DNA of 64,000 nt, from positions 62,001 to 126,000 of the forward strand of contig JAPJBO010000463.1 in assembly GCA_030068145.1 (NCBI GenBank), written 5' to 3'. Positions within the stretch are counted from its first letter, which is position 1; each line of letters opens with the position of its first letter. The DNA comes from Diplonema papillatum. Taxonomy: Eukaryota > Euglenozoa > Diplonemea > Diplonemida > Diplonemidae. Positions 1-64,000 of the stretch are shown here, piece by piece. The notes beneath the pieces were generated by a model. It had not been told where the DNA came from and did not search any database. It was given only the letters and a program-made list of their open reading frames with translations. The position numbers and the translations under genes are program-made.

Positions 1-784
1 TGTCCCGCGTTACTTTGCGCGTGCGGCCTCTCGTTGCACCCTTTTTTTTTGAGATTTTTGGGGTGCTTGCGTCGACTGCTCAATTGACTGCAATCGGAGT
101 TCACTCGTCAAATTCCAAGTCTCCTGTTGTTTTGGCGCCACTTCTTTTTTTGCCTGTCTTCTTTTTTTTTTTTTTTTTGCAGAGTGTTGTTGTGTGTCTT
201 GGTTGCTTTACTTGGTTACTATTTTGTTTTGCGTTTTTTTACGCCTCTCACTTCGTTTGTAACAAGAGTTTTTTTCTTCTTTTGCTGTTTTCTTTTTGCT
301 TTTTCCTATTTCACGGTTCTTGCTAGGCTGGAATTCTGCTTAGAAGTTGAACCTCGATTTCTTTTCTGCTTTCCTTCCGTCGTCCGGTGCTGGGACGGCT
401 TTTTTGGACTTTCCTTTGTGTGTTGCGGCTCGCCTCCTTCTTCACCCCTTCGGGGTTGGTAGCGAGTTTACTGCTTCTTTCACCAACAACTGCGTTCGTG
501 ATAAGATTCCTTATCCTTTCCCCCTGTTATCTTTGTTTAGGAGAGTGAAACTTTCTGCTTTCTTTGCAAGGCTTGACGTCTCCTTTTTAAAGAGTTTCCT
601 TTTGATTCCTGTCGGGGTGGCGTGTCTTGATATTTTAAGAGGGAAAATCCACGTCGGAGATTCATACGGAAATCTGGATAATGTGTATTCCTCCTTGGGA
701 CAGGTCAATTTACTAACGTTGTGCCTTCCCAGTAGGGTAGGGAGCTTGTTGCAGGGAACAGGCGTTATTTGTCATCTGGTCCTG
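1..784. other. T-rich stretch without a supported gene
   Basis: This stretch is pyrimidine-rich on the plus strand, with T runs near 42-50 and 162-178. Its open frames are dominated by Phe, Leu, Ser and Cys, as expected from T-rich noncoding DNA. I see no domain, splice pair or RNA gene. Confidence 0.5.
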
Positions 785-1112
785 TGAATCTAGATATCTT
801 GCACGCTTCGACAGCGTACGGGTGAGGGCATGGCCATCTTCTTGATCATGGAAATCTCTGGCACTCTTCGTCAGCGTACGGGTAAGGGCATGACCATCTT
901 CTTGATCACGGAAATCTTCAACACTCTGCGTCAGCGTACGGGCAAGGGCTTGACCACGGAAATCTAGATCTCTGGCACTCTTCGTCAGCGTAAGGGCATA
1001 CCATCTTCTTGATCACGGAAATCTTCAACACTCTGCGTCAGCTCATGGAAATCTAGATCTCTGGTACTCTTCGTCAGCGTACAGGGAAGGGCATGACCAT
1101 CTTCTTGATCAT
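785..1112. repeat. Tandem array, about 70-bp unit, five to six copies
   Basis: The unit alternates GGAAATCTCTGGCACTCTTC or GGAAATCTTCAACACTCTGC with GTCAGCGTACGGG, AAGGGCATGACC and ATCTTCTTGATCA. Unit lengths vary through internal deletions. No coding role is seen. Confidence 0.75.
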
Positions 1113-1280
1113 GTCGGAATGTGGGTATGGGCTGTTATGAGACTGTCCGTCTTCGTGACAACCGAGGTCTTTGGTACCAGCGCACCGGCTGCGTTATACT
1201 CAAAACAGAAAGAAGGTCGGAGTGCAGCCTGGACAAGACGGACAGAGAGACACGGGGTGGGTGAGTGGGTGGATGGGCTG

Positions 1281-1345
1281 CTACACGGTGACGTCCAGCC
1301 TCAGAAGCTGGAGTTAAAGCTGCAATTGAAGAAGCGGACGCCTCA
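1281..1345 (+). repeat. Half copy of a foldback repeat (TACACGGTGA...GGCTGGAGT)
   Basis: This matches one arm of the complete foldback element at 9143-9275. Further arm-only copies lie near 2495-2560 and, reversed, near 22098-22158. Only one arm is present, so it looks like a relic or an imprecise excision product. Confidence 0.5.
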
Positions 1346-1447
1346 GGGCTTACGCTCCGTTTTCGGCCTCAGAAAATACGCGTGGTCCACATGTGGGCGC
1401 TGAAGGTTCGAGGGAAAAAAAAACTTTTCCCCCCGGCGGGAAAAAAT

Positions 1448-1580
1448 TTGTTTGTACGTGCCGGGGGAGGATTAGCCTGTTAGTGAGTGATAGTGAGTGA
1501 ATATGATCGGTAGGCTAATCTTCTCCCAAACACGCTGCCAGCGTTCTCTTTCGTGTTTACAATTAATTGTTACTACGAAA
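1448..1580 (+). repeat. Dispersed repeat F (hairpin-bearing, about 135 bp)
   Basis: The core carries an imperfect inverted repeat (GGGGAGGATTAGCCT against AGGCTAATCTTCTCCC) followed by AACACGCTGCCAGCGTTCTC. Other copies are at 31076-31207 (+) and 19638-19770 (-), with divergent relatives in the duplication at 34902-35840. Its small size, dispersion and lack of coding suggest a SINE- or MITE-like family; the class is unresolved. Confidence 0.6.
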
Positions 1581-1685
1581 AATAGCCTCACTCCTGGACT
1601 TAGCGGCACTTGGCTCTGCGGCTAAGCGACTTGTGGGTCCCCCGCATGTGGACCAACCTGTGGCAAGCACTTGTGGAGGAAAAAA

Positions 1686-1912
1686 TAAATCAAAATCCAC
1701 ACTGTAGATCCACATGTGGAAGCACACGTGGGGGAAAAAAGTCCCAAAAATTAACGTGAGGAAATCCACACGTTCCACACGCGGAGCGTGGAGGAAAAAA
1801 TACATCAAAATCCACACTGTGGATCCACATGTGGAAGCACACGTGGGGGAAAAAAGTCCCAAAAAAAAAAGAACGTGTGTGGAAATCCACACGTTCCACA
1901 CGTGGAGCATAA
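1686..1912. repeat. Two-copy tandem repeat rich in CCACATGTGG palindromes
   Basis: Two copies of an about 118-bp unit contain CCACATGTGG and ATCCACACTGTGGATCC palindromes, GGAAATCCACACGTTCCACA and short A-runs. Open frames here (Trp, His, Thr and Cys rich) are by-products of the repeat. Confidence 0.7.
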
Positions 1913-1919
1913 GCCCTGC

Positions 1920-2803
1920 GCCACGTCCGCTTTTCGGGTGAGTCGGGAGCACCCTCTGCAGCTTCAGCTTTCGAGGCTGGGCTTCGCGGTGTATGTTTTT
2001 GTTGTGTTGCTACCCTTTTTCTTCTCTTTCTTTCAAAAGTAGTGCGGCTGTGCTGAAAGGAATATTTTTCCGGAACAAAAGCTGGGAAACACTGTTCGTC
2101 GGGTAGAAGGCGGAAGTCTCGGTTAAATGCGTAGACAGAAACACTGTCAAGCGTATGCATTCAGGGTCAAAACCTTGTGTCTTTTTGGAAATGGCAAAAA
2201 AAAAAATTCCAGAAAAAAATTGGGGTTTTTGAATTTTAAAATTTTGGAACAAACTCTGCAGTAATTTTTGATGAAGTTGAGCAAAAAAAAAAAATCTGAG
2301 TTAGGTGGTTTTAGTGGGTAAGTCCCGACGGAAAACCGGACAGTCCCACACTCACAAGTTTGGTCCGGCTTGTGGTCGTGCGTCATGCATTTCCCCCCTC
2401 AGTTACGAAAAAAAAATTCCAAAAAAAAATAGGGGGCCATCGGCCTGCGGCAGCGTTTTAAAAAGACACAAGGTTTTGACCCTGCATGATACATGGTTGA
2501 TGGTCAGAAGCTGGAGTTAAAGCTGCAGTTGAAAAAGCGGGTGCCACACCCCGCTTTTCGGGTGCGCATTGTGCAGGCGTTTTGGTTACGGCACGTCCGC
2601 TTTTCGGGTGAGTCGGGAGCACCCTCTGCAGCTCCAGCTTTCGAGGCTGGGCTTCGCGGTGTATGTTTTTGTTGTGTTGCTGTCCTTTTTCTTCTCTTTC
2701 TTTCAAAAGTAGTGCGGCTGTGCTGAAAGGAATATTTTTCCGGAACAAAAGCTGGGAAACACTGTTCGTCGGGTAGAAGGCGGAAGTCTCGGTTCAATGC
2801 GAA
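1920..2803. repeat. Direct duplication (1920-2134 and 2596-2803) around a MITE
   Basis: About 210 bp starting CACGTCCGCTTTTCGGGTGA is present twice in direct orientation with few differences. The copies share a CTTCTCTTTCTTTCAAAAGT segment and a GGAATATTTTTCCGG palindrome. The MITE at 2162-2484 lies between them. No coding function is assigned. Confidence 0.6.
2162..2484. mobile_element. MITE-like element with about 25-bp terminal inverted repeats
   Basis: The left end reads CAGGGTCAAAACCTTGTGTC and continues TTTTT. The right end is its reverse complement, from AAAAGACACAAGG to CCCTG. The interior is AT-rich with no coding sequence, so this looks like a nonautonomous DNA transposon. I could not define a clean target-site duplication. 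Confidence 0.55.
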
Positions 2804-3654
2804 GTTTGTGCGTATAAGTCGATCTTTGAGTGCGTGAGCCCCTCCGAAGAAAGGTCCATGACACTAGTTCCAGGCTACTTTAGCCCGGGTCTCTGGGTCA
2901 CGTCCCCCTCCTTCTCTTGGTCGCCTGGTCTTGCGTCTTGTTGGTCCGTCCGGGCTGGTCCCTTCGCGCTTCCCCTTCGTCTTGCATCACCCCGTCTCCA
3001 CTCCCTGCGTAGTTTGTGCGGTCGGCCTCACTCCTTCAATGCGGGAGTGGCACTCCCGCAATGCAGAGTGGCCACCCCCGCATTTCTTCACTCCCGCATT
3101 GACTTAGTATATGGCGAAGTCCGGGGTGTACAGAGGAGGTGTGGAAGTGCACGTACGAACAACACAGGTAGTGGGTTGTTCCTCCAAGTTAACCGTTAGA
3201 AAAGTGCCCACCAAAGTGACTTCATAGGGTTGTTTCTCCAAGCTTGGTGAGACTCTTTTCTTCCATCTCGCAAGCTACCATGTATTCGGTTGATTCCGGG
3301 GTGTATGTTCGGCTCTTCTCCCGACTCCCCAAATCGTGGTTAGTACAGACTCAGGAGGTCTAGTCAACGATTCCCTGCAGTAGTAGCATACTTACAAAAA
3401 CATGCCTTCGCTCTTTCGCTATCCTTTCAAAAACTGTTGCGTTGATGCATCCACACACTTCTTTTTTTTTTTTTTTTTGAGCAGGCCGAGTTTGGGCCCT
3501 CTCTTCAGGTAGTTCTTCTTTTTCACCTGGTATGTCTTGAGTTAGGGATCTCCGTGTGAAGCACGGACATGTAAACTGTGACAGTGACATGATCTTCAGT
3601 TTGGTGTTGGTTCGCTCGTTGCTCAGGCTTACATTTTTGGAACACATTGCAATG
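2804..3654. other. Intergenic stretch with short repeat fragments
   Basis: No gene is supported. At 3018-3095 there is a block built on GCGGGAGTGGCACTCCCGCA that recurs at about 23083-23150 and 23420 in the rDNA mosaic. A T-run occupies about 3460-3478. Confidence 0.45.
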
Positions 3655-3850
3655 TCTCGAAAAAGAAGAAGAAGGCCGACCGTCTCGACGACCTTGTGTT
3701 CAGCGCGAGCGCCAAGCCCCAAGGTACGCCAAGCCTTGATGCTTTAGTTTGGGAAATCGGTAGCCACTTGACCCGTAGGCCCGTGGCTCTGCAGTACCCG
3801 TGCAGCTTGGCTCCCGTGTTGGAACACATTGCAATGTCTCGAAAAAAGAA
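3655..3850 (-). repeat. Fragment of dispersed repeat A (reverse orientation)
   Basis: This segment contains GCGCGAGCGCCAAGCCCCAAGG and GTAGCCACTTGACCCGTAGG, the reverse complement of repeat A, whose fuller copies are at 12358-12640, 20148-20415 and 27798-28070. It is bracketed by a short duplication, GGAACACATTGCAATGTCTC, at about 3638 and 3820. Confidence 0.55.
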
Positions 3851-4435
3851 AAGCGAGGCCTGATTGGCGGTTATCCCGCAAAATGCAGGACTTCGGTAGG
3901 AGTCCCAAGTTTCGGGTTTCCAACGATGGACGTCAGTCCGTTGTCATCTTCCGTCGTGCCCTTGTGTTTTGCTTGTTTCGTTTTCTCCCTGACAGTTGCT
4001 TGGCCGTCCTTGTGGGGGGTTTCAGAGGAGGGGTTTTTAGAGACATAGTTGTTTTTAGTAAAATAACCTTTTTTCTTTTGAAGATTTTGAGGTTGCCCAC
4101 TCGGTAAGGGGTTAAGTTTCCTACTGTGGATCACACCATCTAACTTCACTTTCAAGAAGACCGCGGGTGGTCGGCTGAACCAGAGAGCCGCCGGAGAAGG
4201 TGTGTCCGTGTTTGGGTGGTGCTCCTGCTTTGTTAGCGGCATAGCAAACCCTCGGGAGGGGGACGGGTAAGAAATACTGCATGTTTCTTTCCGTTCAAGG
4301 AACACTTTCCGGAGTTGGGGCTTGCACCGATGAACGAAACGAACAATCAGCGCCGCCCTACCAAAGGTAGTGCAAAACGATGGGGCAGCAGTTCCTTGTT
4401 CTTCGCGTGTACAGGGTATAAACCTCTCTCGGAAA
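3851..4435. other. Unassigned stretch
   Basis: A minus-strand frame is open from about 4491 down to 3871 (206 codons). It has no recognisable domain and its 5' part overlaps repeat B, so I do not call it a gene. Confidence 0.35.
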
Positions 4436-4655
4436 TACTCGAGGGACTGCCTTGTGCTCATTTCGAAGGAGGCTAGAGGGGGAGAAAACAATACAACTAC
4501 AAAGTGGGTCTTTCTTGTTGAACGCTTACGCCCGCCACTAAACCCAGATTTACCTGTGTTTCGTGTGGGCTACAGCACATATACCTCCTTTGATCTATCG
4601 CAACTGGCAGTCTCCTCAAGCATTTCCTACAAAGCAGGTGCTTATACAAGAGAAA
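4436..4655 (+). repeat. Dispersed repeat B (about 215 bp)
   Basis: It begins CTCGAGGGACTGCCTTGTGC and ends near AAAGCAGGTGCTTATACAA. A near-identical copy lies at 21336-21555, a scrambled copy at about 9340-9535, a partial copy at about 12915-13075 and an inverted partial copy at about 29230-29420. It is noncoding and probably a SINE- or MITE-type unit. Confidence 0.65.
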
Positions 4656-5526
4656 AACTCAGTTTAAATGTTGCGACAGAACACTCCCTCTCATGGTAAT
4701 GCGTAGGCATGCTAGCATCAACCCTTCTTAGCTTTACGTAAAAAAACGATCAGGCACTGCGTTCAACGAAAACAACTCTCTCTTCCCATCATCATCATCA
4801 TCATTAGTTTTGTATCAGCCGCGGTTGTGCGAGTGACGAGCTCTTATTTCTCCCCCGCCATTGTGCTACCGTTGCTCCGGAAATGTTCCCTTCCGCGCAA
4901 ATGTAAATACTAAAAGAGAAAAAGTAAAAAGAAGAATGACATCGGTGCGCCCGGGAGCGGAAAGAAAAGCGAGGACGCGATGGAAACCGCATGAGCCTCG
5001 CTCAGCAGAGCGAAAAAAGATATTAGACAACCATGCCCCCCCACTCCCCTCCCAATCCACACAACCCATTTGTCCCGGAGGTTGTTGGAGCCGATCCACC
5101 CGCTGCTGATAGACTGTGATTAAGTACGCTAGTTGAGGTTTGAATGCAGAATACCTGTAGTGACTACCTCTTTCGATCGTACCGTGTCGTGCTTCTCGTT
5201 CCTGGGAGAGCGGCACGTGGCCAAGAGTATCCGGAGGGGCGCAGCCACGGCGCTGAGGCAGACGATGAGGGGACGCCGCGATGTCGTCACGAGCCACCGA
5301 AAGAAAGCTGTCTTTCGGTACTACGTCGAGGGCCCGGCGACGAACACGATGAAGACCCTCGAGAAGGCACAGCGGAGTGCTCCAAGGCATGGCGTTTGCA
5401 CTCATTTGAATCGCCGTCTTCGCGCGGCAGCTTTGCGCCCCTTCCCTTTCTCGCCGGTGTGCAGGCTTCTGCAGCAGGCAATTCGATGCAGCTCCAGGAA
5501 AATACAGGTGGACCGGCTCTCAGTTC
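4656..5526. other. Unassigned stretch with a possible coding fragment
   Basis: A (CAT)n run lies at about 4789-4803. Around 5195-5400 a plus-strand frame reads charged and Arg-rich, but it has no domain, start context or splice pair I can defend. The segment CAATTCGATGCAGCTC near 5480 recurs near 21664 and 21731, pointing to repeat origin. Confidence 0.35.
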
Positions 5527-6386
5527 TCATGCTACATGCCTAAACGTGTGCCACGACACGTGATTTGCGTGCTCATACGAAACCATGTAAAATCCGCAAG
5601 ATAATATTATACGCGTTTTCCGCAAAGTCGCTGACTCTGAATACCACGTACCCGCTTCTCGATTTGTGTGCAAGCGTGGCCTGGAGGTCCTTTCGTTGGC
5701 CAGACAGGCTCCGTCACGACTCAGTCGCCACCAGCGAGGAGGAATCCGGCGCCGACGCCAGCAAAACGAAGACGAGGGATGGTCCATGCCTAAACGTGTT
5801 GACACCAGACCATGTAAATCCGCAAGCTATGCCATGCAAAATAATTCGGTATTTCCGTGTCAAGTGGGTAGTGCAGCGTTGTTTTAGAGTGAAAACTTTT
5901 GGCGAAGCCGCTGACTCTGAATACCATGTACCCGCTCCTTCCTTGTGTGCGCAAGCGTGGCCTGGAGGTCCTTTCGTTGGCCAGACCGACTCTTCACGGT
6001 CAAACCCTCAGGCTGTCACGACTCAGTCGCCAGCGAGGAGGAATCCGGCGCCGACGCCAGCAAAACGAAGACGAGGGATGTTCCATGCCTAAACGTGTTG
6101 ACACCAAACCATGTAAAATCCGCAAACTATGCCATGCAAAATAATTCGGTATTTCCGTGTCAAGTGGGTAGTGCAGCGTTGTTTTAGAGTGAAAACTTTT
6201 GGCGAAGCCGCTGACTCTGAATACCACGTACCCGCTCCTTCCTTGTGTGCGCAAGCGTGGCCTGGAGGTCCTTTCGTTGGCCAGACCGATTCTTCGCTGT
6301 CAAACCCTCAGGCTGTCACGACTCAGTCGCCAGCGAGGAGGAAACCGGCGCCGACGCCGGCAAAACGAAGACGAGGGACGACAACC
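5527..6386. repeat. Three-copy tandem repeat, about 300-bp unit
   Basis: Three units begin near CCATGCCTAAACGTGT at about 5535, 5786 and 6085 and end in CGACGCCAGCAAAACGAAGA. The second and third copies are nearly identical while the first is shorter and diverged. No conserved protein is seen. Confidence 0.8.
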
Positions 6387-6390
6387 CCCC

Positions 6391-7650
6391 CCCTAGGGCT
6401 ATGTAGGATGGAAACGTTGGAAACGTTGGAAACGTTTCCGTTTCCGTTTCCGTTTCCTTCTTTTTGGCGGTGGATGGAAACGCCGTTTCTTTTCAAAAGA
6501 AACGGCTGGTATGCCACTAGTATACTGGCTGAAGGTCCGACCGGAAATGTGTTCCGAACGGCGGACCCCGCAATCCAGTGGGAAACCATGGACAAGGAGG
6601 CTCCGAAAAGAGGGAGGAAAGAAGCATAAGAGTTGCGACCACGTGGAGCAGACGCAACCACACGCATCCGGTTGTGAGGACTTTGAGGTCTGCAGCTCTT
6701 TACACCAATGGCTGTTGTGGCGACGATGCTCTGTTATGCGAGGCCGTTGGCCAACGCGCTGAAGACGATCGGGAAAGCACATCCGCTTCCAATAATAGAC
6801 TCTACAGATACGATCGTTCAGCGCCACAGGCTACAAGACCGGGATTCTTCGGCGGTGTAAGACAAAGAGGGAGTGCAATCAGCATCAGGAGGTGACCGTA
6901 TGCCGGGGCAATGTTGAACCCGCCAGAAAAGCGACGGCCACGCAGTAATGTGTCCGTTAAACATCGCTTGCCACTGTGCACTTTGCATACGACGACGGGT
7001 GGCAACCGTCACCGGAAGGGGCGCCATCGGGCGGTGTTGTCGGAGCATAGACAACGACGGCAGGAAGAACCACCAACAATGCAGAAGAGGACGGCAGATT
7101 CAAAAAGCCCCACTCACATGAGAACGTGGGTTGGAAGCAGCAGAAGACGAAGTGGTAGGCACAGAAGAGTGGAATCTGGTGTCAGAAAACATCCACATGT
7201 GACGACATTCTGCATCATTAGCTTGTGGTTACCTATTTGCTCGTGCCAGATCGCCGACGAAAGAAAGCGGTGAGCACCGGCGACTGCTCTGCACAAACGA
7301 GACACACACACAAGAAGGGGCCGAGCCAAGTCGAAGAACAGCCCAGGAAGGGCCCTGAAGAGTCAGAGAGCCCGCCAGAAGACGGAGGAAGAGAAGTGCC
7401 CGCTGGTAGATCAAAAGAAGAAGGTGATCCCGCCCTCTGAAAGGAAAGCCAAAAATTGGCTGGAAACGGACACCCGACAGGACACACCGAAGGACCGGCG
7501 AAGTGGTATCCTATAGGACCCCTCAGCATGGGAGCCTTCCGGCGTTTCTTTTAAAAGAAACGGAAACGTTTCCGTTTCCGTTTCCGTTTCCGTTTCCTTA
7601 TTTCGAAAAAACTAAAAGAAACGGCGTTTCCATCCAACTTATCCCTAGGG
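6391..7650. mobile_element. TIR element with GGAAACG subterminal repeats (about 1.26 kb)
   Basis: Both ends start CCCTAGGG and continue to GGATGGAAACG in inverted orientation, with 23 of 26 terminal bases matching. Inside each end are clustered GGAAACG/CGTTTCC units (6408-6465 and 7556-7600) and an AAAAGAAACGGCGTTTC inverted segment. The interior has open frames but no recognisable transposase, so it is probably nonautonomous. It abuts a second, different TIR element on its right. Confidence 0.65.
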
Positions 7651-8086
7651 CAGTGATCATGGCAAACGTTGAACGTTTGAACGTTTGACAAACGTTTGCG
7701 TTTGCAAAACTCATGTCAAACGTGTATCAAACGTGAGTGAGGCGCTGGCTGCGCCTGCAGTGGGGATCCGAGTGTGAGGTCGGCTTGTGAACACTCGAGC
7801 CACAAGGGCAAGATTCCCGGGCCCCAGAAAGTGGGAGGGAACACTTGCTGAAGGCTAGTATCTCCCTGTATCTGCTGCACGCCCAAGGAGAACCAGAAGG
7901 ATGTCTTGTTCCCTTATTTTCGTCGTGTCCGCCTGCATCCACGTGGACAAGGGCTATCAAGGGTCGTGTACTGTGTACAGACCCGGTCCATCGATTGGTA
8001 AACGTCACGTTTGCACGTTTGTCAAACGTTTGCGTTTGATAAATCTTGTCAAACGTACGTTTGCAAACGTTTGATAACATCACTGC
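7650..8086. mobile_element. MITE-like element with AAACGTTTG subterminal repeats (about 435 bp)
   Basis: It starts GCAGTGAT and ends ATCACTGC, with imperfect inverted continuation. Each end has a cluster of AAACGTTTG-type motifs (7665-7735 and 7995-8075). It is too short to code for a transposase. No target-site duplication is obvious because it joins the preceding element directly. Confidence 0.6.
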
Positions 8087-9142
8087 GGTCAAATGTCCTT
8101 TAAAAGTGTCCGCAGGGGTCGATTTTTAACCAAGCTGAATTGGGGCCATACAAGGACTAACACCCACAGGGGTCGGCTCGAAACCATGTTAAATCATGTT
8201 TTCGAGTGTTGTGGGCCAGTTTTTCGGTGTCTTGTGCTGAAAATCGCCACCTATTATTTTGGTAACCCGTGTGGTACCCACCACAGAACATATGGTGGAC
8301 AAGAAAAGCGTCATTCGGATCAATAAACCCCACGAACACAGAGAACCCCCTCGAAAAAGAGGGGGAAACGGCAAAAAATGAAAAAGAATAGGCGCGATGT
8401 TTGTTTGTACGTGCCGGGCTTCAGATCTAGGAGGCAAATTGTGATGAAAAGTGGTGGCACAACCCCGGAAATAACCAGGCACAAGCCCGGCGATGATCTG
8501 GCACAAACCCGGCAAAACATGAAACTGATCACACCACTAGTTTCACTTTTCTTTTCGCACGATATGCATTCCAAAGCAACGTAACCGGTCTTTGGTGGTC
8601 GCATTTTCAAGCTTGACCGTCCGAGCGTTTCAAAATGTACCAATCCGGTTGTTGGCCTGCCACAAGTCGCAAGATTGACTTTCCAAAGTATGTACCTTCT
8701 CACATGAGCATGACTAAGTTCATTTTTTTTTTGGCACGGGAAGTGCCTTCCGGAATAGACTAGTCATGTGCTGAGTGCGGTTGTTGGCCCGTCACATTCT
8801 CACGATTGCCGCATGGACGATCCTGTTGACCATCTTCCGCTCCATCAATCGGCTGAATGGGAACTCGTCAGGCTTCAGATCTGGGAGGCAACGCTAAGCG
8901 CGTATCGAACCACCAGGAAGGTGTTTGGGCACTGGATTCCAAAGGAATCGGAATATCTCGGGGGTTTACCCCATAAGTGCAACCCGTTTAGTTTTCTTCC
9001 TTTCAAGCGTTTAGGTCATTGAGCTGAGTCAGGCAAGATCGTCAACGAGCGAAGCGCACAAGGCATTCCGCAGGCCACATGAGCTTCGAGTCATCTAAAA
9101 AAGAGTACCCTGGCCTAAAAGACCCGCTGACAGCTGCAGGAC
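8087..9142. other. Unassigned repeat-containing stretch
   Basis: It holds a fragment of repeat F (GATGTTTGTTTGTACGTGCC, about 8397-8420) and a short duplication of GGCTTCAGATCT-GGAGGCAA at about 8420 and 8871. No gene is supported. Confidence 0.35.
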
Positions 9143-9275
9143 TACACGGTGAGGTCCAGCCTCAGAGGCTGGAGTTAAAGAGGTTGTGCCCGAGTCACAC
9201 CCGAAAGCGGGTGTGACACCCGCTTTTTAAACTCCAGCTTTCACTCCAGCTTCTGAGGCTGGACTTCACCGTGTA
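9143..9275. repeat. Complete foldback element
   Basis: The two arms TACACGGTGA-GTCCAGCCTC and GAGGCTGGACTTCACCGTGTA are inverted copies. The centre has a second inverted repeat, CACCCGAAAGCGGGTGTG. The whole unit could fold into a long hairpin. Half copies occur at about 1281, 2495 and 22098. Confidence 0.65.
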
Positions 9276-9810
9276 AAGGGGTTACATACGACGATAATGC
9301 GAATGAGAGCAAAGCGGCGGATACACGACTCATGTGGTGGTTCGTTATTTTTCTTTCTGAACGCTCGCAACCCCCCCGGCACTGAAGCCAAATTTTCCTG
9401 TGTTTTGTGTGCGATTGCATCACATTCCCTCCGTTGTGATTTGCAACTGGTGACCTCCTCGGGTATTGCATACAAAGCAGGCGCTGTTTCAAAAATACTC
9501 GAGGGACTGCCTTGTGCTTGTTTCGAGTAGTAGTCACCGACTCATGCAAACCTTCGCCGCAGATCCTCTGCATTCTGACTTCGAGCCTCGCGCGGTATGA
9601 CGCGGTATGTATATCACGGTCTGTCTCGGGAACGGATCAGCTAGGCACGCACGTACACTCCGCCGTCTTCTTTTTCTTCTTCTTTCATGATGCGATCGCA
9701 CAATTGACTGATTGGCACGGCTGGAAACAGCTGGCCGCTTAGAAAACTGCTTTTCGGTAGAGGAAGCCCCGTCAAATAAAAGGATCACCCGTAGGGCACA
9801 TAACATACAC
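9276..9810. other. Intergenic sequence with a rearranged copy of repeat B
   Basis: Segments of repeat B appear in altered order at about 9340-9535 (TGAACGCTCGC, GATTTGCAACTGG, then CTCGAGGGACTGCCTTGTGC). No gene is supported. Confidence 0.4.

Positions 9811-9844
<34 letters not shown>
9811..9844. repeat. (CA)n microsatellite
   Basis: An uninterrupted run of CA dinucleotides, followed by looser CA-rich sequence to about 9915. Confidence 0.95.
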
Positions 9845-9847
<3 letters not shown>

Positions 9848-9973
9848 TTAGCACGCACAAATCGTACCACACCACACCAGAACACACACACAATACACAA
9901 CACAGTCACACATGTGCACGCAGCCGTATCTATGCCCGCGTTCTTCAGCTTTCACAGGCGGCTGGCGAGGGTC

Positions 9974-10264
9974 TTACACAGGCGGCATTCCCTGATTCAT
10001 AGTGCGGCTTTCGAGCTGCTTCGAGCGGTCTGTCTGCAGCTTCTGGTAGTCGTGCGCCTTCCGTTCTTGTATGCCTTCGACCCTCTGGATGTCCTTCAGG
10101 GCTCGTTCCCGCTTTTCTTGCTCGAGGAGCTGCTTCTTCTGCTTCCGGGCCTGCTCGAGTACCGGCACCTCGGACAAGGCCTTGATGATGATCTCGTTCT
10201 TGATCTTCTTCTTCCGAAGGTCGGCTCGCCGTTGCCGCCGTCGTTCTTCCATCTCGCGTATGTA
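9974..10264 (-). CDS. Host gene 1, exon 3 (terminal): charged coiled-coil protein
   Basis: This terminal exon encodes 96 residues rich in Arg, Lys, Glu and Gln, starting YIREMEERRRQRRADLRKKK and ending MNQGMPPV before TAA. The heptad-friendly composition (RKQKKQLLEQEKRERAL) predicts a coiled coil. The acceptor TTCACAG precedes TAC at 10264, in phase 0, matching the phase-0 donor of exon 2 at 13391. With exons 1 and 2 the spliced length is 711 nt, exactly 237 codons. The sequence just upstream of the acceptor belongs to a repeat (about 10265-10300) that also occurs at 10355-10400 and before the acceptor at 32863. I do not recognise a named family; a cytoskeletal role is only a guess from composition. 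Confidence 0.75.
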   Translation of the reverse strand, partial: YIREMEERRRQRRADLRKKKIKNEIIIKALSEVPVLEQARKQKKQLLEQEKRERALKDIQRVEGIQERKAHDYQKLQTDRSKQLESRTMNQGMPPV

Positions 10265-10624
10265 CTGTGAAGTAGAGTGCAAATTCGCTTGAGAATCCGA
10301 GATTATTAGCGTTTGTTGTGGTTTAAGAGTTCGGTGTTTGAGGGTTCCAAGTTGACGAGTGAAGTAGAGTGCAAATTTGCTTGAGAATCCGAGAGTAGTA
10401 GCGTTTGTTGTGGTTTAAGAGTTCGGTATTTTTGGGTCCCCAGTTGACCTGGGAGTTTGTGACTAATAAGACCGACACCAAAGGTGTCGAGCTATGAATT
10501 TAGCCTTTTGTGATCCGAGATTATGGACAGTTTAAACATTCAAGAGATTTCAGACTGCCAAGGGCACATGCGCATCAGAGCCTTGCTCGTTGACACTAGG
10601 TACTACAAACTCCGGTTGGATTGG

Positions 10625-12350
10625 AAAAGCCGAGCCGAAAAAGAGCAACGGGCATGCGCATGGTAAGGGCGGTGGCGGAAAGGGACCATAACTAGCAGGT
10701 GGTGGCAGAGGCAGGGGGCGAGGAAACCCGCCAGAGCCTGAGGAAAACGAAGCCATCCACACGAAGACAAGAGCTCCTCCACCATCAGAACCCTTGCGCT
10801 ACCCGAGGCGTATGACCTTCCACCTGGAGACAGCGTTCAAGGCACACTTCGCGCCTACCGGAAGGTACGACAGCTGGGATGTGTACGTGGAGGCGACGCG
10901 GGGGCCGTACGAATACGGAAACGAGAGTACGTTGGCGGGCTGCCGCGGACGGTCTCCGGGTGACAGCCTGGGATACGGGACAGCAGGCCCGTGGCTCTGC
11001 AGTACCGCCGAACACGTGAAGCTTGGCTCCCGTGTAGCAGGCTTTCCCTGGTACCCTCCGGTTGGAGTGGAAAAGCCGAGCCGAAAAAGAGGAAAGGGCA
11101 TTCGCATGGTAAGGGCGGTGGCGGAAAGGGACGATCCAAGTCAGGGGAGCAGAAGTGGCAGAGGAGGAAGAGCTGGTGGCAGAGGCAGGGGGCGAGGAAG
11201 CCCGCCAGAGCCTGAGGAAAACGAAGCCATCCACACGAAGACAAGAGCTCCTCCACCATCAGAACCCTTGCGCTACCCGAGGCGTATGACCTTCCACCTG
11301 GAGAGACAGCGTTCAAGGCACACTTCGCGCCTACCGGAAGGTACGACAGCTGGGATGTGTACGTGGAGGCGACGCGGGGGCCGGACGAACGGAGACGAGA
11401 GTACGTTGGCGGGCTGCCGCGGACGGTCTCCGGGTGACAGCCTGGGATACTGGACAGCAGGAGACCGCACATCCTACGACGGCACCTCGCGCAGAAGACG
11501 GCAGTCACGTGCCGGAGCACTACGACCGGCTCCTGCTCCCGGATGGCACGATGGCGAGGCTGGCGCAACATGCAGACACAGGGGGCATTTTGGAATTGAG
11601 CCGAATCGAACACGCGGTCGACACCAAGAACAAACGCTATGAATTTGGCCTTGTGTAATCCGAGATTATGAACAGTCTAACCATTCAAGGGACGTGTTCG
11701 ATTCGGCTCAACTCCACATATTTCCACTGTGTCGATTACCTTGACCCTTTGATCGAGCGCATACGAGTATGCTAACTCGGATCTGGAACGAGTCCATGGG
11801 GACGGTCTTGACTCTTGCATTTTCATTGGCACGTGACCGATCCATTTTGCATTCCCTCTCCATGTCTTTCGAGCATGTGGTATGTCATTTGTACTCATTC
11901 TAATCAGCAGCTCCGGCGCGTACGTGGCTGCCGCCTGCTGCCCCGCGCGTCCTGCTGTCCAGTATCCCAGGCTGTCGCCCCAGTGACCGTCCGCGGCAGC
12001 CCGTCAACGTTCTCTCGTTTCCGTATTCGTACGGCCCCCGCATCGCCTCCACGTACACATCCCAGCTGTCGTACCTCCCGGTAGGCGCGAAGTGTGCCTT
12101 GAACGCTGTCTCCAGGTGGAAGGTCGTACGCCTCGGGTAGCGCAAGGGTTCTGATGGTGGAGGAGCTCTTGTCTTCGTGTGGATGGCTTCGTTTTCCTCA
12201 GGCTCTGGCGGGCTTCCTCGCCCCCTGCCTCTGCCACCAGCTCTTCCTCCTCTGCCACCTCTGCTCCCCTGACTTGGATGGTCCCTTTCCGCCACCGCCC
12301 TTACCATGCGAATGCCCTTTCCTCTTTTTCGGCTCGGCTTTTCCACTCCA
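10625..12350. repeat. Three copies of an RG-rich coding-like unit, two direct and one inverted
   Basis: Copies lie at about 10625-10980 (+), 11070-11455 (+) and 11965-12350 (-). They translate in register to RGRGRGSPPEPEENEAIHTK followed by EPLRYPRRMTFHLETAFKAH and GRYDSWDVYVEA. The second and third copies carry a fragment of repeat A on their outer side, giving inverted arms of about 480 bp (10980-11460 and 11955-12435). Frames are interrupted differently in each copy. This may be a duplicated gene fragment or the coding part of an unrecognised element; the protein is not one I know. Confidence 0.5.
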
Positions 12351-12357
12351 ACCGGAG

Positions 12358-12640
12358 GGTACCAGGGAAAGCCTGCTACACGGGAGCCAAGCTTCACGTG
12401 TTCGGCAGTACTGCAGAGCCACGGGCCCACGGGTCAAGTGGCTACCGATTTCCCAGACAAAGCATCAAGGCTTGGCGCACCTTGGGGCTTGGCGCTCGCG
12501 CTGAACACAAGCTCGTCGAGACGGTCAGCCGCAGGGCAGAGCGGACGGGGTTGTGGCACTGTGCTGCCTCCGACTCAAGCTTGCAAGCTGTGGTTGACCG
12601 TCACGTTCCTGGACCCAGGAGCGGCGTTTTTCTTCTTTCT
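12358..12640 (+). repeat. Dispersed repeat A (about 280 bp)
   Basis: It starts GGTACCAGGGAAAGCCTGCT, contains GGTACTGCAGAGCCACGGGC-type sequence and TTGGCGCTCGCGCTGAACAC, and ends near GTCACGTTCCTGGACC. Other long copies are at 20148-20415 and 27798-28070; fragments are at 3655-3850 (-) and 10983-11062 (-). It is noncoding and SINE-sized, but I found no clear pol III box B. Confidence 0.7.
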
Positions 12641-13159
12641 GCTTCTTCAGCTCGGCTTTTCCACTCCAACCGCAATTTGTAGTACCTAGTGTCAACACAG
12701 AGCAAGGCTCTGATGCACATGTGTCGGGTAGTGAAACAATCCGCATGAATTTAGACGGGGTAATCCGAGATTATGGACAGTCTCAAACTTCAAGGATTTC
12801 AGACTGTCAAGGAAAGAACGGTTGACCATCGACAGTCTGAAAATTCAAGCCCCTCTGGATGTCCTGCAGGGTCTGTTCCCGCTATTCTTGCTCAAGGTGC
12901 TGCTTCTTCTGCCTTCCTTTACCAGTATTTCGCGTGGACTACAGCACAATTACCTCCTTTGAGATTGGAATATTGTTGCGATAGTGGGGAGTCATCGGCA
13001 TTCGCATTTGAGATTTCGCAACTGGCAGTCTCCTCAAGGATTTCCTCACAAAGCGGGTGCTTATACAAAAACCCGAATACCGCGAGAGTAGGAGAAAGTA
13101 GACAGGGAACTAGAGTTTTCGTTGACCGCAAATTGGCAAATGATCATGATCAGGCCTCA

Positions 13160-13352
13160 TCTCCTTTTATTCTTCGCTTACCACCGTGTTGTTTTCTCAC
13201 TCAGGACTTTGACCTGTTGTGTTTGTGTGATTTGTCGTGTAGGAGTAGACCCGCATGACCTCACGTCCGTTCAACACGTGGTTCGGTAGTTACAGCACTT
13301 GGGATCCCTTCTGTTCTTTGTCGGGCAGCAGCGTCGAGCATTTTCTTTCAAT
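13160..13352 (+). repeat. Dispersed repeat C
   Basis: The sequence GGACTTTGACCTGTTGTGTT through GACCTCACGTCCGTTCAACA and GTGGTTCGGTAGTTACAG recurs at 14205-14300 and 47715-47900. In the reverse orientation its right end supplies sequence close to the donor of host gene 1 exon 2. It is noncoding. Confidence 0.65.
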
Positions 13353-13390
13353 GTAAAAAGAAAAGGGGAAATGAGGGGAACGCTGCACAC

Positions 13391-13658
13391 CATGTCCTCC
13401 TCTACGCGCTCTGCATCACCAGCGAGGTCGACGAGGAAAGGGCTGTTTTGGAGCCGGAGCTGCCACTCGTGGGTCTTCTCCTTGTGGTAGATCGTCTTCT
13501 CCGCAAGCTTCTTCTCCCGCTCGAACTCGTACTGCGCCTTCAGGTACCGGCGCTCGTTGACGCGCTGGCCGTTGATTTTCGACGTCTGCACCGCGTTCAC
13601 CACCCGCTTCTGCGCCCTGGTGATCCGCCTCTTCTCTTGCTCTGTGTCTTCCGCAAAC
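13391..13658 (-). CDS. Host gene 1, exon 2
   Basis: The exon encodes 89 residues, FAEDTEQEKRRITRAQ and onward, with further charged helix (EFEREKKLAEKTIYHKEK) and ending RVEEDM. The acceptor is CCCCTCACAG before G-TTT at 13658. The donor is ATG|GTGTGC at 13391/13390. The intron entering it is phase 2: exon 1 ends in CG and this exon supplies the G of CGG (Arg). The C-run of the acceptor tract belongs to the dispersed C-rich family copy at 13661-14036. No known domain is recognised. Confidence 0.75.
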
Positions 13659-13660
13659 CT

Positions 13661-14036
13661 GTGAGGGGGGGAAAACTTAGTTTAATGTTTAGGCAGGACA
13701 CTGCCTCTCATGCATGTTTGATGCTAGCATCAAGTCTTCTTCGAAGAGAGTGTAAAATAAAAAAGGGAAAAAGGAAAAGGATAAAGGGGTCACGGGGAGT
13801 GTAAGACTCCGCAGGTAGGGTATGAAACCTTGAGGGACTAGTCCTCTTTATTCTTTTTTCACCGCGGTGTTGTGTGCACCTCGTTCTTCGTCTCGTGTTT
13901 CGCTCTTGAACGCAGACCAATCCAGAGTTAGAGCTCATCAGTGGGTCCTTTGGATGGGGACTTTCGGTCCAGTTCCGGTGCTATCACAACTTTCTGGTTT
14001 CATTGTTCGTCGCATTCTTCCTTCGTAAGTAATGTA
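13661..14036 (-). repeat. C-rich-ended repeat family (introner-like), full copy
   Basis: On the minus strand the unit starts ACTTACGAAGGAAGAATGCG. It runs through a palindrome TTGATGCTAGCATCAA and a hairpin AGGCAG-TGTC-CTGCCT to AAACTAAGTTTTCCCCCCC. A 368-bp near-identical copy lies at 32283-32657. Partial copies are at 14036-14105, 24288-24370, 27172-27252, 27452-27530 and 47298-47500, and a locally amplified form is at 40741-40938. This copy's C-run and following TCACAG form the acceptor of host gene 1 exon 2. Confidence 0.7.
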
Positions 14037-14204
14037 GTGAGGGGGGGGGGGGGGGGAATCTTAGTTCAATGCTAAGACAGGAGACTGCCTCTCATGCATG
14101 ATTTGTTTGCGGTTTGACCTGTTCAGGGTAACCCGCTGCCATCTTTCCATATTAGCTGTAACAAGTATGCGCTCTAAGGAGGTACCGGTCATGAGTGTTT
14201 TCCT

Positions 14205-14300
14205 CATTCAGGACTTATGACCTGTTGTGCTTGTGTGACTTGTCGTGCAGGGGTAGACCCGCATGACCTCACGTCCGTCCAACACGTGGTTCGGTAGTTA
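14205..14300 (+). repeat. Dispersed repeat C, second copy
   Basis: It contains GGACTTATGACCTGTTGTGC and CACGTCCGTCCAACACGTGG and matches 13160-13260. It lies in intron 1 of host gene 1, antisense to it. Confidence 0.6.
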
Positions 14301-14304
14301 CAAC

Positions 14305-14508
14305 TAGAGGTGTAGAATAGGTGGGAGGCCGCAAAAATGAAATATCACTACTCTTGTTGTCGCTTTACTAATCCAATGATGGGAAGAGGGTCTTCGGATC
14401 CGTGGCTTATCCGTTTCCAGCGACTAACGGGCTTCGGCTCGCGAATCCTCGTTTGGAGACACCAGTCAGGTGGGGAGTTTGGCTGGGGCGGCACATCTGC
14501 TACTAAAA
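14305..14508 (+). rRNA. 28S rRNA fragment inside a host intron
   Basis: The segment from AGAGGTGTAGAATAGGTGGG through GAAATATCACTACTC to TCAGGTGGGGAGTTTGGCTG and GGGCGGCACATCTG matches the conserved eukaryotic 28S core upstream of the peptidyl-transferase region. Only about 200 nt is present, with diverged expansion sequence, so it is a relic. It is antisense to host gene 1 and begins about 10 nt downstream of that gene's exon 1 donor. A later part of 28S is present separately at 23447-23815. Confidence 0.75.
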
Positions 14509-14518
14509 ACCATCATAC

Positions 14519-14670
14519 CGGGGCCCTTCGCACTTCGTCAGTTCCTTCTTGCTCTTGATCAGGGGCTTCGAAGCGTCGAGGAAGTCTGTCACTGTCAGGC
14601 CAGGGGTCACCTGCGGATACGCCACAGAGCCGATGGGCGGGTACTGCACTTCGGATGCCATTTCAGGCAT
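14519..14670 (-). CDS. Host gene 1, exon 1 with start codon: 236-aa charged protein
   Basis: The start is ATG at 14670 (MPEMASEVQYPPIGSVAYPQ); an in-frame TAG lies three codons upstream. A second ATG at 14661 is also possible. The exon ends CCCG|GTATGATGG at 14519. Joined to 13391-13658 and 9974-10264 it gives 236 residues: a Pro/Thr-containing N-terminus of about 50 residues, then a strongly basic and acidic helical remainder. No signal peptide or membrane segment is seen, so it is probably cytosolic or cytoskeletal. Both intron phases match (2, then 0), which is the main support. The family is not recognised. Confidence 0.7.
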
Positions 14671-14995
14671 GCTAACCTACGGGTCCTTGCGGAAAAGGCA
14701 GCTACCCTCCACCAACCGAGCCCCCCTTTTTGACCACCCGCTCTTTCACTGCGTCGGGCCTTTATGTTTTGAGAGCATATTTTTAGCGTTTTTTGCACAC
14801 TTACTGGGGGGGGAAATGTTTCTTGGGTTTGAAGAGCGCGTGGTGCTTACACCACTGAGGCCAGGTTATTTGGGTGGGTGGGGATTTAGTGAAGGATTGT
14901 TCAGGAAACGGTCGCGAGCAAAACTCGACCAGGGAACGACCATTTCACTGTCTTCTTTGTTTTGTGATGCGAACATCACGAGGTGCTGTCCGAAG
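14671..14995. other. Upstream region of host gene 1 with repeat G fragment
   Basis: At 14813-14866 a G-run followed by ATGTTTCTTGGGTTTGAAGA and GGTGCTTACACCACTGAGG matches 32053-32108. No promoter motif can be called with confidence. Confidence 0.4.
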
Positions 14996-15502
14996 ACACC
15001 GCCCACGTGAGCACTGTTAAGCATTGAGTTCTTTAAGTACATGAACCACGTGGATTAACATGCACTGCCTTGAAAGTCAGGTTATCGGATGACGTCGTCA
15101 CCTGCCATTGCGTCGTCAAGGTCGAGCATTTGTGGAGCTAGCGGGGTTTGGCTTTCTTGCGATTCCAAAGACTGAGTCGGCGAGTACGAGGGCAGGCAGG
15201 AGTGCCCGTTTTCCACTTTCGAGGGCATTGGTGTGCCCGTGAAGTCAAGACACCGCCCACGTGAGCACTGTTAAGCATTGAGTTCTTTTAAGTACATGAA
15301 CCACATGGATTAGCATGCACTGCCTTGAAAGTCAGGTTATCGGATGACGTCGTCACCTGCCATTGCGTCGTCAAGGTCGAGCATTTGTGGAGCTAGCGGG
15401 GTTTGGCTTTCTTGCGATTCCAGAGACTGAGTCGGCGAGTACGAGGGCGGGCACGTGTGTCCGTTTTTCACTTTCGAGGGCATTGGTGTGCCCGTGGTCC
15501 CC
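14996..15502. repeat. Tandem duplication of the retrotransposon 3' end (about 253-bp period)
   Basis: GACACCGCCCACGTGAGCAC and the following about 240 bp occur at 14996 and again at 15249. They include the last roughly 45 codons of the coding region and the 3' untranslated tail. The outer copy is a 3' fragment of the same element family. Confidence 0.7.
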
Positions 15503-16920
15503 GGTCGTTTCTGAGAGCTGCTTGCCCTCGGTACCTTCTTCTTCCTTCGTTGCACCCCTGAGTCGGGGGTGGTCGCCTTCGTCTTCTTCCGCTTGCGGCC
15601 GGCGATCGGGCCTTCCTTCGGGGTGCCGAGCACCCTCTTCTTCAGCGCTGGTCGTTCGCTGGTTCCTGGCGTTGGTGGCGGCCTCTTGGTCGCCCGTCCG
15701 GTCGTCGCCGTCTCCTTTTTAGTTGCCGCGAGCGGCGCTCGCGCCGCTCGCGCCGCTCGCTTTCCTACTGGCGTTTCCCGCTGTACACCCACCTGGGTGG
15801 GTGAGGAGGGCCTCTTCTTCTTGTTGCGTCCGGGGGTTGACTCGACGTTCGGCTTGTTGGACTGGTGGTGGCCGCGGCTGCAACATGCCGCCGGTCGCCT
15901 CTGCGTCAGCGTAGGGAGCCTTTTGCACTCTTGGCAGGTCCCTCTGCCATGCGTGCGGCAGGCATGATGCCCGCTGCGGCAACACGCCGCCGCCGTCTTG
16001 CACTCGCCGCACTTCGTCGTGCTGTGCTCTGTGCACACCGCGATCGGCTGTCCATCGTTCGCGTGGTGATGGTGCCGGCAGCACATCTCTACCGTGGGAA
16101 CGTCCCTTCGGACGAGTGCTCTGCACGCCTCACACTTCCCTTTGTGATGGGTCGCGCACGTGACGAGTGCCTTCTCTATACCGACACCCGGCATATGCAC
16201 GGGGTCTGGGTGTAGTTGTGGTGGGGCAGGCAGGGCCCACCTCGCCGCTCTCCCGATCGTCCAGTCAGGGTACGTCGGGCACTGCGTCCCTACATCGCTT
16301 CCTTTTACTTGTTCCTCAAGTATCGTCCCCGTGTGTGCCTCGCGAAAGCGTGGCCTGGGCCGTATACCCGATATCCCCGTGATGCCCATGAACGACAGCG
16401 ACGTCGTCGGGCACACCCTCTCTCCTCTCATGCAGCTTCCCAGCCCTTGCTGTGCCGCCAACTTGTCCAACGCGCTCATCATGCAGCGCAGGACGTTTCC
16501 CCGTTCTCTCACCCCCTTCGGCGCATTCCCGTGCAGCGGCATGCTGAGGCCCGAGAAGAGCTCAAAGTCGATCGCAAGCTCCAGCATTGACGCCTGCCCG
16601 TTCTCGGTCCATTGCATGTCAGACAGCCACGCTACCAACGCATAAAACGTCGGTAGTCCCCAGGTCTTGTTCCGTTCCCACGTCCATGCCGGGGAAATCC
16701 GCGCGAAGGGGTGGTCAAATTTCTCGGCAGGCATCGCATTCGCTCTCGACCAGGGGGTCGTGGGGTTCCTGGCCACCCAGGCACGTGCTTCGAGCCCAGC
16801 CCGTTCCGCAAGGATTTCAGCCATCATCTCCTGGAGCCGCCTCGAGAATTGGGCATTCTCGGGTACTACCACACCGTGTTCCAGCGTGCATCTGGGCCAG
16901 TCGGCCCGGTTGGCTGCCAT
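15337..16920 (-). CDS. LINE C-terminal part: Cys/His-rich and Lys-rich tail
   Basis: This 527-codon frame continues the polyprotein of 16920-19361. The two frames meet at an overlapping TGATG at 16920. The related element at 40939-47297 is continuous across the equivalent point (around PSCTRVHGVIVE), so this copy most likely carries a single frameshift there. Around residues 265-365 are repeated C-x2-C and C-C-x-x-H-H clusters (CEAC, CCRHHHH, CGEC, CCRSGHH, CQEC, CCSRGHH), suggesting several zinc knuckles for nucleic-acid binding. They are followed by a basic tail with a likely nuclear signal (GRKRKKTK). It ends DDAMAGDDVIR. Confidence 0.75.
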   Translation of the reverse strand: MAANRADWPRCTLEHGVVVPENAQFSRRLQEMMAEILAERAGLEARAWVARNPTTPWSRANAMPAEKFDHPFARISPAWTWERNKTWGLPTFYALVAWLSDMQWTENGQASMLELAIDFELFSGLSMPLHGNAPKGVRERGNVLRCMMSALDKLAAQQGLGSCMRGERVCPTTSLSFMGITGISGIRPRPRFREAHTGTILEEQVKGSDVGTQCPTYPDWTIGRAARWALPAPPQLHPDPVHMPGVGIEKALVTCATHHKGKCEACRALVRRDVPTVEMCCRHHHHANDGQPIAVCTEHSTTKCGECKTAAACCRSGHHACRTHGRGTCQECKRLPTLTQRRPAACCSRGHHQSNKPNVESTPGRNKKKRPSSPTQVGVQRETPVGKRAARAARAPLAATKKETATTGRATKRPPPTPGTSERPALKKRVLGTPKEGPIAGRKRKKTKATTPDSGVQRRKKKVPRASSSQKRPGTTGTPMPSKVKNGHTCPPSYSPTQSLESQESQTPLAPQMLDLDDAMAGDDVIR

Positions 16921-19361
16921 CAGCTCGGCATGTGCCTCACGTGCGAGTACGCTCCGCAGTCCCAGAATACGTGTTTCTCGTCCTCGGTGTCGCCGCTTCC
17001 ACAGTGCTTGCAGCTGGGCGCCTGCGGCTCAGCTCCGGCCTGCCTCATCCGCGACGTGTACTCAGCCGTGTTCACCCCCCCCGCCAACGCTACACGTATA
17101 AGCCTCGCGGTGTGCGCGGGACATTCACGCATCCTCCAGAAGGAGTTCGTCCGCTCCAGGTCGGCTCTCTGTATGCCCTCGAATCCCGGCCGCCTCGCCA
17201 CCAGTCGGGACCACGTCTTCGCCCTCAAGTCCGCCCTAACTTCATGTCCCCTCTTCGAAGGTGCCGAGGTTAACGGGTCATACGTTGCTCCATTCCTCAG
17301 CGTGCGAGACAGGGGCCCGGGTCCCCATACGTGTCCACACTCCTCCATGCTCCTCATCGCCAGTCCAACTGGCCCCAGGGGTAGGTCCCCCTCGGCGTAT
17401 CTTCCCCGGATGCTCTCCATCAGAGGCAGCAGTCGTGGCAACCTCTCGCACGCCGCGAAAAACGCTGTCGTCACCCTATATGCTAGGCATGTACCGGGAT
17501 CCGTCAGGTGGCCCTTCTCCTGAAAGTTTAGGACCATCTCCCTCGCGCGCTTCGGGTTGGATCCACCCCAGATCAGTCCCATCACCGACGTCGTCAGCCG
17601 TTTCATCGCCACCTTCGATACCGGCGCGAAAGAGCAGCCTGACAGCGCCGCCGGTAGCACATTCGACTGCACAATCCGGACCCGCTTTTCGTACCGGAAC
17701 GGCGCATGGCGGAGGCCTTCCGCCAGGGCAGCCGCCTTCTCCACCCTCTCCGAGTCGGACCTTTCCGTCCTATTCTTCGCCGTCGAGACTAGGACCCCGA
17801 GGCACTTGACGGATTTGCTAAACCGCAGCAGCGCATCCACGCTGCGGAGTTTGAGAGTCGACTGATGCCTACGTCTCGTCGAGAACGCGACCGTCTTCTG
17901 GAGGTTTAGCTCCATCCCGGTGAGTGTGCAGAACTCGTCTACTACGTCCACTCCCTTTTGCAGGGCGGCCTCCGACAGCCTGGACAGCAGTGTGGCGTCG
18001 TCCGCGTATGACTTTGGACTCACACCCTCCGCTTCTTTCTTGACCGCTTTCATCACTACCGACAGCAGGGCATTGATGAGTATGACGGATACAGGGCACC
18101 CTTGAAGGATACCGTTGGTCACACTGAACTCCCTGCCCACCCCTAATGGTAGCTTGAAGCGTCTCGCGAGCAGTCTGTAGATAGCCCTCAGCGGCTTGAG
18201 AACCCGATTGTGCAATCCTAAGTCCTCGGCTAAGCGCAGTACTATCTCTCGCGGGACCATGTCGAAGCATTTCCGGAAGTCCAGCGCCACACCGTAGAGC
18301 GGCTCCCCGTCTAACAAGGCGTCCTCCATCTCGAGCCCAATTTCCATCAAGACGTCCTCGATCCGGTGACCCGGTCGAAAGCCTTTCTGTCCTTCTTCGA
18401 TCCATTCCTCTTGCCACAGAACTATGTCCGCCAGCCTGCGGCAGGCCCATAAGCGGTACACGGCGGATGTGACGGTTATCGGTCTTGTGTGCAGCGGGTC
18501 TTGACTCTCATCCTTCGGCACCATCGACACCAGCGCAGTTGTCATGCTTGCCGGCCAGTCTCCAGTTGTTTCGACCAGGTTCATGACGTCTGCAAGTGCA
18601 TTCAGCAGGGGGAGCGGCAACTCCCGCAGTTCAGCCATACGCCAGCCATCCACCCCTGACGCGCTTTTCTTCGGCTTCTTCCTCAGCAGAATTCGCAGCT
18701 CCTCCCCCGTGATTGTTCCGGCTTCCATCATATGTGGGCCGATGTGATCCCGGAACCGATCCCGAAACGGCTCGTACTCCGGCTCTGGCCCGTCCTTGTA
18801 CTTACGCAGGATAGGGTCCCACGCAGTGTTCAGCACCTCGTCCATCTCGTCAATATTTGCAGTCACTCCCGCCCCCTTTCGCAACACCCCCGACGGCTCA
18901 GCGCGTCCGGCGCAGATGGTTGTCAGACATCGTCTGCTCGCATCGGCCCTCTCGTTCAGCTTGTCTCGGTATTTCGTAAACCTGGCCGCCGATCCTTCCT
19001 TTCCGAGCCTGCTCGTCTCTTCCCGCAATGCCGTGAGAAGCTGCTTCGCCTCCTCATGATCCGGGAATCCTTCTGTCCTTTGGCCATCTTTCATGCACGC
19101 CTGTGCCAGCCGCCTGCTGTTCTGCCAGCAACGGGATACCTCATGCGGAACTGCCTCCGGCCCGCGCCGTTGCGCAAGGTAGCTGCAGATGCATTCCATC
19201 CTGTGGATGGCCTTCCGGAGCCGTAGCTGTCTGCTGTTCGCCGCCCCCGACCCGTCGCTCGCAGTGCTTGCCGTGATGCAGACTCTTTTAGGTGACGTCT
19301 TTATCCCCCGTCCTGTACTTCTTCCCCTTTCTTCCGCAGGGATTCCGAAGGCATCCTGCAA
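16920..19361 (-). CDS. LINE reverse transcriptase (5'-truncated)
   Basis: The frame covers 813 codons. Residues about 1-170 are a linker and 225-480 carry reverse transcriptase motifs: RPITVTSAVYRLWACRRLAD, GFRPGHRIEDVL, the catalytic VALDFRKCFD (Asp near 361), NGILQGCPVSVILINALLS and YADD (452-455). A thumb region follows. Similarity to 42900-45400 is extensive. A CxxC-x-H-type motif (CKHCGSGDTEDEKHVFWDC) near the end is typical of LINE C-termini. The N-terminal APE domain is absent. The first Met is simply the first available and is unlikely to be an authentic start. Confidence 0.85.
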   Translation of the reverse strand: MQDAFGIPAEERGRSTGRGIKTSPKRVCITASTASDGSGAANSRQLRLRKAIHRMECICSYLAQRRGPEAVPHEVSRCWQNSRRLAQACMKDGQRTEGFPDHEEAKQLLTALREETSRLGKEGSAARFTKYRDKLNERADASRRCLTTICAGRAEPSGVLRKGAGVTANIDEMDEVLNTAWDPILRKYKDGPEPEYEPFRDRFRDHIGPHMMEAGTITGEELRILLRKKPKKSASGVDGWRMAELRELPLPLLNALADVMNLVETTGDWPASMTTALVSMVPKDESQDPLHTRPITVTSAVYRLWACRRLADIVLWQEEWIEEGQKGFRPGHRIEDVLMEIGLEMEDALLDGEPLYGVALDFRKCFDMVPREIVLRLAEDLGLHNRVLKPLRAIYRLLARRFKLPLGVGREFSVTNGILQGCPVSVILINALLSVVMKAVKKEAEGVSPKSYADDATLLSRLSEAALQKGVDVVDEFCTLTGMELNLQKTVAFSTRRRHQSTLKLRSVDALLRFSKSVKCLGVLVSTAKNRTERSDSERVEKAAALAEGLRHAPFRYEKRVRIVQSNVLPAALSGCSFAPVSKVAMKRLTTSVMGLIWGGSNPKRAREMVLNFQEKGHLTDPGTCLAYRVTTAFFAACERLPRLLPLMESIRGRYAEGDLPLGPVGLAMRSMEECGHVWGPGPLSRTLRNGATYDPLTSAPSKRGHEVRADLRAKTWSRLVARRPGFEGIQRADLERTNSFWRMRECPAHTARLIRVALAGGVNTAEYTSRMRQAGAEPQAPSCKHCGSGDTEDEKHVFWDCGAYSHVRHMPS

Positions 19362-19434
19362 GTACTGCTCACTGACTCGTTAAGCATTGAGTTCTTTTAA
19401 GTACATGAACCACGTGGATTAGTATGCACTGTTA

Positions 19435-20147
19435 AGCAACGGCTACCAGATACTCCCGTAGCACCTATTCACGGGTTTGCAGGGGTAAAAAGGAAGCCCG
19501 GGTTGGGGAGGGTGGTGGGTTTGGTGCGTAGTATTCTTCTTTTTTGTTCTTTCTCGGTTCTGGTGGTGCTGCGGGGGGGAAGGTACCTTGAATAGGGCGG
19601 CACCAACAGGGTTTCCGGGACTTTCTGAATGTTTTTCGCCATAACAACGCATTGTAAACACGAAAGAGAACGCTGGCAGCGTGTTTGAGAGAAGATTAGC
19701 CTGGCGATCATATTCACTCACTATCATCCACCAGCAGGCTAATCCTCCCCCGGCACGTACAAACAAACACCCGCCTATTCTGCAACCCGTAGGGTTGGGT
19801 GCTAGTCGGGCTTGTTTTGTGGCTATGAAAAATTGTTGGCACGAAGGGGACCGACTCTCCTCAACGTAGGCCAGCCGAAAAAGTGGAAGCCGTGTACGAA
19901 TACGCCCCCCCGTCACTACCCGATGCACACGCTCTTGCAGTTCACTGAGAGAATAGGAGCAAGACGTATGGCTAGATGCGCACGACCACCTCGAATCGAC
20001 ACCCAGGAGAATTCGGGGTGGAGCTGGCTTCTACGACTAGTAATATTCCGGTCCGGTACAAAGGTAGCACTCCTGAACTAGCCCGAACCAACAGGATCAA
20101 AGAATGTCAGCCACACCTTCCCTATCATTTTCCCACCCTCCGTCGTT
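19435..20147. repeat. Repeats F (reverse) and D
   Basis: A reverse copy of repeat F lies at about 19638-19770. Repeat D, from CTCTTGCAGTTCACTGAGAG to AATGTCAGCCACACCTTCC, is at 19920-20132 and recurs at 34372-34576. No gene is supported. Confidence 0.55.
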
Positions 20148-20415
20148 AGGTACCAGGGAAAGCCTGCTACACGGGAACCAAGCTTCACGTGTTCGGCGGT
20201 ACTGCAGAGCCACGGGCCTGCGGGTCAAGTGGCTACCAATTTCCCAAACTAAAGCACCAAGGCGTGGCGCACCTTGAGGCTTGGCGCTCGCGCTGAACAC
20301 AAGCTCGTCGAAACGGTCAGCCACAGGGCAGAGTGGACGGGGTTGTAGCACTGTGCTGCCTCCGACTCAAGCTTTGCAAGCTGTGGTTGACCGTCACGTT
20401 CCTGGACCAGGGACC
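20148..20415 (+). repeat. Dispersed repeat A, second long copy
   Basis: It runs from GGTACCAGGGAAAGCCTGCT to TTCCTGGACCAGGGAC and is close to the copies at 12358-12640 and 27798-28070. Confidence 0.7.
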
Positions 20416-21335
20416 TTTTTCTCGATGGCTGAGTGCACACCTGCATCCTCGTGTTGTAGCGTGTTGTGTATAAGGCTTCGTGGGGGCACCTCATCACAAT
20501 AGGCGCAACCTTTCTCGACAGTGATTGGACAGTCGGGATGCCGGGGGCGGGTCTCCATGAAGAAGAGAAAAGTAAAACAAGACCTGCCCCCTGCACCTGC
20601 TGTCTCCGGCTGCTTCGGCAGACGACACAAACTACTACTACTACTCTTCTTCTTCTTCTTCTTCCACCCTCCGTTCCCCGCGTTTCTGCGTTCCGGCGGC
20701 AGTCATAGCCTCATGGTCGGTGTTCTTCCCAAAGCGTATCAAGCCACGCAAAAGGACGAGAAAGAGGCATTGCCAGGATGAGCGGGGGAGGTGCAGGTCG
20801 AAAGGCGGAACAGAGAAATAAATGAGAGGAAAGGATAAAGAAGCACCCAACAGCCGAAGGCAAAAGGGTCAAAAGACCCGTTGAAGCATGAGAACTTGAA
20901 AGGGCATGAACCCACACGGGCTGGCATGCAGCTGTTAACTTTGCCTAATGTCATCGGATTCCGTTTCGATAACTAGTCTGCGAGCGAGTATCTGACGGCA
21001 TCAGACCCAGTGGTCAACCGGCCGCCCATTGGTTGGGGACCATAGTTCGACCACTCGACGAGATCGAACGGAGTCGGATGATCAAAGATCAAAGATCAAA
21101 GATCAAAGATCAAAGATCAAAGATCAAAGATCGAAGATCCAATATCAAATATCAAAGATCGAGCTGCATACCAGCCCGGTGGAAATCACTGCCCCTGGCA
21201 AAAGCATCGCGGGTGAGTGGCGGCTTTTGTTGTTTTTGCTCCGACTGGGTGCCTCTTCTGTACTAGGGCAGTGCGATGCCCCTGTTCGCTCGGAAGAGCT
21301 GCAGGGGGGTTGGCCACAGCCGCGAAGAAGAAAAA
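20416..21335. other. Unassigned stretch with simple repeats
   Basis: A (CTT)n/(CTA)n tract lies at about 20632-20665. A heptamer array of AAAGATC units, about ten copies and decaying to AATATC, lies at 21079-21160. No gene is supported. Confidence 0.5.
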
Positions 21336-21555
21336 TACTCGAGGGACTGCCTTGTGCTCATTTCGAAGGAGGCTAGAGGGGGAGAAAACAATACAACTAC
21401 AAAGTGGGTCTTTTTTGTTGAACGCTTACGCCCGCCACTCAACCCAGATTTACCTGTGTTTCGTGTGGGCTACAGCACATTTACCTCCTTTGATCTATCG
21501 CAACTGGCAGTCTCCTCAAGCATTTCCTACAAAGCAGGTGCTTATACAAAAAAAA
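21336..21555 (+). repeat. Dispersed repeat B, second copy
   Basis: It matches 4436-4655 from CTCGAGGGACTGCCTTGTGC to GCAGGTGCTTATACAA with very few differences, suggesting fairly recent spread. Confidence 0.7.
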
Positions 21556-22250
21556 GTGCGCAGGGAGGGAAAGATCGACCGGATCCGAAAGGTTGGACTC
21601 GGGGTGTTGCTCAAATTTGAGCCGGTCCATCCCCTCTTGATAGACCGAAGAATACAGCACCGGGCAATTCGATGCAGCTCTAGGGACTAGGATGTGGTGG
21701 ACCGTGATTCACTGTGATGAACAGCGGCAGGCACTTCGATGCAGTTTCAAGAGATAGGGACGGACCGGCTCAAAATTGCAAATAACAGGCCTTCTGAGTG
21801 GTGTGCAGGTGTGACAATTTGAGGTGGTTTTCTCCCGTCGTACCAAACGGGTCCAAAAAGGTTGCAACACCATTTCCGCGTTCAGCGCGAGGGGACCCCC
21901 GTCCCCCGGTGACTTCTTGGGCTAGCCTGTTTCTTGACTGTTTCGAGTTTTAAGGGTCCGTGTTTTGTGTCTAAGGTCGACAGTCAAGGCGGGTTTGGTG
22001 TTCTTTCCTTGGGTGTGGGTGTGCTAGTTCGTCTGTTGAGTGGTCTCTGCGGCAGTGCTTTCTATGTCTCTACGCATACTTTTAGGGCGGGTGCGCCCGG
22101 TTTTTTTAACTCCAGCTTTAATTCCAGCCTCTGAGGCTGGACCCCACCCCGTGTACGGGCAAACCAATTTTTAGGTTTCTCCCCGATCATTGAGTTCAGT
22201 GAGATAAGACTGCCAACGAGTGAAGCGCGCAAAGCATTTCCTCCCGTCTA
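21556..22250. other. Unassigned stretch with a foldback half copy
   Basis: CAATTCGATGCAGCTC-type sequence occurs twice (about 21664 and 21731). A reverse arm of the foldback element (ACTCCAGCTTTAATTCCAGC) lies at about 22098-22158. No gene is supported. Confidence 0.4.
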
Positions 22251-22634
22251 CTAAAGGTGGGTCGTTCCGTCGGAGGCGCGGTGCGGGCCGCGGCCCCAAT
22301 ACCGAGGGTGGTGGCGGCGTCGATGTTGACATAACCGGGGCCGATCTGGCAAGTGGGCGAGCCTGTTTTGCGGGGGAGCCACCGTCTTGACGCGTCGCGG
22401 ACTCTCTTCTTCTCGGCACTTGCACGGCCTATGGCGGCGGCTAGCGTCTTGGTTGGGAAACTTCAGCTTCCACTGAAAGAAGGGCACGTCTTGAGGGTAC
22501 TCGGGCACGGCATCATTCCAACCATCGCGGACGCAGATCGTTTCCCATTTGCACAGCATTCTGTCTTCCGACCAGCCGCAAAGGTGTAGATCCCGGCATC
22601 GCCGGCGCACCTTAGACAACGCAGGGTAATGTTG
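22251..22634 (-). other. Open frame of unknown nature, possible coding fragment
   Basis: A minus-strand frame reads GWSEDRMLCKWETICVRDGW followed by NDAVPEYPQDVPFFQWKLKF. Its amino-acid mix is more protein-like than the surrounding shadows. It has no recognisable domain and no defended splice pair. It could be an exon, a captured gene fragment or chance. Confidence 0.25.
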
Positions 22635-23446
22635 GCACGCTTTCTGTTAAGTTCCCTGTTGTTCGCCGGGTAAAGGGCACTCCAGTGAAACTGGACATGT
22701 TACTGTTTCAGGTAGGGTTTTTGGGATCTCCCAACTTTCGCAAACCAAAGGCGTCAAAGGCGTGGCGTGTCTTTTGGAGCTCGGCGCTTGCGCTTTAACG
22801 CACGAGTCCCACACCGCAGAGACGGTCGATTGCCGCGCTGTGCAACCAGAGATTCTTTCAGCCCACGTTCGGTACGCTCTGACTGGCCAGAAACCCGTTG
22901 GATGTGCCCATTACATTTCGGAGAATTACTTCGTAGCGCCCAGACGCCCGACAATCTCGGTGAGGCGCGTCTGTGTGTGAGACGCGTACTTCGAGCAGGA
23001 CCTGGTTTCATCCTTCAGAATAGACTCCTAGCAACCAACACCCGGGACTCCCACTCCGGATTGCGGGAGTGGTTTTGCGGTCGTTTGTGCGGTCGGCCTC
23101 ACTCCCTCAATGCGGGAGCGGGACCCCCTCAATGCGGGAGTGGCACTCGCCCCTCTCCTGTAGGTCCCTTTCTGGCTGCCCCCGGCACGCTTACCCTCGT
23201 CGAACAATTGACCGAGAATCAACGCAAGCAATAGCAGCGGTGTGTGCATGAAACAGGTCAAACGAGTGAGCCCGCAAGAGCTTCTGCCCTGTCAGCTTTT
23301 CACGGTAGTGTAGTGGACTCCTTACTTCGTAGCGCCCAGACGCCCGACAAGCTCGGTGAGTTGTGTCTGTGTGTGAGACGCGTACTTCGAGCAGGAGGGT
23401 GTGGTCTTGAGGTCGGTTGTGCGGTCGGCCTCACTCCCTCAATGCG
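22635..23446. repeat. Repeat mosaic preceding the rDNA fragments
   Basis: The block ACTTCGTAGCGCCCAGACGC and CCGACAA-CTCGGTGAG, followed by GTGTCTGTGTGTGAGACGCG, occurs at about 22926, 23321 and 23848. GCGGGAGTGG-type blocks also recur here (about 23080-23150, 23430) and at 3018-3095. The same short blocks separate and flank the rRNA pieces. Confidence 0.6.
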
Positions 23447-23519
23447 TCGCCTTCGATGTCGGCTCTTCCTAACCTAGACAAGCAGAATTGTCTAAGGGTT
23501 GGATTGTTCACCCACTAAC

Positions 23520-23563
<44 letters not shown>

Positions 23564-23815
23564 TTACCCTGCTGATGGAGAGAGAGCCCATCGGGCCAGC
23601 GCATTCCGACAGCAATACGGGGTAGTACGAGAGGAACTCCCGTTTCTAGTCCCTGGTATCTACGGTTGTTCGATCGGACAGTGCCGTGATGCTACCACTG
23701 GATGGATTATGGCTGAACGCCTCTAAGCCAGAACCCAGTCTAGAGGAATGCGTGAGTTACTCAGGGCACATCGGATTTATCGGGCCACGACTAGCTTCGG
23801 CGAACGGCAACTTCC
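23447..23815 (+). rRNA. 28S rRNA 3'-region fragment
   Basis: The sequence from CTTCGATGTCGGCTCTTCCT through GGATTGTTCACCC, AACGTGAGCTGGGTTTAGAC and CGTCGTGAGACAGGTT to AACGCCTCTAAGCCAGAA matches the sarcin/ricin-proximal and 3' core of eukaryotic 28S rRNA. It has an expansion segment between AGTACGAGAGGAAC and the final block. Both boundaries join unrelated repeats, so this is a dispersed fragment, not an rDNA unit. Core identity looks high, so a rather recent origin or fragmented functional rRNA are both possible. Confidence 0.8.
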
Positions 23816-23904
23816 AAATTCACATCCTCGACGCCGGGAGTGGCACTCCTTACTTCGTAGCGCCCAGACGCCCGACAAGCTCCGTGAGTTGTGTCTGTGT
23901 GTTG

Positions 23905-24170
23905 AGATGCTCGTCAATTCCTTTAAGTTTCAGCCTTGCGAATGTACTCCCCTCTGAACCCATAATCTTTGATTTCTCGTTCGGGGAGTGCCGTGGGAGC
24001 CAAAATGACTTCCCTCGATCCTGAGACGGCATCGTTTACAACAGTGGACTACGACGGTATCTGATCATCTTGGATCCCCACGCTCTCGTTCTTGATTAAT
24101 GAAGACATTCTTGTCGAATGCTTTCGCAGAAGTTCGTCTTCCTACGATCTAAGAATTTCACCTCTATTCT
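23905..24170 (-). rRNA. 18S rRNA fragment, opposite orientation
   Basis: The plus strand reads GCTCGTCAATTCCTTTAAGT, GACTACGACGGTATCTGATC, GTTCTTGATTAATGAAGACA and AATGCTTTCGCAGAAGTTCG. These are the complement of the conserved central region of eukaryotic 18S rRNA. It lies about 90 bp from the 28S piece but on the opposite strand, which never occurs in a normal rDNA unit. It looks like a rearranged fragment. Confidence 0.8.
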
Positions 24171-24287
24171 TCCTAGAGTATTTCTAGCGGGACCTTTTAT
24201 GTTATGAAGCTGGTTTAATTCTTCAGAATACAACACCTAGCATGGCCCGCTGTTGTGCCTGAAAGCAACGCCGTTTTTTATCAACCA

Positions 24288-24370
24288 TGGGGGAATCTTA
24301 GTTCATGTTTAGGCAAAACATTGCCTCTCGTGCATGTTTGGTGCTAGCATCAAGTCTTCTTCAAAGAAGG
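24288..24370 (-). repeat. C-rich-ended repeat family, partial copy
   Basis: It carries GGGGGAATCTTAGTTC, GGCAAAACATTGCCT and TGCTAGCATCAAGTCTTCTT, as in the full copies at 13661 and 32283, and ends in a G-run. Confidence 0.65.
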
Positions 24371-25046
24371 GGGGGGGGTCGTTGTATAATGGTTTAGCTT
24401 GAAGGGTGTTGGAAAGGTTGAAAAAGGTTTTTTTTGGGGGTCACCGTCGGTTTGTGTTTTTATTTTTTTCTGTATATTTTTTTTGGGGGGGTAATTATTT
24501 TTTCGGGGGTTCGCGTAACCCTTCTTTTCCGGAAGATAACGTTATCTTTTCTTTTCTCTCTGGCGCTCTTTTTCTCTCTATCTCTCTCTTTGGCTAGCAA
24601 AGCGACTATTGCGACCGACACCACGACCACACCCGTAATGAATGTGATCAAGGGCCCCCCACGTTCTACATGTTGAGCAGGGGTTGCCATGTAGCCCGTA
24701 CCGGTCTAAGCCTTCATTGCAGCTTCCATAAGCACCCCCGTTGGGACGGGTCCGACGGTCCGTTAGTCATCAGCGACATCGGGCGGGAAAAAGTAAATAA
24801 AAAGAAAGGGGAAAAATGGGGGTGTGGGTGGATAAGCTCGTGGTAGGTTGTTCGGAAATAAGTACAACCTCAAACTACGCCTAGCACAGGGCCAGGCGGC
24901 ATATACGTGCCTTCATCCTCTCATGTTAGTGTGCGTTCACTCGTACAGACACTTCGAGTTTTTCCCGTTAGTCAGGGTAAACGGGTGCGGAGTGAAATAT
25001 AGACCAGCCAGCAATCAAGAATCCGATGAGGCTCAAACGACGTGGA
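24371..25046. other. G/T-rich stretch and fragment of repeat E
   Basis: 24371-24600 is low-complexity G/T-rich DNA. Repeat E (GGGCCCCCCACGTTCTACAT through GCAGGGGTTGCCATGTAGCC) occupies about 24615-24705 and recurs at about 33025-33160 and 48335-48445. 24830-25046 would be the 3' untranslated region of the RT-USP frame. Confidence 0.45.
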
Positions 25047-27146
25047 TCAGAATCTCACACCCGCGAGGTGGCAACGTCTCTCATGCGCGCGGAGTCCCCT
25101 CAGACCTTGGAACGTCTGGCCATCCTTCGTGCATTCGACGGAGCAGTGTTGACATCGCAGCACCGGGGAACCTGTTAACTGCTGTTCAAACAACTGACCA
25201 TGCGGTGTCAGACATTGGGAGTCCGGCAAGGGCGGGCAGGGTGGCGAATTACCAAAGGGGCAGAAGGAGTCAGGTGATCCTTCCGACTGCCGGCTCATCA
25301 AATTACCGGCTGAACCTGGGGGTGCAGGCAAGTCGGGTAGCCGATCCTGAGTGGGAAGCACCATGGAGGGTGACGGGGCACGGACAGTCATGTCGTGGGC
25401 ATTCCGGGGGATCCGGACAAAGGCCGCGAGGTAAACGTCACCCCACGGAATGTCGTCGACAGAGGTGACGTGCAGGTCGTCGAAGAGGATCCACCCCGTG
25501 TCTTGCGCAACGTACGTGACGTAGTGCCCGCTAGCCGTATCCTCCCCCATGTGCACCACGACGGCCGCGAGGCGTAGCAGATGGTCCGGCGGTCCGAAGA
25601 AGGGGGGCAGTTTCACGTCATTCTGGCGCCTGGCACCGTTTCTCGTGTAGATGCCAAACTGCATCAGAACACATTCAGCTGTCAGACGGAGATCCATGCT
25701 TTCAACCACCGTACCTACAGCCTTGCAGTCGCATACTCTCTCCGGATTCACAAACCCGTGCACGTGGAGAGAGTCTTCCAGCTTCCTTCCGCAAGGAATT
25801 TGCAAACATTGCATTACCTGACTGCTGGAAGAAGTGCGTCCACATGCACTGCATCGTACTGAGCTGGTCCAGCCGTTCTCCAAGCATGTTACGAAGAGTT
25901 GGTAGCCCGGGCAGGGGGTCCCCGTTTCGTCCGGACCCAGCGTCGCACTAGTCGCGCTGAGTATCGCTACCAGAGCTTCGTGCGCATCGTGCTGCCGTGC
26001 ATCGCAGAAGTTTGCGAACATGCTCAGGATGGCTTGGACACCCATTCTCCGACAATCCCGGCTACGCTGGTCACCACTGTCGCGAGAGCTTGACAGCATG
26101 GCAAAGTAAGCCAGGAAGTCCCCGAGAAATCCACGGCAGTTGGGGAGGTCCTGCGCAAGGCTCCAGTACATCTCTCTGATCGGCCCAACCCGTAGCAGGA
26201 GCTGCAGCACCGCACCAAAGAAGCACGTGTTCCCCAGATTCGGGAGGCCGGCGGGGCCAAACAGCGTCGGATCATGCCTCACGGAAGGCGGGTGTGTACA
26301 AACGTCTGATCGGTAGCACGTGGATGGAGGGGCAACTGTTAGAACCGGTTTGTGGACATTCGAGCGGCGTCGCTTTGAAGCCCGTTGTTCGTCCTCTTCA
26401 GCCTTTCGCTTGTGGCCTTTCCGCGTGGACTCACGGGGGGCGGTCGTGTCAGCCTGTCGGGTCGGTGCTTCGGTGGGCGGTGATCGGGGGGCGTCATCTT
26501 CAGCTTCCGGGACAGGTTGGGGGCGGCCATTGTATTTCACGAAGGGTCTTTCAGCCAGAAGGCGCTCGATCGCAAGGTCCATCGCGGCCGGCTCTAGCAG
26601 TGATAGAGTGCGTTCCACCTCGTGAATGAGCCAGAAGAAGTGCCTCCGCACCTTCTCGCAATGCTCGCCAAATTTGGCCTCTGGGTATGTGTCCAGGAGC
26701 CATTTGCGGAATCCACTCTTCAAAACGCTTTTCCGGTAACCACGCCGCATGAGTTTCAAGACCGTGTTGTTCATTTCGGTCTTGAAATCATATATGTTGT
26801 TGGCGATCCTACCGTTGCGAACGAGGGCCCCAATGAGGATGCTCGAACCGAAGTTTGACGGGGCCGTAGACAGGACTGACGTGTACGCGAGGGGGCGGTA
26901 CGGGTAGGCTTTCGCCTTGTCCAAGACCGACAGTCGCATGTATCGCCTTCCAGACGCGCCGGAGACCTCATGTCGTATCCGTATGCCAAGGAAAGTCGCA
27001 TCCCCTACGCATGCATTCGTCTGCTTGTACCCCATGCTGTAGATGGACTCGGGAGGGGGTTTCGTCCCGAAACAGAGCAGGTCATCTATAAAACGGCGCG
27101 TCATGCTGAGGAGTGTAGCCCGCCGGATGTCCCTTTCAGCCAGGAG
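25047..27146 (-). CDS. Retroelement polyprotein: reverse transcriptase end fused to a ubiquitin-specific protease and zinc finger
   Basis: The frame is open from 27146; the first ATG is at 27104 (685 codons from there). Numbering from that Met, residues 1-175 are the C-terminal half of a reverse transcriptase: catalytic RRFIDDLLCF (DD at 7-8), TFLGIRIRHE and the thumb-like IYDFKTEMN...LKLMRRGYRK. A linker with a nuclear signal (KGHKRKAEEDEQRASKRRRS) spans about 225-250. Residues 285-565 are a USP/C19 domain with Cys box GLPNLGNTCFFGAVLQ (Cys294), QHDAHE (371-376), zinc-type C-x2-C (CSAC, about 418) and His box SGHYVTYVAQDTGWILFDDL (His527, Asp542-543). A C2H2-like finger (RCQHC...HERRCH) lies at about 650-680. 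Catalytic residues look intact. The 5' part of the polymerase is missing. It lies 3' of host gene 2 exon C but does not share its splice phase, so it is probably an insertion. The polymerase class (Penelope-like or other) is unsettled. Confidence 0.8.
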   Translation of the reverse strand, partial: LLAERDIRRATLLSMTRRFIDDLLCFGTKPPPESIYSMGYKQTNACVGDATFLGIRIRHEVSGASGRRYMRLSVLDKAKAYPYRPLAYTSVLSTAPSNFGSSILIGALVRNGRIANNIYDFKTEMNNTVLKLMRRGYRKSVLKSGFRKWLLDTYPEAKFGEHCEKVRRHFFWLIHEVERTLSLLEPAAMDLAIERLLAERPFVKYNGRPQPVPEAEDDAPRSPPTEAPTRQADTTAPRESTRKGHKRKAEEDEQRASKRRRSNVHKPVLTVAPPSTCYRSDVCTHPPSVRHDPTLFGPAGLPNLGNTCFFGAVLQLLLRVGPIREMYWSLAQDLPNCRGFLGDFLAYFAMLSSSRDSGDQRSRDCRRMGVQAILSMFANFCDARQHDAHEALVAILSATSATLGPDETGTPCPGYQLFVTCLENGWTSSVRCSACGRTSSSSQVMQCLQIPCGRKLEDSLHVHGFVNPERVCDCKAVGTVVESMDLRLTAECVLMQFGIYTRNGARRQNDVKLPPFFGPPDHLLRLAAVVVHMGEDTASGHYVTYVAQDTGWILFDDLHVTSVDDIPWGDVYLAAFVRIPRNAHDMTVRAPSPSMVLPTQDRLPDLPAPPGSAGNLMSRQSEGSPDSFCPFGNSPPCPPLPDSQCLTPHGQLFEQQLTGSPVLRCQHCSVECTKDGQTFQGLRGLRAHERRCHLAGVRF

Positions 27147-27171
27147 TCAAAAAAGAAGGGGAAGGGGGGGG

Positions 27172-27252
27172 GGGGAGGGGGGGGCGGGGGGGGAAATCTC
27201 AGTTTCGTGTTCAGGCGCTTCTTGCCTCTCATGTGTGTTTCATGCTAGGGGG
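27172..27252 (-). repeat. C-rich-ended repeat family, partial copy next to the RT-USP frame
   Basis: G-runs followed by GAAATCTCAGTTTCGTGTTC and TTGCCTCTCATGTGTGTTTC match the family. It separates host gene 2 exon C from the start of the RT-USP frame. Confidence 0.6.
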
Positions 27253-27278
27253 TGGCGGTGGTGTGGTGGCGCACAAAC

Positions 27279-27362
27279 CTTCGTGATCTTCTTGGAATGG
27301 TCCATTTTCCAGATGTACCGCTCTTCCAGGCTGTGGTGCTTATCCTGCTTCGCCTCGACCGC
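27279..27362 (-). CDS. Host gene 2, exon C (fourth RLY repeat)
   Basis: Flanked by acceptor TTTCACGCAG and donor AAG|GTTTGTGC, this 84-nt phase-0 exon encodes AVEAKQDKHHSLEERYIWKM and DHSKKITK. Joined to exon B (..ITKLYSK) it completes a fourth repeat with the same LY-to-RY spacing (20 residues) as the other repeats, which is the main support. The next exon downstream was not identified, so the 3' end of the gene is open. Confidence 0.65.
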
Positions 27363-27451
27363 CTGCGTGAAATATTGGAATTGGTTGTTTTAAAGTAAAA
27401 TTTTGGTGTGATCAGATTCAAGTATTGCCGAATTTGTGCCGGGTTGATGCC

Positions 27452-27530
27452 AGGGGGGGGGGGAAATCTTAGTTTCGTGTTCAGGCGCTACTTGCTCATG
27501 TGTTTGATGCTAGCATCAAGTCTTCTTCGC
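27452..27530 (-). repeat. C-rich-ended repeat family, partial copy in host gene 2 intron
   Basis: A G-run followed by GAAATCTTAGTTTCGTGTTC and TGATGCTAGCATCAAGTCTT lies about 100 bp upstream of exon C. Confidence 0.65.
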
Positions 27531-27797
27531 GGAATGCAGAGTCTTATTTTCTGTTCTTTTCTTTCTTTCGTTGTCGACAACTTCTTTTTTCTCCTTCTAC
27601 TTTCTTTACCATGGTTTTTTTGGACTTTCTGGTGCCGTAGAGTAGTTCTTTTCTCTATGCCGCCGACGTCGATGTTCGTTTAGCAGCGGCTGCCGAATCA
27701 TGCCGTGGCGCCGTCCCTTTGTGCGTCTGCTTCGCAGTAAAAAAAGGGGGGGGGGGGTCTCACTTTTTATTTTGTTCTGCCTGGTGTGTGGGTAGGA

Positions 27798-28070
27798 AGG
27801 TACCAGGGAAAGCCTGCAACACGGGAGCCAAGCTTCACGTGTTCGGCGGTACTGCAGAGCCATGGGCCTACGGGTCAAGTGGCTACCGATCCCAAACTAT
27901 AGCATCAAGGCGTGGCGCACCTTGAAGCTTGCCGCTCGCGCTGAACATAAGCTCGTCGAGACGGTCAGCCGCAGGGCAGAGCGGACGGGGTTGTAGCACT
28001 GTGCTGCCTCCGACTCAAGCTTTGCAAGCTGTGTGGTTCCGTCACGTTCCTGGACCAGGAGCGGCCTTTT
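27798..28070 (+). repeat. Dispersed repeat A, third long copy
   Basis: It runs from GGTACCAGGGAAAGCCTGCA to TCCTGGACCAGGAGCGGCC, antisense within the host gene 2 intron. Confidence 0.7.
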
Positions 28071-28329
28071 TCTTCTCTTCTTCTTCTTCTGCCTGGTGAA
28101 CTCCCCGGCTCTCCTGGTGCATAGAGCAGCTTCCTTATGCGGCAGAGCCACGAGTATCGGAGGTGCCCCACTGTTTCTGCGCCTGCAACGCACGCTCGTC
28201 TTGCCATGTAAAAGATGTGCTTAGGGGAACAAGTGAAGCCGAAACTGTGGCTCACGAAGGGGAAACAAATTGAATTTTCTGGGTGGCATGTTGGGGGGTG
28301 CAAATGATTGGGTGACGTTGCGGCATGCC

Positions 28330-28485
28330 TCACGTTCTGCTGCGCTTTTGCGGCGGCTCCTCTCCTGAGTCTGATTCGAATGCCAGAGTTGAGTCGTAGT
28401 CAGAGTCGTCGTCTTCGTCACATCCATCATCAGTTCGAGACCGCAAGACCTCATCCGGAAGGTCTTGGGCGTCGCCATGGGACAT
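28330..28485 (-). CDS. Short acidic open frame (51 aa), possible first exon or gene remnant
   Basis: The frame begins ATG at 28485 and reads MSHGDAQDLPDEVLRSRTDD and then DEDDDSDYDSTLAFESDSGE before a basic end (PPQKRSRT) and TGA. Low-complexity acidic Ser/Asp runs followed by a basic patch resemble the N-termini of transposase or nuclear proteins. The stop lies in a donor-like AGAAC|GTGAGG, so it may be a first exon. Antisense to it lies only noise. Family not recognised. Confidence 0.35.
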   Translation of the reverse strand: MSHGDAQDLPDEVLRSRTDDGCDEDDDSDYDSTLAFESDSGEEPPQKRSRT

Positions 28486-29447
28486 TGTTTAGGGGTTAAA
28501 TGGATGGACCAGGGTAGGAACAAATCTGCACATAACAATGTCATGTACGTTCAGGATGATCGTGAACAAAGTTATGCTGAAACAAGGAAAGATGGCAGCA
28601 GAAGCCGCACCATGTCCTCTCCCAGATAGCACTGGGCGCTTACGAGCAGTGCATGGCGGGATTGCCGCGGCTGTTTTGAAATACGGTGACCACGTCAGCA
28701 ACGCCTTTTTAGAAGATGTCGCGGGTTCTTCACCTTCAGGCCTCGAGATAGAGCCTGTTGCTCAAGCTCGAGCTGGCAGGTTTTCATCAGCTTCTGTGAT
28801 GTGCTTGACAAGCTTGGCCTTTGTCCAAGATTGGCACGACTTTGTGCCCCGTGCTTGAGCCTGTTCAACCAGCAGCAGCTTCGTCCAAAGACTGACTTCG
28901 CAGTCGAACCTTTGGCACAGAAGCGAGGAGGGCTGCTCTTTTCCCTCCGCTCATCCGCTTCCGTAACGGTAATTTGCTTCTTTCTAAGTGCTAGGAGTTT
29001 CTCCGCACCAAGTCTCTAAACACTCGAAGCTCCGACTTATATAATATTATATATGGGGTATCTTTTCCATGTCAGACGGGTCGCTGCTTATGTACTTCAT
29101 GTACCGGCGAGCGACACTTGGAACTGTGTCTTTCAGAAGCGCGTTCTTCTGGTCGAATGCAGCCACCCGTTGGGCACAGTTCACCGGCATCGGCATGCCG
29201 ATGACGGCCCACTATCGCAACAATATTCCAAATCTCGATGGAGGAAAATGTGCTGTAGCCCCCCACAAAACACAGGTAAATCTGGGTTTAGTTGCGGTCG
29301 TCATGGCGTTCAACAAAAACGACCCACTTCATAGTTGCATTGTTTCACCTGACTAGCCCGTCTTTCACATTTCTCCCCCTCTAGCCTCCGTCGAAAATGA
29401 GCACAAGGCAGCCCTTCACCCGCAGGTGCGGTATCAGGGGTTAACTC
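28486..29447. other. Unassigned part of host gene 2 intron
   Basis: A plus-strand frame (28538-28858) has no recognised domain. At about 29230-29420 an inverted copy of repeat B is present. An AT-only patch TATAATATTATATAT lies at about 29039. Confidence 0.35.
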
Positions 29448-29591
29448 TCACTGATGCGACCTCTGCCGGAGCAAGCTGGTACTCCTGAAGATCAGGTCGT
29501 TAAGGGCTCCGACGCGACGGATCTGGGTGTCCAGGTCGTACTTCCCGAGCCTGGTTTCCCGGCAGGCTTCGACAATCTTCCGGCGGGTCTC
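29448..29591 (-). CDS. Candidate terminal exon within host gene 2 intron
   Basis: After an acceptor-like TGCTGCCGGCGTAG, a phase-0 frame of 47 codons encodes ETRRKIVEACRETRLGKYDL and DTQIRRVGALNDLIFRSTSL and stops at TGA. It would splice in phase to exon B of host gene 2, giving an alternative end, but it lies upstream of exon C. The opposite strand also has a good donor (GCGTCAG|GTAAGC at about 29686), so the coding strand is uncertain. Confidence 0.3.
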   Translation of the reverse strand, partial: ETRRKIVEACRETRLGKYDLDTQIRRVGALNDLIFRSTSLLRQRSHQ

Positions 29592-30494
29592 CTACGCCGG
29601 CAGCAAAGCCAGCAAAGCCCGGAAGAAGTGACCACTTGCCAAGATCGTCGCCAGTTGTCCTTGCGATCGTGCAATGGAAGCGTCAGGTAAGCGGTCTCAG
29701 GTGCGCCACAGTTAGTTTTGTTCACGCATTCCTGTTCGAGGCGGTCCTGGAGAAGAAACCATTCCGCACTGCGCCGGAACGAATCAACCTGTCTTGCGAT
29801 TAATGCTTGCGGCACCTCAGGAAGAGCAGTGGTATCTTCTTTCCTCAAAGCCGACTTCCCAGGTCACACTGGTCGAAATCCGCACAGAGTGGCAAGGAAC
29901 GCCACGGGGGCGTGATTAAGGTTTATTAAAAATAGAGAGCTAGTCTGACACTTGCTGTTTGTTTGTGCGCACTAGCGGAGCTCACCTGCTTTGGTAAGTT
30001 TCATGTAGTACGCTGCCAACTACTAATTTTTAGTACCAACAATGCGTTGTTAACACAAGAAAAATGAATTTTCGAAATTGGAAGGGGGTTTTGGTAATGT
30101 GGGGAAAGAAATGCGTAGTTTTGGTTTATCATTTTGCTTTTCGTTGTCGCAGCAGCGGTTGCCGAATCATGCCGTAGCACCGTCCTTTCGCGTTTGTTTG
30201 GCTTTTCGGATACAAAATACGTGGTTACACCCTCGTAGCTCGCCGGGTGAAGCACTCCAACCGAGGTTGGGTTATTGTTCTGCCTATTTTGGAGCCTTCC
30301 CGCATTCGTCGTCTTTCTGGCGACGCTACGGGACAGCTCGTTTCGCTATTTCCGTCGTGGCAATATTCTCCTTTCGAGCTGCTTTGAAGCCGAATCACAT
30401 TCGCATGCATCTACATACGCTATGACTCCGCTTTCCCAAGGACAGTTTTGCAGACTCGAGTTTTTCTTTTTCCCTGTTCACTTGCCTTTCCAGT
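29592..30494. other. Unassigned intron sequence
   Basis: No gene or repeat family is firmly identified. A minus-strand open frame through 29848 is continuous with the candidate exon region but lacks a clear splice boundary. Confidence 0.35.
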
Positions 30495-30995
30495 TTGCCG
30501 GCCCATTGGCTAACATAAATGTTTGCACAAACTAAAGTAAGTCCCGGCTGTCGGTTAGAGTCGTGGTTTCTTTTCCTTTTTCCCTGTCGCTCGCCTTTCA
30601 CCTTCACTGGTCCATTGGCTAACATAAATGTTTGCGCAAATAAAGTAAGTCCCGGCTGTCGGTTAGAGTCGTGGTTTCTTTTCCTTTTTCCCTGTCGCTC
30701 GCCTTTCACCTTCACTGGTCCATTGGCTAACATAAATGTTTGCGCAAATAAAGTAAGTCCCGGCTGTCGGTTAGAGTCGTGGTTTCTTTTCCTTTTTCCC
30801 TGTCGCTCGCCTTTCACCTTCACTGGTCCATTGGCTAACATAAATGTTTGCGCAAATAAAGTAAGTCCCGGCTTTCGGTTGTAGACGCTGATTGTTTTTT
30901 GTTTTATTTTTCCTACTTTTGATTTTTGTTTTCCTTTCCCGGTTGCCGGTCCATTGGCTAACATAAATGTTTGCGCAAAAGTAAGTCCCGGCTGC
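30495..30995. repeat. Minisatellite, about 108-bp unit, four to five copies
   Basis: Units share CCATTGGCTAACATAAATGT, TTGCGCAAATAAAGTAAGTC and CCGGCTGTCGGTTAGAGTCG. Starts are at 30502, 30612, 30720, 30828 and 30951; the last has an altered interior. As 108 is divisible by three, frames stay open and produce repetitive false proteins on both strands. Confidence 0.85.
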
Positions 30996-31075
30996 CGCTT
31001 GTAGACACATTTTTCACGCTGTCTATAGAAAGGTTTTGGCGAGTACCTACAGGCAGAAAAAGAATAGGCGCGATG

Positions 31076-31207
31076 TTTGTTTGTACGTGCCGGGGGAGGA
31101 TTAGCCTGTTAGTGAGTGATAGTGAGTGAATATGATCGGTAGGCGAATCTTCTCCCAAACACGCTGCCAGCGTTCTCTTTCGTGTTTACAATTAATTGTT
31201 ATTACGA
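31076..31207 (+). repeat. Dispersed repeat F, second plus-strand copy
   Basis: It matches 1448-1580 nearly base for base from TTTGTACGTGCCGGGGGAGG to TTACAATTAATTGTTA. Confidence 0.7.
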
Positions 31208-31361
31208 AAAAAACTTCTTTCGGCTTTAACTGTGGGGCGAGCTAACGATGCAGGTGGAAAATACATTCAGATTCAGATTCAGATTCAGCTTGACGGAAGA
31301 GCAGAGGTTACAGCCACTGCTTCCGTATGAGAAGGTCTTAGCGATATGCAACAGGCTGGGT

Positions 31362-31690
31362 GGGGGATTGCAAGAACGTGCTCGCAATGTATACGTGCTC
31401 AACATCGCACTGCTCCCATCTGCGCCGTGTTTCGGTCCTCTAAGCCACGGGCAAGAGTTCAGGCAGCCGTGCGAGGGCTGCGGCTTCAGACGGCGACCTC
31501 GGGGTCGCGTACGAGCATCCACCTTCCGCGTCGCAACCAAGATCTGCACTCATCTCCACGCGGCCTCGTAGGGCCGTACTGTCAGGATCTTACGATCTTT
31601 CACCGTTTCCCCTCTCACCCACGTACACACGAAGGCGGAACCTGAGTGTCTGCAGACGGGGCAGCGGTGTGAGTCTGGTTTGTTAGGCGG
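31362..31690 (+). repeat. Dispersed repeat G, diverged copy
   Basis: GGGATTGCAAGAACGTGCTC, TCTGCGCCGTGTTTCGGTCC and CCTGAGTGTCTGCAGAC with GTGTGAGTCTGGTTTGT match 32115-32290. Confidence 0.6.
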
Positions 31691-31866
31691 CTGTTCGTAG
31701 CTCGTCACAGCCAGGACCACCCGTGCTATCATGGAGGTGGGGGTCGTTATTATTAGTGCTGGTTCTGAGAAAGAAGGAAAGGCAAGAAACTTTGCGGTGG
31801 TAGGCAATTAACTTTGGAAAGGCAAGAAACTTTGCGGTAGTTTGTGCTACCTCCGTTCACCACGTA

Positions 31867-31985
31867 CTCGTCAACGTTGTACTTGTCATATGACAAGAAT
31901 GTACTTGTCGTGGATTGTGCTTGTCGTATGACAAGTACATGTACTCGTCATAATATTATGTACTTGCCATACCTATGACAACTAC
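31867..31985. repeat. Cluster of ACTTGTCATATGACAAGT-type palindromes
   Basis: The 10-mer TACTTGTCAT and its complement occur about six times in direct and inverted order, with an ATAATATTAT core. It could form several alternative hairpins. No protein-binding site is claimed. Confidence 0.6.
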
Positions 31986-32009
31986 GTGGTGTTCTTTTAC
32001 ACCGTGGGG

Positions 32010-32282
32010 TGGAAATTAGTTTAATGTTTTTTTTTTTTTTTTTTTTTTTTTTTTTGGGGGGGGGAAAATGTTTCTTGGGTTTGAAGAGCGCGTGGTGCTT
32101 GCACCACTGAGGACGAATGGGAGGATTGCAAGAACGTGCTTGGAATGGGTGTGTGCTCAACACCGCACTGGTCCCGTCTGCGCCGTGTTTCGGTCCTTTA
32201 AGCCACGGACACATAGGCGGACCATCATCAGCGTGGAACCTGAGTGTCTGCAGACAGGACTGCGGTGTGAGTCTGGTTTGTC
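32010..32282 (+). repeat. Poly-T/poly-G junction and repeat G
   Basis: About 30 T followed by a G-run (to about 32063) precedes TGTTTCTTGGGTTTGAAGAG and the hairpin GGTGCTTGCACC. The copy then matches 31362-31690. Confidence 0.65.
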
Positions 32283-32657
32283 AGGTGGTGGGGGGGGGGA
32301 AAACTTAGTTTAATGTTTAGGCAGGACACTGCCTCTCATGCATGTTTGATGCTAGCATCAAGTCTTCTTCGAAGAGAGTGTAAAATAGAAAAGGGAAAAA
32401 GGAAAAGGATAAAGGGGTCACGGGGAGTGTAAGACACCGCAGGTAGGGTATGAAACCTTGAGGGACTAGTCCTCTTTATTCTTTTTCACCGCGGTATTGT
32501 GTGCACCTCGTTCTTCGTCTCGGGTTTCGCTCGTGAACGCAGACCAATCCAGAGTTAGAGCTCATCAGTGGGTACTTTGGATGGGGACTTTCGGTCCTGT
32601 TCCGGTGCTATCACAACTTTCTGGTTTCATTGTTCGTCGCATCCTTCCTTCGTAAGT
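32283..32657 (-). repeat. C-rich-ended repeat family, second full copy, adjoining a donor site
   Basis: It matches 13661-14036 over about 368 bp. On the minus strand it begins ACTTACGAAGGAAGGATGCG just after the host gene 2 exon B donor (GTAATT, then C and T runs). The other full copy adjoins an acceptor in host gene 1. Confidence 0.75.
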
Positions 32658-32686
32658 TAAAAAAAAAGGGGGGGGGGGGGAATTAC

Positions 32687-32863
32687 CTTGCTGTAGAGTT
32701 TGGTGATGTTTTCCTTCAGGGTTTCGTTGTCGAGGCGCCGGGCGGGCGGGGCTTGCCCGTATATCCGCTTCTCGCTTTGTGCCCGGACCTGCTTCTTGTG
32801 CTCCATGCTCTGCGCATACAGACGGTGGACTGCTTCCTCGGCTTGCTCGTCTGATAGCGCCAC
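32687..32863 (-). CDS. Host gene 2, exon B (third RLY repeat)
   Basis: This is a 177-nt, phase-0 exon (59 codons) between acceptor CTAAAAAAATCAG and donor AGCAAG|GTAATT. It encodes VALSDEQAEEAVHRLYAQSM, a charged stretch ending KRIYGQAPPARR, and LDNETLKENITKLYSK. It contains one complete and one split copy of an about 40-residue repeat: acidic SDEQ-type start, RLY, basic helix, then R-x-Y. Similar LY repeats occur, as far as I recall, in uncharacterised protist proteins. There are no membrane or signal segments. Confidence 0.7.
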
Positions 32864-33250
32864 CTGATTTTTTTAGAGTTAAAGTTCGCTTGAAATTCCG
32901 GGGTTTTAGGGTCTCCGTGTGACCGTTCATGAATGGGTTCTCTTAGAGCAAGAAAGGGCTATATGGTTACGGGTTGTATATTTAGTGCACGCTTTCGTTA
33001 TGGGTTATGGCTAGCCATGTCCGGGACTGTTTGTGACCGACATCGAGTACATTCCTTCGTGGAGTGTAGTCTTGGGCCCCCCACGTTCCACAAGTTGAGC
33101 ATTGAGTTCTGCAAGTGCCATCAAGGCAGGCGAGCACTGTAGTTGAGCAGGGGTTGCCTTTTTTTAGCGTTTATCGTGGCTTAGACTCTAAGTTAGAGGT
33201 TCGGTGTTTTAGGGTCTCCCGGTTGATCATTGAGACTGCGAGTCGGGTGG
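32864..33250 (+). repeat. Acceptor-proximal repeat and repeat E
   Basis: TTAGAGTTAAAGTTCGCTTG and TTTTAGGGTCTCC resemble 10265-10460 and 48170-48230. GACCGACATCGAGT through GGGCCCCCCACGTTCCACA matches repeat E at 24615 and 48335. The first block, read on the minus strand, leads directly into the exon B acceptor. Confidence 0.5.
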
Positions 33251-33411
33251 TGAAAGGGATGTAGACATATCTGCACAATTTTTCGAGACTGGAGGTCCTA
33301 TGAACATGCAATGTGAATAGCCTCTATTCGAGCCAACCCCACTTTTCTCTACTGTATTGTTTTGGACTGGATAATATTGCGGATATAACTTTTCTCCCGT
33401 CTGCCAGTAGG

Positions 33412-33488
33412 CAGGGGCGTGGCAGAGTGAGCGGGTGACGGCCTTCAGGCCAGTAGGCCTGGGTTCGAATCCCGCCCTTGACATTTTT
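33412..33488 (+). tRNA. tRNA-like sequence (pseudo-tRNA or SINE head)
   Basis: An A box (TGGCAGAGTGAGCGGG) and a perfect B box (GGTTCGAATCC) are correctly spaced. The ends CAGGGGC and GCCCTTG pair over seven positions with one G-T. TTTTT follows at 33484-33488 as a pol III terminator. The anticodon arm is abnormal (GGCCTTCAGGCC forms a tight palindrome) and only about 70 nt is available, so a functional tRNA is doubtful. Confidence 0.45.
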
Positions 33489-33589
33489 CCGGTCGAAGAT
33501 TGTTTTCGAGGTTTGTTGCGTTTCGGGGTCAAATGTGCCCGAAAATTGCGTTTTTGCCGGAGTTTCTCAGTATCTCGCGGTATTTGAGC

Positions 33590-34245
33590 TTGCCATCACA
33601 GGCCAAACTTGCTACGAGAACCGAACTTTGCTTCACCAGAACTCAGCTTCGCGCGATTTTTGCTTCGTCCGAACTCAGCTGCCCCCGTACCAGAATTTAG
33701 CATCGCCCGAACTTTGCTTCGCCAGAACTTAGCTTCGCCCGAGCGTTGCTTCGCCCAAACTTAGCTGCGCCCGAACTTTGCTTCACCAGAACTTAGCTCC
33801 GCCCGAACTTAGCATCACTCGAACTTATTATCGTCTGAACTGAGCTTCACCAGAACTTAACTCCGCCCGAACTTTTGCTTCGCCGGGGGGCGGCGGGGGG
33901 GGCGCCCACCCGGGTACCAGCGCCAAACTTTTCCCGCACTCGGTGGGTCGGGGGGGTCCGGGGGGGGTGTCCCCCCCCCGGGCACGAGCACCGACCTTGG
34001 CTTCACCCGGACTTTACCACCCTGGCCGAACTTCGCTTCGTGCCCGAACTGTTTTTTAGTACCAGCGCAGCCTGAGCGCTTAGCAACGCCCGAACTTAGC
34101 ATCACTCGAACTTAGCTTCACCAGCATTGCCCGAACTTAGCTTCACCAGCATTGCCCGAACTTAGCTTCACCAGCATTGCCCGAACTTAGCTTCACCAGC
34201 ATTGCCCGAACTTAGCTTCGCCCGAACTTTACTGTTCCCCGAACT
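33590..34245. repeat. Minisatellite of CCCGAACTTAGCTTCGC-type units
   Basis: Dozens of 16-24-bp units (CGCCCGAACTTAGC, TTCACCAGAACTTAG, AGCATCACTCGAACTT) occur, interrupted by a G-rich insert at about 33890-33990. An inverted relative with the same flanking end (GCGCTCGGCTAA-GGCCGGCG) lies at 49500-49735. Confidence 0.8.
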
Positions 34246-34371
34246 TTAACTGCTGTTTCCAGTCTCGCCACGCGCCGGCCTTAGCCGAGCGCACTTAATA
34301 CTATGGCACCTCAGGGGGGTAACACCCTGAGGTAGCCACTGATTTTGTGAGTGAACAGGCTAGCCCAGGAA

Positions 34372-34576
34372 GTCACACCAACCCAGCTCTTGCAGTTTAC
34401 TGAGGGAACTGGAGCAAGACGCATGGCTAGACGAGCACGACCACCTCGAATCGACACCAGAAGAATTCGGGGTGGGGCTGGCTTCGACGACTAGTAATAT
34501 CCCGGTAAATGGTAGCACTCCTGAACAAGCCTGAACCAACAGGATCAAAGAATGTCAGTCACACCTTCCCGATTCT
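34372..34576 (+). repeat. Dispersed repeat D, second copy
   Basis: It matches 19920-20132, including CCTCGAATCGACACC, GAATTCGGGGTGG and AACAGGATCAAAGAATGTCA. Confidence 0.65.
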
Positions 34577-34901
34577 TTTTCTCGCGGATACCGCGGACTG
34601 ATAGGATAGCAAGCAGCGAATACCAGGGTGGGAATTTCAGACTTTGTGTTGCTATGACCTGCTGTTTGGTCGTTACGCTGGAACATTCCCACGATGAATC
34701 GTAAGTGTTGTGACTAATGCGACCGACACCAAGAAAGTTGAAGCATGGCTAAAGATACAGTGGTGTCACCTGAGGGTAATCTCAGGGATGAAAGAATTCG
34801 CTATGCGTTTAGGAGTTTTGGAGAGTACACGTACAGTCTTCTCCCAGACACGCTGCCAGCGTTCTCTTTCATGTTTACAATGCATTGTTCCCAAAAAAAA
34901 A

Positions 34902-35840
34902 AAACAGAACAAAGGCGCGATGTTTGTTTGTACGTGCCGGGGGAAGCTAGCCTGTTGGTGAGCTACCGTGATCGTTAGGGTAGCCTCCTCCCGAACACGC
35001 TGCCAGCGTTCTCTTTCGAACTTGCAATTGATGAGTGCATGGCAAAAGGTCCAATGAAATTGTTTGCCCAACGAGGACTAGTCCCCGCACATTTTTCGTT
35101 GGGAAGTCTTGGGAAATGCACTCAGCAATTTCTTGGCAAATTCTTACCAGGAATTGTGATGCAAAACAGGGACTCGTCCCCGTCCGGCACATTTCATTGC
35201 AGGCCCTTTTCCCTTGTTTATATCACTCATTCCGCGAAAACGTGTCACAGATTTTGCTTCCTCATTTCCGCCATGTTTACAATGCATTGTACCTACAAAA
35301 AAGACAGGCGCTTCGTTTTGTTTGTGCGTGCCGGTTGATCGTTTTCCCACTTGTATTTACCCTGTGTGTATTCAGGTAAGGAATTCTGATCAACCACCAA
35401 AACACGCTGCCTACGTCTTTTAGCCTGCACAATACATTGAAGGGGCAACCCACAAGATTGTTAGTACTAAAAAAACAGAACAAAGGCGCGATGTTTGTTT
35501 GTACGTGCCGGGGGAAGCTAGCCTGTTGGTGAGCTACCGTGATCGTTAGGGTAGCCTCCTCCCGAACACGCTGCCAGCGTTCTCTTTCGAACTTGCAATT
35601 GATGAGTGCATGGCAAAAGGTCCAATGAAATTGTTTGCCTAACGAGGACTAGTCCCCGCACATTTTTCATGGGGAAGTACTGGGAAATGCACTCAGCACC
35701 TTCTTGGCAAATTCTTACCAGGAATTGTGATGCAAAACAGGGCGTCCGGCACATTTCATTGCAGGCCCTTTTCCCTTGTTCATATCACTCATTCCACGAA
35801 AACGTGTCACAGATTTTGCTTCCTCATTTCCGCCATGTTT
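34902..35840. repeat. Direct duplication of an about 375-bp unit (570-bp offset)
   Basis: 34902-35278 and 35472-35840 share GAACAAAGGCGCGATGTTTG, GGGGAAGCTAGCCTGTTGGT, GGTCCAATGAAATTGTTTGC and GAAAACGTGTCACAGATTTT with few differences. Part is a diverged repeat F. A further piece recurs at about 36058-36115. Confidence 0.75.
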
Positions 35841-36177
35841 TGGTCAAATTTTGAGCAAAAATCGGAAGTTTTTTTTGGGATGGAAAGAGCTATCCACGGC
35901 AAGTATCGGCACCCTTTTGGAACTCGATATAGCCAAAAATCTGACCCCCTGATGGCACTTCAGACGTTTTTAGGCCGATTTTCGGTCCTCAAAAAAAAAA
36001 AAAAAAAACTCCTCGGAGGAATCGAACCAAGTACCCCCAAAACCACAAGTGGGTAAAACAGGGACTAGTTCCCGTCCGGCACATTTCATTGCAGGCCCTT
36101 TTCCCTTGTTCATATATTGTTACGAAAACTTTCACTCTGAAAAAGGAGACGTCGGCGAACAACAAGAAGACGCACAC

Positions 36178-36486
36178 CTTCGGTTGCGCTGAGGGTCCAG
36201 GCATGTACTTTCTATCAAGCGCCTCTTCTTTTAACTTCTGCAGCTTCAGCGGCTGGGCGTAGAGTCGCTCGCAGATGGAGTTGTCCTTCTCGGTAGGGTC
36301 CCTGCGCCCAGACCTGCACTTGTTTCGCATCATGTTCTGCTCGATTTCCAGAGCGTCGGAAGCGACCTTCTTCTTCTTCTTCTGGCAGGGCATTTCGTAC
36401 AGCCGCTGCAAGCTCTTCCCCAGCTCCTCGTCGGTCATCTTCTTCGGAGAAAGCATCGTGCCGTTTGCTTCCTGCGATTTCATCAT
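36178..36486 (-). CDS. Host gene 2, exon A (RLY repeats 1 and 2)
   Basis: The exon encodes 103 residues from ATG at 36486 (MMKSQEANGTMLSPKKMTDE) to SAQPK|GTGTGCGTC at 36178. It contains two repeats, SLQRLYEMPCQKKKKK and CERLYAQPLKLQKLKEEALD-RKY. The donor is phase 0 and joins exon B in frame. The frame stays open upstream of the ATG and an AG lies four bases before it, so exon A could also be internal. Exons A, B and C together give at least 190 codons and four tandem repeats. This is probably a soluble, helical scaffold-type protein; the role is unknown. Confidence 0.65.
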
Positions 36487-37255
36487 CTTTCTGCCCTTTT
36501 CTCGTGTTCCTGTTTCTTCTCTTTTCTGTTTCTTTGCGTTGCCGACGATCCCGGATGGGCGTACAGAATGGCTTCCTTTTTTTTTGGTGGCGACCTTTTG
36601 TGTTGTTTAGCTTTGTTGGGGGTCAGGTGGTGAAAAGGTCTGATTAAATTGCCTCCTTGGAGAGAGTCACTCGGAGCCGTCGTTCCTTCTCCATCCGCCA
36701 ATTTAACATCCGTTTAATTCATGTCATCCTACCAAAGGATCATTCACGGTTAGCTCTCCTTAGCTGGCTTGCTGGTACCTTGGGAACGAGCTGACCGGCG
36801 AAGTTGGCTGCCCGGCGGCTGCCTCAGTTGGGGAGATCGGTCCTCCTGGCTACCGCATCAGCCACAGCTCAACTGGCGAAGGCCTGAGTTGGCTTCAATC
36901 TAACACAACTGGCTGCGGCGGGCCGGCTCACGATGCCTGGCTGCTCGCATTCGCCTCGCGGGACTCTGGGATTATCCCTCCGCCGGTCAAGCTCAGCAAG
37001 CCAGGGAGACTAACCTTGATCACTGCGGGGAAGTGGGGAGAGAAGAACGGGTGGGGCGCGGGGAGCTTCATATGAATCCCGAGGAGGACCGACCTACGAG
37101 GGTGCGGCGTAGCAATGAGCTAGGCGCACCGGTTGTAAAACCTGACCGTCTCCACGCAATATGGATCGCGCGTGTGCTTCTCCCCGTACAACCTCACCAC
37201 GTCCTCCGACGCTCAGTCCCCCAGCTCGCAAACCTGCATCACCCCCTCCCCGCCT
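36487..37255. other. Upstream region of host gene 2, no gene
   Basis: GCCGACGATCCCGGATGGGC followed by GTACAGA occurs near 36540 and again near 38432, marking another short dispersed repeat. 36750-37010 is GC-rich with GGCTGGCTT/AACTGGC motifs. No coding sequence is supported. Confidence 0.4.
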
Positions 37256-38239
37256 TCAGCAGTGTGCAGCAACCACCGACCCTGGCGCTGCGTCGTGTAC
37301 GCGGGTCTCCTCCCTGGACTCCCCCGCGGACATCCCGTTAATAACGGCAAAGAGTCCCCGCCGTGTCCTTGTATCGCAGAGTGCCTCCCTGAATGAGCGG
37401 TACCCGCAGTTGGGGCACAGGAGCTGACTTGACCCGGCCAAGCGCTTCAGGAGGGTGAACACCTCGACGGGCAGAAGCGGATGGAGGACGGCGCCCCCTC
37501 CGGCGGGACGGAAAGCGTGAGCAGAGGCACCAAATTGATGGCCTTGAACGTCAAGAACCGCATGCATTCCTCTTGCCCTTCGCCATGCGCCACTCGACCC
37601 TGAGCCTTCCTCCATTTAGAGTGACGCTCCGGCGACTCCTTCCCGAGGACGGCCATCGTCCTACCCACGATATTCAGCGGATCATCGAGAACACAACCCC
37701 GCGGCTTTGTTCTCTGCCATTTGATGTTCTGGGACGCCCTATAAGCTGCCCCGTCGTCGCCCATCAGCAGCAGGTGACCGCCGAACTCCTCCAACTTCTT
37801 CACCGTGGTTGGGAGAGGCTCAACCCCCATGCTACTACACCACGACACGTCCCCGCCGTGTTCGAGTCGTATGTGGCCTTCGAGCCCACCGTCGTGCAAC
37901 GGCCCGCATGGCCCTGCGGGCCACCTCGGCTGAGTTCCGACTGAGAGACCTCCGCTGCCCTCCGTCTCCTTGCTCGCTGACCGGGCGGAGACTGTCCTTG
38001 ACACCGTCCCTGCACAGGGCGGGACCCCGTTCGCGGGGCCACGCTCCTAGCTCTGCCACCACGCTGCGAAAACGCTTGTCGACTTCCTCGGCCGGCCGCG
38101 GCTCAGGAAGCGCCCTGCACGGCATTACACGGAAGGAGGTCAGGGGCATGCCCTCGTGCAACTCCGCGAGAGAGCGCACCAGAGCTTTCCACTCGTGGCC
38201 CGGGACCCCCCTCTCATGTCTAACCGTGCAACGTCTCAT
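37256..38239 (-). pseudogene. Decayed coding region of unknown family
   Basis: Three overlapping minus-strand frames follow one another: 38239-37835 (MRRCTVRHERGVPGHEWKAL), 38004-37447 (TTVKKLEEFGGHLLLMGDDG and AQGRVAHGEGQEECMRFLTF) and 37615-37256 (KRLAGSSQLLCPNCGYRSFR and TRRGLFAVINGMSAGE). Each is protein-like where the others become noise, as expected from an old gene with frame breaks. A CPNCGY zinc-type motif is visible. It may derive from a transposon; I cannot name the family. Confidence 0.4.
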
Positions 38240-38574
38240 GTCATTATTTTCTTCGGGTGGGCGGGCGGGAGAAACAAATGACTGATCCGGTTTGGTGGAG
38301 ATCCGCGCTCCTGCCGGGGCTGTGCTCGGGATTAGCTGAATTAAACACCTAATATTAACGTCTCCGGTTGGCCGTCCTTCTTGGGGTGGGGATTAGTTAA
38401 ATAGACTCCGAATTAGTTCGCTCGTTGTGTTTCCGACGACCCCGTATGGGCGTACAGATTGGTGTCTCTCGAAGTTTTGTGCTTGTGGGGTTCAGTTTTG
38501 TGTGTGGGAGGGGATTGTGGAGGAAAGCTTTACTGTATCGGGCTAGGGAGCACAGATTGTTTCCTGAGCCTAAT

Positions 38575-38915
38575 AAGGTGCCAGATGTCAGATCCCACAA
38601 AGGAACGCGGGAATGAACCAAGACTTAAATTAAGGTGCCAGAGTGATCACTCGTCAGATCCCACAAAGGTTGTGGGTTCATCTCTTGACAACAGGACTGA
38701 CAACGCGGGAATGAAACCGAGACTTGGATTAAGGTGCAGATCCCACAAAGGTGGTCGGTTCATCTTGACAGCAGAACTGACAATATGCGGAGATGAACCA
38801 AGACTTAAACTAAGGTGCCAGAGTGATCACTCGTCAGATCCCACAAAGGTTGTCGGTTCATCTTGACAGCAGGACTGACAATACGGGGATGAACCGAGAC
38901 TTAACTTAAGGTGCT
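38575..38915. repeat. Tandem repeat, four diverged copies of about 85 bp
   Basis: Units share CAGATCCCACAAAGGTTGTC, GGTTCATCTTGACAGCAGGA, CTGACAATACGG and GATGAACC-AGACTTAA. Some copies add GTGCCAGAGTGATCACTCGT. It is noncoding. Confidence 0.75.
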
Positions 38916-39857
38916 CTAGTGGATACATCCACGTATGCTGCGTAGTGGTGGCTGCTGCTCGTTGTTCATCAAGCGTGCGTTGAACGAGAGAGCGAAATCA
39001 GAAGTGAGCAGCCAGCAAGTCAACAAAATACACATTCGTTCGGAGAATCAAAGTCTCATGGTGACAAAGAAGGCGTCGGCAGGAGTCAGTGAAGAAGTGC
39101 CCCAAACTCGTGGATTCGACCGAATTGGTGACGATGCAGCATGGTTCTACAGAAGTAAAACCACAAACGGGGTAGAGAAGAGAGGAAGATGAGAAATATT
39201 AGAGGACTGCGACATTCGCTTTGTAAACGTCTCTGGTCCTAAAACAAGAGACCTGTTGTCGTCTGAGATATCAACTCAGCAGAATTCGGGGTGTCAAAGC
39301 ACACCCCACGATGATAGATCTCTGGGTGTATAAGTCCATGTTGCTGGTGTGTGGGATGGTGGGGAAATTAGTAGCACAAAAGGCCTTTCAAATCAGCTGC
39401 ATCCGAGCCTTCAAGCGAGGTGTTACCCGGGCGCTGGGCTTCTCGATCAATAGCTGTAGACCTTTGCTAGTTTACACTTACCAGGGGGTTTGCCCCTCCA
39501 AGTTCGTGCAACGGCTCCGTCTCCATATCCGATGCTGGACTCATACGTCTGACTGTCCACTTTGCAGCTTTGGATTACCTTTTTTCAACAGTTATTTGCA
39601 CAACTTGCTGTAAGCGAGACGGGAATGAAGAGTGTGTGCAGCTGGCCCTTCTCGCAAGGGCTGCGCTGTCAAGGACCTTTGGCGGAGATGTATTTACCTG
39701 CCTTTTCATTATTTTCCTGATCGAAATGTTTCCATTTCTGTGTACTTCTTATTTTGGCTTGGTGCCAGCTCGCGCTTTGCATTTCTGCGTTTTAATTCGG
39801 GTTCGACCTTTGGAACGAAAGGGGTTGGACGCGTTCTCTTTCGATAGCTTTCTACTC
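38916..39857. other. 3' flank of host gene 3, no gene recognised
   Basis: Open frames at 38935-39192 and 39311-39613 (+) lack domains or a supported start context. The minus-strand 3' untranslated region of host gene 3 should begin at 39857. Confidence 0.4.
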
Positions 39858-40460
39858 CTAGAGGAGCAGAATCACAGCCATCGCTGACGCGACTGCCGCA
39901 AGGAAAGCCGAAGGAGAAGCCATGGCTGCCGATTCCAGAGGTACGGTACCAATAACTGGAGTGTCTGTGGTAAGGATTACTGGTGCGTCAGTCGTTGGAG
40001 GTACCGCGGTCTCGGGTGGTGGAGGAGCCTGCGTGTCCGGGACAGTCGTCGGCGGAGCAGGACTGCTCGGGATAGGAGTCGATGCAACACCCGCCGTCAG
40101 TGACGACGCGTTGGCACTCGAGAACGTTGATCCACCTCCCGACTTCAGCACAGAGTTCGGATCGTTCAAGTCATTCTGAATGCTTGACACCACTGCCAGT
40201 GACGCTGCTTCAGCCGACACCTCCACGACTGTCGTCACTTCGAATTCGGCCTTTGCCACCAAAGCCGACGCCAGTGCCAAGAAGCTGCGGGCCTGCGACG
40301 TCGAGTTGTCGTCCGTGCCATTGGCATCAGGTGCTCCAGTAGTCGGTACTGGCGTCGCCAAGAAGTCCTTGCACACAGAACTATCCAACTTGTCAGCAGC
40401 TGTGATCGAAGCTCCAGGCAGTATACTGCACAGGAACGTCAGCGTCACGGCGTCGACAAC
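39858..40460 (-). CDS. Host gene 3, exon 6: C-terminal end with GPI-anchor-like signal
   Basis: This terminal exon (200 codons plus stop) follows acceptor CACCCACTTCAG at 40461. It encodes VVDAVTLTFLCSILPGAS, a Cys-containing segment, an Ala/Glu helix and a Thr/Pro/Ser-rich stalk (SSPAPPTTVPDTQAPPPPET). It ends with the hydrophobic tail AFLAAVASAMAVILLL directly before the stop. A small-residue site followed by a hydrophobic terminus is the pattern of a GPI attachment signal, though a short transmembrane anchor is the alternative. Entry phase 0 matches the exon 5 donor. Confidence 0.8.
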   Translation of the reverse strand, partial: VVDAVTLTFLCSILPGASITAADKLDSSVCKDFLATPVPTTGAPDANGTDDNSTSQARSFLALASALVAKAEFEVTTVVEVSAEAASLAVVSSIQNDLNDPNSVLKSGGGSTFSSANASSLTAGVASTPIPSSPAPPTTVPDTQAPPPPETAVPPTTDAPVILTTDTPVIGTVPLESAAMASPSAFLAAVASAMAVILLL

Positions 40461-40597
40461 CTGAAGTGGGTGTTCAATTCGTCCTTTGTTGTTTTTCAGC
40501 CCGTATTCGTCAGCACAAACTCAGAAGAGGGTCTGGTGTCAACACCACTACTCGAGGGTGCGTTCTGCATGCTGTCAAGGATAATAGAAATGCATAC

Positions 40598-40701
40598 CCC
40601 GAAACCTTGAGACTTCAGCATATTTACCATACGGTCTTGGAAGTCAGTGGCGCTCAGAGCATCAATGAAAGCCTTGGCAGCTGCCGGCGTGTCGAAGGAG
40701 G
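40598..40701 (-). CDS. Host gene 3, exon 5
   Basis: The 104-nt exon (acceptor CACCAATTGCACAG, donor TTCGGG|GTATGC) encodes SFDTPAAAKAFIDALSATDF and QDRMVNMLKSQGFG. It enters in phase 1 and leaves in phase 0, exactly linking exon 4 to exon 6. Read across the junction, LKSQGFGVVDAVTLTFL looks like one continuous domain. Confidence 0.8.
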
Positions 40702-40740
40702 CTGTGCAATTGGTGTTGCTGGTTGGGTTGGGGGAAGCTT

Positions 40741-40938
40741 GTTGAATGTTTAAGCAGAACCTGACCTCTCATGCAATGCAGTGTTGAGTGAATGTTTGGG
40801 CAGAACCTGACCTCTCATGCAATGCAGTGTTGAATGTTTGGGCAGAACCTGACCTCTCATGCAATGCAGTGTTGAATGTTTGGGCAGAACCTGACCACTC
40901 ATGCAATGCAGTGTTGAATGCTTGGGCAGAACCTGACC
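40741..40938. repeat. 40-bp tandem repeat derived from the C-rich-ended family; insertion target
   Basis: About four units of GAATGTTTGGGCAGAACCTG and ACCTCTCATGCAATGCAGTG occur. They resemble GTTTAGGCAGGACACTGCCT-CTCATGCATG of the family copies at 13661 and 32283, here amplified. The array is interrupted at TGACC by the element at 40939-47297 and resumes at 47298. Confidence 0.8.
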
Positions 40939-40976
40939 TGGGGCAATCCACCTATTTTCTAGCAGAAAAAATCACA
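40939..40976. repeat. Left terminal inverted repeat (38 bp)
   Basis: It reads TGGGGCAATCCACC...AATCACA. It pairs with 47260-47297 with four mismatches. A further short match, CACAACTTTTC, lies about 16 bp further inside. Confidence 0.85.
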
Positions 40977-41144
40977 GAATTCCAAATCAATTCACAACTT
41001 TTCCGGGCTGCGACGGTCACGACATCCTTCGTGAGAAGCGGATCGCGGACGTGCGTGGTGACGGGGGATGGCGGCCCGCCGTTCCGCGTCATCGAAAGGG
41101 AAGGGTCGCCCTTCATTGTCGTCAACGACTACGACAAGGGCGAG

Positions 41145-41546
41145 ATGCCGCGGCCGCGTTCTAAGCGCCTCGCCTCCTCCCTCCCGACGACGCCCGGCCA
41201 GAGGCGGCGCATGAAGCTGCCCGCCGCCGAAGTTCATACGGATCCGGAGCCGGCTCCGTCCAACAAGCGGAAGCGCGAGGAGGTGACACAGCCGGCGGAA
41301 GCGGGACAGTCGCTAATCCAGCGAGCTGTGGCCGGTGTGGTCGAGATGCTGTCCCCCCCGCGCCAGCGTCTGAAGGAGCCGGTCGAGGGTGAGAAGGCCG
41401 GTCACCGGCACGAGCTGTCCGATGGGGTGCGGGCTCCAGCGGAGTTTAAATGCGGCGATTGTCAGAAGACGATCCAGAAGGGCCGCATGCAGAGGAGGTG
41501 CGAAGAGTGCGGCGCCAGCGTGTGTGTCACGTGCTCGCGCGCCTGA
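41145..41546 (+). CDS. ORF1 of the TIR-bounded retroelement, with a RING/PHD-like zinc motif
   Basis: From the first internal ATG (MPRPRSKRLASSLPTTPGQR) this frame gives 133 residues; the frame is open further upstream to the TIR (TVTTSFVRSGSRTCVVTGDG...), so the true start is uncertain. A basic segment (PSNKRKREE) is followed by a C-terminal cross-brace-like cluster FKCGDC-(13)-CEEC-(4)-CVTC, suggesting nucleic-acid or protein binding. It ends in TGA at 41544, after which the same frame continues without another stop into the 2A and APE-RT region. Confidence 0.65.
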   Translation: MPRPRSKRLASSLPTTPGQRRRMKLPAAEVHTDPEPAPSNKRKREEVTQPAEAGQSLIQRAVAGVVEMLSPPRQRLKEPVEGEKAGHRHELSDGVRAPAEFKCGDCQKTIQKGRMQRRCEECGASVCVTCSRA

Positions 41547-41890
41547 CTGCCGTCAAGCCACGACGCCCGCGCGGACGGCGATGCTGCGGGAGCCCGCTTG
41601 ATGCGATGTGGGGATGTGCATCCCAACCCTGGCCCCGGGCGCCGAGCGCTCGCCTCGACCGCCGCGGCGGCTTTCCGCCGCGGACGTCGCCGTCGACCGG
41701 CCGGCGCAGCCCGGTACGTTACCGCGCGTATGCAGCACCGCGCGCGGGGCGTGGGTTCCCGGGTTGCCTTGCGGCGTGAGCGTGTTGAATGTGCGTGGCT
41801 ACCGTCGAAGCACGACGCCCGTGAGTATGCGTACGCCGCGGGGGAACGGCTCTTGAGGTGCGGGGACGTCCACCCGAACCCTGGTCCCCC
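41544..41890 (+). promoter_or_regulatory. In-frame UGA followed by two 2A-like ribosome-skipping modules
   Basis: After TGA-CTG the frame reads LPSSHDARADGDAAGARLMR followed by CGDVHPNPGP (ends 41636). A duplicate, LPSKHDAREYAYAAGERLLR plus CGDVHPNPGP, ends near 41889. D-V-x-x-N-P-G-P is the 2A core, in which translation skips between G and P; variants with H in place of E are known in non-LTR elements. UGA followed by C is a leaky stop context. The roughly 30-residue module is therefore present twice. Confidence 0.7.
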
Positions 41891-44800
41891 GCGCGATCTC
41901 ACTCTTGCTGCAGTCAATGTTGGCTCGCTGGCCCTGCACATTGACGAGGTGCGGGCGATGGCGCCCGCAGACGCGATTGCGGTGCTGGAGACGTCGATGG
42001 GCGAGTTGCAGCAGGCGCAGGCGACGGACTATCTCGCGAGACCGTGCGCCGTCGACGGGTCGAGGTGGAAGACGCTGTGGGGGCCGCCGCAACCGCCGAA
42101 GCGCAGCAAGCACTGTCCGCACGGAAACCCGCATTCCGGGCAGAAGGGGGGAGGAGTCGTTGTGCTTGCCAGGCAGCCGGGGGTGGCCCACCTGCTGCCC
42201 AACGAATCGCTGCAGGAAGTGCGCAACCGGGTCATCCACACGATGATCGCGACGGGGGTCGGACGGATGTTCGTACACTTCTTTGCCGTCTACGCCCCAT
42301 CGGGGAACACGGCAGCGGCGTCCCGGGAGCGGCTCCTGCAGACGGTCCTCTTCGAGGCGCAGGCCATGGTGGGGCAGGCCCCGGCGGTCGTGATGGGCGA
42401 CTTCAACACGGACGTTGAGCGGTCGCCGGCGCTTCGGCATGCCCTCAGCAACGGGTGGACGGACGCAGCGCAGCTGCAGGCGGCGTGCGAGGGAGGACGA
42501 CCGCCCAACACCTACACGGGCACGAACACGTCCGGCACGCGCATCGACTACGCCCTGATGAACCGCGCGGCCGCGTCCGCCTTTGTTGCATGCGAGACGA
42601 TCGGGGTAGGGAGCGTGAGGGGCCACCGCTGCGTCCGGATTCGACTCGCGGTGCAGGCGTTCGAACAGCAGACATGGAGGTTCAACGTGCCGCGAGCGAT
42701 ACCCGTGAAGCCGGCAGGTAGGGTCGTCGAGGTCCCGAGGCTGGATGCCGTGTGCGCCGCCGCCCGCGAGGGGGACGTCGAAGGGGCGTGGATGGCGCTC
42801 TCCGCTCTGTGCGAGCAGTACCTGCTAGACCGCAGCGGGATGCCTGCCTGTGAGAGACGTGCGCACACCGGCCGCGGTAACTCGGAGCTGAAGATGACTC
42901 GCGTTGCGGCGAGGAGTACGCCGGACCGGGGCGTGGCGTGCGAGACGGAGCTGAGGCACGGGAATGCGATCCGGCGTCTGGAGCACTACGTCTACCAGCG
43001 AGCTCGCCTAGAAGCGTCCGGACCATTCCAGGTGCCCCAAGAACTCCGCTTGTGCTGGCTGCGCTGTCTCGCCGTGATCCGTGGCGGCGGGGTCGGCGAG
43101 CCGCCCCCCTCCGACCCGCCGAGCGCAGAGGTCGCTCGCGTTTACTTGCACGACGTACGACTGCGCAGTGCGAGATTCAACGCGGCTGCGGCGAGGGTAC
43201 GGAAGAGGCAGCAACAGGAGAGGCAGCTGACGATGTTTGGGACGGATCGCCGGGCTCTTGTGTCGATGCTGCGGGGGGGTCCGGGGCAGGCGGCCGATGC
43301 GGTGCGGACAGCGGACGGGAGACTCACCGCCAACGTCGAGGAGATGGACGAGGTGCTGCAGGAGGCGTGGGACCCGATCCTGCGCATGTACGGGGAAGGA
43401 CGCCCAGAGCCCGAGTACGAGGCGTTCCGCAGGGCCTTCGAGGGTTTTATTCCCCGCCGCCAGATGGACCTGCGGGATGTGACCGGGAGGGAGCTACGGG
43501 ATGTTCTCAACAAGCGGAAGAAGAAGACTACGGCGTGTGGGGTGGACGGCTGGCGTTTGGACGAACTGAAGGCCCTGCCCGACGAGCTGCTGGACGGGTT
43601 CGCGACGCTTTTCAATCTGGTGGAGGAGCGAGGGGAGTGGCCGAAGGGTATGCTGACGTCGTTGGTGTCGCTCATACCAAAGACCGACGACACCTCGCCG
43701 ACCAACTTGCGGCCAATCACCGTGACGAGCTGCGTCTATCGGTTATGGGCCTGCAGGCGTTTGCAAGACGTCATGGAGTGGCAGGACGGCTGGATTCTTC
43801 CGTCGCAGCACGGCTTCCGCAGAGGGCATCGGACGGACGACGTCCTCATGGAGCTGACGACGCTGATCGAGGAGACGCTGCTCGACGAGTCGAAGTCGCT
43901 GTACATGGTCGCACTCGATTTCGCGAAGTGCTTCGACCGGGTACCGCAGGGGATCGTTCTCCGGCTTGCCGAAGGGATGGGCCTCGACGCGCGCATCCTG
44001 CGCCCCCTGCGCGCCATGTACCGTGGGATGAAGCGCCGGTTTAAGCTGCCGCTGGGCGTGGGTTCCGAGTTTGAGGTCACCAACGGTATCTTGCAGGGGT
44101 GCCCACTTTCGGTGATCCTCATCAACGCCTTGCTGTCGATAGTGCTCCGAGCGGTGTCGGCGCGCGTACCGGAGGTTTCGTCGGAGTCGCTGGCGGATGA
44201 TGCCACGCTCTTCGCGTCCGTGGAGTCCGAGCTGCAGCAGGCGGTCGACGTCATCGCACAGTTCTGCGCCCTGACAGGGATGCGGCTGAACATGACGAAG
44301 ACACTGGCGATGGGGATCCCCGCGGGCACGGTGCGGCAGCGTCGGCGGCGGCCCTATACGAGCGTGCTGGCAGTCGGCGACGAGACGATACCGACAGCGA
44401 CGGCGGCGAAGATCCTCGGTGTGCGTACGAGTGTCGCGAGCGTTCAGGCGGAACGTACCAACGACGCGCGTCTGAAGGCCCATAACGCATTGCTGGACAG
44501 GCTGAGCACCTCGCGCCTTCCATTCGATGTCCGCTGCGAGGTGGCGAGCTCCAATGTCCTCGGAAGCGTGCTGGCGGGGTGCTCGTACGAGGGGTACACG
44601 CAGACGTGCCTCAGGGGGCTGCGGTCGCGGGTAGTGAAGGGAGCTTTCGGGACGAAGCATCCGTCGAGGAATGTGACGGCGGTGCTGGCCATCCTGGCGA
44701 AAGCCCACCGAATGGACCCACTGTTGGCTCGGCCGTACAGGATCCTGTGCTCGCTTTTCGACACGTGCGAGAGGCTCCCCCGCGTACACGCCCGCATGCT

Positions 44801-46295
44801 GAACATCGCCCGGCTTTACAGCCGGCACGGTGTGTTGTTGCCGAAGGCGCGCCTGGGACCTGTCGGGATCGCCATCTCTGACGGTTTCACGGTCGCGGGC
44901 ATCGATTTCGAAGGCCACGACTTTGCGACCGCGGCGCTCGAGGGCCGCCGGCTTCTCGACATGGAGAGGGGCGAGAGGCACCACGCCATCCGGGCACGGC
45001 TACGGCAGACGACCTGGACGCAGCTTGCGAGGCAACGGCCGTCTTACGACGGCGTGCAGGCAGGGGTGGACTGCAGGCGTACGAACGAGCTGCGCCTAGC
45101 GACGGCTGACGCTGGCGAGAAACGTGCGCTGGCGGTGATTCTGTCCGGGGGTGTGTTCCTCGCTGCGCGGTGGGGACGGAATGCGCGTGCGAACGGAGGG
45201 GCGGCCGGGACAGACGGGTCGCCGAGCTCCTCGGCGTCCGTGTCGTCGACCGCCTCTGATACGACCGGCAGCTTTGACGAGCACGTCTCCGAATCCTCCT
45301 CTTCGGAACCTCAGCGTCCGCCGCTGGACCGCGGCTGCAGGGACTGCGACCTGGGCGTCCAGGACACAGCGGATCACCTGTGGTGGGAGTGCCCCGCCTA
45401 CGACGAGATTCGCGGCCGTCCTTGCTTCGCCGAACTCCTGCGGGCGGACCGGGCGAGGTGGCCGTCTTGCACGCGTGTGCATGGGGTTATTGTCGAAGGA
45501 ATGCGGGTGGAGGTCGCGGCCCTTCACCGCCTCATGGCGGCGGTGTACACTGCACGCGTGGAGGCGGAGCGACGCCGCCTCTCCGCAGTGCAACCGATGC
45601 ACCCCTGGCACGCAGCTGCGCCGCTGCCGGCGGTGCAACACCTGTTCGACTTCGACCGCCTTCCGGATGAGCCGCCGAGATGGCCGTACGGCGGCCGTGC
45701 GATGCGGGCGCTCAAGGGCTGGCTGTCGGCACTGAGGTGGACCAACGCAGGCGAGGTGTCGTGCGTTGAGCTGGCAGTGGACTTCGAGGTCCACACCGGG
45801 GTCGACGTCCCTGCCCCCCCGGGAATACGAAGGCTCGCCGCCAACCAGAGGGGGAAGACCCTCTGGACGATGCTGTCGACATTGTGCCGCCTGTGCCGAG
45901 AGCTGCCGTCGCCGTTGCCTGCCGAGCGGAAGGTCCGGGTGGGCTCGATGAGGACCCTGGGGGCGCCGATGCTGTGGGGGGGATTGACACCTCGCCCACG
46001 CTTCGCCGGGGGCGAGGAGACGCACGGGGTGCTGGGACGAGCTTTCCGCGGGCAGCTGCCGGGGACGGGAAGAACTGGGGCGGGGACGTGTTCCCGCAGT
46101 ACGACGCGGCGCGGCGGGCACAGCGTTCGCTGCGCTGGGACGTGCCCACCCCTCTGCCGCAACGCCCGCGCCTTCCCGTGCTTGTACCGGCTGCGCAGGC
46201 GGACCCTCTGCTCCGCACGCAGTCGGTCTGCGATGCCTGCGCGAAGCAGAAGTGCGCGGTGTGCACTGGCATGCGAAGAAACTACAGCCTTGTAG
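41601..46295 (+). CDS. APE endonuclease-reverse transcriptase polyprotein (LINE ORF2)
   Basis: Numbering from 41598, the second 2A motif ends at about residue 97. An APE-type endonuclease follows (about 102-350): VNVGSLALHIDE, the catalytic Glu in AVLETSM, VYAPSG, VMGDFNTD, GTRIDYALMN and RGHRCVRIRL. A linker leads to the reverse transcriptase (about 615-900): RPITVTSCVYRLWACRR, HGFRRGHRTDDVL, VALDFAKCFD (Asp774), GILQGCPLSVILINALLS and LADD (865-868, in place of YADD). A CRDCDLGVQDTADHLWWECP motif follows near residue 1250. The frame ends in noise after about 46070, where the neighbouring frame takes over. It resembles 16920-19361 closely. Catalytic residues look intact. Confidence 0.9.
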   Translation: MRCGDVHPNPGPGRRALASTAAAAFRRGRRRRPAGAARYVTARMQHRARGVGSRVALRRERVECAWLPSKHDAREYAYAAGERLLRCGDVHPNPGPPRDLTLAAVNVGSLALHIDEVRAMAPADAIAVLETSMGELQQAQATDYLARPCAVDGSRWKTLWGPPQPPKRSKHCPHGNPHSGQKGGGVVVLARQPGVAHLLPNESLQEVRNRVIHTMIATGVGRMFVHFFAVYAPSGNTAAASRERLLQTVLFEAQAMVGQAPAVVMGDFNTDVERSPALRHALSNGWTDAAQLQAACEGGRPPNTYTGTNTSGTRIDYALMNRAAASAFVACETIGVGSVRGHRCVRIRLAVQAFEQQTWRFNVPRAIPVKPAGRVVEVPRLDAVCAAAREGDVEGAWMALSALCEQYLLDRSGMPACERRAHTGRGNSELKMTRVAARSTPDRGVACETELRHGNAIRRLEHYVYQRARLEASGPFQVPQELRLCWLRCLAVIRGGGVGEPPPSDPPSAEVARVYLHDVRLRSARFNAAAARVRKRQQQERQLTMFGTDRRALVSMLRGGPGQAADAVRTADGRLTANVEEMDEVLQEAWDPILRMYGEGRPEPEYEAFRRAFEGFIPRRQMDLRDVTGRELRDVLNKRKKKTTACGVDGWRLDELKALPDELLDGFATLFNLVEERGEWPKGMLTSLVSLIPKTDDTSPTNLRPITVTSCVYRLWACRRLQDVMEWQDGWILPSQHGFRRGHRTDDVLMELTTLIEETLLDESKSLYMVALDFAKCFDRVPQGIVLRLAEGMGLDARILRPLRAMYRGMKRRFKLPLGVGSEFEVTNGILQGCPLSVILINALLSIVLRAVSARVPEVSSESLADDATLFASVESELQQAVDVIAQFCALTGMRLNMTKTLAMGIPAGTVRQRRRRPYTSVLAVGDETIPTATAAKILGVRTSVASVQAERTNDARLKAHNALLDRLSTSRLPFDVRCEVASSNVLGSVLAGCSYEGYTQTCLRGLRSRVVKGAFGTKHPSRNVTAVLAILAKAHRMDPLLARPYRILCSLFDTCERLPRVHARMLNIARLYSRHGVLLPKARLGPVGIAISDGFTVAGIDFEGHDFATAALEGRRLLDMERGERHHAIRARLRQTTWTQLARQRPSYDGVQAGVDCRRTNELRLATADAGEKRALAVILSGGVFLAARWGRNARANGGAAGTDGSPSSSASVSSTASDTTGSFDEHVSESSSSEPQRPPLDRGCRDCDLGVQDTADHLWWECPAYDEIRGRPCFAELLRADRARWPSCTRVHGVIVEGMRVEVAALHRLMAAVYTARVEAERRRLSAVQPMHPWHAAAPLPAVQHLFDFDRLPDEPPRWPYGGRAMRALKGWLSALRWTNAGEVSCVELAVDFEVHTGVDVPAPPGIRRLAANQRGKTLWTMLSTLCRLCRELPSPLPAERKVRVGSMRTLGAPMLWGGLTPRPRFAGGEETHGVLGRAFRGQLPGTGRTGAGTCSRSTTRRGGHSVRCAGTCPPLCRNARAFPCLYRLRRRTLCSARSRSAMPARSRSARCALACEETTAL

Positions 46296-47185
46296 TTGAC
46301 CAGTGCTGCCAGGTGCACCACCGCCCTGACGACGGCCTGCGCATTCAGTGCTGCCGGGCGCATCGGCTGACGCGATGTGGGACCTGCCCGAACGCCGACG
46401 CGTGCTGCGGACGGGGGCATCACAGGGGTGGTGCTGGCCGCGACGGCAGCAGTGGCGACGGGGGTGGCGGTGGTCATGGCGGCCGCGGCCGTGGCCGCGG
46501 CCGCGGCGGCCGAGGCGGCGGAGACGACAGTGACGGAGACGGTGGCGGCGGCCGCGGCACTGGTCGCGGCCGCGCACGCGGCGGCGGTCGCGGCAGCGGT
46601 CGCGGCGGGGATCGCGGCGGCGGCGGCGGTGGCGGTCGCAGCCTAGGCGAGAGCGACGGCCTCACAGGCCGGAAGCGGCGCGCGCCGTCCCCACCTGGAA
46701 CACCTACCAGCCGTGGCCGGAGGAGGCGGACGACGAAGTCGCCCCCGAAGCGCGCCCCCCCGCCAGCAGGCAGGAAGCGACCCGCGCCATGCACCCCCAC
46801 GGCCTCTCCCGCAGCCGCGCTGCGCGCACGACGACGACGACGCGCCGATCTCGGCGACGACGGCACTGGCCTCGCCGGCCCGAACACACCGCGCCCACCC
46901 GGCCCCGCCCGGCCCTCTTCGATGGCAGGCCCTGACTCGGGCCCTTTTACTGATTCTGGTTCCGACCCTCCACGGGTCACACAACGATCGCGCCCTCCCG
47001 CCGGCTCTTCCCGGCTACTCGCGTCCTCCGCATCGCGGCGTGCCTATCGGCGCAAGCGAGAAAGCGAAGACTCCGATTCCTTTTCGGATTATGAGATCGT
47101 GAGCAACTGCCAACAACAGTTGCAGCCGACTAGAGTTGCGCCGCGCCGAAAGCGCGGAAAAAGTGACCCTTCTGGAGTCACGTAG
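46070..47185 (+). CDS. C-terminal Cys/His and RGG tail of the retroelement, other frame
   Basis: This frame (-1 relative to the APE-RT frame) continues the homology to 15337-16920. It carries NWGGDVFPQYDAARRAQRSL, then CDACAKQKCAVC, CCQVHHR, CCRAHRLTRCGTC and CCGRGHHRGG zinc-type clusters. A long GRGRGRGG/GGDRGGGG RNA-binding-type tract (about 46430-46660) and a basic Ser/Pro tail ending GKSDPSGVT follow. The switch point lies at about 46055-46085. It is either one mutation or a programmed -1 shift; the equivalent region of the copy at 15-19 kb is in frame at this point. Confidence 0.65.
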   Translation, partial: KNWGGDVFPQYDAARRAQRSLRWDVPTPLPQRPRLPVLVPAAQADPLLRTQSVCDACAKQKCAVCTGMRRNYSLVVDQCCQVHHRPDDGLRIQCCRAHRLTRCGTCPNADACCGRGHHRGGAGRDGSSGDGGGGGHGGRGRGRGRGGRGGGDDSDGDGGGGRGTGRGRARGGGRGSGRGGDRGGGGGGGRSLGESDGLTGRKRRAPSPPGTPTSRGRRRRTTKSPPKRAPPPAGRKRPAPCTPTASPAAALRARRRRRADLGDDGTGLAGPNTPRPPGPARPSSMAGPDSGPFTDSGSDPPRVTQRSRPPAGSSRLLASSASRRAYRRKRESEDSDSFSDYEIVSNCQQQLQPTRVAPRRKRGKSDPSGVT

Positions 47186-47259
47186 CGAAAAGCTGGCATA
47201 GTGTGGTACTCATTTGCTTGCAAATGACTCCCCACTAACGCAACAAGACGACGAAAAGT

Positions 47260-47297
47260 TGTGATTTTTTGTGCTAAAAAATAGGTGGATCACCCCA
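47260..47297. repeat. Right terminal inverted repeat (38 bp)
   Basis: It reads TGTGATTTTTTGTGCTAAAA...CACCCCA, the inverted partner of 40939-40976, followed directly by the duplicated TGACC. Confidence 0.85.
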
Positions 47298-48169
47298 TGA
47301 CCTCTCATATGCGATGCAGTGTTGAATGTTTAGGCAGAACCTGACCTCTCATGCAATGCAGTGTTGCTCGCTGGATGGGGGGAAGTCTTACTTACTACAA
47401 GTTGAAGCTCGTCAGTGGGTCCTCTGAAGGATGGGGGGGTTTAGGTCCGTTTCCATGATTCCCATCGTGGTCGGTCATCAAAAGGGGGGGGTGTCCAGCG
47501 TTAAGGATCAGCCACTTTGGCCGGATGGCGTGTCAAATTCTCTAAGGTGAAATGGTCAAAATTCCCTGCCAAAAGTGGGCCCACAATATCTTTCCAAAGT
47601 GTGGTATTTGGGGTATTTGGGGCAAAAATACTCGACGTAGCTGCTTCGACTCCGAATGGAAGGGGGGAAATATAGAGGTAAGGGGCAATTACAATACAAA
47701 CTCAATCTGTTTTGTTCTTCGCTTACACCACCGTGTGTTGTTTTCTCACTCAGGACTTTTGACCTGTTGTGTTTGTGTGATTTGTCGTGTAGGGGTAGAC
47801 CCGCATGACCTCACGTCCGTTCAACACGTGGTTCGGTAGTTACAGCACTTGGGATCCCTTCTGTTCTTTGTCGGGCAGCATCGTCGAGCATTTCCTTTCA
47901 AGCTGGCGCTTATGCAGAAAAAAAAAAATCTCTTTTTCTGACTGCCGGCTGATGGATGGTTGGATGGTTCTTAACAAGATGCCTGGGGTGTCAGGAGGCA
48001 CCGCGGTTGAACGACAAAGAGATACAGTACAGTAGCCCAGAATAGTTGCTGGTCTGAAAAGTTGTTGCTTGTCTTGGCGAGCAACAACTTCCCGTGGCAA
48101 CATCGCACACCCTCCTCACTACGACCACTATCTGTCATCATAAGAAGTGTGGCAGCCCACTTTCTAGAG
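47298..48169. repeat. Remainder of the C-rich-ended family copy, and repeat C
   Basis: The interrupted 40-bp repeat resumes (to about 47370). Then TTACTTACTACAAG, TCAGTGGGTCCTCTGAAGGA and GTTTAGGTCCGTTTCC show that the 13661-type family extended here before the insertion. Repeat C lies at 47715-47900. No exon of host gene 3 is needed between 48614 and 40701. Confidence 0.6.
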
Positions 48170-48450
48170 TACAAGTTCGCTTTGGGATCCGGGGTTTTAT
48201 AGTCTCCGGGAGACCGTAGTCATAAAGGTTCCTTTAAGGTATAGTATGTTTGTGTGTCTTAGCTGCCTATTGCCGACTATTCGACTTACTTTAGCGCGCG
48301 CTCTTTTTTCCTATGTGCTTTGCCAAGTCCATGGCTCTTGTGACCGACACCGAGTTCACGTTCGCGATGAAAGAATCTCGGGCCCCCCACGTGCATACAT
48401 GTTTAGCAGGGGTTGCCATGTAGCCCGTATCGGTCTTGTGTCCTGGTAGT
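48170..48450 (+). repeat. Acceptor-proximal repeat and repeat E, third copy
   Basis: TAGAGTACAAGTTCGCTTTG and TTTTATAGTCTCC resemble 32875-32925. GACCGACACCGAGTTCACGT, GGGCCCCCCACGTGC and GCAGGGGTTGCCATGTAGCC match repeat E. Confidence 0.6.
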
Positions 48451-48613
48451 TGTTGCCTTGTTCCACCGGATGTCTCGCTTTGCCCCCCTCGCGTGTTGGC
48501 CAAAAGAGCGGACCTATGCACAAAAGAAAGGTACTCAACGAGCTGCTAAATGGTTTGATGGGCCTTTCGCCCTATACCCAGCGGTCTAATCGAAGATCAG
48601 TGCGTCATCATAC

Positions 48614-49228
48614 CCAAGTCAAGTGCGGCTGTGATCGGCTTGGGAACGGGTGCCGGAGGCAAAGTCTTGTTGACGTCTTCGTAGGCCACAACGAACGGGC
48701 CGAAAGTAGTCGTCTTGCCGTGGCACCTTTGCAGCGTGTCCTGCGCTCCGGAGACGCACTTCACCATTAGAGTGAAGGCCTTGCACAGGCCACTGACCTG
48801 CAACCCATCGATGAGCAGCATGCCTCGGTGAGCGTGGAACACCGGCTTCTTGATGAAATCCAGTTTGCCGGAGGCATCGAGCATGCCGAGCGATGCTTTT
48901 TTGTTGTCAGCGCACGTGCCCGTCACTGTGACGTTCGACGTCGAGTCGGCCACGTTGATCATCATCTCCGCATCCGCTACCGCCATCGTCAGGTTGAAGG
49001 TGGTCAGGGGGTCGATAGCGAACTTTTCGGCACTGCACGTCGCTCCAGTGCTCATGAAGCTGCACTTCGACATTTTCCCTTCCTCTTTGTCCATGGGTAC
49101 AACGGCTGCCGTCTCGACCATCACGATCTCAAACGTGTGAGCGGCGTTTTCCATCATGTTCATCATGTCAGGGTCGTACGAGAAGTCCGTCGTCGACAGC
49201 ATGAACCTCTTCGGGCCGCCGACCGTGC
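48614..49228 (-). CDS. Host gene 3, exon 4
   Basis: The exon is bounded by acceptor CCAACTCTCACAG and donor GACTTGG|GTATGATG. It encodes TVGGPKRFMLSTTDFSYDPD, a Met-rich segment, a Cys-containing segment (SKCSFMSTGATCSAEKF), NVTVTGTC and DGLQVSGLCKAFTLMVKCVS. It ends near PKPITAALDL. It enters and leaves in phase 1. Several N-x-S/T sites (NLT, NVT, NKT) agree with an extracellular location. The donor lies upstream of an in-frame TGA, supporting splicing there. Confidence 0.8.
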
Positions 49229-49819
49229 CTGTGAGAGTTGGTTCCGTGTTTTCATCAGTCAATCCGATGGTTTCGGCATCAAAACAACAAAACGACAAAG
49301 ATAGTACGGTATCTCGACGTATTTGTTTGTTTTCTTGATTTCGTTGTTCAGATCTTCAGATCTTCCAGAACCCAGATGGGGGCAAAAAAGATTTCTTCTC
49401 ACTCATTCATTCGATCTCGGTCACAGTAAATACGGGCACGAAGTGCCACAGAGTTGAGATTTGGCGAGGAGAGGGTTTCGAACACCAGGAGAAAGTACGT
49501 GCGCTCGGCTAAAGGCCGGCGCGGGGCGAGACTGGAGGCGGCAGTTAAAGTTCGGGAAACAGTAAAGTTCGGGCGAAGCTAAGTTCGGGCGATGCTAAGT
49601 TTGGTGATGCAAATTTCTGGTGAACCAAAGTTCGGGCGAAGCTAAGTTCGGGCGATGCTAAGTTTGGGTGATGCAAATTGCTGGTGAACCAAAGTTCGGG
49701 CGAAGCAAAGTTCGGGAGGGGAGGGTCTCGAACACCAGGAGAAAAGACATGCATGCTGATGCAGCCAGAACTGAATGGGCAAAGGAGGGAGCCATAGGCA
49801 CCAGAGACAGCACACACAC
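49229..49819. repeat. Host gene 3 intron 3, containing an inverted minisatellite
   Basis: At 49500-49735 CGAAGCTAAGTTCGGGCGAT and GGTGATGCAAATT-CTGGTGAACC units form an inverted relative of 33590-34245, sharing its end sequence. Reading through this intron yields a repetitive FASPELSFART-type peptide, which is not part of the protein. Confidence 0.75.
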
Positions 49820-52800
49820 CTTTGCCGCCGTAGACAACCGGCGAGATCGAAGACATGCCCATGTCAAGTTCGAAGTCCAACGACGGCACGGACCAAGGGC
49901 TGGCCTTGTTCGAGCACGCGGTCAAGCTCGACATGGTTCTCGTAGCTTCGCACACGCCGTTGTCGATGCACGTGCTCTTGACCCACTGGTTGCCATTCAC
50001 CATCGACTGGTCGACGTTGAGACACGGCACCGCGAACGGGCGCATCACGACGCCCGCCGAGCTTCCAACGTCTTCAGGATGACGCACCACGACGCCGTGC
50101 ATGTCGACAGCAAACACTGCTAGGTCAAACACGAAGCCGTAGCCCCACGTCGCTGCCTCCATCATAGAGCCGTGCAGCCCAGCGACCGGCATCCAGCCCT
50201 GCATCATAAGCGGCATGGCCCACGAGAGCTTCGGGTCCTTCATCTCTGGCATCGGCGGGCACTTGGTCTCAGACATCGATTGGTTGCTCTCGTTTCCTCG
50301 CATCGGCATGTCCGTGTCCATGTCCGCGCCCGTGCACTCTGGAGGCACCGGGACACCGAAGCTGCCGAAAACCAGCGGCTCGTGTGCTTTCCTGACGAAG
50401 TACAGAGGTCCGATGCTGGTAACACTTCCCATCGCGGTCGACGTCGTGCTGACGGCGTCGTCTGACACAGGAGCAGCCGCCGACACGTCGAACATCCACG
50501 GCATGTGCTCGCACGTTTCCGCTTTCGCAGACATCATCGCGTTCTCACACGCCGCAGTGCGCGTCGTGCCGTTCACGTCGAGCACAAATGTGACATATCC
50601 GTACGAAGCGGTGGCTGTCACCGGTCCCCACGTGTGGGCATCGGTCATGTTTTCAGCCGGCGAAGGCGACGACAACATCGGGTCGACGACGCGCTTGCCC
50701 GTCAGAGTGAAGATCATGTGGCTGTCGCCTGTGACCGCCTCGCCGTCGCCGTCGACGACCTTGAAGCGGATCGACGCCCCGTGACCGCTGATTGCGGCCG
50801 GCATGCCCGCCAGCGTCCATCCCTTCAGGCCGGTGAAGTTCGTCATCGTCACAAGGTTCGTCCCCTCCGAGCTCGGCACGATCTCCACGCCGGCCGCCGT
50901 GTCGACGGTGACTGTGAGCCCCGTCAGCGGCGACGTCGTCGTGTCGGCGACTGCCGTCGGGATGCTGCTGAACGCAGAGCCCGAGATCGTGCACGTCCCC
51001 GCCGTGGTGAACACGCCGGTGATCGTGACCTGGTCACCGTTGTTGCCTCCCGCCGTCACAGGGCACGCGGTATCCCCGGCGGTCGTCGTGAAGGTCGACG
51101 CGCACTTGAAGCAACCTGCTGGCTCTACCGACGACTCCGCGAACACGACGCTCGCTGAGCTCCACGTGATGCCACCCAGCCCCGAGTATGTCTCGCTGCT
51201 GTCCATCGCCATCAGCCCCAGCTCCACTGTTCGGTTCACGACGCTGTGTGCGGTGGACACCGACGCTCCCGACGTGACTGCGACCGTGTCGGTCGAGCCC
51301 CAGTTCCACACAGACAGCGTCGTCGGGTCCCACGTGACGCTGAACGCCTGCGCCGTGGCGTTGGCCAGCCCCGACGGCGGCGTCACCGTCACCTCGCACG
51401 TGCACGTCGCGCTCGAGTCAGACAGCGACAGCAGCTTCAACTTGAAGTCCGCCTGCCCGTGTCCGTGGGCAAACGCGACCTCCGCCGGCGTCACCTCCGC
51501 CGTTCCGCACGTCCCGCACGACACCGACGCCGCGACGGTGCCCTGCACCGGGTCCACAGCCACGTACCACGCAGTGTCCGCGTCGGTCGCCGCCGGGCTG
51601 CGTCCGATTGCCCAGGCGCTGAACCCGCACCAGCCCATCCCCTGCGTCAGGCCTGATGACGCGCATCCGTACGCGGACGCCGACGCCGCATCCGGGTCGT
51701 CGACCGCCATCCGCGTGGCTGCCACCGTCCAGCTCACCGTCGCCGCCTTCTTCTCCCCGAAGTAGTTCGTCGTCGCCTGCGACGACCCGCTCAGCGCCAA
51801 CGTCAGCGGCACGTCGACCCCCGGCACCGTCCCCGAGAACTCGACCGTCGCCGTGCCCGTCTCGCCGGCCTCGCTGTTCAGCCACGGCACCGGCACGCCG
51901 TTGTGCACCAGCGTCCCGTTCGCCACCTTCATCGTCGTCGGCGCTCCCGTCGACAGCGAGCCCAGCGTGTACACAGGGTCGGTCATCACAACGCGCTTCG
52001 TCGTTGCGGCGCTTGCCGCCATGCTCAGCCTCTCCGCCACGCGCGATCCGCCGCCCGAGTTGTACGTCGAGTACTGCGGCTGCATTGCGAACTCCGTGGG
52101 GCCGCCGGCTGTGTAGGCCCGGTCGCCCAAGTCGTCTGCCGCGTACACGTCGAACGTCCACGACGCCTTGTCCCCGGCGGCACTCAGCATCTGCATCTGC
52201 TTCAGGTTGCCCGTCGGTGCCACGACGATCTGCGTCGCGTCGGTGACGACGGTCATCTGGTGGGCCTTGCCCGCAAACGACACCGTGCACTGGTAGCACG
52301 CCCGCGTGGTGTACAGCCTCGCCATCGCTGACCCGTCGACTGCCTTCGTCGAGCCCCCCGACGGCGACGTGATGTGCGCGCTGCCGCCGGCGCCGTTGCC
52401 GCTGCTGGCGCCCAGGTTGAGCGTCGCCGCCGACGTGCCTTCCCACGACGGCATCCCGTTCCGGTCCGCCCGCACGGCAGTCACCGCGAAAGGCATCCTA
52501 CGCCGCACAGCCACCGCCGGGCTCCCGCTCAGCATCCACTTCTCCCCGCACGTCTTCACCATGAACTCGAGGGCGCTCGACCCCACCGACGTCATCCCCG
52601 TCGTCGCAACAGAGTACGACCGAAGCGAGATGCTGCCCATCTTCGACACCGACCCCTTCGTGAGCCAGTAGTCCAGCACCACCTGGCACCTGCTGCACGG
52701 CCGCGCGAAGAAGAACGAGACTGACCCGGCGCTGGACCCAGACAACCCCCACGACGACATCGGCTCCGCCGACGTCATGAACTCAGTGTCCTCCACCACG

Positions 52801-54124
52801 CACGCCGCCACCGACGACGAGCTCGAAGCGCGCGCGGCTCCGTCGACCATGAACCCGCCGTTGCCGTACCGCATCTCCGACATCGACACCGCCTCCGAAG
52901 AGCTCCTGGTCCACGAGCTCCGCACCATCACCTTGCGCTCCCACCCGATCGCCGCCATTTTCGTCTGCATCGCCCATTGCGTCGAGTCGCCGAACACCAT
53001 CACGTCCTCCACCTGGACGCTGAACACTGCCCCGACCTGGATCACCGACCGCCCGCCAGACGACGTGCTTTCCGTCGGCAGCGTCTGGCTGTGGACGTTG
53101 ACCAGGTCCGGCGCCGCGCTGCGCACCGCGAACGGCTTCGTCACCTTCGTCCGGTCCGCCAGCAGCGGCTTCGCGTCCGAAGGGTCGGAAGACCCGGCCC
53201 CGTACCCGCTCAGGCACTCGCCCGCCGCGTTGCCGGAGAAGCACAGGTCCATCTGCAACGTGCACGCCTCGCACTCCGCCTCGAGCACCGCCCACGCCAG
53301 CCCGACGCCGCGCTTCGTCGCCACCGCCGCCCCGCTGCCGGATCCGAGCGTGAAGCTCGACGCCAGCGAGCCCATGCGCACGGCCGAAGAAGAGCTCGCG
53401 CTCGAAGGGTTGAGCTCGTACACGGCCAGCGACCCGCCGTCGTTGCAGCCGGACCAGCTGTTCTTCGACACCTTCATCAGGATCCCGTCGGTGAAGGACC
53501 ACGCCCGAGCGCCGGCCGTCGTCTTCACCATCGTCTGCACCGGGAACGGCAGCCCCGCCGCAGCGCCCGCGTGCGAGTAGTTCCACCCGGCTCCCGGCGT
53601 CCCGGACGCGTACGTTCGGTACCCGTTGGTCGTCGACTGCAGGTACCTCTTCGTCGGGCACTCGTCGTCCAGCGAAACCTCGTCCGAGTGCTCCCACGAC
53701 GCGAACGTCTCCGCCCCGTCCGCCCACGTGTAGGTGTTCGTCGTCGTCACCCCGGCGATCGCTGCCGCCGTCGTCGTCGTGCTGGTCGACACGTCCTTCG
53801 CCGCCACCTGCATCGTCGTCGCTGTCGCCAACACGTCGCGGCCGTAGTACGAGAACGTCACCCGCAGGGACGCAGCCGACAGAGAGTGCGTCATCACCCA
53901 CGTCCCCGAGTACGACGCTACCGCGTTCTTGGAAACCATCGTCGTGCTCGCCATCGAGCTGCCGCTGGGCGTGAAGTACTGCGTCCCCGCCGTCACCATT
54001 GCAGTGTACTCAATCGGCAGCGCGTACGCGTAGAACCGCGCCGTCGCCGACGAGACGCCCGTCGCCGAGTAGTACGTCGTCACCGACAGCGAGTCGAGCG
54101 TCGGGCTCATGGCCGCACGTCGAG
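49820..54124 (-). CDS. Host gene 3, exon 3: giant surface protein, CxxC-module region
   Basis: About 1435 codons, from SPTLDSLSVTTYYSATG to ISPVVYGGK|GTGTGTG at 49820 (phase 1). It carries repeated modules with a paired-Cys strand motif, seen as AECEACTLQMDLCF, RPCSRCQVVLDYW, RACYQCTVSFAGK and AGCFKCASTFTTT, roughly 150-400 residues apart. Ser/Thr/Ala content is very high with many N-x-S/T sites, so an extracellular, probably glycosylated stalk or adhesin is likely. No known domain name can be assigned by eye. The exon's first base is set by an inferred tiny intron (54125-54152). Codons favour G or C at the third position. Confidence 0.85.
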
Positions 54125-54152
54125 CTCGTGCCTCGGGTCCGCGAGCCGGCAC
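54125..54152 (-). other. Inferred 28-nt intron or frame break, host gene 3
   Basis: The protein-like frame shifts by +1 here. GTGCCGGCTCGCGG...GGCACGAG (28 nt) begins GT and ends AG, and its removal restores the frame (CCG A|CT CGA). A sequencing or real one-base indel is the alternative. Confidence 0.4.
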
Positions 54153-57100
54153 TCGGCTCCGACCACACCACCGTCTTGTACGTCGGCGACGGTTCTGTCA
54201 CCCACAGCTCCAGAGTCAGGCACATCGTCCCCGTCACCTCAGACTCCGACGCCTCGTCCCACGCCGAATCGCACACTTTGAACGACGCCGCCCGCACGGG
54301 AGAGTTGTCGACCGTCGCCGTTGTCGACGTCGTCCCGTACGCGATCTTCACAGCTCCGGCTCCGTCCTGCACGTTCGATTCGACGCTCGCCACCGGCCGC
54401 TGGCGCGTCGCCAGCACCGCCAGCGACCCGAAGGCGTACGTGTGCGATCCCAGCGTGTCCGCAGTCGCCCCGTTGTACGACGAGTCCAGCACCACGTCGT
54501 CTGACTTGTACGTCGACGTCGCGCTGTCGTATGTCCAGCTCGGAGCCGAGTTGAACGGGGTCGTCGAAGGTCCACCCAAAGGTATGATCGTCACGTTCCG
54601 GCTCGTCGTCGTGTCCGTCACCGTTCCCGACGACGACGTGTTCACGAACTTCACCTTCACCGTCATCCCGCTCGACAGGAACTCGGTCACCGTCGCCTTG
54701 TACTGCGAGCAGATCGAAGATGAGCACAGGCTCGTCACTCCCGTCACCGACTCCAGCTGGATCGACGTCGTCGGGTCGGCGAGTTCGACGCGCGTCATGG
54801 ACACCGCCGAGGTGCACGACAGCGCGGCGGACCCCGTTGGCCGCGATCCCGCATCCGAGCTCACCGACGTGTCGTACAGGATCGCCACGGTGCTGAACGA
54901 GATCGTGAGCTCCTCAGCAACTCCTGCCTCCGGCACCGCCGACCCGGCAAAGTACAGCTTCGAGAACGACGCCGACCCCCACGACATCTTCGCCGTCAGC
55001 ACCGTTGCCGAAGCCGACATCCCCGACTGCTTCAGCACGTAGATTGAACCCAGCGGCGTCGACGATCCGGACACGTGTGTCACGTCCGTCGATGTGTTCG
55101 TGAACACCCACCACTGGGGGTACCACGCGTTCGTGCTGGTCAGTCCGGCAACCACGGCCGACACCGACACCGAGAACTGGCTTGACATCGAGTCACCAAC
55201 CGTGAACGTTGCCGACGCGTCCGAACACTGCAGCTCGACCGTCTCCTGCGTCCACGTCAGAGTCTTCACCCCGCGCTGGCTCCCGTCCGAGTTCAGGTAG
55301 TGCGACTGCGGGCCGGCTCCGAGCGTCGTGTGGAACGTGAACTCGCACATGTAGCACGGCACCGACGGTCGCATCGTCCACGTCGCCCCCCAGAACGTCC
55401 CCGTCGTCAGCGACAGCTGCTGCGTCTTGTACTTCGGCACTGCGCAGGAGTACCCGGACGGCGTGCTGGTCGTCTTCGCGAAAGCGCACCCCGTCTTCGA
55501 CGATGAGTCCTCCTGCATCATCGTTCCGTCCCGCGTCGCCGTCCCGTCCGTCGGCCCTGGCCCGTTGGTCAGCGCAAAGACGTCGCCGTAGTGGAACTCG
55601 TCGTACACGAAAGTCTCGGCGTTCGACGTCGACACGACGTACGTCCCCGGGAACACGTTCACCACGATCCCCTCCCGCACCGTCGACCTCGTCGTGCTCG
55701 GCGATACCAAGACGGTCGCCGCCGGGATGCGCACAGGTGTCACCATCGTTGCGCTGATCGTCGTCGCCGTCGTCGCCCCCGCCGGCGTGTGCGTGAAGTC
55801 GAACGAAAGCGTGCATCCGCCCGCCGACGCGAACCGCGAACACGCGTTGTCGACCACGTACACCTTGAACCGCAGCGTGAACGCGTAGTCGTTCCCGATC
55901 GCCTTGTTGCTCAGCACCGAAGCCAGCAGGGTCTTCGGCTCCGTCGTGTAGCTGTCCGTCGAGTCCATCAGGATCTTGTCACTCCCCGACTCCGTCACTT
56001 TGCCGCTCACCGTCCACCCGTTCATGGCCCCGTACACCGCCGGCACGGCCGCCCCGGTCGAATCGACCGGCGTGTACGTGAGCTCGTACGGCACCAACGC
56101 GTCCAAGTAAGACCCGGCCGCCGCCGTCAGAACGGACGTCGTCGACGACGACGGCGTGAACGCCGGCGCGGGCACCCTCCCGCTCGTCATCTGCCGCGTC
56201 ACGTCGATCGGCCGCACACTCGCGACGCTGATTGCCGACGGCGTCGCCTTCGTCACCTTCACCACCAGCCGCGTCCAGCCCGCCGTCGCCGACGGCGTCC
56301 CGTACGTCACGTTCAGGTACACGCTTCCCGTCGTCCCCGTTTCCAGGCGCGGCGTGAAAGACAGGGTGTACACCCCGCCAAGGCCCCACGACGCTGACGA
56401 CACCAGCGGCGCCTTCGAGCTCACCGTCGATCCGAACAGCGTCTTCACCTCAGTCGGCACTGTGCTCGCCGTCCACGCGGTGTAGTCGTGCCGCGCGAAC
56501 AGCACCGCCACCGTCCCGGTCGGCGCGAACTCGCTCGGCCCGTTCCACCGCGCCTGGATCTTCACTTCGCACGGCATCCCGTTCACGCACGTCTTCTCGA
56601 AGCACGTCGCCGACGTGCTCGAGCACCCGCTGGTCGCCCGGGTGACCGCGTCAACCTCGACGCCGTCCAACGCCACCGCGTCCGGCGCATGCTCGTCGAT
56701 GTTGACCCACTGCGCTGCCGACGTGTACGCCCCGGACGCCGTGACGAACCGCACACCGCACCCAAACTCGCCGCCTCCGGGGCAAGCCGACCGGTACTGC
56801 AGGTTGAACTTCGTCGCCCCGTCGACCAGGAACTGGCGGAGCCCGTTGGCGGGCCAGCCGTAGACCGGGCCCGCTGCCTGCGAGCACGCCCCGCCGACGT
56901 TCTCCAACAGGAACGGGCCAGGCGACGTCTCCGGCGCCGTCTGCAGCCCCGTCGAGCAGGCCAGCCCCGTCGTCCACGCCGAGGTTCCCGACGCCGCCGC
57001 GCACCGCATCACGACCACTGCCTCGCTGCCGTCCGGCAGCACGAAGTTGTCCGCCGTCGCCATCTGCACCGTGAACCCGACCGTCGCCCCCGACCGCAGC

Positions 57101-58872
57101 AGCGGCGTCCGCGACACCTTCCCCGTCGACGCGTCGGTCACCAGCTCGGCCGCGATCACGCTCGACCCGTACAGCGCCTCCAGCGTCGACGAGTACTCCA
57201 TGAACCGCAGCGTCGAGTTGTACGCCAGGTCAGACGTCGCGATCAGCTTCGCCGGTGCCCCCACGCCGGCCACGTCCCGCCAGTACCCGCTGCCGCCTCC
57301 GTTGGCGGCGCTGCCGCGGTTGTACAGCTGGTATGTGACGCCCTGCTTCGCGACGTACTCCGTCGACACGTTCGCGAAGTGCGCGGCGGCCCCGTCTCCC
57401 GCTTTGTACGCGCACAGCTTGTACTGCCCCGACGTCGACGGGTACGCCGCCACCGGCAGCGCGAACGCCCTCGCAGTCTCCGTCGTCGCGTCCCACGTCA
57501 TCCACACCGCCGCCGTTTCGTTCGACGTGCGCAGCAGCCGGAACCACTGCGGGGCGCCGGTGCTGCTTCCCGCCGGCGCCAGCGGCGGCGCCGGGCACAC
57601 CTGCGTGTCGTTCACGATCGTCAGCAGGTCCGACGTGAAGCCGCCGTTGTTCTGCGCGCTGCACGGCGCCCCCTCGTCTGTCCCGACGGCGGCGCCCGCC
57701 GCCGACGCGTCGCACCACGTCGACGCCTGCATCTGCCCCCCGCCGTTGTCGGCGTCCACGTCCGCCACCCGCAGGTCGAATGCCGTTGCGTTCGTTCCCG
57801 CGCTGTTCACCTCCACCTCGAGGTAGCTGGGGTGCGAGTAGACGGCGTAGTGCGTGTTCGTCGCCGACGGCAGCATCAGCCACGGCCGCTCCGCCGCCGA
57901 CGTCGAGTGCTTCACCCGGTAGCACACCACGTACTTCCCGCTGTCGATCGGCACGTGGAACAGGGCCTTGCGCACCGCAGTCGTCGTCGACGACGCGACG
58001 GCCTCGAGCTGCGGGCACACCCCGGACCCGCTGGTGTCGTCGTCGTCGGTGCACGACCCCATGTTGCTCGCGCTGTCCACCGCAGGGCCCGAGCAGTCCG
58101 CCGCTTCCTCGCCGATCTGCTTCCAGTCGGCCGTGGTCCCCCACGCCGTCCCCGCCGGGTCCTCCGGCACCCTGCCTGCCGGCTTCGACACCGCCACCAG
58201 CTTGAACTCGTTCTCCGTCTTCGTCTCTGCGACCAAGTTCGCGTACGAGTCGAACTGAAACCCCGTCACCGTCGTCGCTGCGCTCGTCGTCGCCGACGAC
58301 GTCGGGTTGCTGACGTACTGCGTCGACGCCCCGCCGAGGGCCACCGTGTCTGCCGGGGGGCCCGTGAACAGCGACTTTGCCGGCATCAGCGCCGTCGCGA
58401 GAGTCCAGCTCTTCATCAGGGCCTGCGCCGTGTAAAAGGACGGCTCGCCCGCCGCGCCGGTCACCAGCAGCTGGCCCTGCAGCCCGCGCGCCTGCGCCAC
58501 CTCGACCCAGCGCTTGCCGGTGCCCCCGATCGTCGCGAGGTTCCACGACGTCAGCACGCACACTTTGTAGTACACCTGCGCGTCGCTCGCCACCGCCGGC
58601 AGCGTCACCTTCAGCTCCGCCACGTCCGCGGGTCCCTCGGCCGGCCCCAGGTTCGTGCGCCCCGCTGCCGCTCCGCCTTCGAGCCCCACGTGCTCCGACG
58701 TCCCGGACGACGCAGCCCATCCGCTTCCTTCGCTGCAGGCTGACGTCGTCGCCACGATCTTCGCCGCGTCTCCTCCTGCCGTCGTGTTGAACGTCTCCGT
58801 GTTGCCCGCCGTCGCGCACGATGTTCCGTCTGTCCCGGCGGTGCACTTCACCAGGTTCACCACCGACAGACC
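54153..58872 (-). CDS. Host gene 3, exon 2: giant surface protein, middle region
   Basis: About 1573 codons, starting GLSVVNLVKCTAGTDGTSCA and ending near KTVVWSEP. It continues the N-terminal module type, with strand motifs YYKVCVLTSWN, YVVCYRVKHST and YKLCAYKAGD, each followed about 20 residues later by a Trp or Tyr strand. The C-terminal half changes to the CxxC type (PCYMCEFTFHTT). Both module types resemble beta-sandwich extracellular repeats of large protist surface proteins; this is inference from pattern. There are no transmembrane segments. The antisense strand is also open for long distances because of GC-rich third positions. Confidence 0.85.
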
Positions 58873-58901
58873 CTGGTTCGTCGGTTGGTCCCGGCTCCTA
58901 C
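58873..58901 (-). other. Inferred 29-nt intron or frame break, host gene 3
   Basis: The frame shifts between MRWF and GLSVVNLVKC. GTAGGAGCCGGGACC...ACGAACCAG (29 nt, GT to AG) removes the shift precisely at codon boundaries. It is nearly the same size as the second inferred intron at 54125-54152. A frame error remains possible. Confidence 0.4.
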
Positions 58902-61900
58902 GAACCACCGCATGCCGTTGTCCAGCACCTCGTACGCGTACGACGAGCCTCCGCCAGCCCGCCACCACGACAGCGAGTCCTCAGCCGAGTACCGGACCTG
59001 CATGCACAGGTGGTACATTCCCGCCGTCTGCGGCGCGATCATTGCGAACGTCAGCGACTTGTTCGTGTTGTCGGCCACCAGGTCAAACATCGTCGTCCCG
59101 GATGCCAGCGGGTGTCCCTCCGTCCCGGCCGGCTCGTTCAGGCAGTTGTCGTTGTTCTCCGTCGTCTGCATCACGAGCTTCGCGAACAGCGTCAGCCCGC
59201 TGATCTGCGTCCCTGCCGCGTTCACCGGGAACTGCCCGCTGCTCAGGGTCAACTGGAACTGCTTCAGCTCGCCGCCCACCAGCTGCACGGACCGCACCGC
59301 CGGCGTCGATATCGAGAACGCCGCCGACGGCTGCACCTCGTACGTGTCGTTGAAGATCACCCAGTTCGACGTCCCGAACTGCTTGTAGCAGATCTTGTAC
59401 TGGTTGTCCGCCATCCCGCCGCTGCTGTACGCCGGCAGCTCCAACACCGCCGCCACCGTCTTGTAGTTGTAGTACGTCACGTCATGCGGCACGATGTCGT
59501 CGTAGACGTCCGGTGTCCTCGCCACCAGCGCCGCCAACCGCGTGTTCGTGCTGTTGCACCGGTACTCCGACGACCCCCCGCACAGCGCCACAGTCGGCAT
59601 CGCCAGCGCGCACGGCACAACTGCCGAAGCGTCGTACACCAGCGATGAAGTAGACGCCGCGCCGGACCCAGTCTTCGCGCAGTGCAGCGACACGTGCGTG
59701 TCCGCCAGGCTCGCGTCCCAGTTGAACGGGGTCACGTCGCACGACGACGAAGACGATGCCTTCACCAACCGCAGGACGTCGCCGCTGTTGTCGCACCCGC
59801 CCGAGCACGGCCCCCGCGGCGCCGCCGTCAGCGACCCGTACGTGTCTTCCACCAGGAACATCGCCTCCATCCCAGCCCTGTCCTCCGCCACCGTCAGCGT
59901 CAGGTGCGACAGCCCGCTCGAAGTCGGCGTGAAGTACGTCGACGGCGGCGTCCACTCACCCCGCTCCAGCGACGTCGACGGCATCGGGTGCGACGCGTCG
60001 TTCCATGCTCCAGTCGCTGAGCTCGGCGACAGCTCCCGCCAGTTCCACCCCTTCAGGCGAAAGCACACCCGGTAGTTCGCCGACTCCGGCACCGTGATGT
60101 AGTACGCCACGTTCGACACCGACGCCAGGTCCGACGACGACCCGTCGCAGTTCCAACCCGCCGCCGCGTCCGATCCGGTCGCCGGCTTCGCGTGCGCGTC
60201 CATGCTGTTGCACTCCACCATTCCTCCGTCGGATTGCATCGCCGCCATCGTCTCGTCGTGCCCATTGAACCCCGGGTAGTCGCACGGCCGGTCCGACTTC
60301 ACGAGCCGCAAGCTGCTGCCGATCGTCGCCGTCACCATGTCTCCCGTCGCGTACGTCCGCACCAAGTTCCAAGCCCGCGAGTCGAGTCCTCCGCCCTCCG
60401 TCGCGTTGGTCTGCTCCACGATCAGCGGGCCCCACGTTCCGATGCGCGTGTCGTTCATGAACCACGTCGTGCTCGGCCCGAAGTCCATTTCCTCCCCGCC
60501 CCACGTCGCCGGCACCAGCTCGTCGTGCTCGTACTTCGCCTCCAGGTGCACCCACTTCGCCGGCACCGTTCCCTTCGTCGACGTGTGGAAGGGCAGCACG
60601 CGGTACCCGCTGTACTTCGCGCACGTCGCCCCGCTGAACGTGCACGTCCGCCGGTAGCACACGTGCCACCGCGTCATGTGGTTCGGCACGTACAGCGTCG
60701 CGAACGTCGCCGCCACCCCCGATGCGTCGTGGCTCGCCGTCGAATCGGTCGGGTCGCCCGTCAGGTCCCGCGACCCGATCGGGTACCGCGCCCCGTCATC
60801 TACCATCCCGCCGTGTTCTGCCGGCGATGCGCTCGACGACGCCGTGTCCAGCGCCCGCGACCAGCAACCGGCTGACGGCCGCGATCCCAGCTGGGCCCCG
60901 GTCGAGTACGGTGCAACCCGCGAAGCGGTGGTCTCCTCTGCGAAGTGCGCCGAGCTCACGATCTTGAAGTGGTCGCCGCCTGCCGGGGCCCAGTAGTTCG
61001 CCGTCGCCGTGCTTGTGTACGGGTAGGCCACCACCGCCACCGGGGCGCTCACGATGACTGTGCTCGTCGCCGCCTCGCTGTTCAGCTGCGTCTCCGAGCT
61101 GTCGTCGAAGACGATCTCGCCCCACGTGTTCGGCGACAGGTCCACCATCGACCAGCCCACCGGCTCCGCCGCCGTCGTGAACTCCTTCGCCGCCGAGTTC
61201 GTCGCGCACGCGCTCGCGCTCGTGCACCGGTACAGCTTCCGCCACACCGGGATCGACTCGATGATGGTGTGCCCCGTCCGGAGCGAGATCCGCTGCTCCA
61301 GCGACGAGAAGCACACGTCGTAGCTGCCGGTCGTCGGCGGCAGCCGCACGTACGCGTACGCGTGCCGAGTCTCGCCTCCGACCGGGTCCACCACCACGTC
61401 GGCGTGCTGGAAGTTCTCGGTGTTCGCCGGGTAGTACGTGCCAGCCGCCGTCCACGCGTCCACCAGCGGGTTTGCGTACTGCGTCCCGAACACGCCGACT
61501 CCGCCTGCCGTCGCTCCCTCCCGCATCCCGTCCAACCCCGCGGTAGCCCACGTCCCGTCCGCTTGCACCTGCGTGCTCCCGAAGTAGTCCGATCCGAAGT
61601 TCTGGTACTCGTACGTGCACGCAGCCCCTGCCGGCACGATCTTCAGGTTGTCCCCTTTCCCGCAATCCGCCCAGGTCGTCGAGCACGTCGAAGGTGCGTA
61701 CGTGAAGTTCCACCCGTCCTCCTCCGACAGCAGCTGCACGATCGCGTACTGTCCGACCGTCGCGTCCGGGATGTGGTACCACACCTTCGAGTCCGCCGCC
61801 TCGAACACGTCGCGCCCGTCGCTGCTCCTTGCGAACGCCTGCCACTCCCCGTTCCTCTCCAGGTTGTAGTACCGCTCGTCCATCGTGTGCTTGAAGCAGA

Positions 61901-62411
61901 TCACGAACTTCGTCGAGCCGGCCGGCGCGATCAGCGTCATGTGGGCCGCCGCCACGAACCTCTCTCCCGCCGCAGAGGCCGCAACCGTCATCCCGAACTC
62001 GTTCTCCGTCCCCAGCGGCGAAGACGAGTACGCGCTGCACTCCGAGCCGATCGACGCCGACCACGCGTACAGCCGCACCTCCAGCGTCCCCATGTCCGAC
62101 GCGTTGAACATCTTCTTGCTCTGCTCCGCCGCCGCGGGAGACTGCTCCAAAACAGCCTCGATCCGGATCCGGAACTCCTGCCCCGCGTAGAACCACGACG
62201 GCTGCAAGTCCATCGTGTAGTTGTTCGACGCTTCCCTCGACAGCGTCAGCGACGCCGTCGACGACTCCGTTGCCGTCGACGACTCTGTTGCCGTAGACGA
62301 CTCCGTCGCCGTCGGCAACGTAAACGTCACTGTCGGCGTCGTTCCAGACGCTCTCCCTGCCAGCAGCAGCAGCACCGCCGGCACAAGGACATGTAGTCCC
62401 CGATCCATCAT
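58902..62411 (-). CDS. Host gene 3, exon 1: signal peptide and first modules of a 4618-aa surface protein
   Basis: Translation starts at ATG 62411 with MMDRGLHVLVPAVLLLLAGR-ASG, a clear signal peptide. A Ser/Thr segment with three TATESS-type heptapeptides and at least six modules of about 150-200 residues follow. Each module has a Y-x-[VIL]-C-[YF]-[KR]-type strand: FVICFKH, YDVCFSS, WHVCYRR, YRVCFRL, YKICYKQ and YHLCMQV. The six exons (58902-62411, 54153-58872, 49820-54124, 48614-49228, 40598-40701, 39858-40460) total 13857 nt, exactly 4619 codons with stop. With the GPI-like end, the product is probably displayed on the cell surface. Function is unknown; adhesion or a glycocalyx role is only a guess. 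Confidence 0.85.
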
Positions 62412-62957
62412 CGTCGCTTCGAAAATGTCGTGTTCAGACAGAAGCTGGGTTTTCTCAAGTCAGCTGCGAACTTCTTAGAAAGTGTGTGTAAAGAACTTAG
62501 AAAGTGTGTGTAAGGGAAAGAGGAGGGATGCTCCTGATAAAGAAGAGGTTGGGTGTTAAAATTGCGGCAACGGCTATAATAGCACGAGTCGCTCAGTTTG
62601 GGAATGCTGAGCTAATCTGCACGTCAGTTACCAGGCCAGATGGTCTCATCCAGGCGAGCTTCACGACGCCCTTTGAGGAATTTTATTAGGTCAGGACGAT
62701 CTCAAGGATTGACAGATTGAGAGCTCTTTCTCGATGTATTGTGTGGTGATGCATGGCCGCTCCTGGTTGGTGGAGTGATTTGTCAGGTTGATTCCGTTAA
62801 CGAACGAGATCTCGACCCTTAAATAGGTGGGCGTGTCTTTTGGCATCGGCGGCCCGCTGCTTATCCGAGACGCGCACTACTTCTTAAGGGGACTGCGCGA
62901 CTTATAGCGCGCGGAAGAGCGAGCCACGTGACGCATTAAACGAGTTTGAGAGCCTTC
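62412..62957. other. 5' flank of host gene 3
   Basis: No further gene is supported. A single diverged unit of the downstream satellite is present at about 62600-62680 (CTGCACGTCAGTTACCAGGC, CCAGGCGAGCTTCACGACGC). No TATA or initiator can be defended. Confidence 0.4.
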
Positions 62958-64000
62958 CGGCTACCTATCTTGAAGGGGATGGGAAATCTTTTGAACTTGC
63001 GTCGTGATGAGGATCAATGCCATGCACGCGGCACGGCGGATCTTAACCGCAGCGAGCCTACACGTCAACGACCATCCGCTCGACAGGCGCCCAACGGATC
63101 CCGGCAAGGCGAGCATGGACGCTGTGCGCGTGGCACGGCAGACCGCAGCAGAAGCGAGCCTACACGTCAGTGCACACGCCAGACGGATTCCAGCCAGGCG
63201 AGCTTCGTCGTGCACGCGGCACGGCGGATCTCAGCAGAAGCGTGTCTACACGTCAGGGATCAGGCTGGACGGATCTCAACCGGGCGAGCTTCACGCCGTG
63301 CACGGGCATGGCGGATCTCAGCAGAAGCGTGTCTACATGTCAGGGATCAGGCTGGACGGATCTCAACCGGGCAAGCTTCACGCCGTGCACGGGCATGGCG
63401 GATCTCAGCAGAAGCGTGTCAGGGATCAGGCTGGACGGATCTCAACCGGGCGAGCTTTACGCCGTGCACGGGCATGGCGGATCTCAGCAGAAGCGTGTCT
63501 ACATGTCAGGGATCAGGCAGGACGGATCTCAACCGGGCGAGCTTCACGCCGTGCACGGGCATGGCGGATCTCAGCAGAAGCGTGTCTACACGTCAGGGAT
63601 CAGGCTGGACGGATCTCAACCGGGCGAGCTTCACGCCGTGCACGGGCATGGCGGATCTCAGCAGAAGCGTGTCTACACGTCAGGGATCAGGCTGGACGGA
63701 TCTCAACCGGGCGAGCTTCACGCCGTGCACGGGCATGGCGGATCTCAACCAAACCGAGCCTACACGTCATTTGCCAGGCCAAACTGATCTCAACCAGGCG
63801 AGCTGTGCACGCGGTGCACGTGGCACGGTGTGCAGTGACCGCATCACCTTTCCCCTTGTCTCCCGTTTCAAGCTGAAGACGAGTGGCTGAAGCCCCATCC
63901 CAGCGCTCAAGTACACACGTTCGCGACAGGCGCCCACCTGCCTGACGCGTCCGCGGCCGGGCGCGTACCATGCGCCACACCGATCTTAGCCAGGATCTCA
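62958..64000. repeat. Satellite with 87-bp unit running to the window edge
   Basis: Near-identical units of GGATCTCAGCAGAAGCGTGT, CTACACGTCAGGGATCAGGC, TGGACGGATCTCAACCGGGC and GAGCTTCACGCCGTGCACGG-GCATGGC occupy about 63220-63740, with older, diverged units on both sides. One unit has a deletion (about 63415). Because 87 is a multiple of three, all three plus frames stay open; this does not imply coding. Confidence 0.85.

Follow-up and report, generated by a model that had tools for sequence, protein, structure and literature searches.

A 5'-truncated APE-type non-LTR retrotransposon within one member of a TIR family that it has very probably entered repeatedly

In Xenopus laevis, the APE-type non-LTR retrotransposon Tx1L reportedly occurs again and again at a fixed place in the TIR-bounded DNA element Tx1D, an arrangement that is said to have been worked out by Garrett and Carroll in 1986, by Garrett, Knutzon and Carroll in 1989 and by Christensen et al. 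in 2000. Tx1 in Xenopus was reportedly interpreted at first as one composite element of two classes. Target-specific APE non-LTR elements belong to the Tx1 and R1 clades, as one passage of a published account puts it (PMC4640811), and a passage of another places Tx1 in the L1 group (PMC3747384). The window analyzed here is a 64-kb stretch that forms part of contig C463 in a 271-Mb assembly of 2910 contigs, whose size and mobile elements point to a eukaryote. Its central feature is very probably a 5'-truncated copy of a non-LTR retrotransposon, labeled R1 in this text only and unrelated to the insect R1 clade, inside a TIR element that duplicates 5 bp of its target; R1 prefers the motif GAAAAGTTGTG and would have entered such elements by repeated targeted insertion.

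The two inverted arms of the window feature are identical at 34 of 38 positions, and the next best 38-mer to the left arm in a scan of the 64-kb window reaches 23 of 38. Both copies of the 5-bp duplication are exact (Table 1), and fusing the flanks with one TGACC dropped makes the host tandem repeat whole again. The original prediction had named the TIR match, the duplication and the restored repeat, all of which are borne out by the sequence; its unit length of 40 bp for the host repeat has to be corrected, since the period is 42 bp according to Tandem Repeats Finder. End A in the window terminates in CACAACTTTTC, which is an R1 target motif on the opposite strand. Elsewhere in the window, positions 18043-18161 and 18763-18880 match R1 ORF2 on the opposite strand at 73-77% identity and are perhaps remnants of an older R1 relative. 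Short stretches resembling the interior of the TIR element are also found outside the element, at 47536-47628, 49572-49601 and 49635-49664.

Table 1. Features of the element and its surroundings (positions in the window)
Feature	Position	Strand
Host 42-bp tandem repeat, left part of the array (insertion target of the TIR element)	40740..40938	
Left 5-bp target-site duplication of the TIR element, TGACC	40934..40938	
End A of the TIR element, 65 bp (TIR 40939-40976)	40939..41003	+
Single additional C at the junction of end A and R1	41004..41004	
R1, APE/RT non-LTR retrotransposon, nt 1591 to 3' end, 5'-truncated	41005..47252	+
Main R1 ORF2 frame of the window copy, 1565 aa	41598..46295	+
First 2A-like motif, DVHPNPGP	41613..41636	+
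Second 2A-like motif, DVHPNPGP	41865..41888	+
APE-type endonuclease domain (PF03372)	41916..42590	+
Reverse transcriptase domain (PF00078)	43674..44351	+
Predicted hairpin in the R1 3' UTR	47199..47237	+
R1 target motif GAAAAGTTGTG, within end B, directly 3' of R1	47253..47263	+
End B of the TIR element, 45 bp (TIR 47260-47297)	47253..47297	-
Right 5-bp target-site duplication, TGACC	47298..47302	
Host 42-bp repeat, right part of the array	47303..47366	

The TIRs are not due to chance, because a TIR pattern of 34 places, allowed as many as 2 mismatches, matched 170 sites in the 271-Mb assembly, whereas its reversed control matched 0. The ends fall into two types, A (65 bp) and B (45 bp). Among 100 listed TIR places, all 18 inverted pairs within 16 kb join an A with a B, and the same is true of a second, partly different set of 18 pairs for which the flanks were read. 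An exact 5-bp duplication is present at 13 of the latter 18 pairs and absent from the other five (C36, C195, C567, C201 and C1653). TIRs accompanied by a target duplication of fixed length at many loci mark the family as TIR DNA transposons. The standard element is ~2.35 kb long as read in C1653, a reference copy that bears no duplication and contains short R1 pieces; it consists of end B, a 65-bp stretch, a part of ~600-700 bp without long frames, a segment here called R2 (1.47 kb) and end A, the interior measuring ~2.2 kb. No transposase was recognized among the frames of the 2.35-kb element, one of which was put to Pfam, and the 5-bp duplications and TGGGGYGATCCACC ends are matched to no superfamily. 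The C78 copy, which is flanked by the duplication AAGGA, is internally deleted and has no R1 3' end, and an end A without adjoining R1 is also found at C15, C1028 and C525:45337. Identical flanks were seen in different contigs or places (L112 in C652 and L113 in C2326; L036 and L037; L038, L041, L042 and L050). Copy counts are somewhat inflated because the assembly contains duplicated regions or unmerged haplotypes.

R2 (L060:965-2443; also L086) is a constant part of the TIR element in its standard 2.35-kb form. From 40 scored loci, 26 R2 rows were examined, and in 25 of these 26 the interior stretch and R2 are spaced by 169-184 bp, the exception being C78, in which the interior stretch has no match. 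The coordinates of the interior and of R2, together with the C1653 sequence, rule out R2 as a second independent insertion at each locus. In blastp comparisons one R2 piece matches the C-terminal part of R1 ORF2 (28% identity, 3e-9), and on this homology R2 looks like an old LINE fragment; the other three pieces gave values of 0.09 or worse and no convincing match with R1, and Pfam returned nothing for the one R2 frame that was searched. Four of 25 R2 loci (C49, C298, C420 and C1464) have their own, differing 5-bp duplications, which argues that R2 has travelled within elements of this TIR family as they moved.

Probing with 1 kb of the R1 APE region gave 166 candidates; 40 of these, all at 99-100%, were scored, and 20 of the 40 copies were fetched. 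Many of the fetched copies extend upstream beyond the start of the window copy. The full-length R1 is 7846 nt (~7.8 kb) in the C1191 copy (L065 from 2285, L014), and a common 5' start, TGTGGGGGAGACTGG, was found in three loci with differing flanks. The window copy corresponds to nt 1591-7846 of the full-length copy, with 99.6% identity to that in C1191, and is thus 5'-truncated. About 19 nt just upstream of nt 1, GTTTCTGTACTTTATTG, are common to two loci, C1191 (L065 5' flank) and C161 (L100); the 5' end of R1 may vary or extend slightly. The 3' end is fixed and reads GACGAC, and there are 1109 R1 3' ends in the 271-Mb assembly. In the three copies with a mapped 5' end, no TIR was found in ~2.2 kb of 5' flank or in 0.4 kb of 3' flank. 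The 3' flanks were readable in 15 of the 20 fetched copies, three having run off the contig and two having lost homology inside. Three of the 15 continue directly into TIR-element sequence (L010, L015 and L019), four into another R1 copy (L009, L013, L016 and L021, the L021 cluster terminating at an end A) and eight into other sequences, which resemble the target motif at best. These 3' flanks, together with the TIR-free full-length copies, rule out the TIRs as parts of R1.

Searches with the ORF2 frame of the window copy identified the APE domain (PF03372, 1.2e-13) and the RT domain (PF00078, 1.7e-23), the latter with human LINE-1 ORF2p as its best sequence match in the PDB (3.9e-17). Self-comparison of the C1191 copy revealed no long terminal direct repeats, and no poly(A) was found at the R1 3' junctions read. 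R1 is an APE-type non-LTR retrotransposon in that it combines APE and RT in one frame, lacks LTRs, and has copies that share a fixed 3' end and vary in their 5' truncation and in the length of their target duplications. In the C1191 copy, frames of 709 and 1881 codons lie in the same phase with one stop codon between them, and the 1881-codon frame opens with two DVHPNPGP motifs ahead of the APE domain (window 41547-41888), which we take to be 2A-like motifs. A layout with a single stop and 2A-like motifs might reflect readthrough or reinitiation with release of a peptide. The start of the first frame is lost from the window copy. Its ORF2 is also frame-broken near the C-terminal part, because the same frame stays open to nt 7775 in the C1191 copy.

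The TIR element bears one copy of GAAAAGTTGTG in end B, two in the stretch after end B and two beside end A. Genome-wide, the R1 3' end is joined to the inner part of end B at 44 places and to the doubled motif (as found beside end A or in the B-side stretch) at 98 places, some of which continue otherwise. Measured against the 100 listed arms, 65 of these 142 junction places are no more than 200 bp from an arm and 106 are no more than 16 kb from one. Viewed from the arms, at least 62 of the 100 listed (30 of 47 A and 32 of 53 B) have a junction of the GACGAC/GAAAAGTTGTG type within 160 bp of the end, against a chance expectation of ~0.07 for 1109 R1 ends in 271 Mb; the figure of 62 is a lower bound for R1 because single-motif junctions, such as that on the A side of C567, fall outside the pattern. 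The R1 3' end, read as reverse complement, is located no more than ~10 nt past end A in 24 of 30 end-A loci (duplicated loci included), a share that is biased because the loci were found with a probe ending in CAACTTTTCC; the remaining six comprise the window, C525:45337 and a duplicated region with four loci. R1 is thus target-specific in that it inserts again and again at a single nucleotide position in a defined target. The preference is partial and relaxed, however, because the two counted junction types account for no more than 142 of the 1109 R1 3' ends, which leaves at least 967 elsewhere.

A variant of the motif, GAATAGTTGTG, is present at the B-end junctions of C16, C1127 (twice) and C1464, and it is also present in B ends without directly adjoining R1 (C121 and C486), which argues that the motif belongs to the target. 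That GAAAAGTTGTG is the tail of R1 is ruled out by the appearance of the target's variant motifs at the junction. In C1464 an R1 fragment is situated between 9-bp duplications, CAACTATTC, with the GAATAGTTGTG variant on both sides, and the successive R1 insertions in C1537 have their own duplications, GCAAAGTTGTG and GAAAAGTTG. When 13 loci were followed outward from the R2 tail, 10 led to R1, one of them (C610) with only a short R1-like hairpin piece, and three led to a diverged relative (74-83%). The truncation points of R1 at these 13 loci range from nt 1 to nt 7794 and two of them coincide (7780); this scatter indicates a pattern of repeated insertion rather than one composite that was copied around. 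Both families, with their ends, junctions and duplications and the enrichment at the target, are direct observations, and from these the most likely way for R1 to insert is target-primed reverse transcription at sites that it prefers within the transposon.

Short R1 copies make up 23 of 65 distinct 3' ends in a sample of loci that is enriched for TIR elements, which biases the base frequencies derived from it. A perfect target duplication of 7-11 bp was found in eight of the 23 and one of 4 bp in another; the other 14 have no perfect duplication of at least 4 bp. Nine of the 23 start at nt 7780-7794, near the base of the predicted hairpin in the 3' UTR (-13.1 kcal/mol, z -2.1; an equally or more stable fold arose in 6 of 200 shuffles). 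Perhaps the reverse transcriptase often halts at the hairpin, or the hairpin is the minimum that is recognized. Very short R1 copies of ~50-70 nt that start near the hairpin base were seen in L002, L019, L030, L053, L092, L093, L096 and L104, and mini copies of this kind may account for many of the 1109 R1 3' ends.

In the window, the joint between R1 and end B is of the standard type. The 5' end of R1 meets end A, plus one C, at the site to which the R1 3' end is joined in C567, C201, C321 and C449, and this A-R1 junction has a single match in the assembly. The window R1 has no target duplication of its own on the 5' side and is therefore not a textbook insertion. The interior of the TIR element is missing from the window copy, and it is lost in C567 too, which reads B, ~960 bp of R1, 57 bp of R1 in the opposite direction, and A. 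A mechanism can be proposed. The R1 endonuclease would nick in front of GAAAAGTTGTG, and reverse transcription of R1 RNA would begin at the nick, leaving 3' ends of the form GACGAC/GAAAAGTTGTG and duplicating a short piece of the target, 7-11 bp in length. Because the motif stands beside both ends of the TIR element, the element would be struck repeatedly, and since every R1 insertion would regenerate the motif, head-to-tail and tail-out clusters would result. The window R1 would then be anchored at the motif of end B, with its truncated 5' end fused to end A at the cut site, and the interior would have gone either during that insertion, with both cut sites opened, or afterwards, through a deletion that ended at the cut site.

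Other explanations of the window feature account for parts of the same evidence. The original prediction had left a choice between a new class of retroelement with TIR ends and a transposon that carries a retroelement. Junctions between R1 and the TIRs do recur in tens of loci, as would be seen if the TIRs were the retroelement's own ends, but full-length R1 copies share one 5' start amid differing flanks and have no TIRs in the flanks read, R1 3' ends are also found in other flanks, and where they adjoin the TIR element they point to either end A or end B. The TIR element also occurs without R1 (C78), and C567 has two outward-facing R1 pieces in one element. Since intact R1 copies do not bear the TIRs by which a new class would be recognized, that possibility is extremely unlikely. 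The same prediction had taken copies of the retroelement lacking TIRs, together with TIR elements lacking the retroelement, as a sign of chance nested insertion. Both were found, each family existing independently of the other (full-length R1 without a TIR in the flanks read; the C78 element with its AAGGA duplication), but chance nesting does not follow, because the nesting of R1 is targeted. That an untargeted LINE simply landed in a TIR transposon would agree with the large majority of R1 3' ends lying off the two counted junction types; it is very hard to reconcile with R1 3' junctions at the same few nucleotides in most of the listed arms, and we consider it very improbable.

The idea of a transposon carrying a retroelement holds as a description of the structure, since a retroelement does lie inside a TIR transposon, but not as an account of how R1 came there, because the same 3' junction, the varied 5' truncations and the 7-11-bp duplications indicate that R1 arrived repeatedly by its own site-preferring insertion. 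A narrower form of it concerns the window copy only: R1 insertion and interior loss could have taken place in a donor elsewhere, and the composite, R1 included, could then have jumped into the 42-bp repeat as cargo of the TIR element. In its favor, the window copy keeps its outer 5-bp duplication intact, TIR pairs flanked by exact duplications can be as long as 13 kb and hold several R1 copies (C1464), and the TIR family already carries the LINE-derived R2 at four loci with different 5-bp duplications. Moreover, C49:102500, C163 and C173 have differing flanks and share an R1 variant and an end-B variant. However, the single match of the window A-R1 junction means that no donor is seen, and the end-A R1 copies of C441 and C486 are identical over 1400 bp, one being truncated and the other not. 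The association of variants in C49, C163 and C173 is not exclusive either, as C172, C296 and C303 mix them, and it is only suggestive of a composite that moved as a unit. Further candidates for such movement were rejected: C652 and C2326 share the flank that was read and look like one duplicated locus, and flanks are likewise shared between L036 and L037 and among L038, L041, L042 and L050. Taken together, arrival of the window composite as cargo is doubtful, though it deserves some weight beside repeated targeted insertion.

A bolder possibility, which we regard as quite unlikely, is that the R1 endonuclease cuts both sub-terminal motifs at once, so that insertion swaps the whole interior for R1 and gives an A-R1-B composite, which is then moved by a transposase in trans. 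If so, A-R1-B composites would be a new TIR transposon with APE/RT cargo, and the LINE would gain a second way to spread, through DNA; the window copy, whose 5' junction lies where end A is cut, would be such a product. Under repeated targeted insertion, the question once raised for Tx1 in Xenopus, composite or site-specific guest, would be answered by R1 and its TIR element for their own case. The dozens of junctions offer a system for studying how an APE endonuclease chooses a short motif, and the pair offers one for the use of one mobile element by another as a renewable landing site. TIRs and a target duplication around a reverse transcriptase gene are by themselves insufficient to define a new class.

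Several described systems share features with this locus. Human LINE-1 ORF2p (PDB 8sxt and others) gives the best RT match and has the same order of APE and then RT, whereas R1 has no poly(A) at the junctions read, has a fixed 3' end, prefers GAAAAGTTGTG-like sites and bears 2A-like motifs ahead of its APE domain. The outer element resembles non-autonomous TIR DNA transposons in having TIRs and a short fixed duplication, and no transposase was recognized among the frames of its 2.35-kb form. With the target-specific elements of the Tx1 and R1 clades, the R1 described here shares the APE domain and site-preferring insertion into a multicopy sequence; unlike them, it targets a transposon and its preference is relaxed. 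Judged by arrangement, in which an APE-type non-LTR retrotransposon recurs within a TIR-bounded DNA element, Tx1L in Tx1D appears to be the closest precedent for R1 in its TIR element. R1 differs from that precedent in having several target sites per transposon, near both ends, and many copies elsewhere, and the TIR element here differs in its 5-bp duplication and in the fossil LINE relative that it contains.
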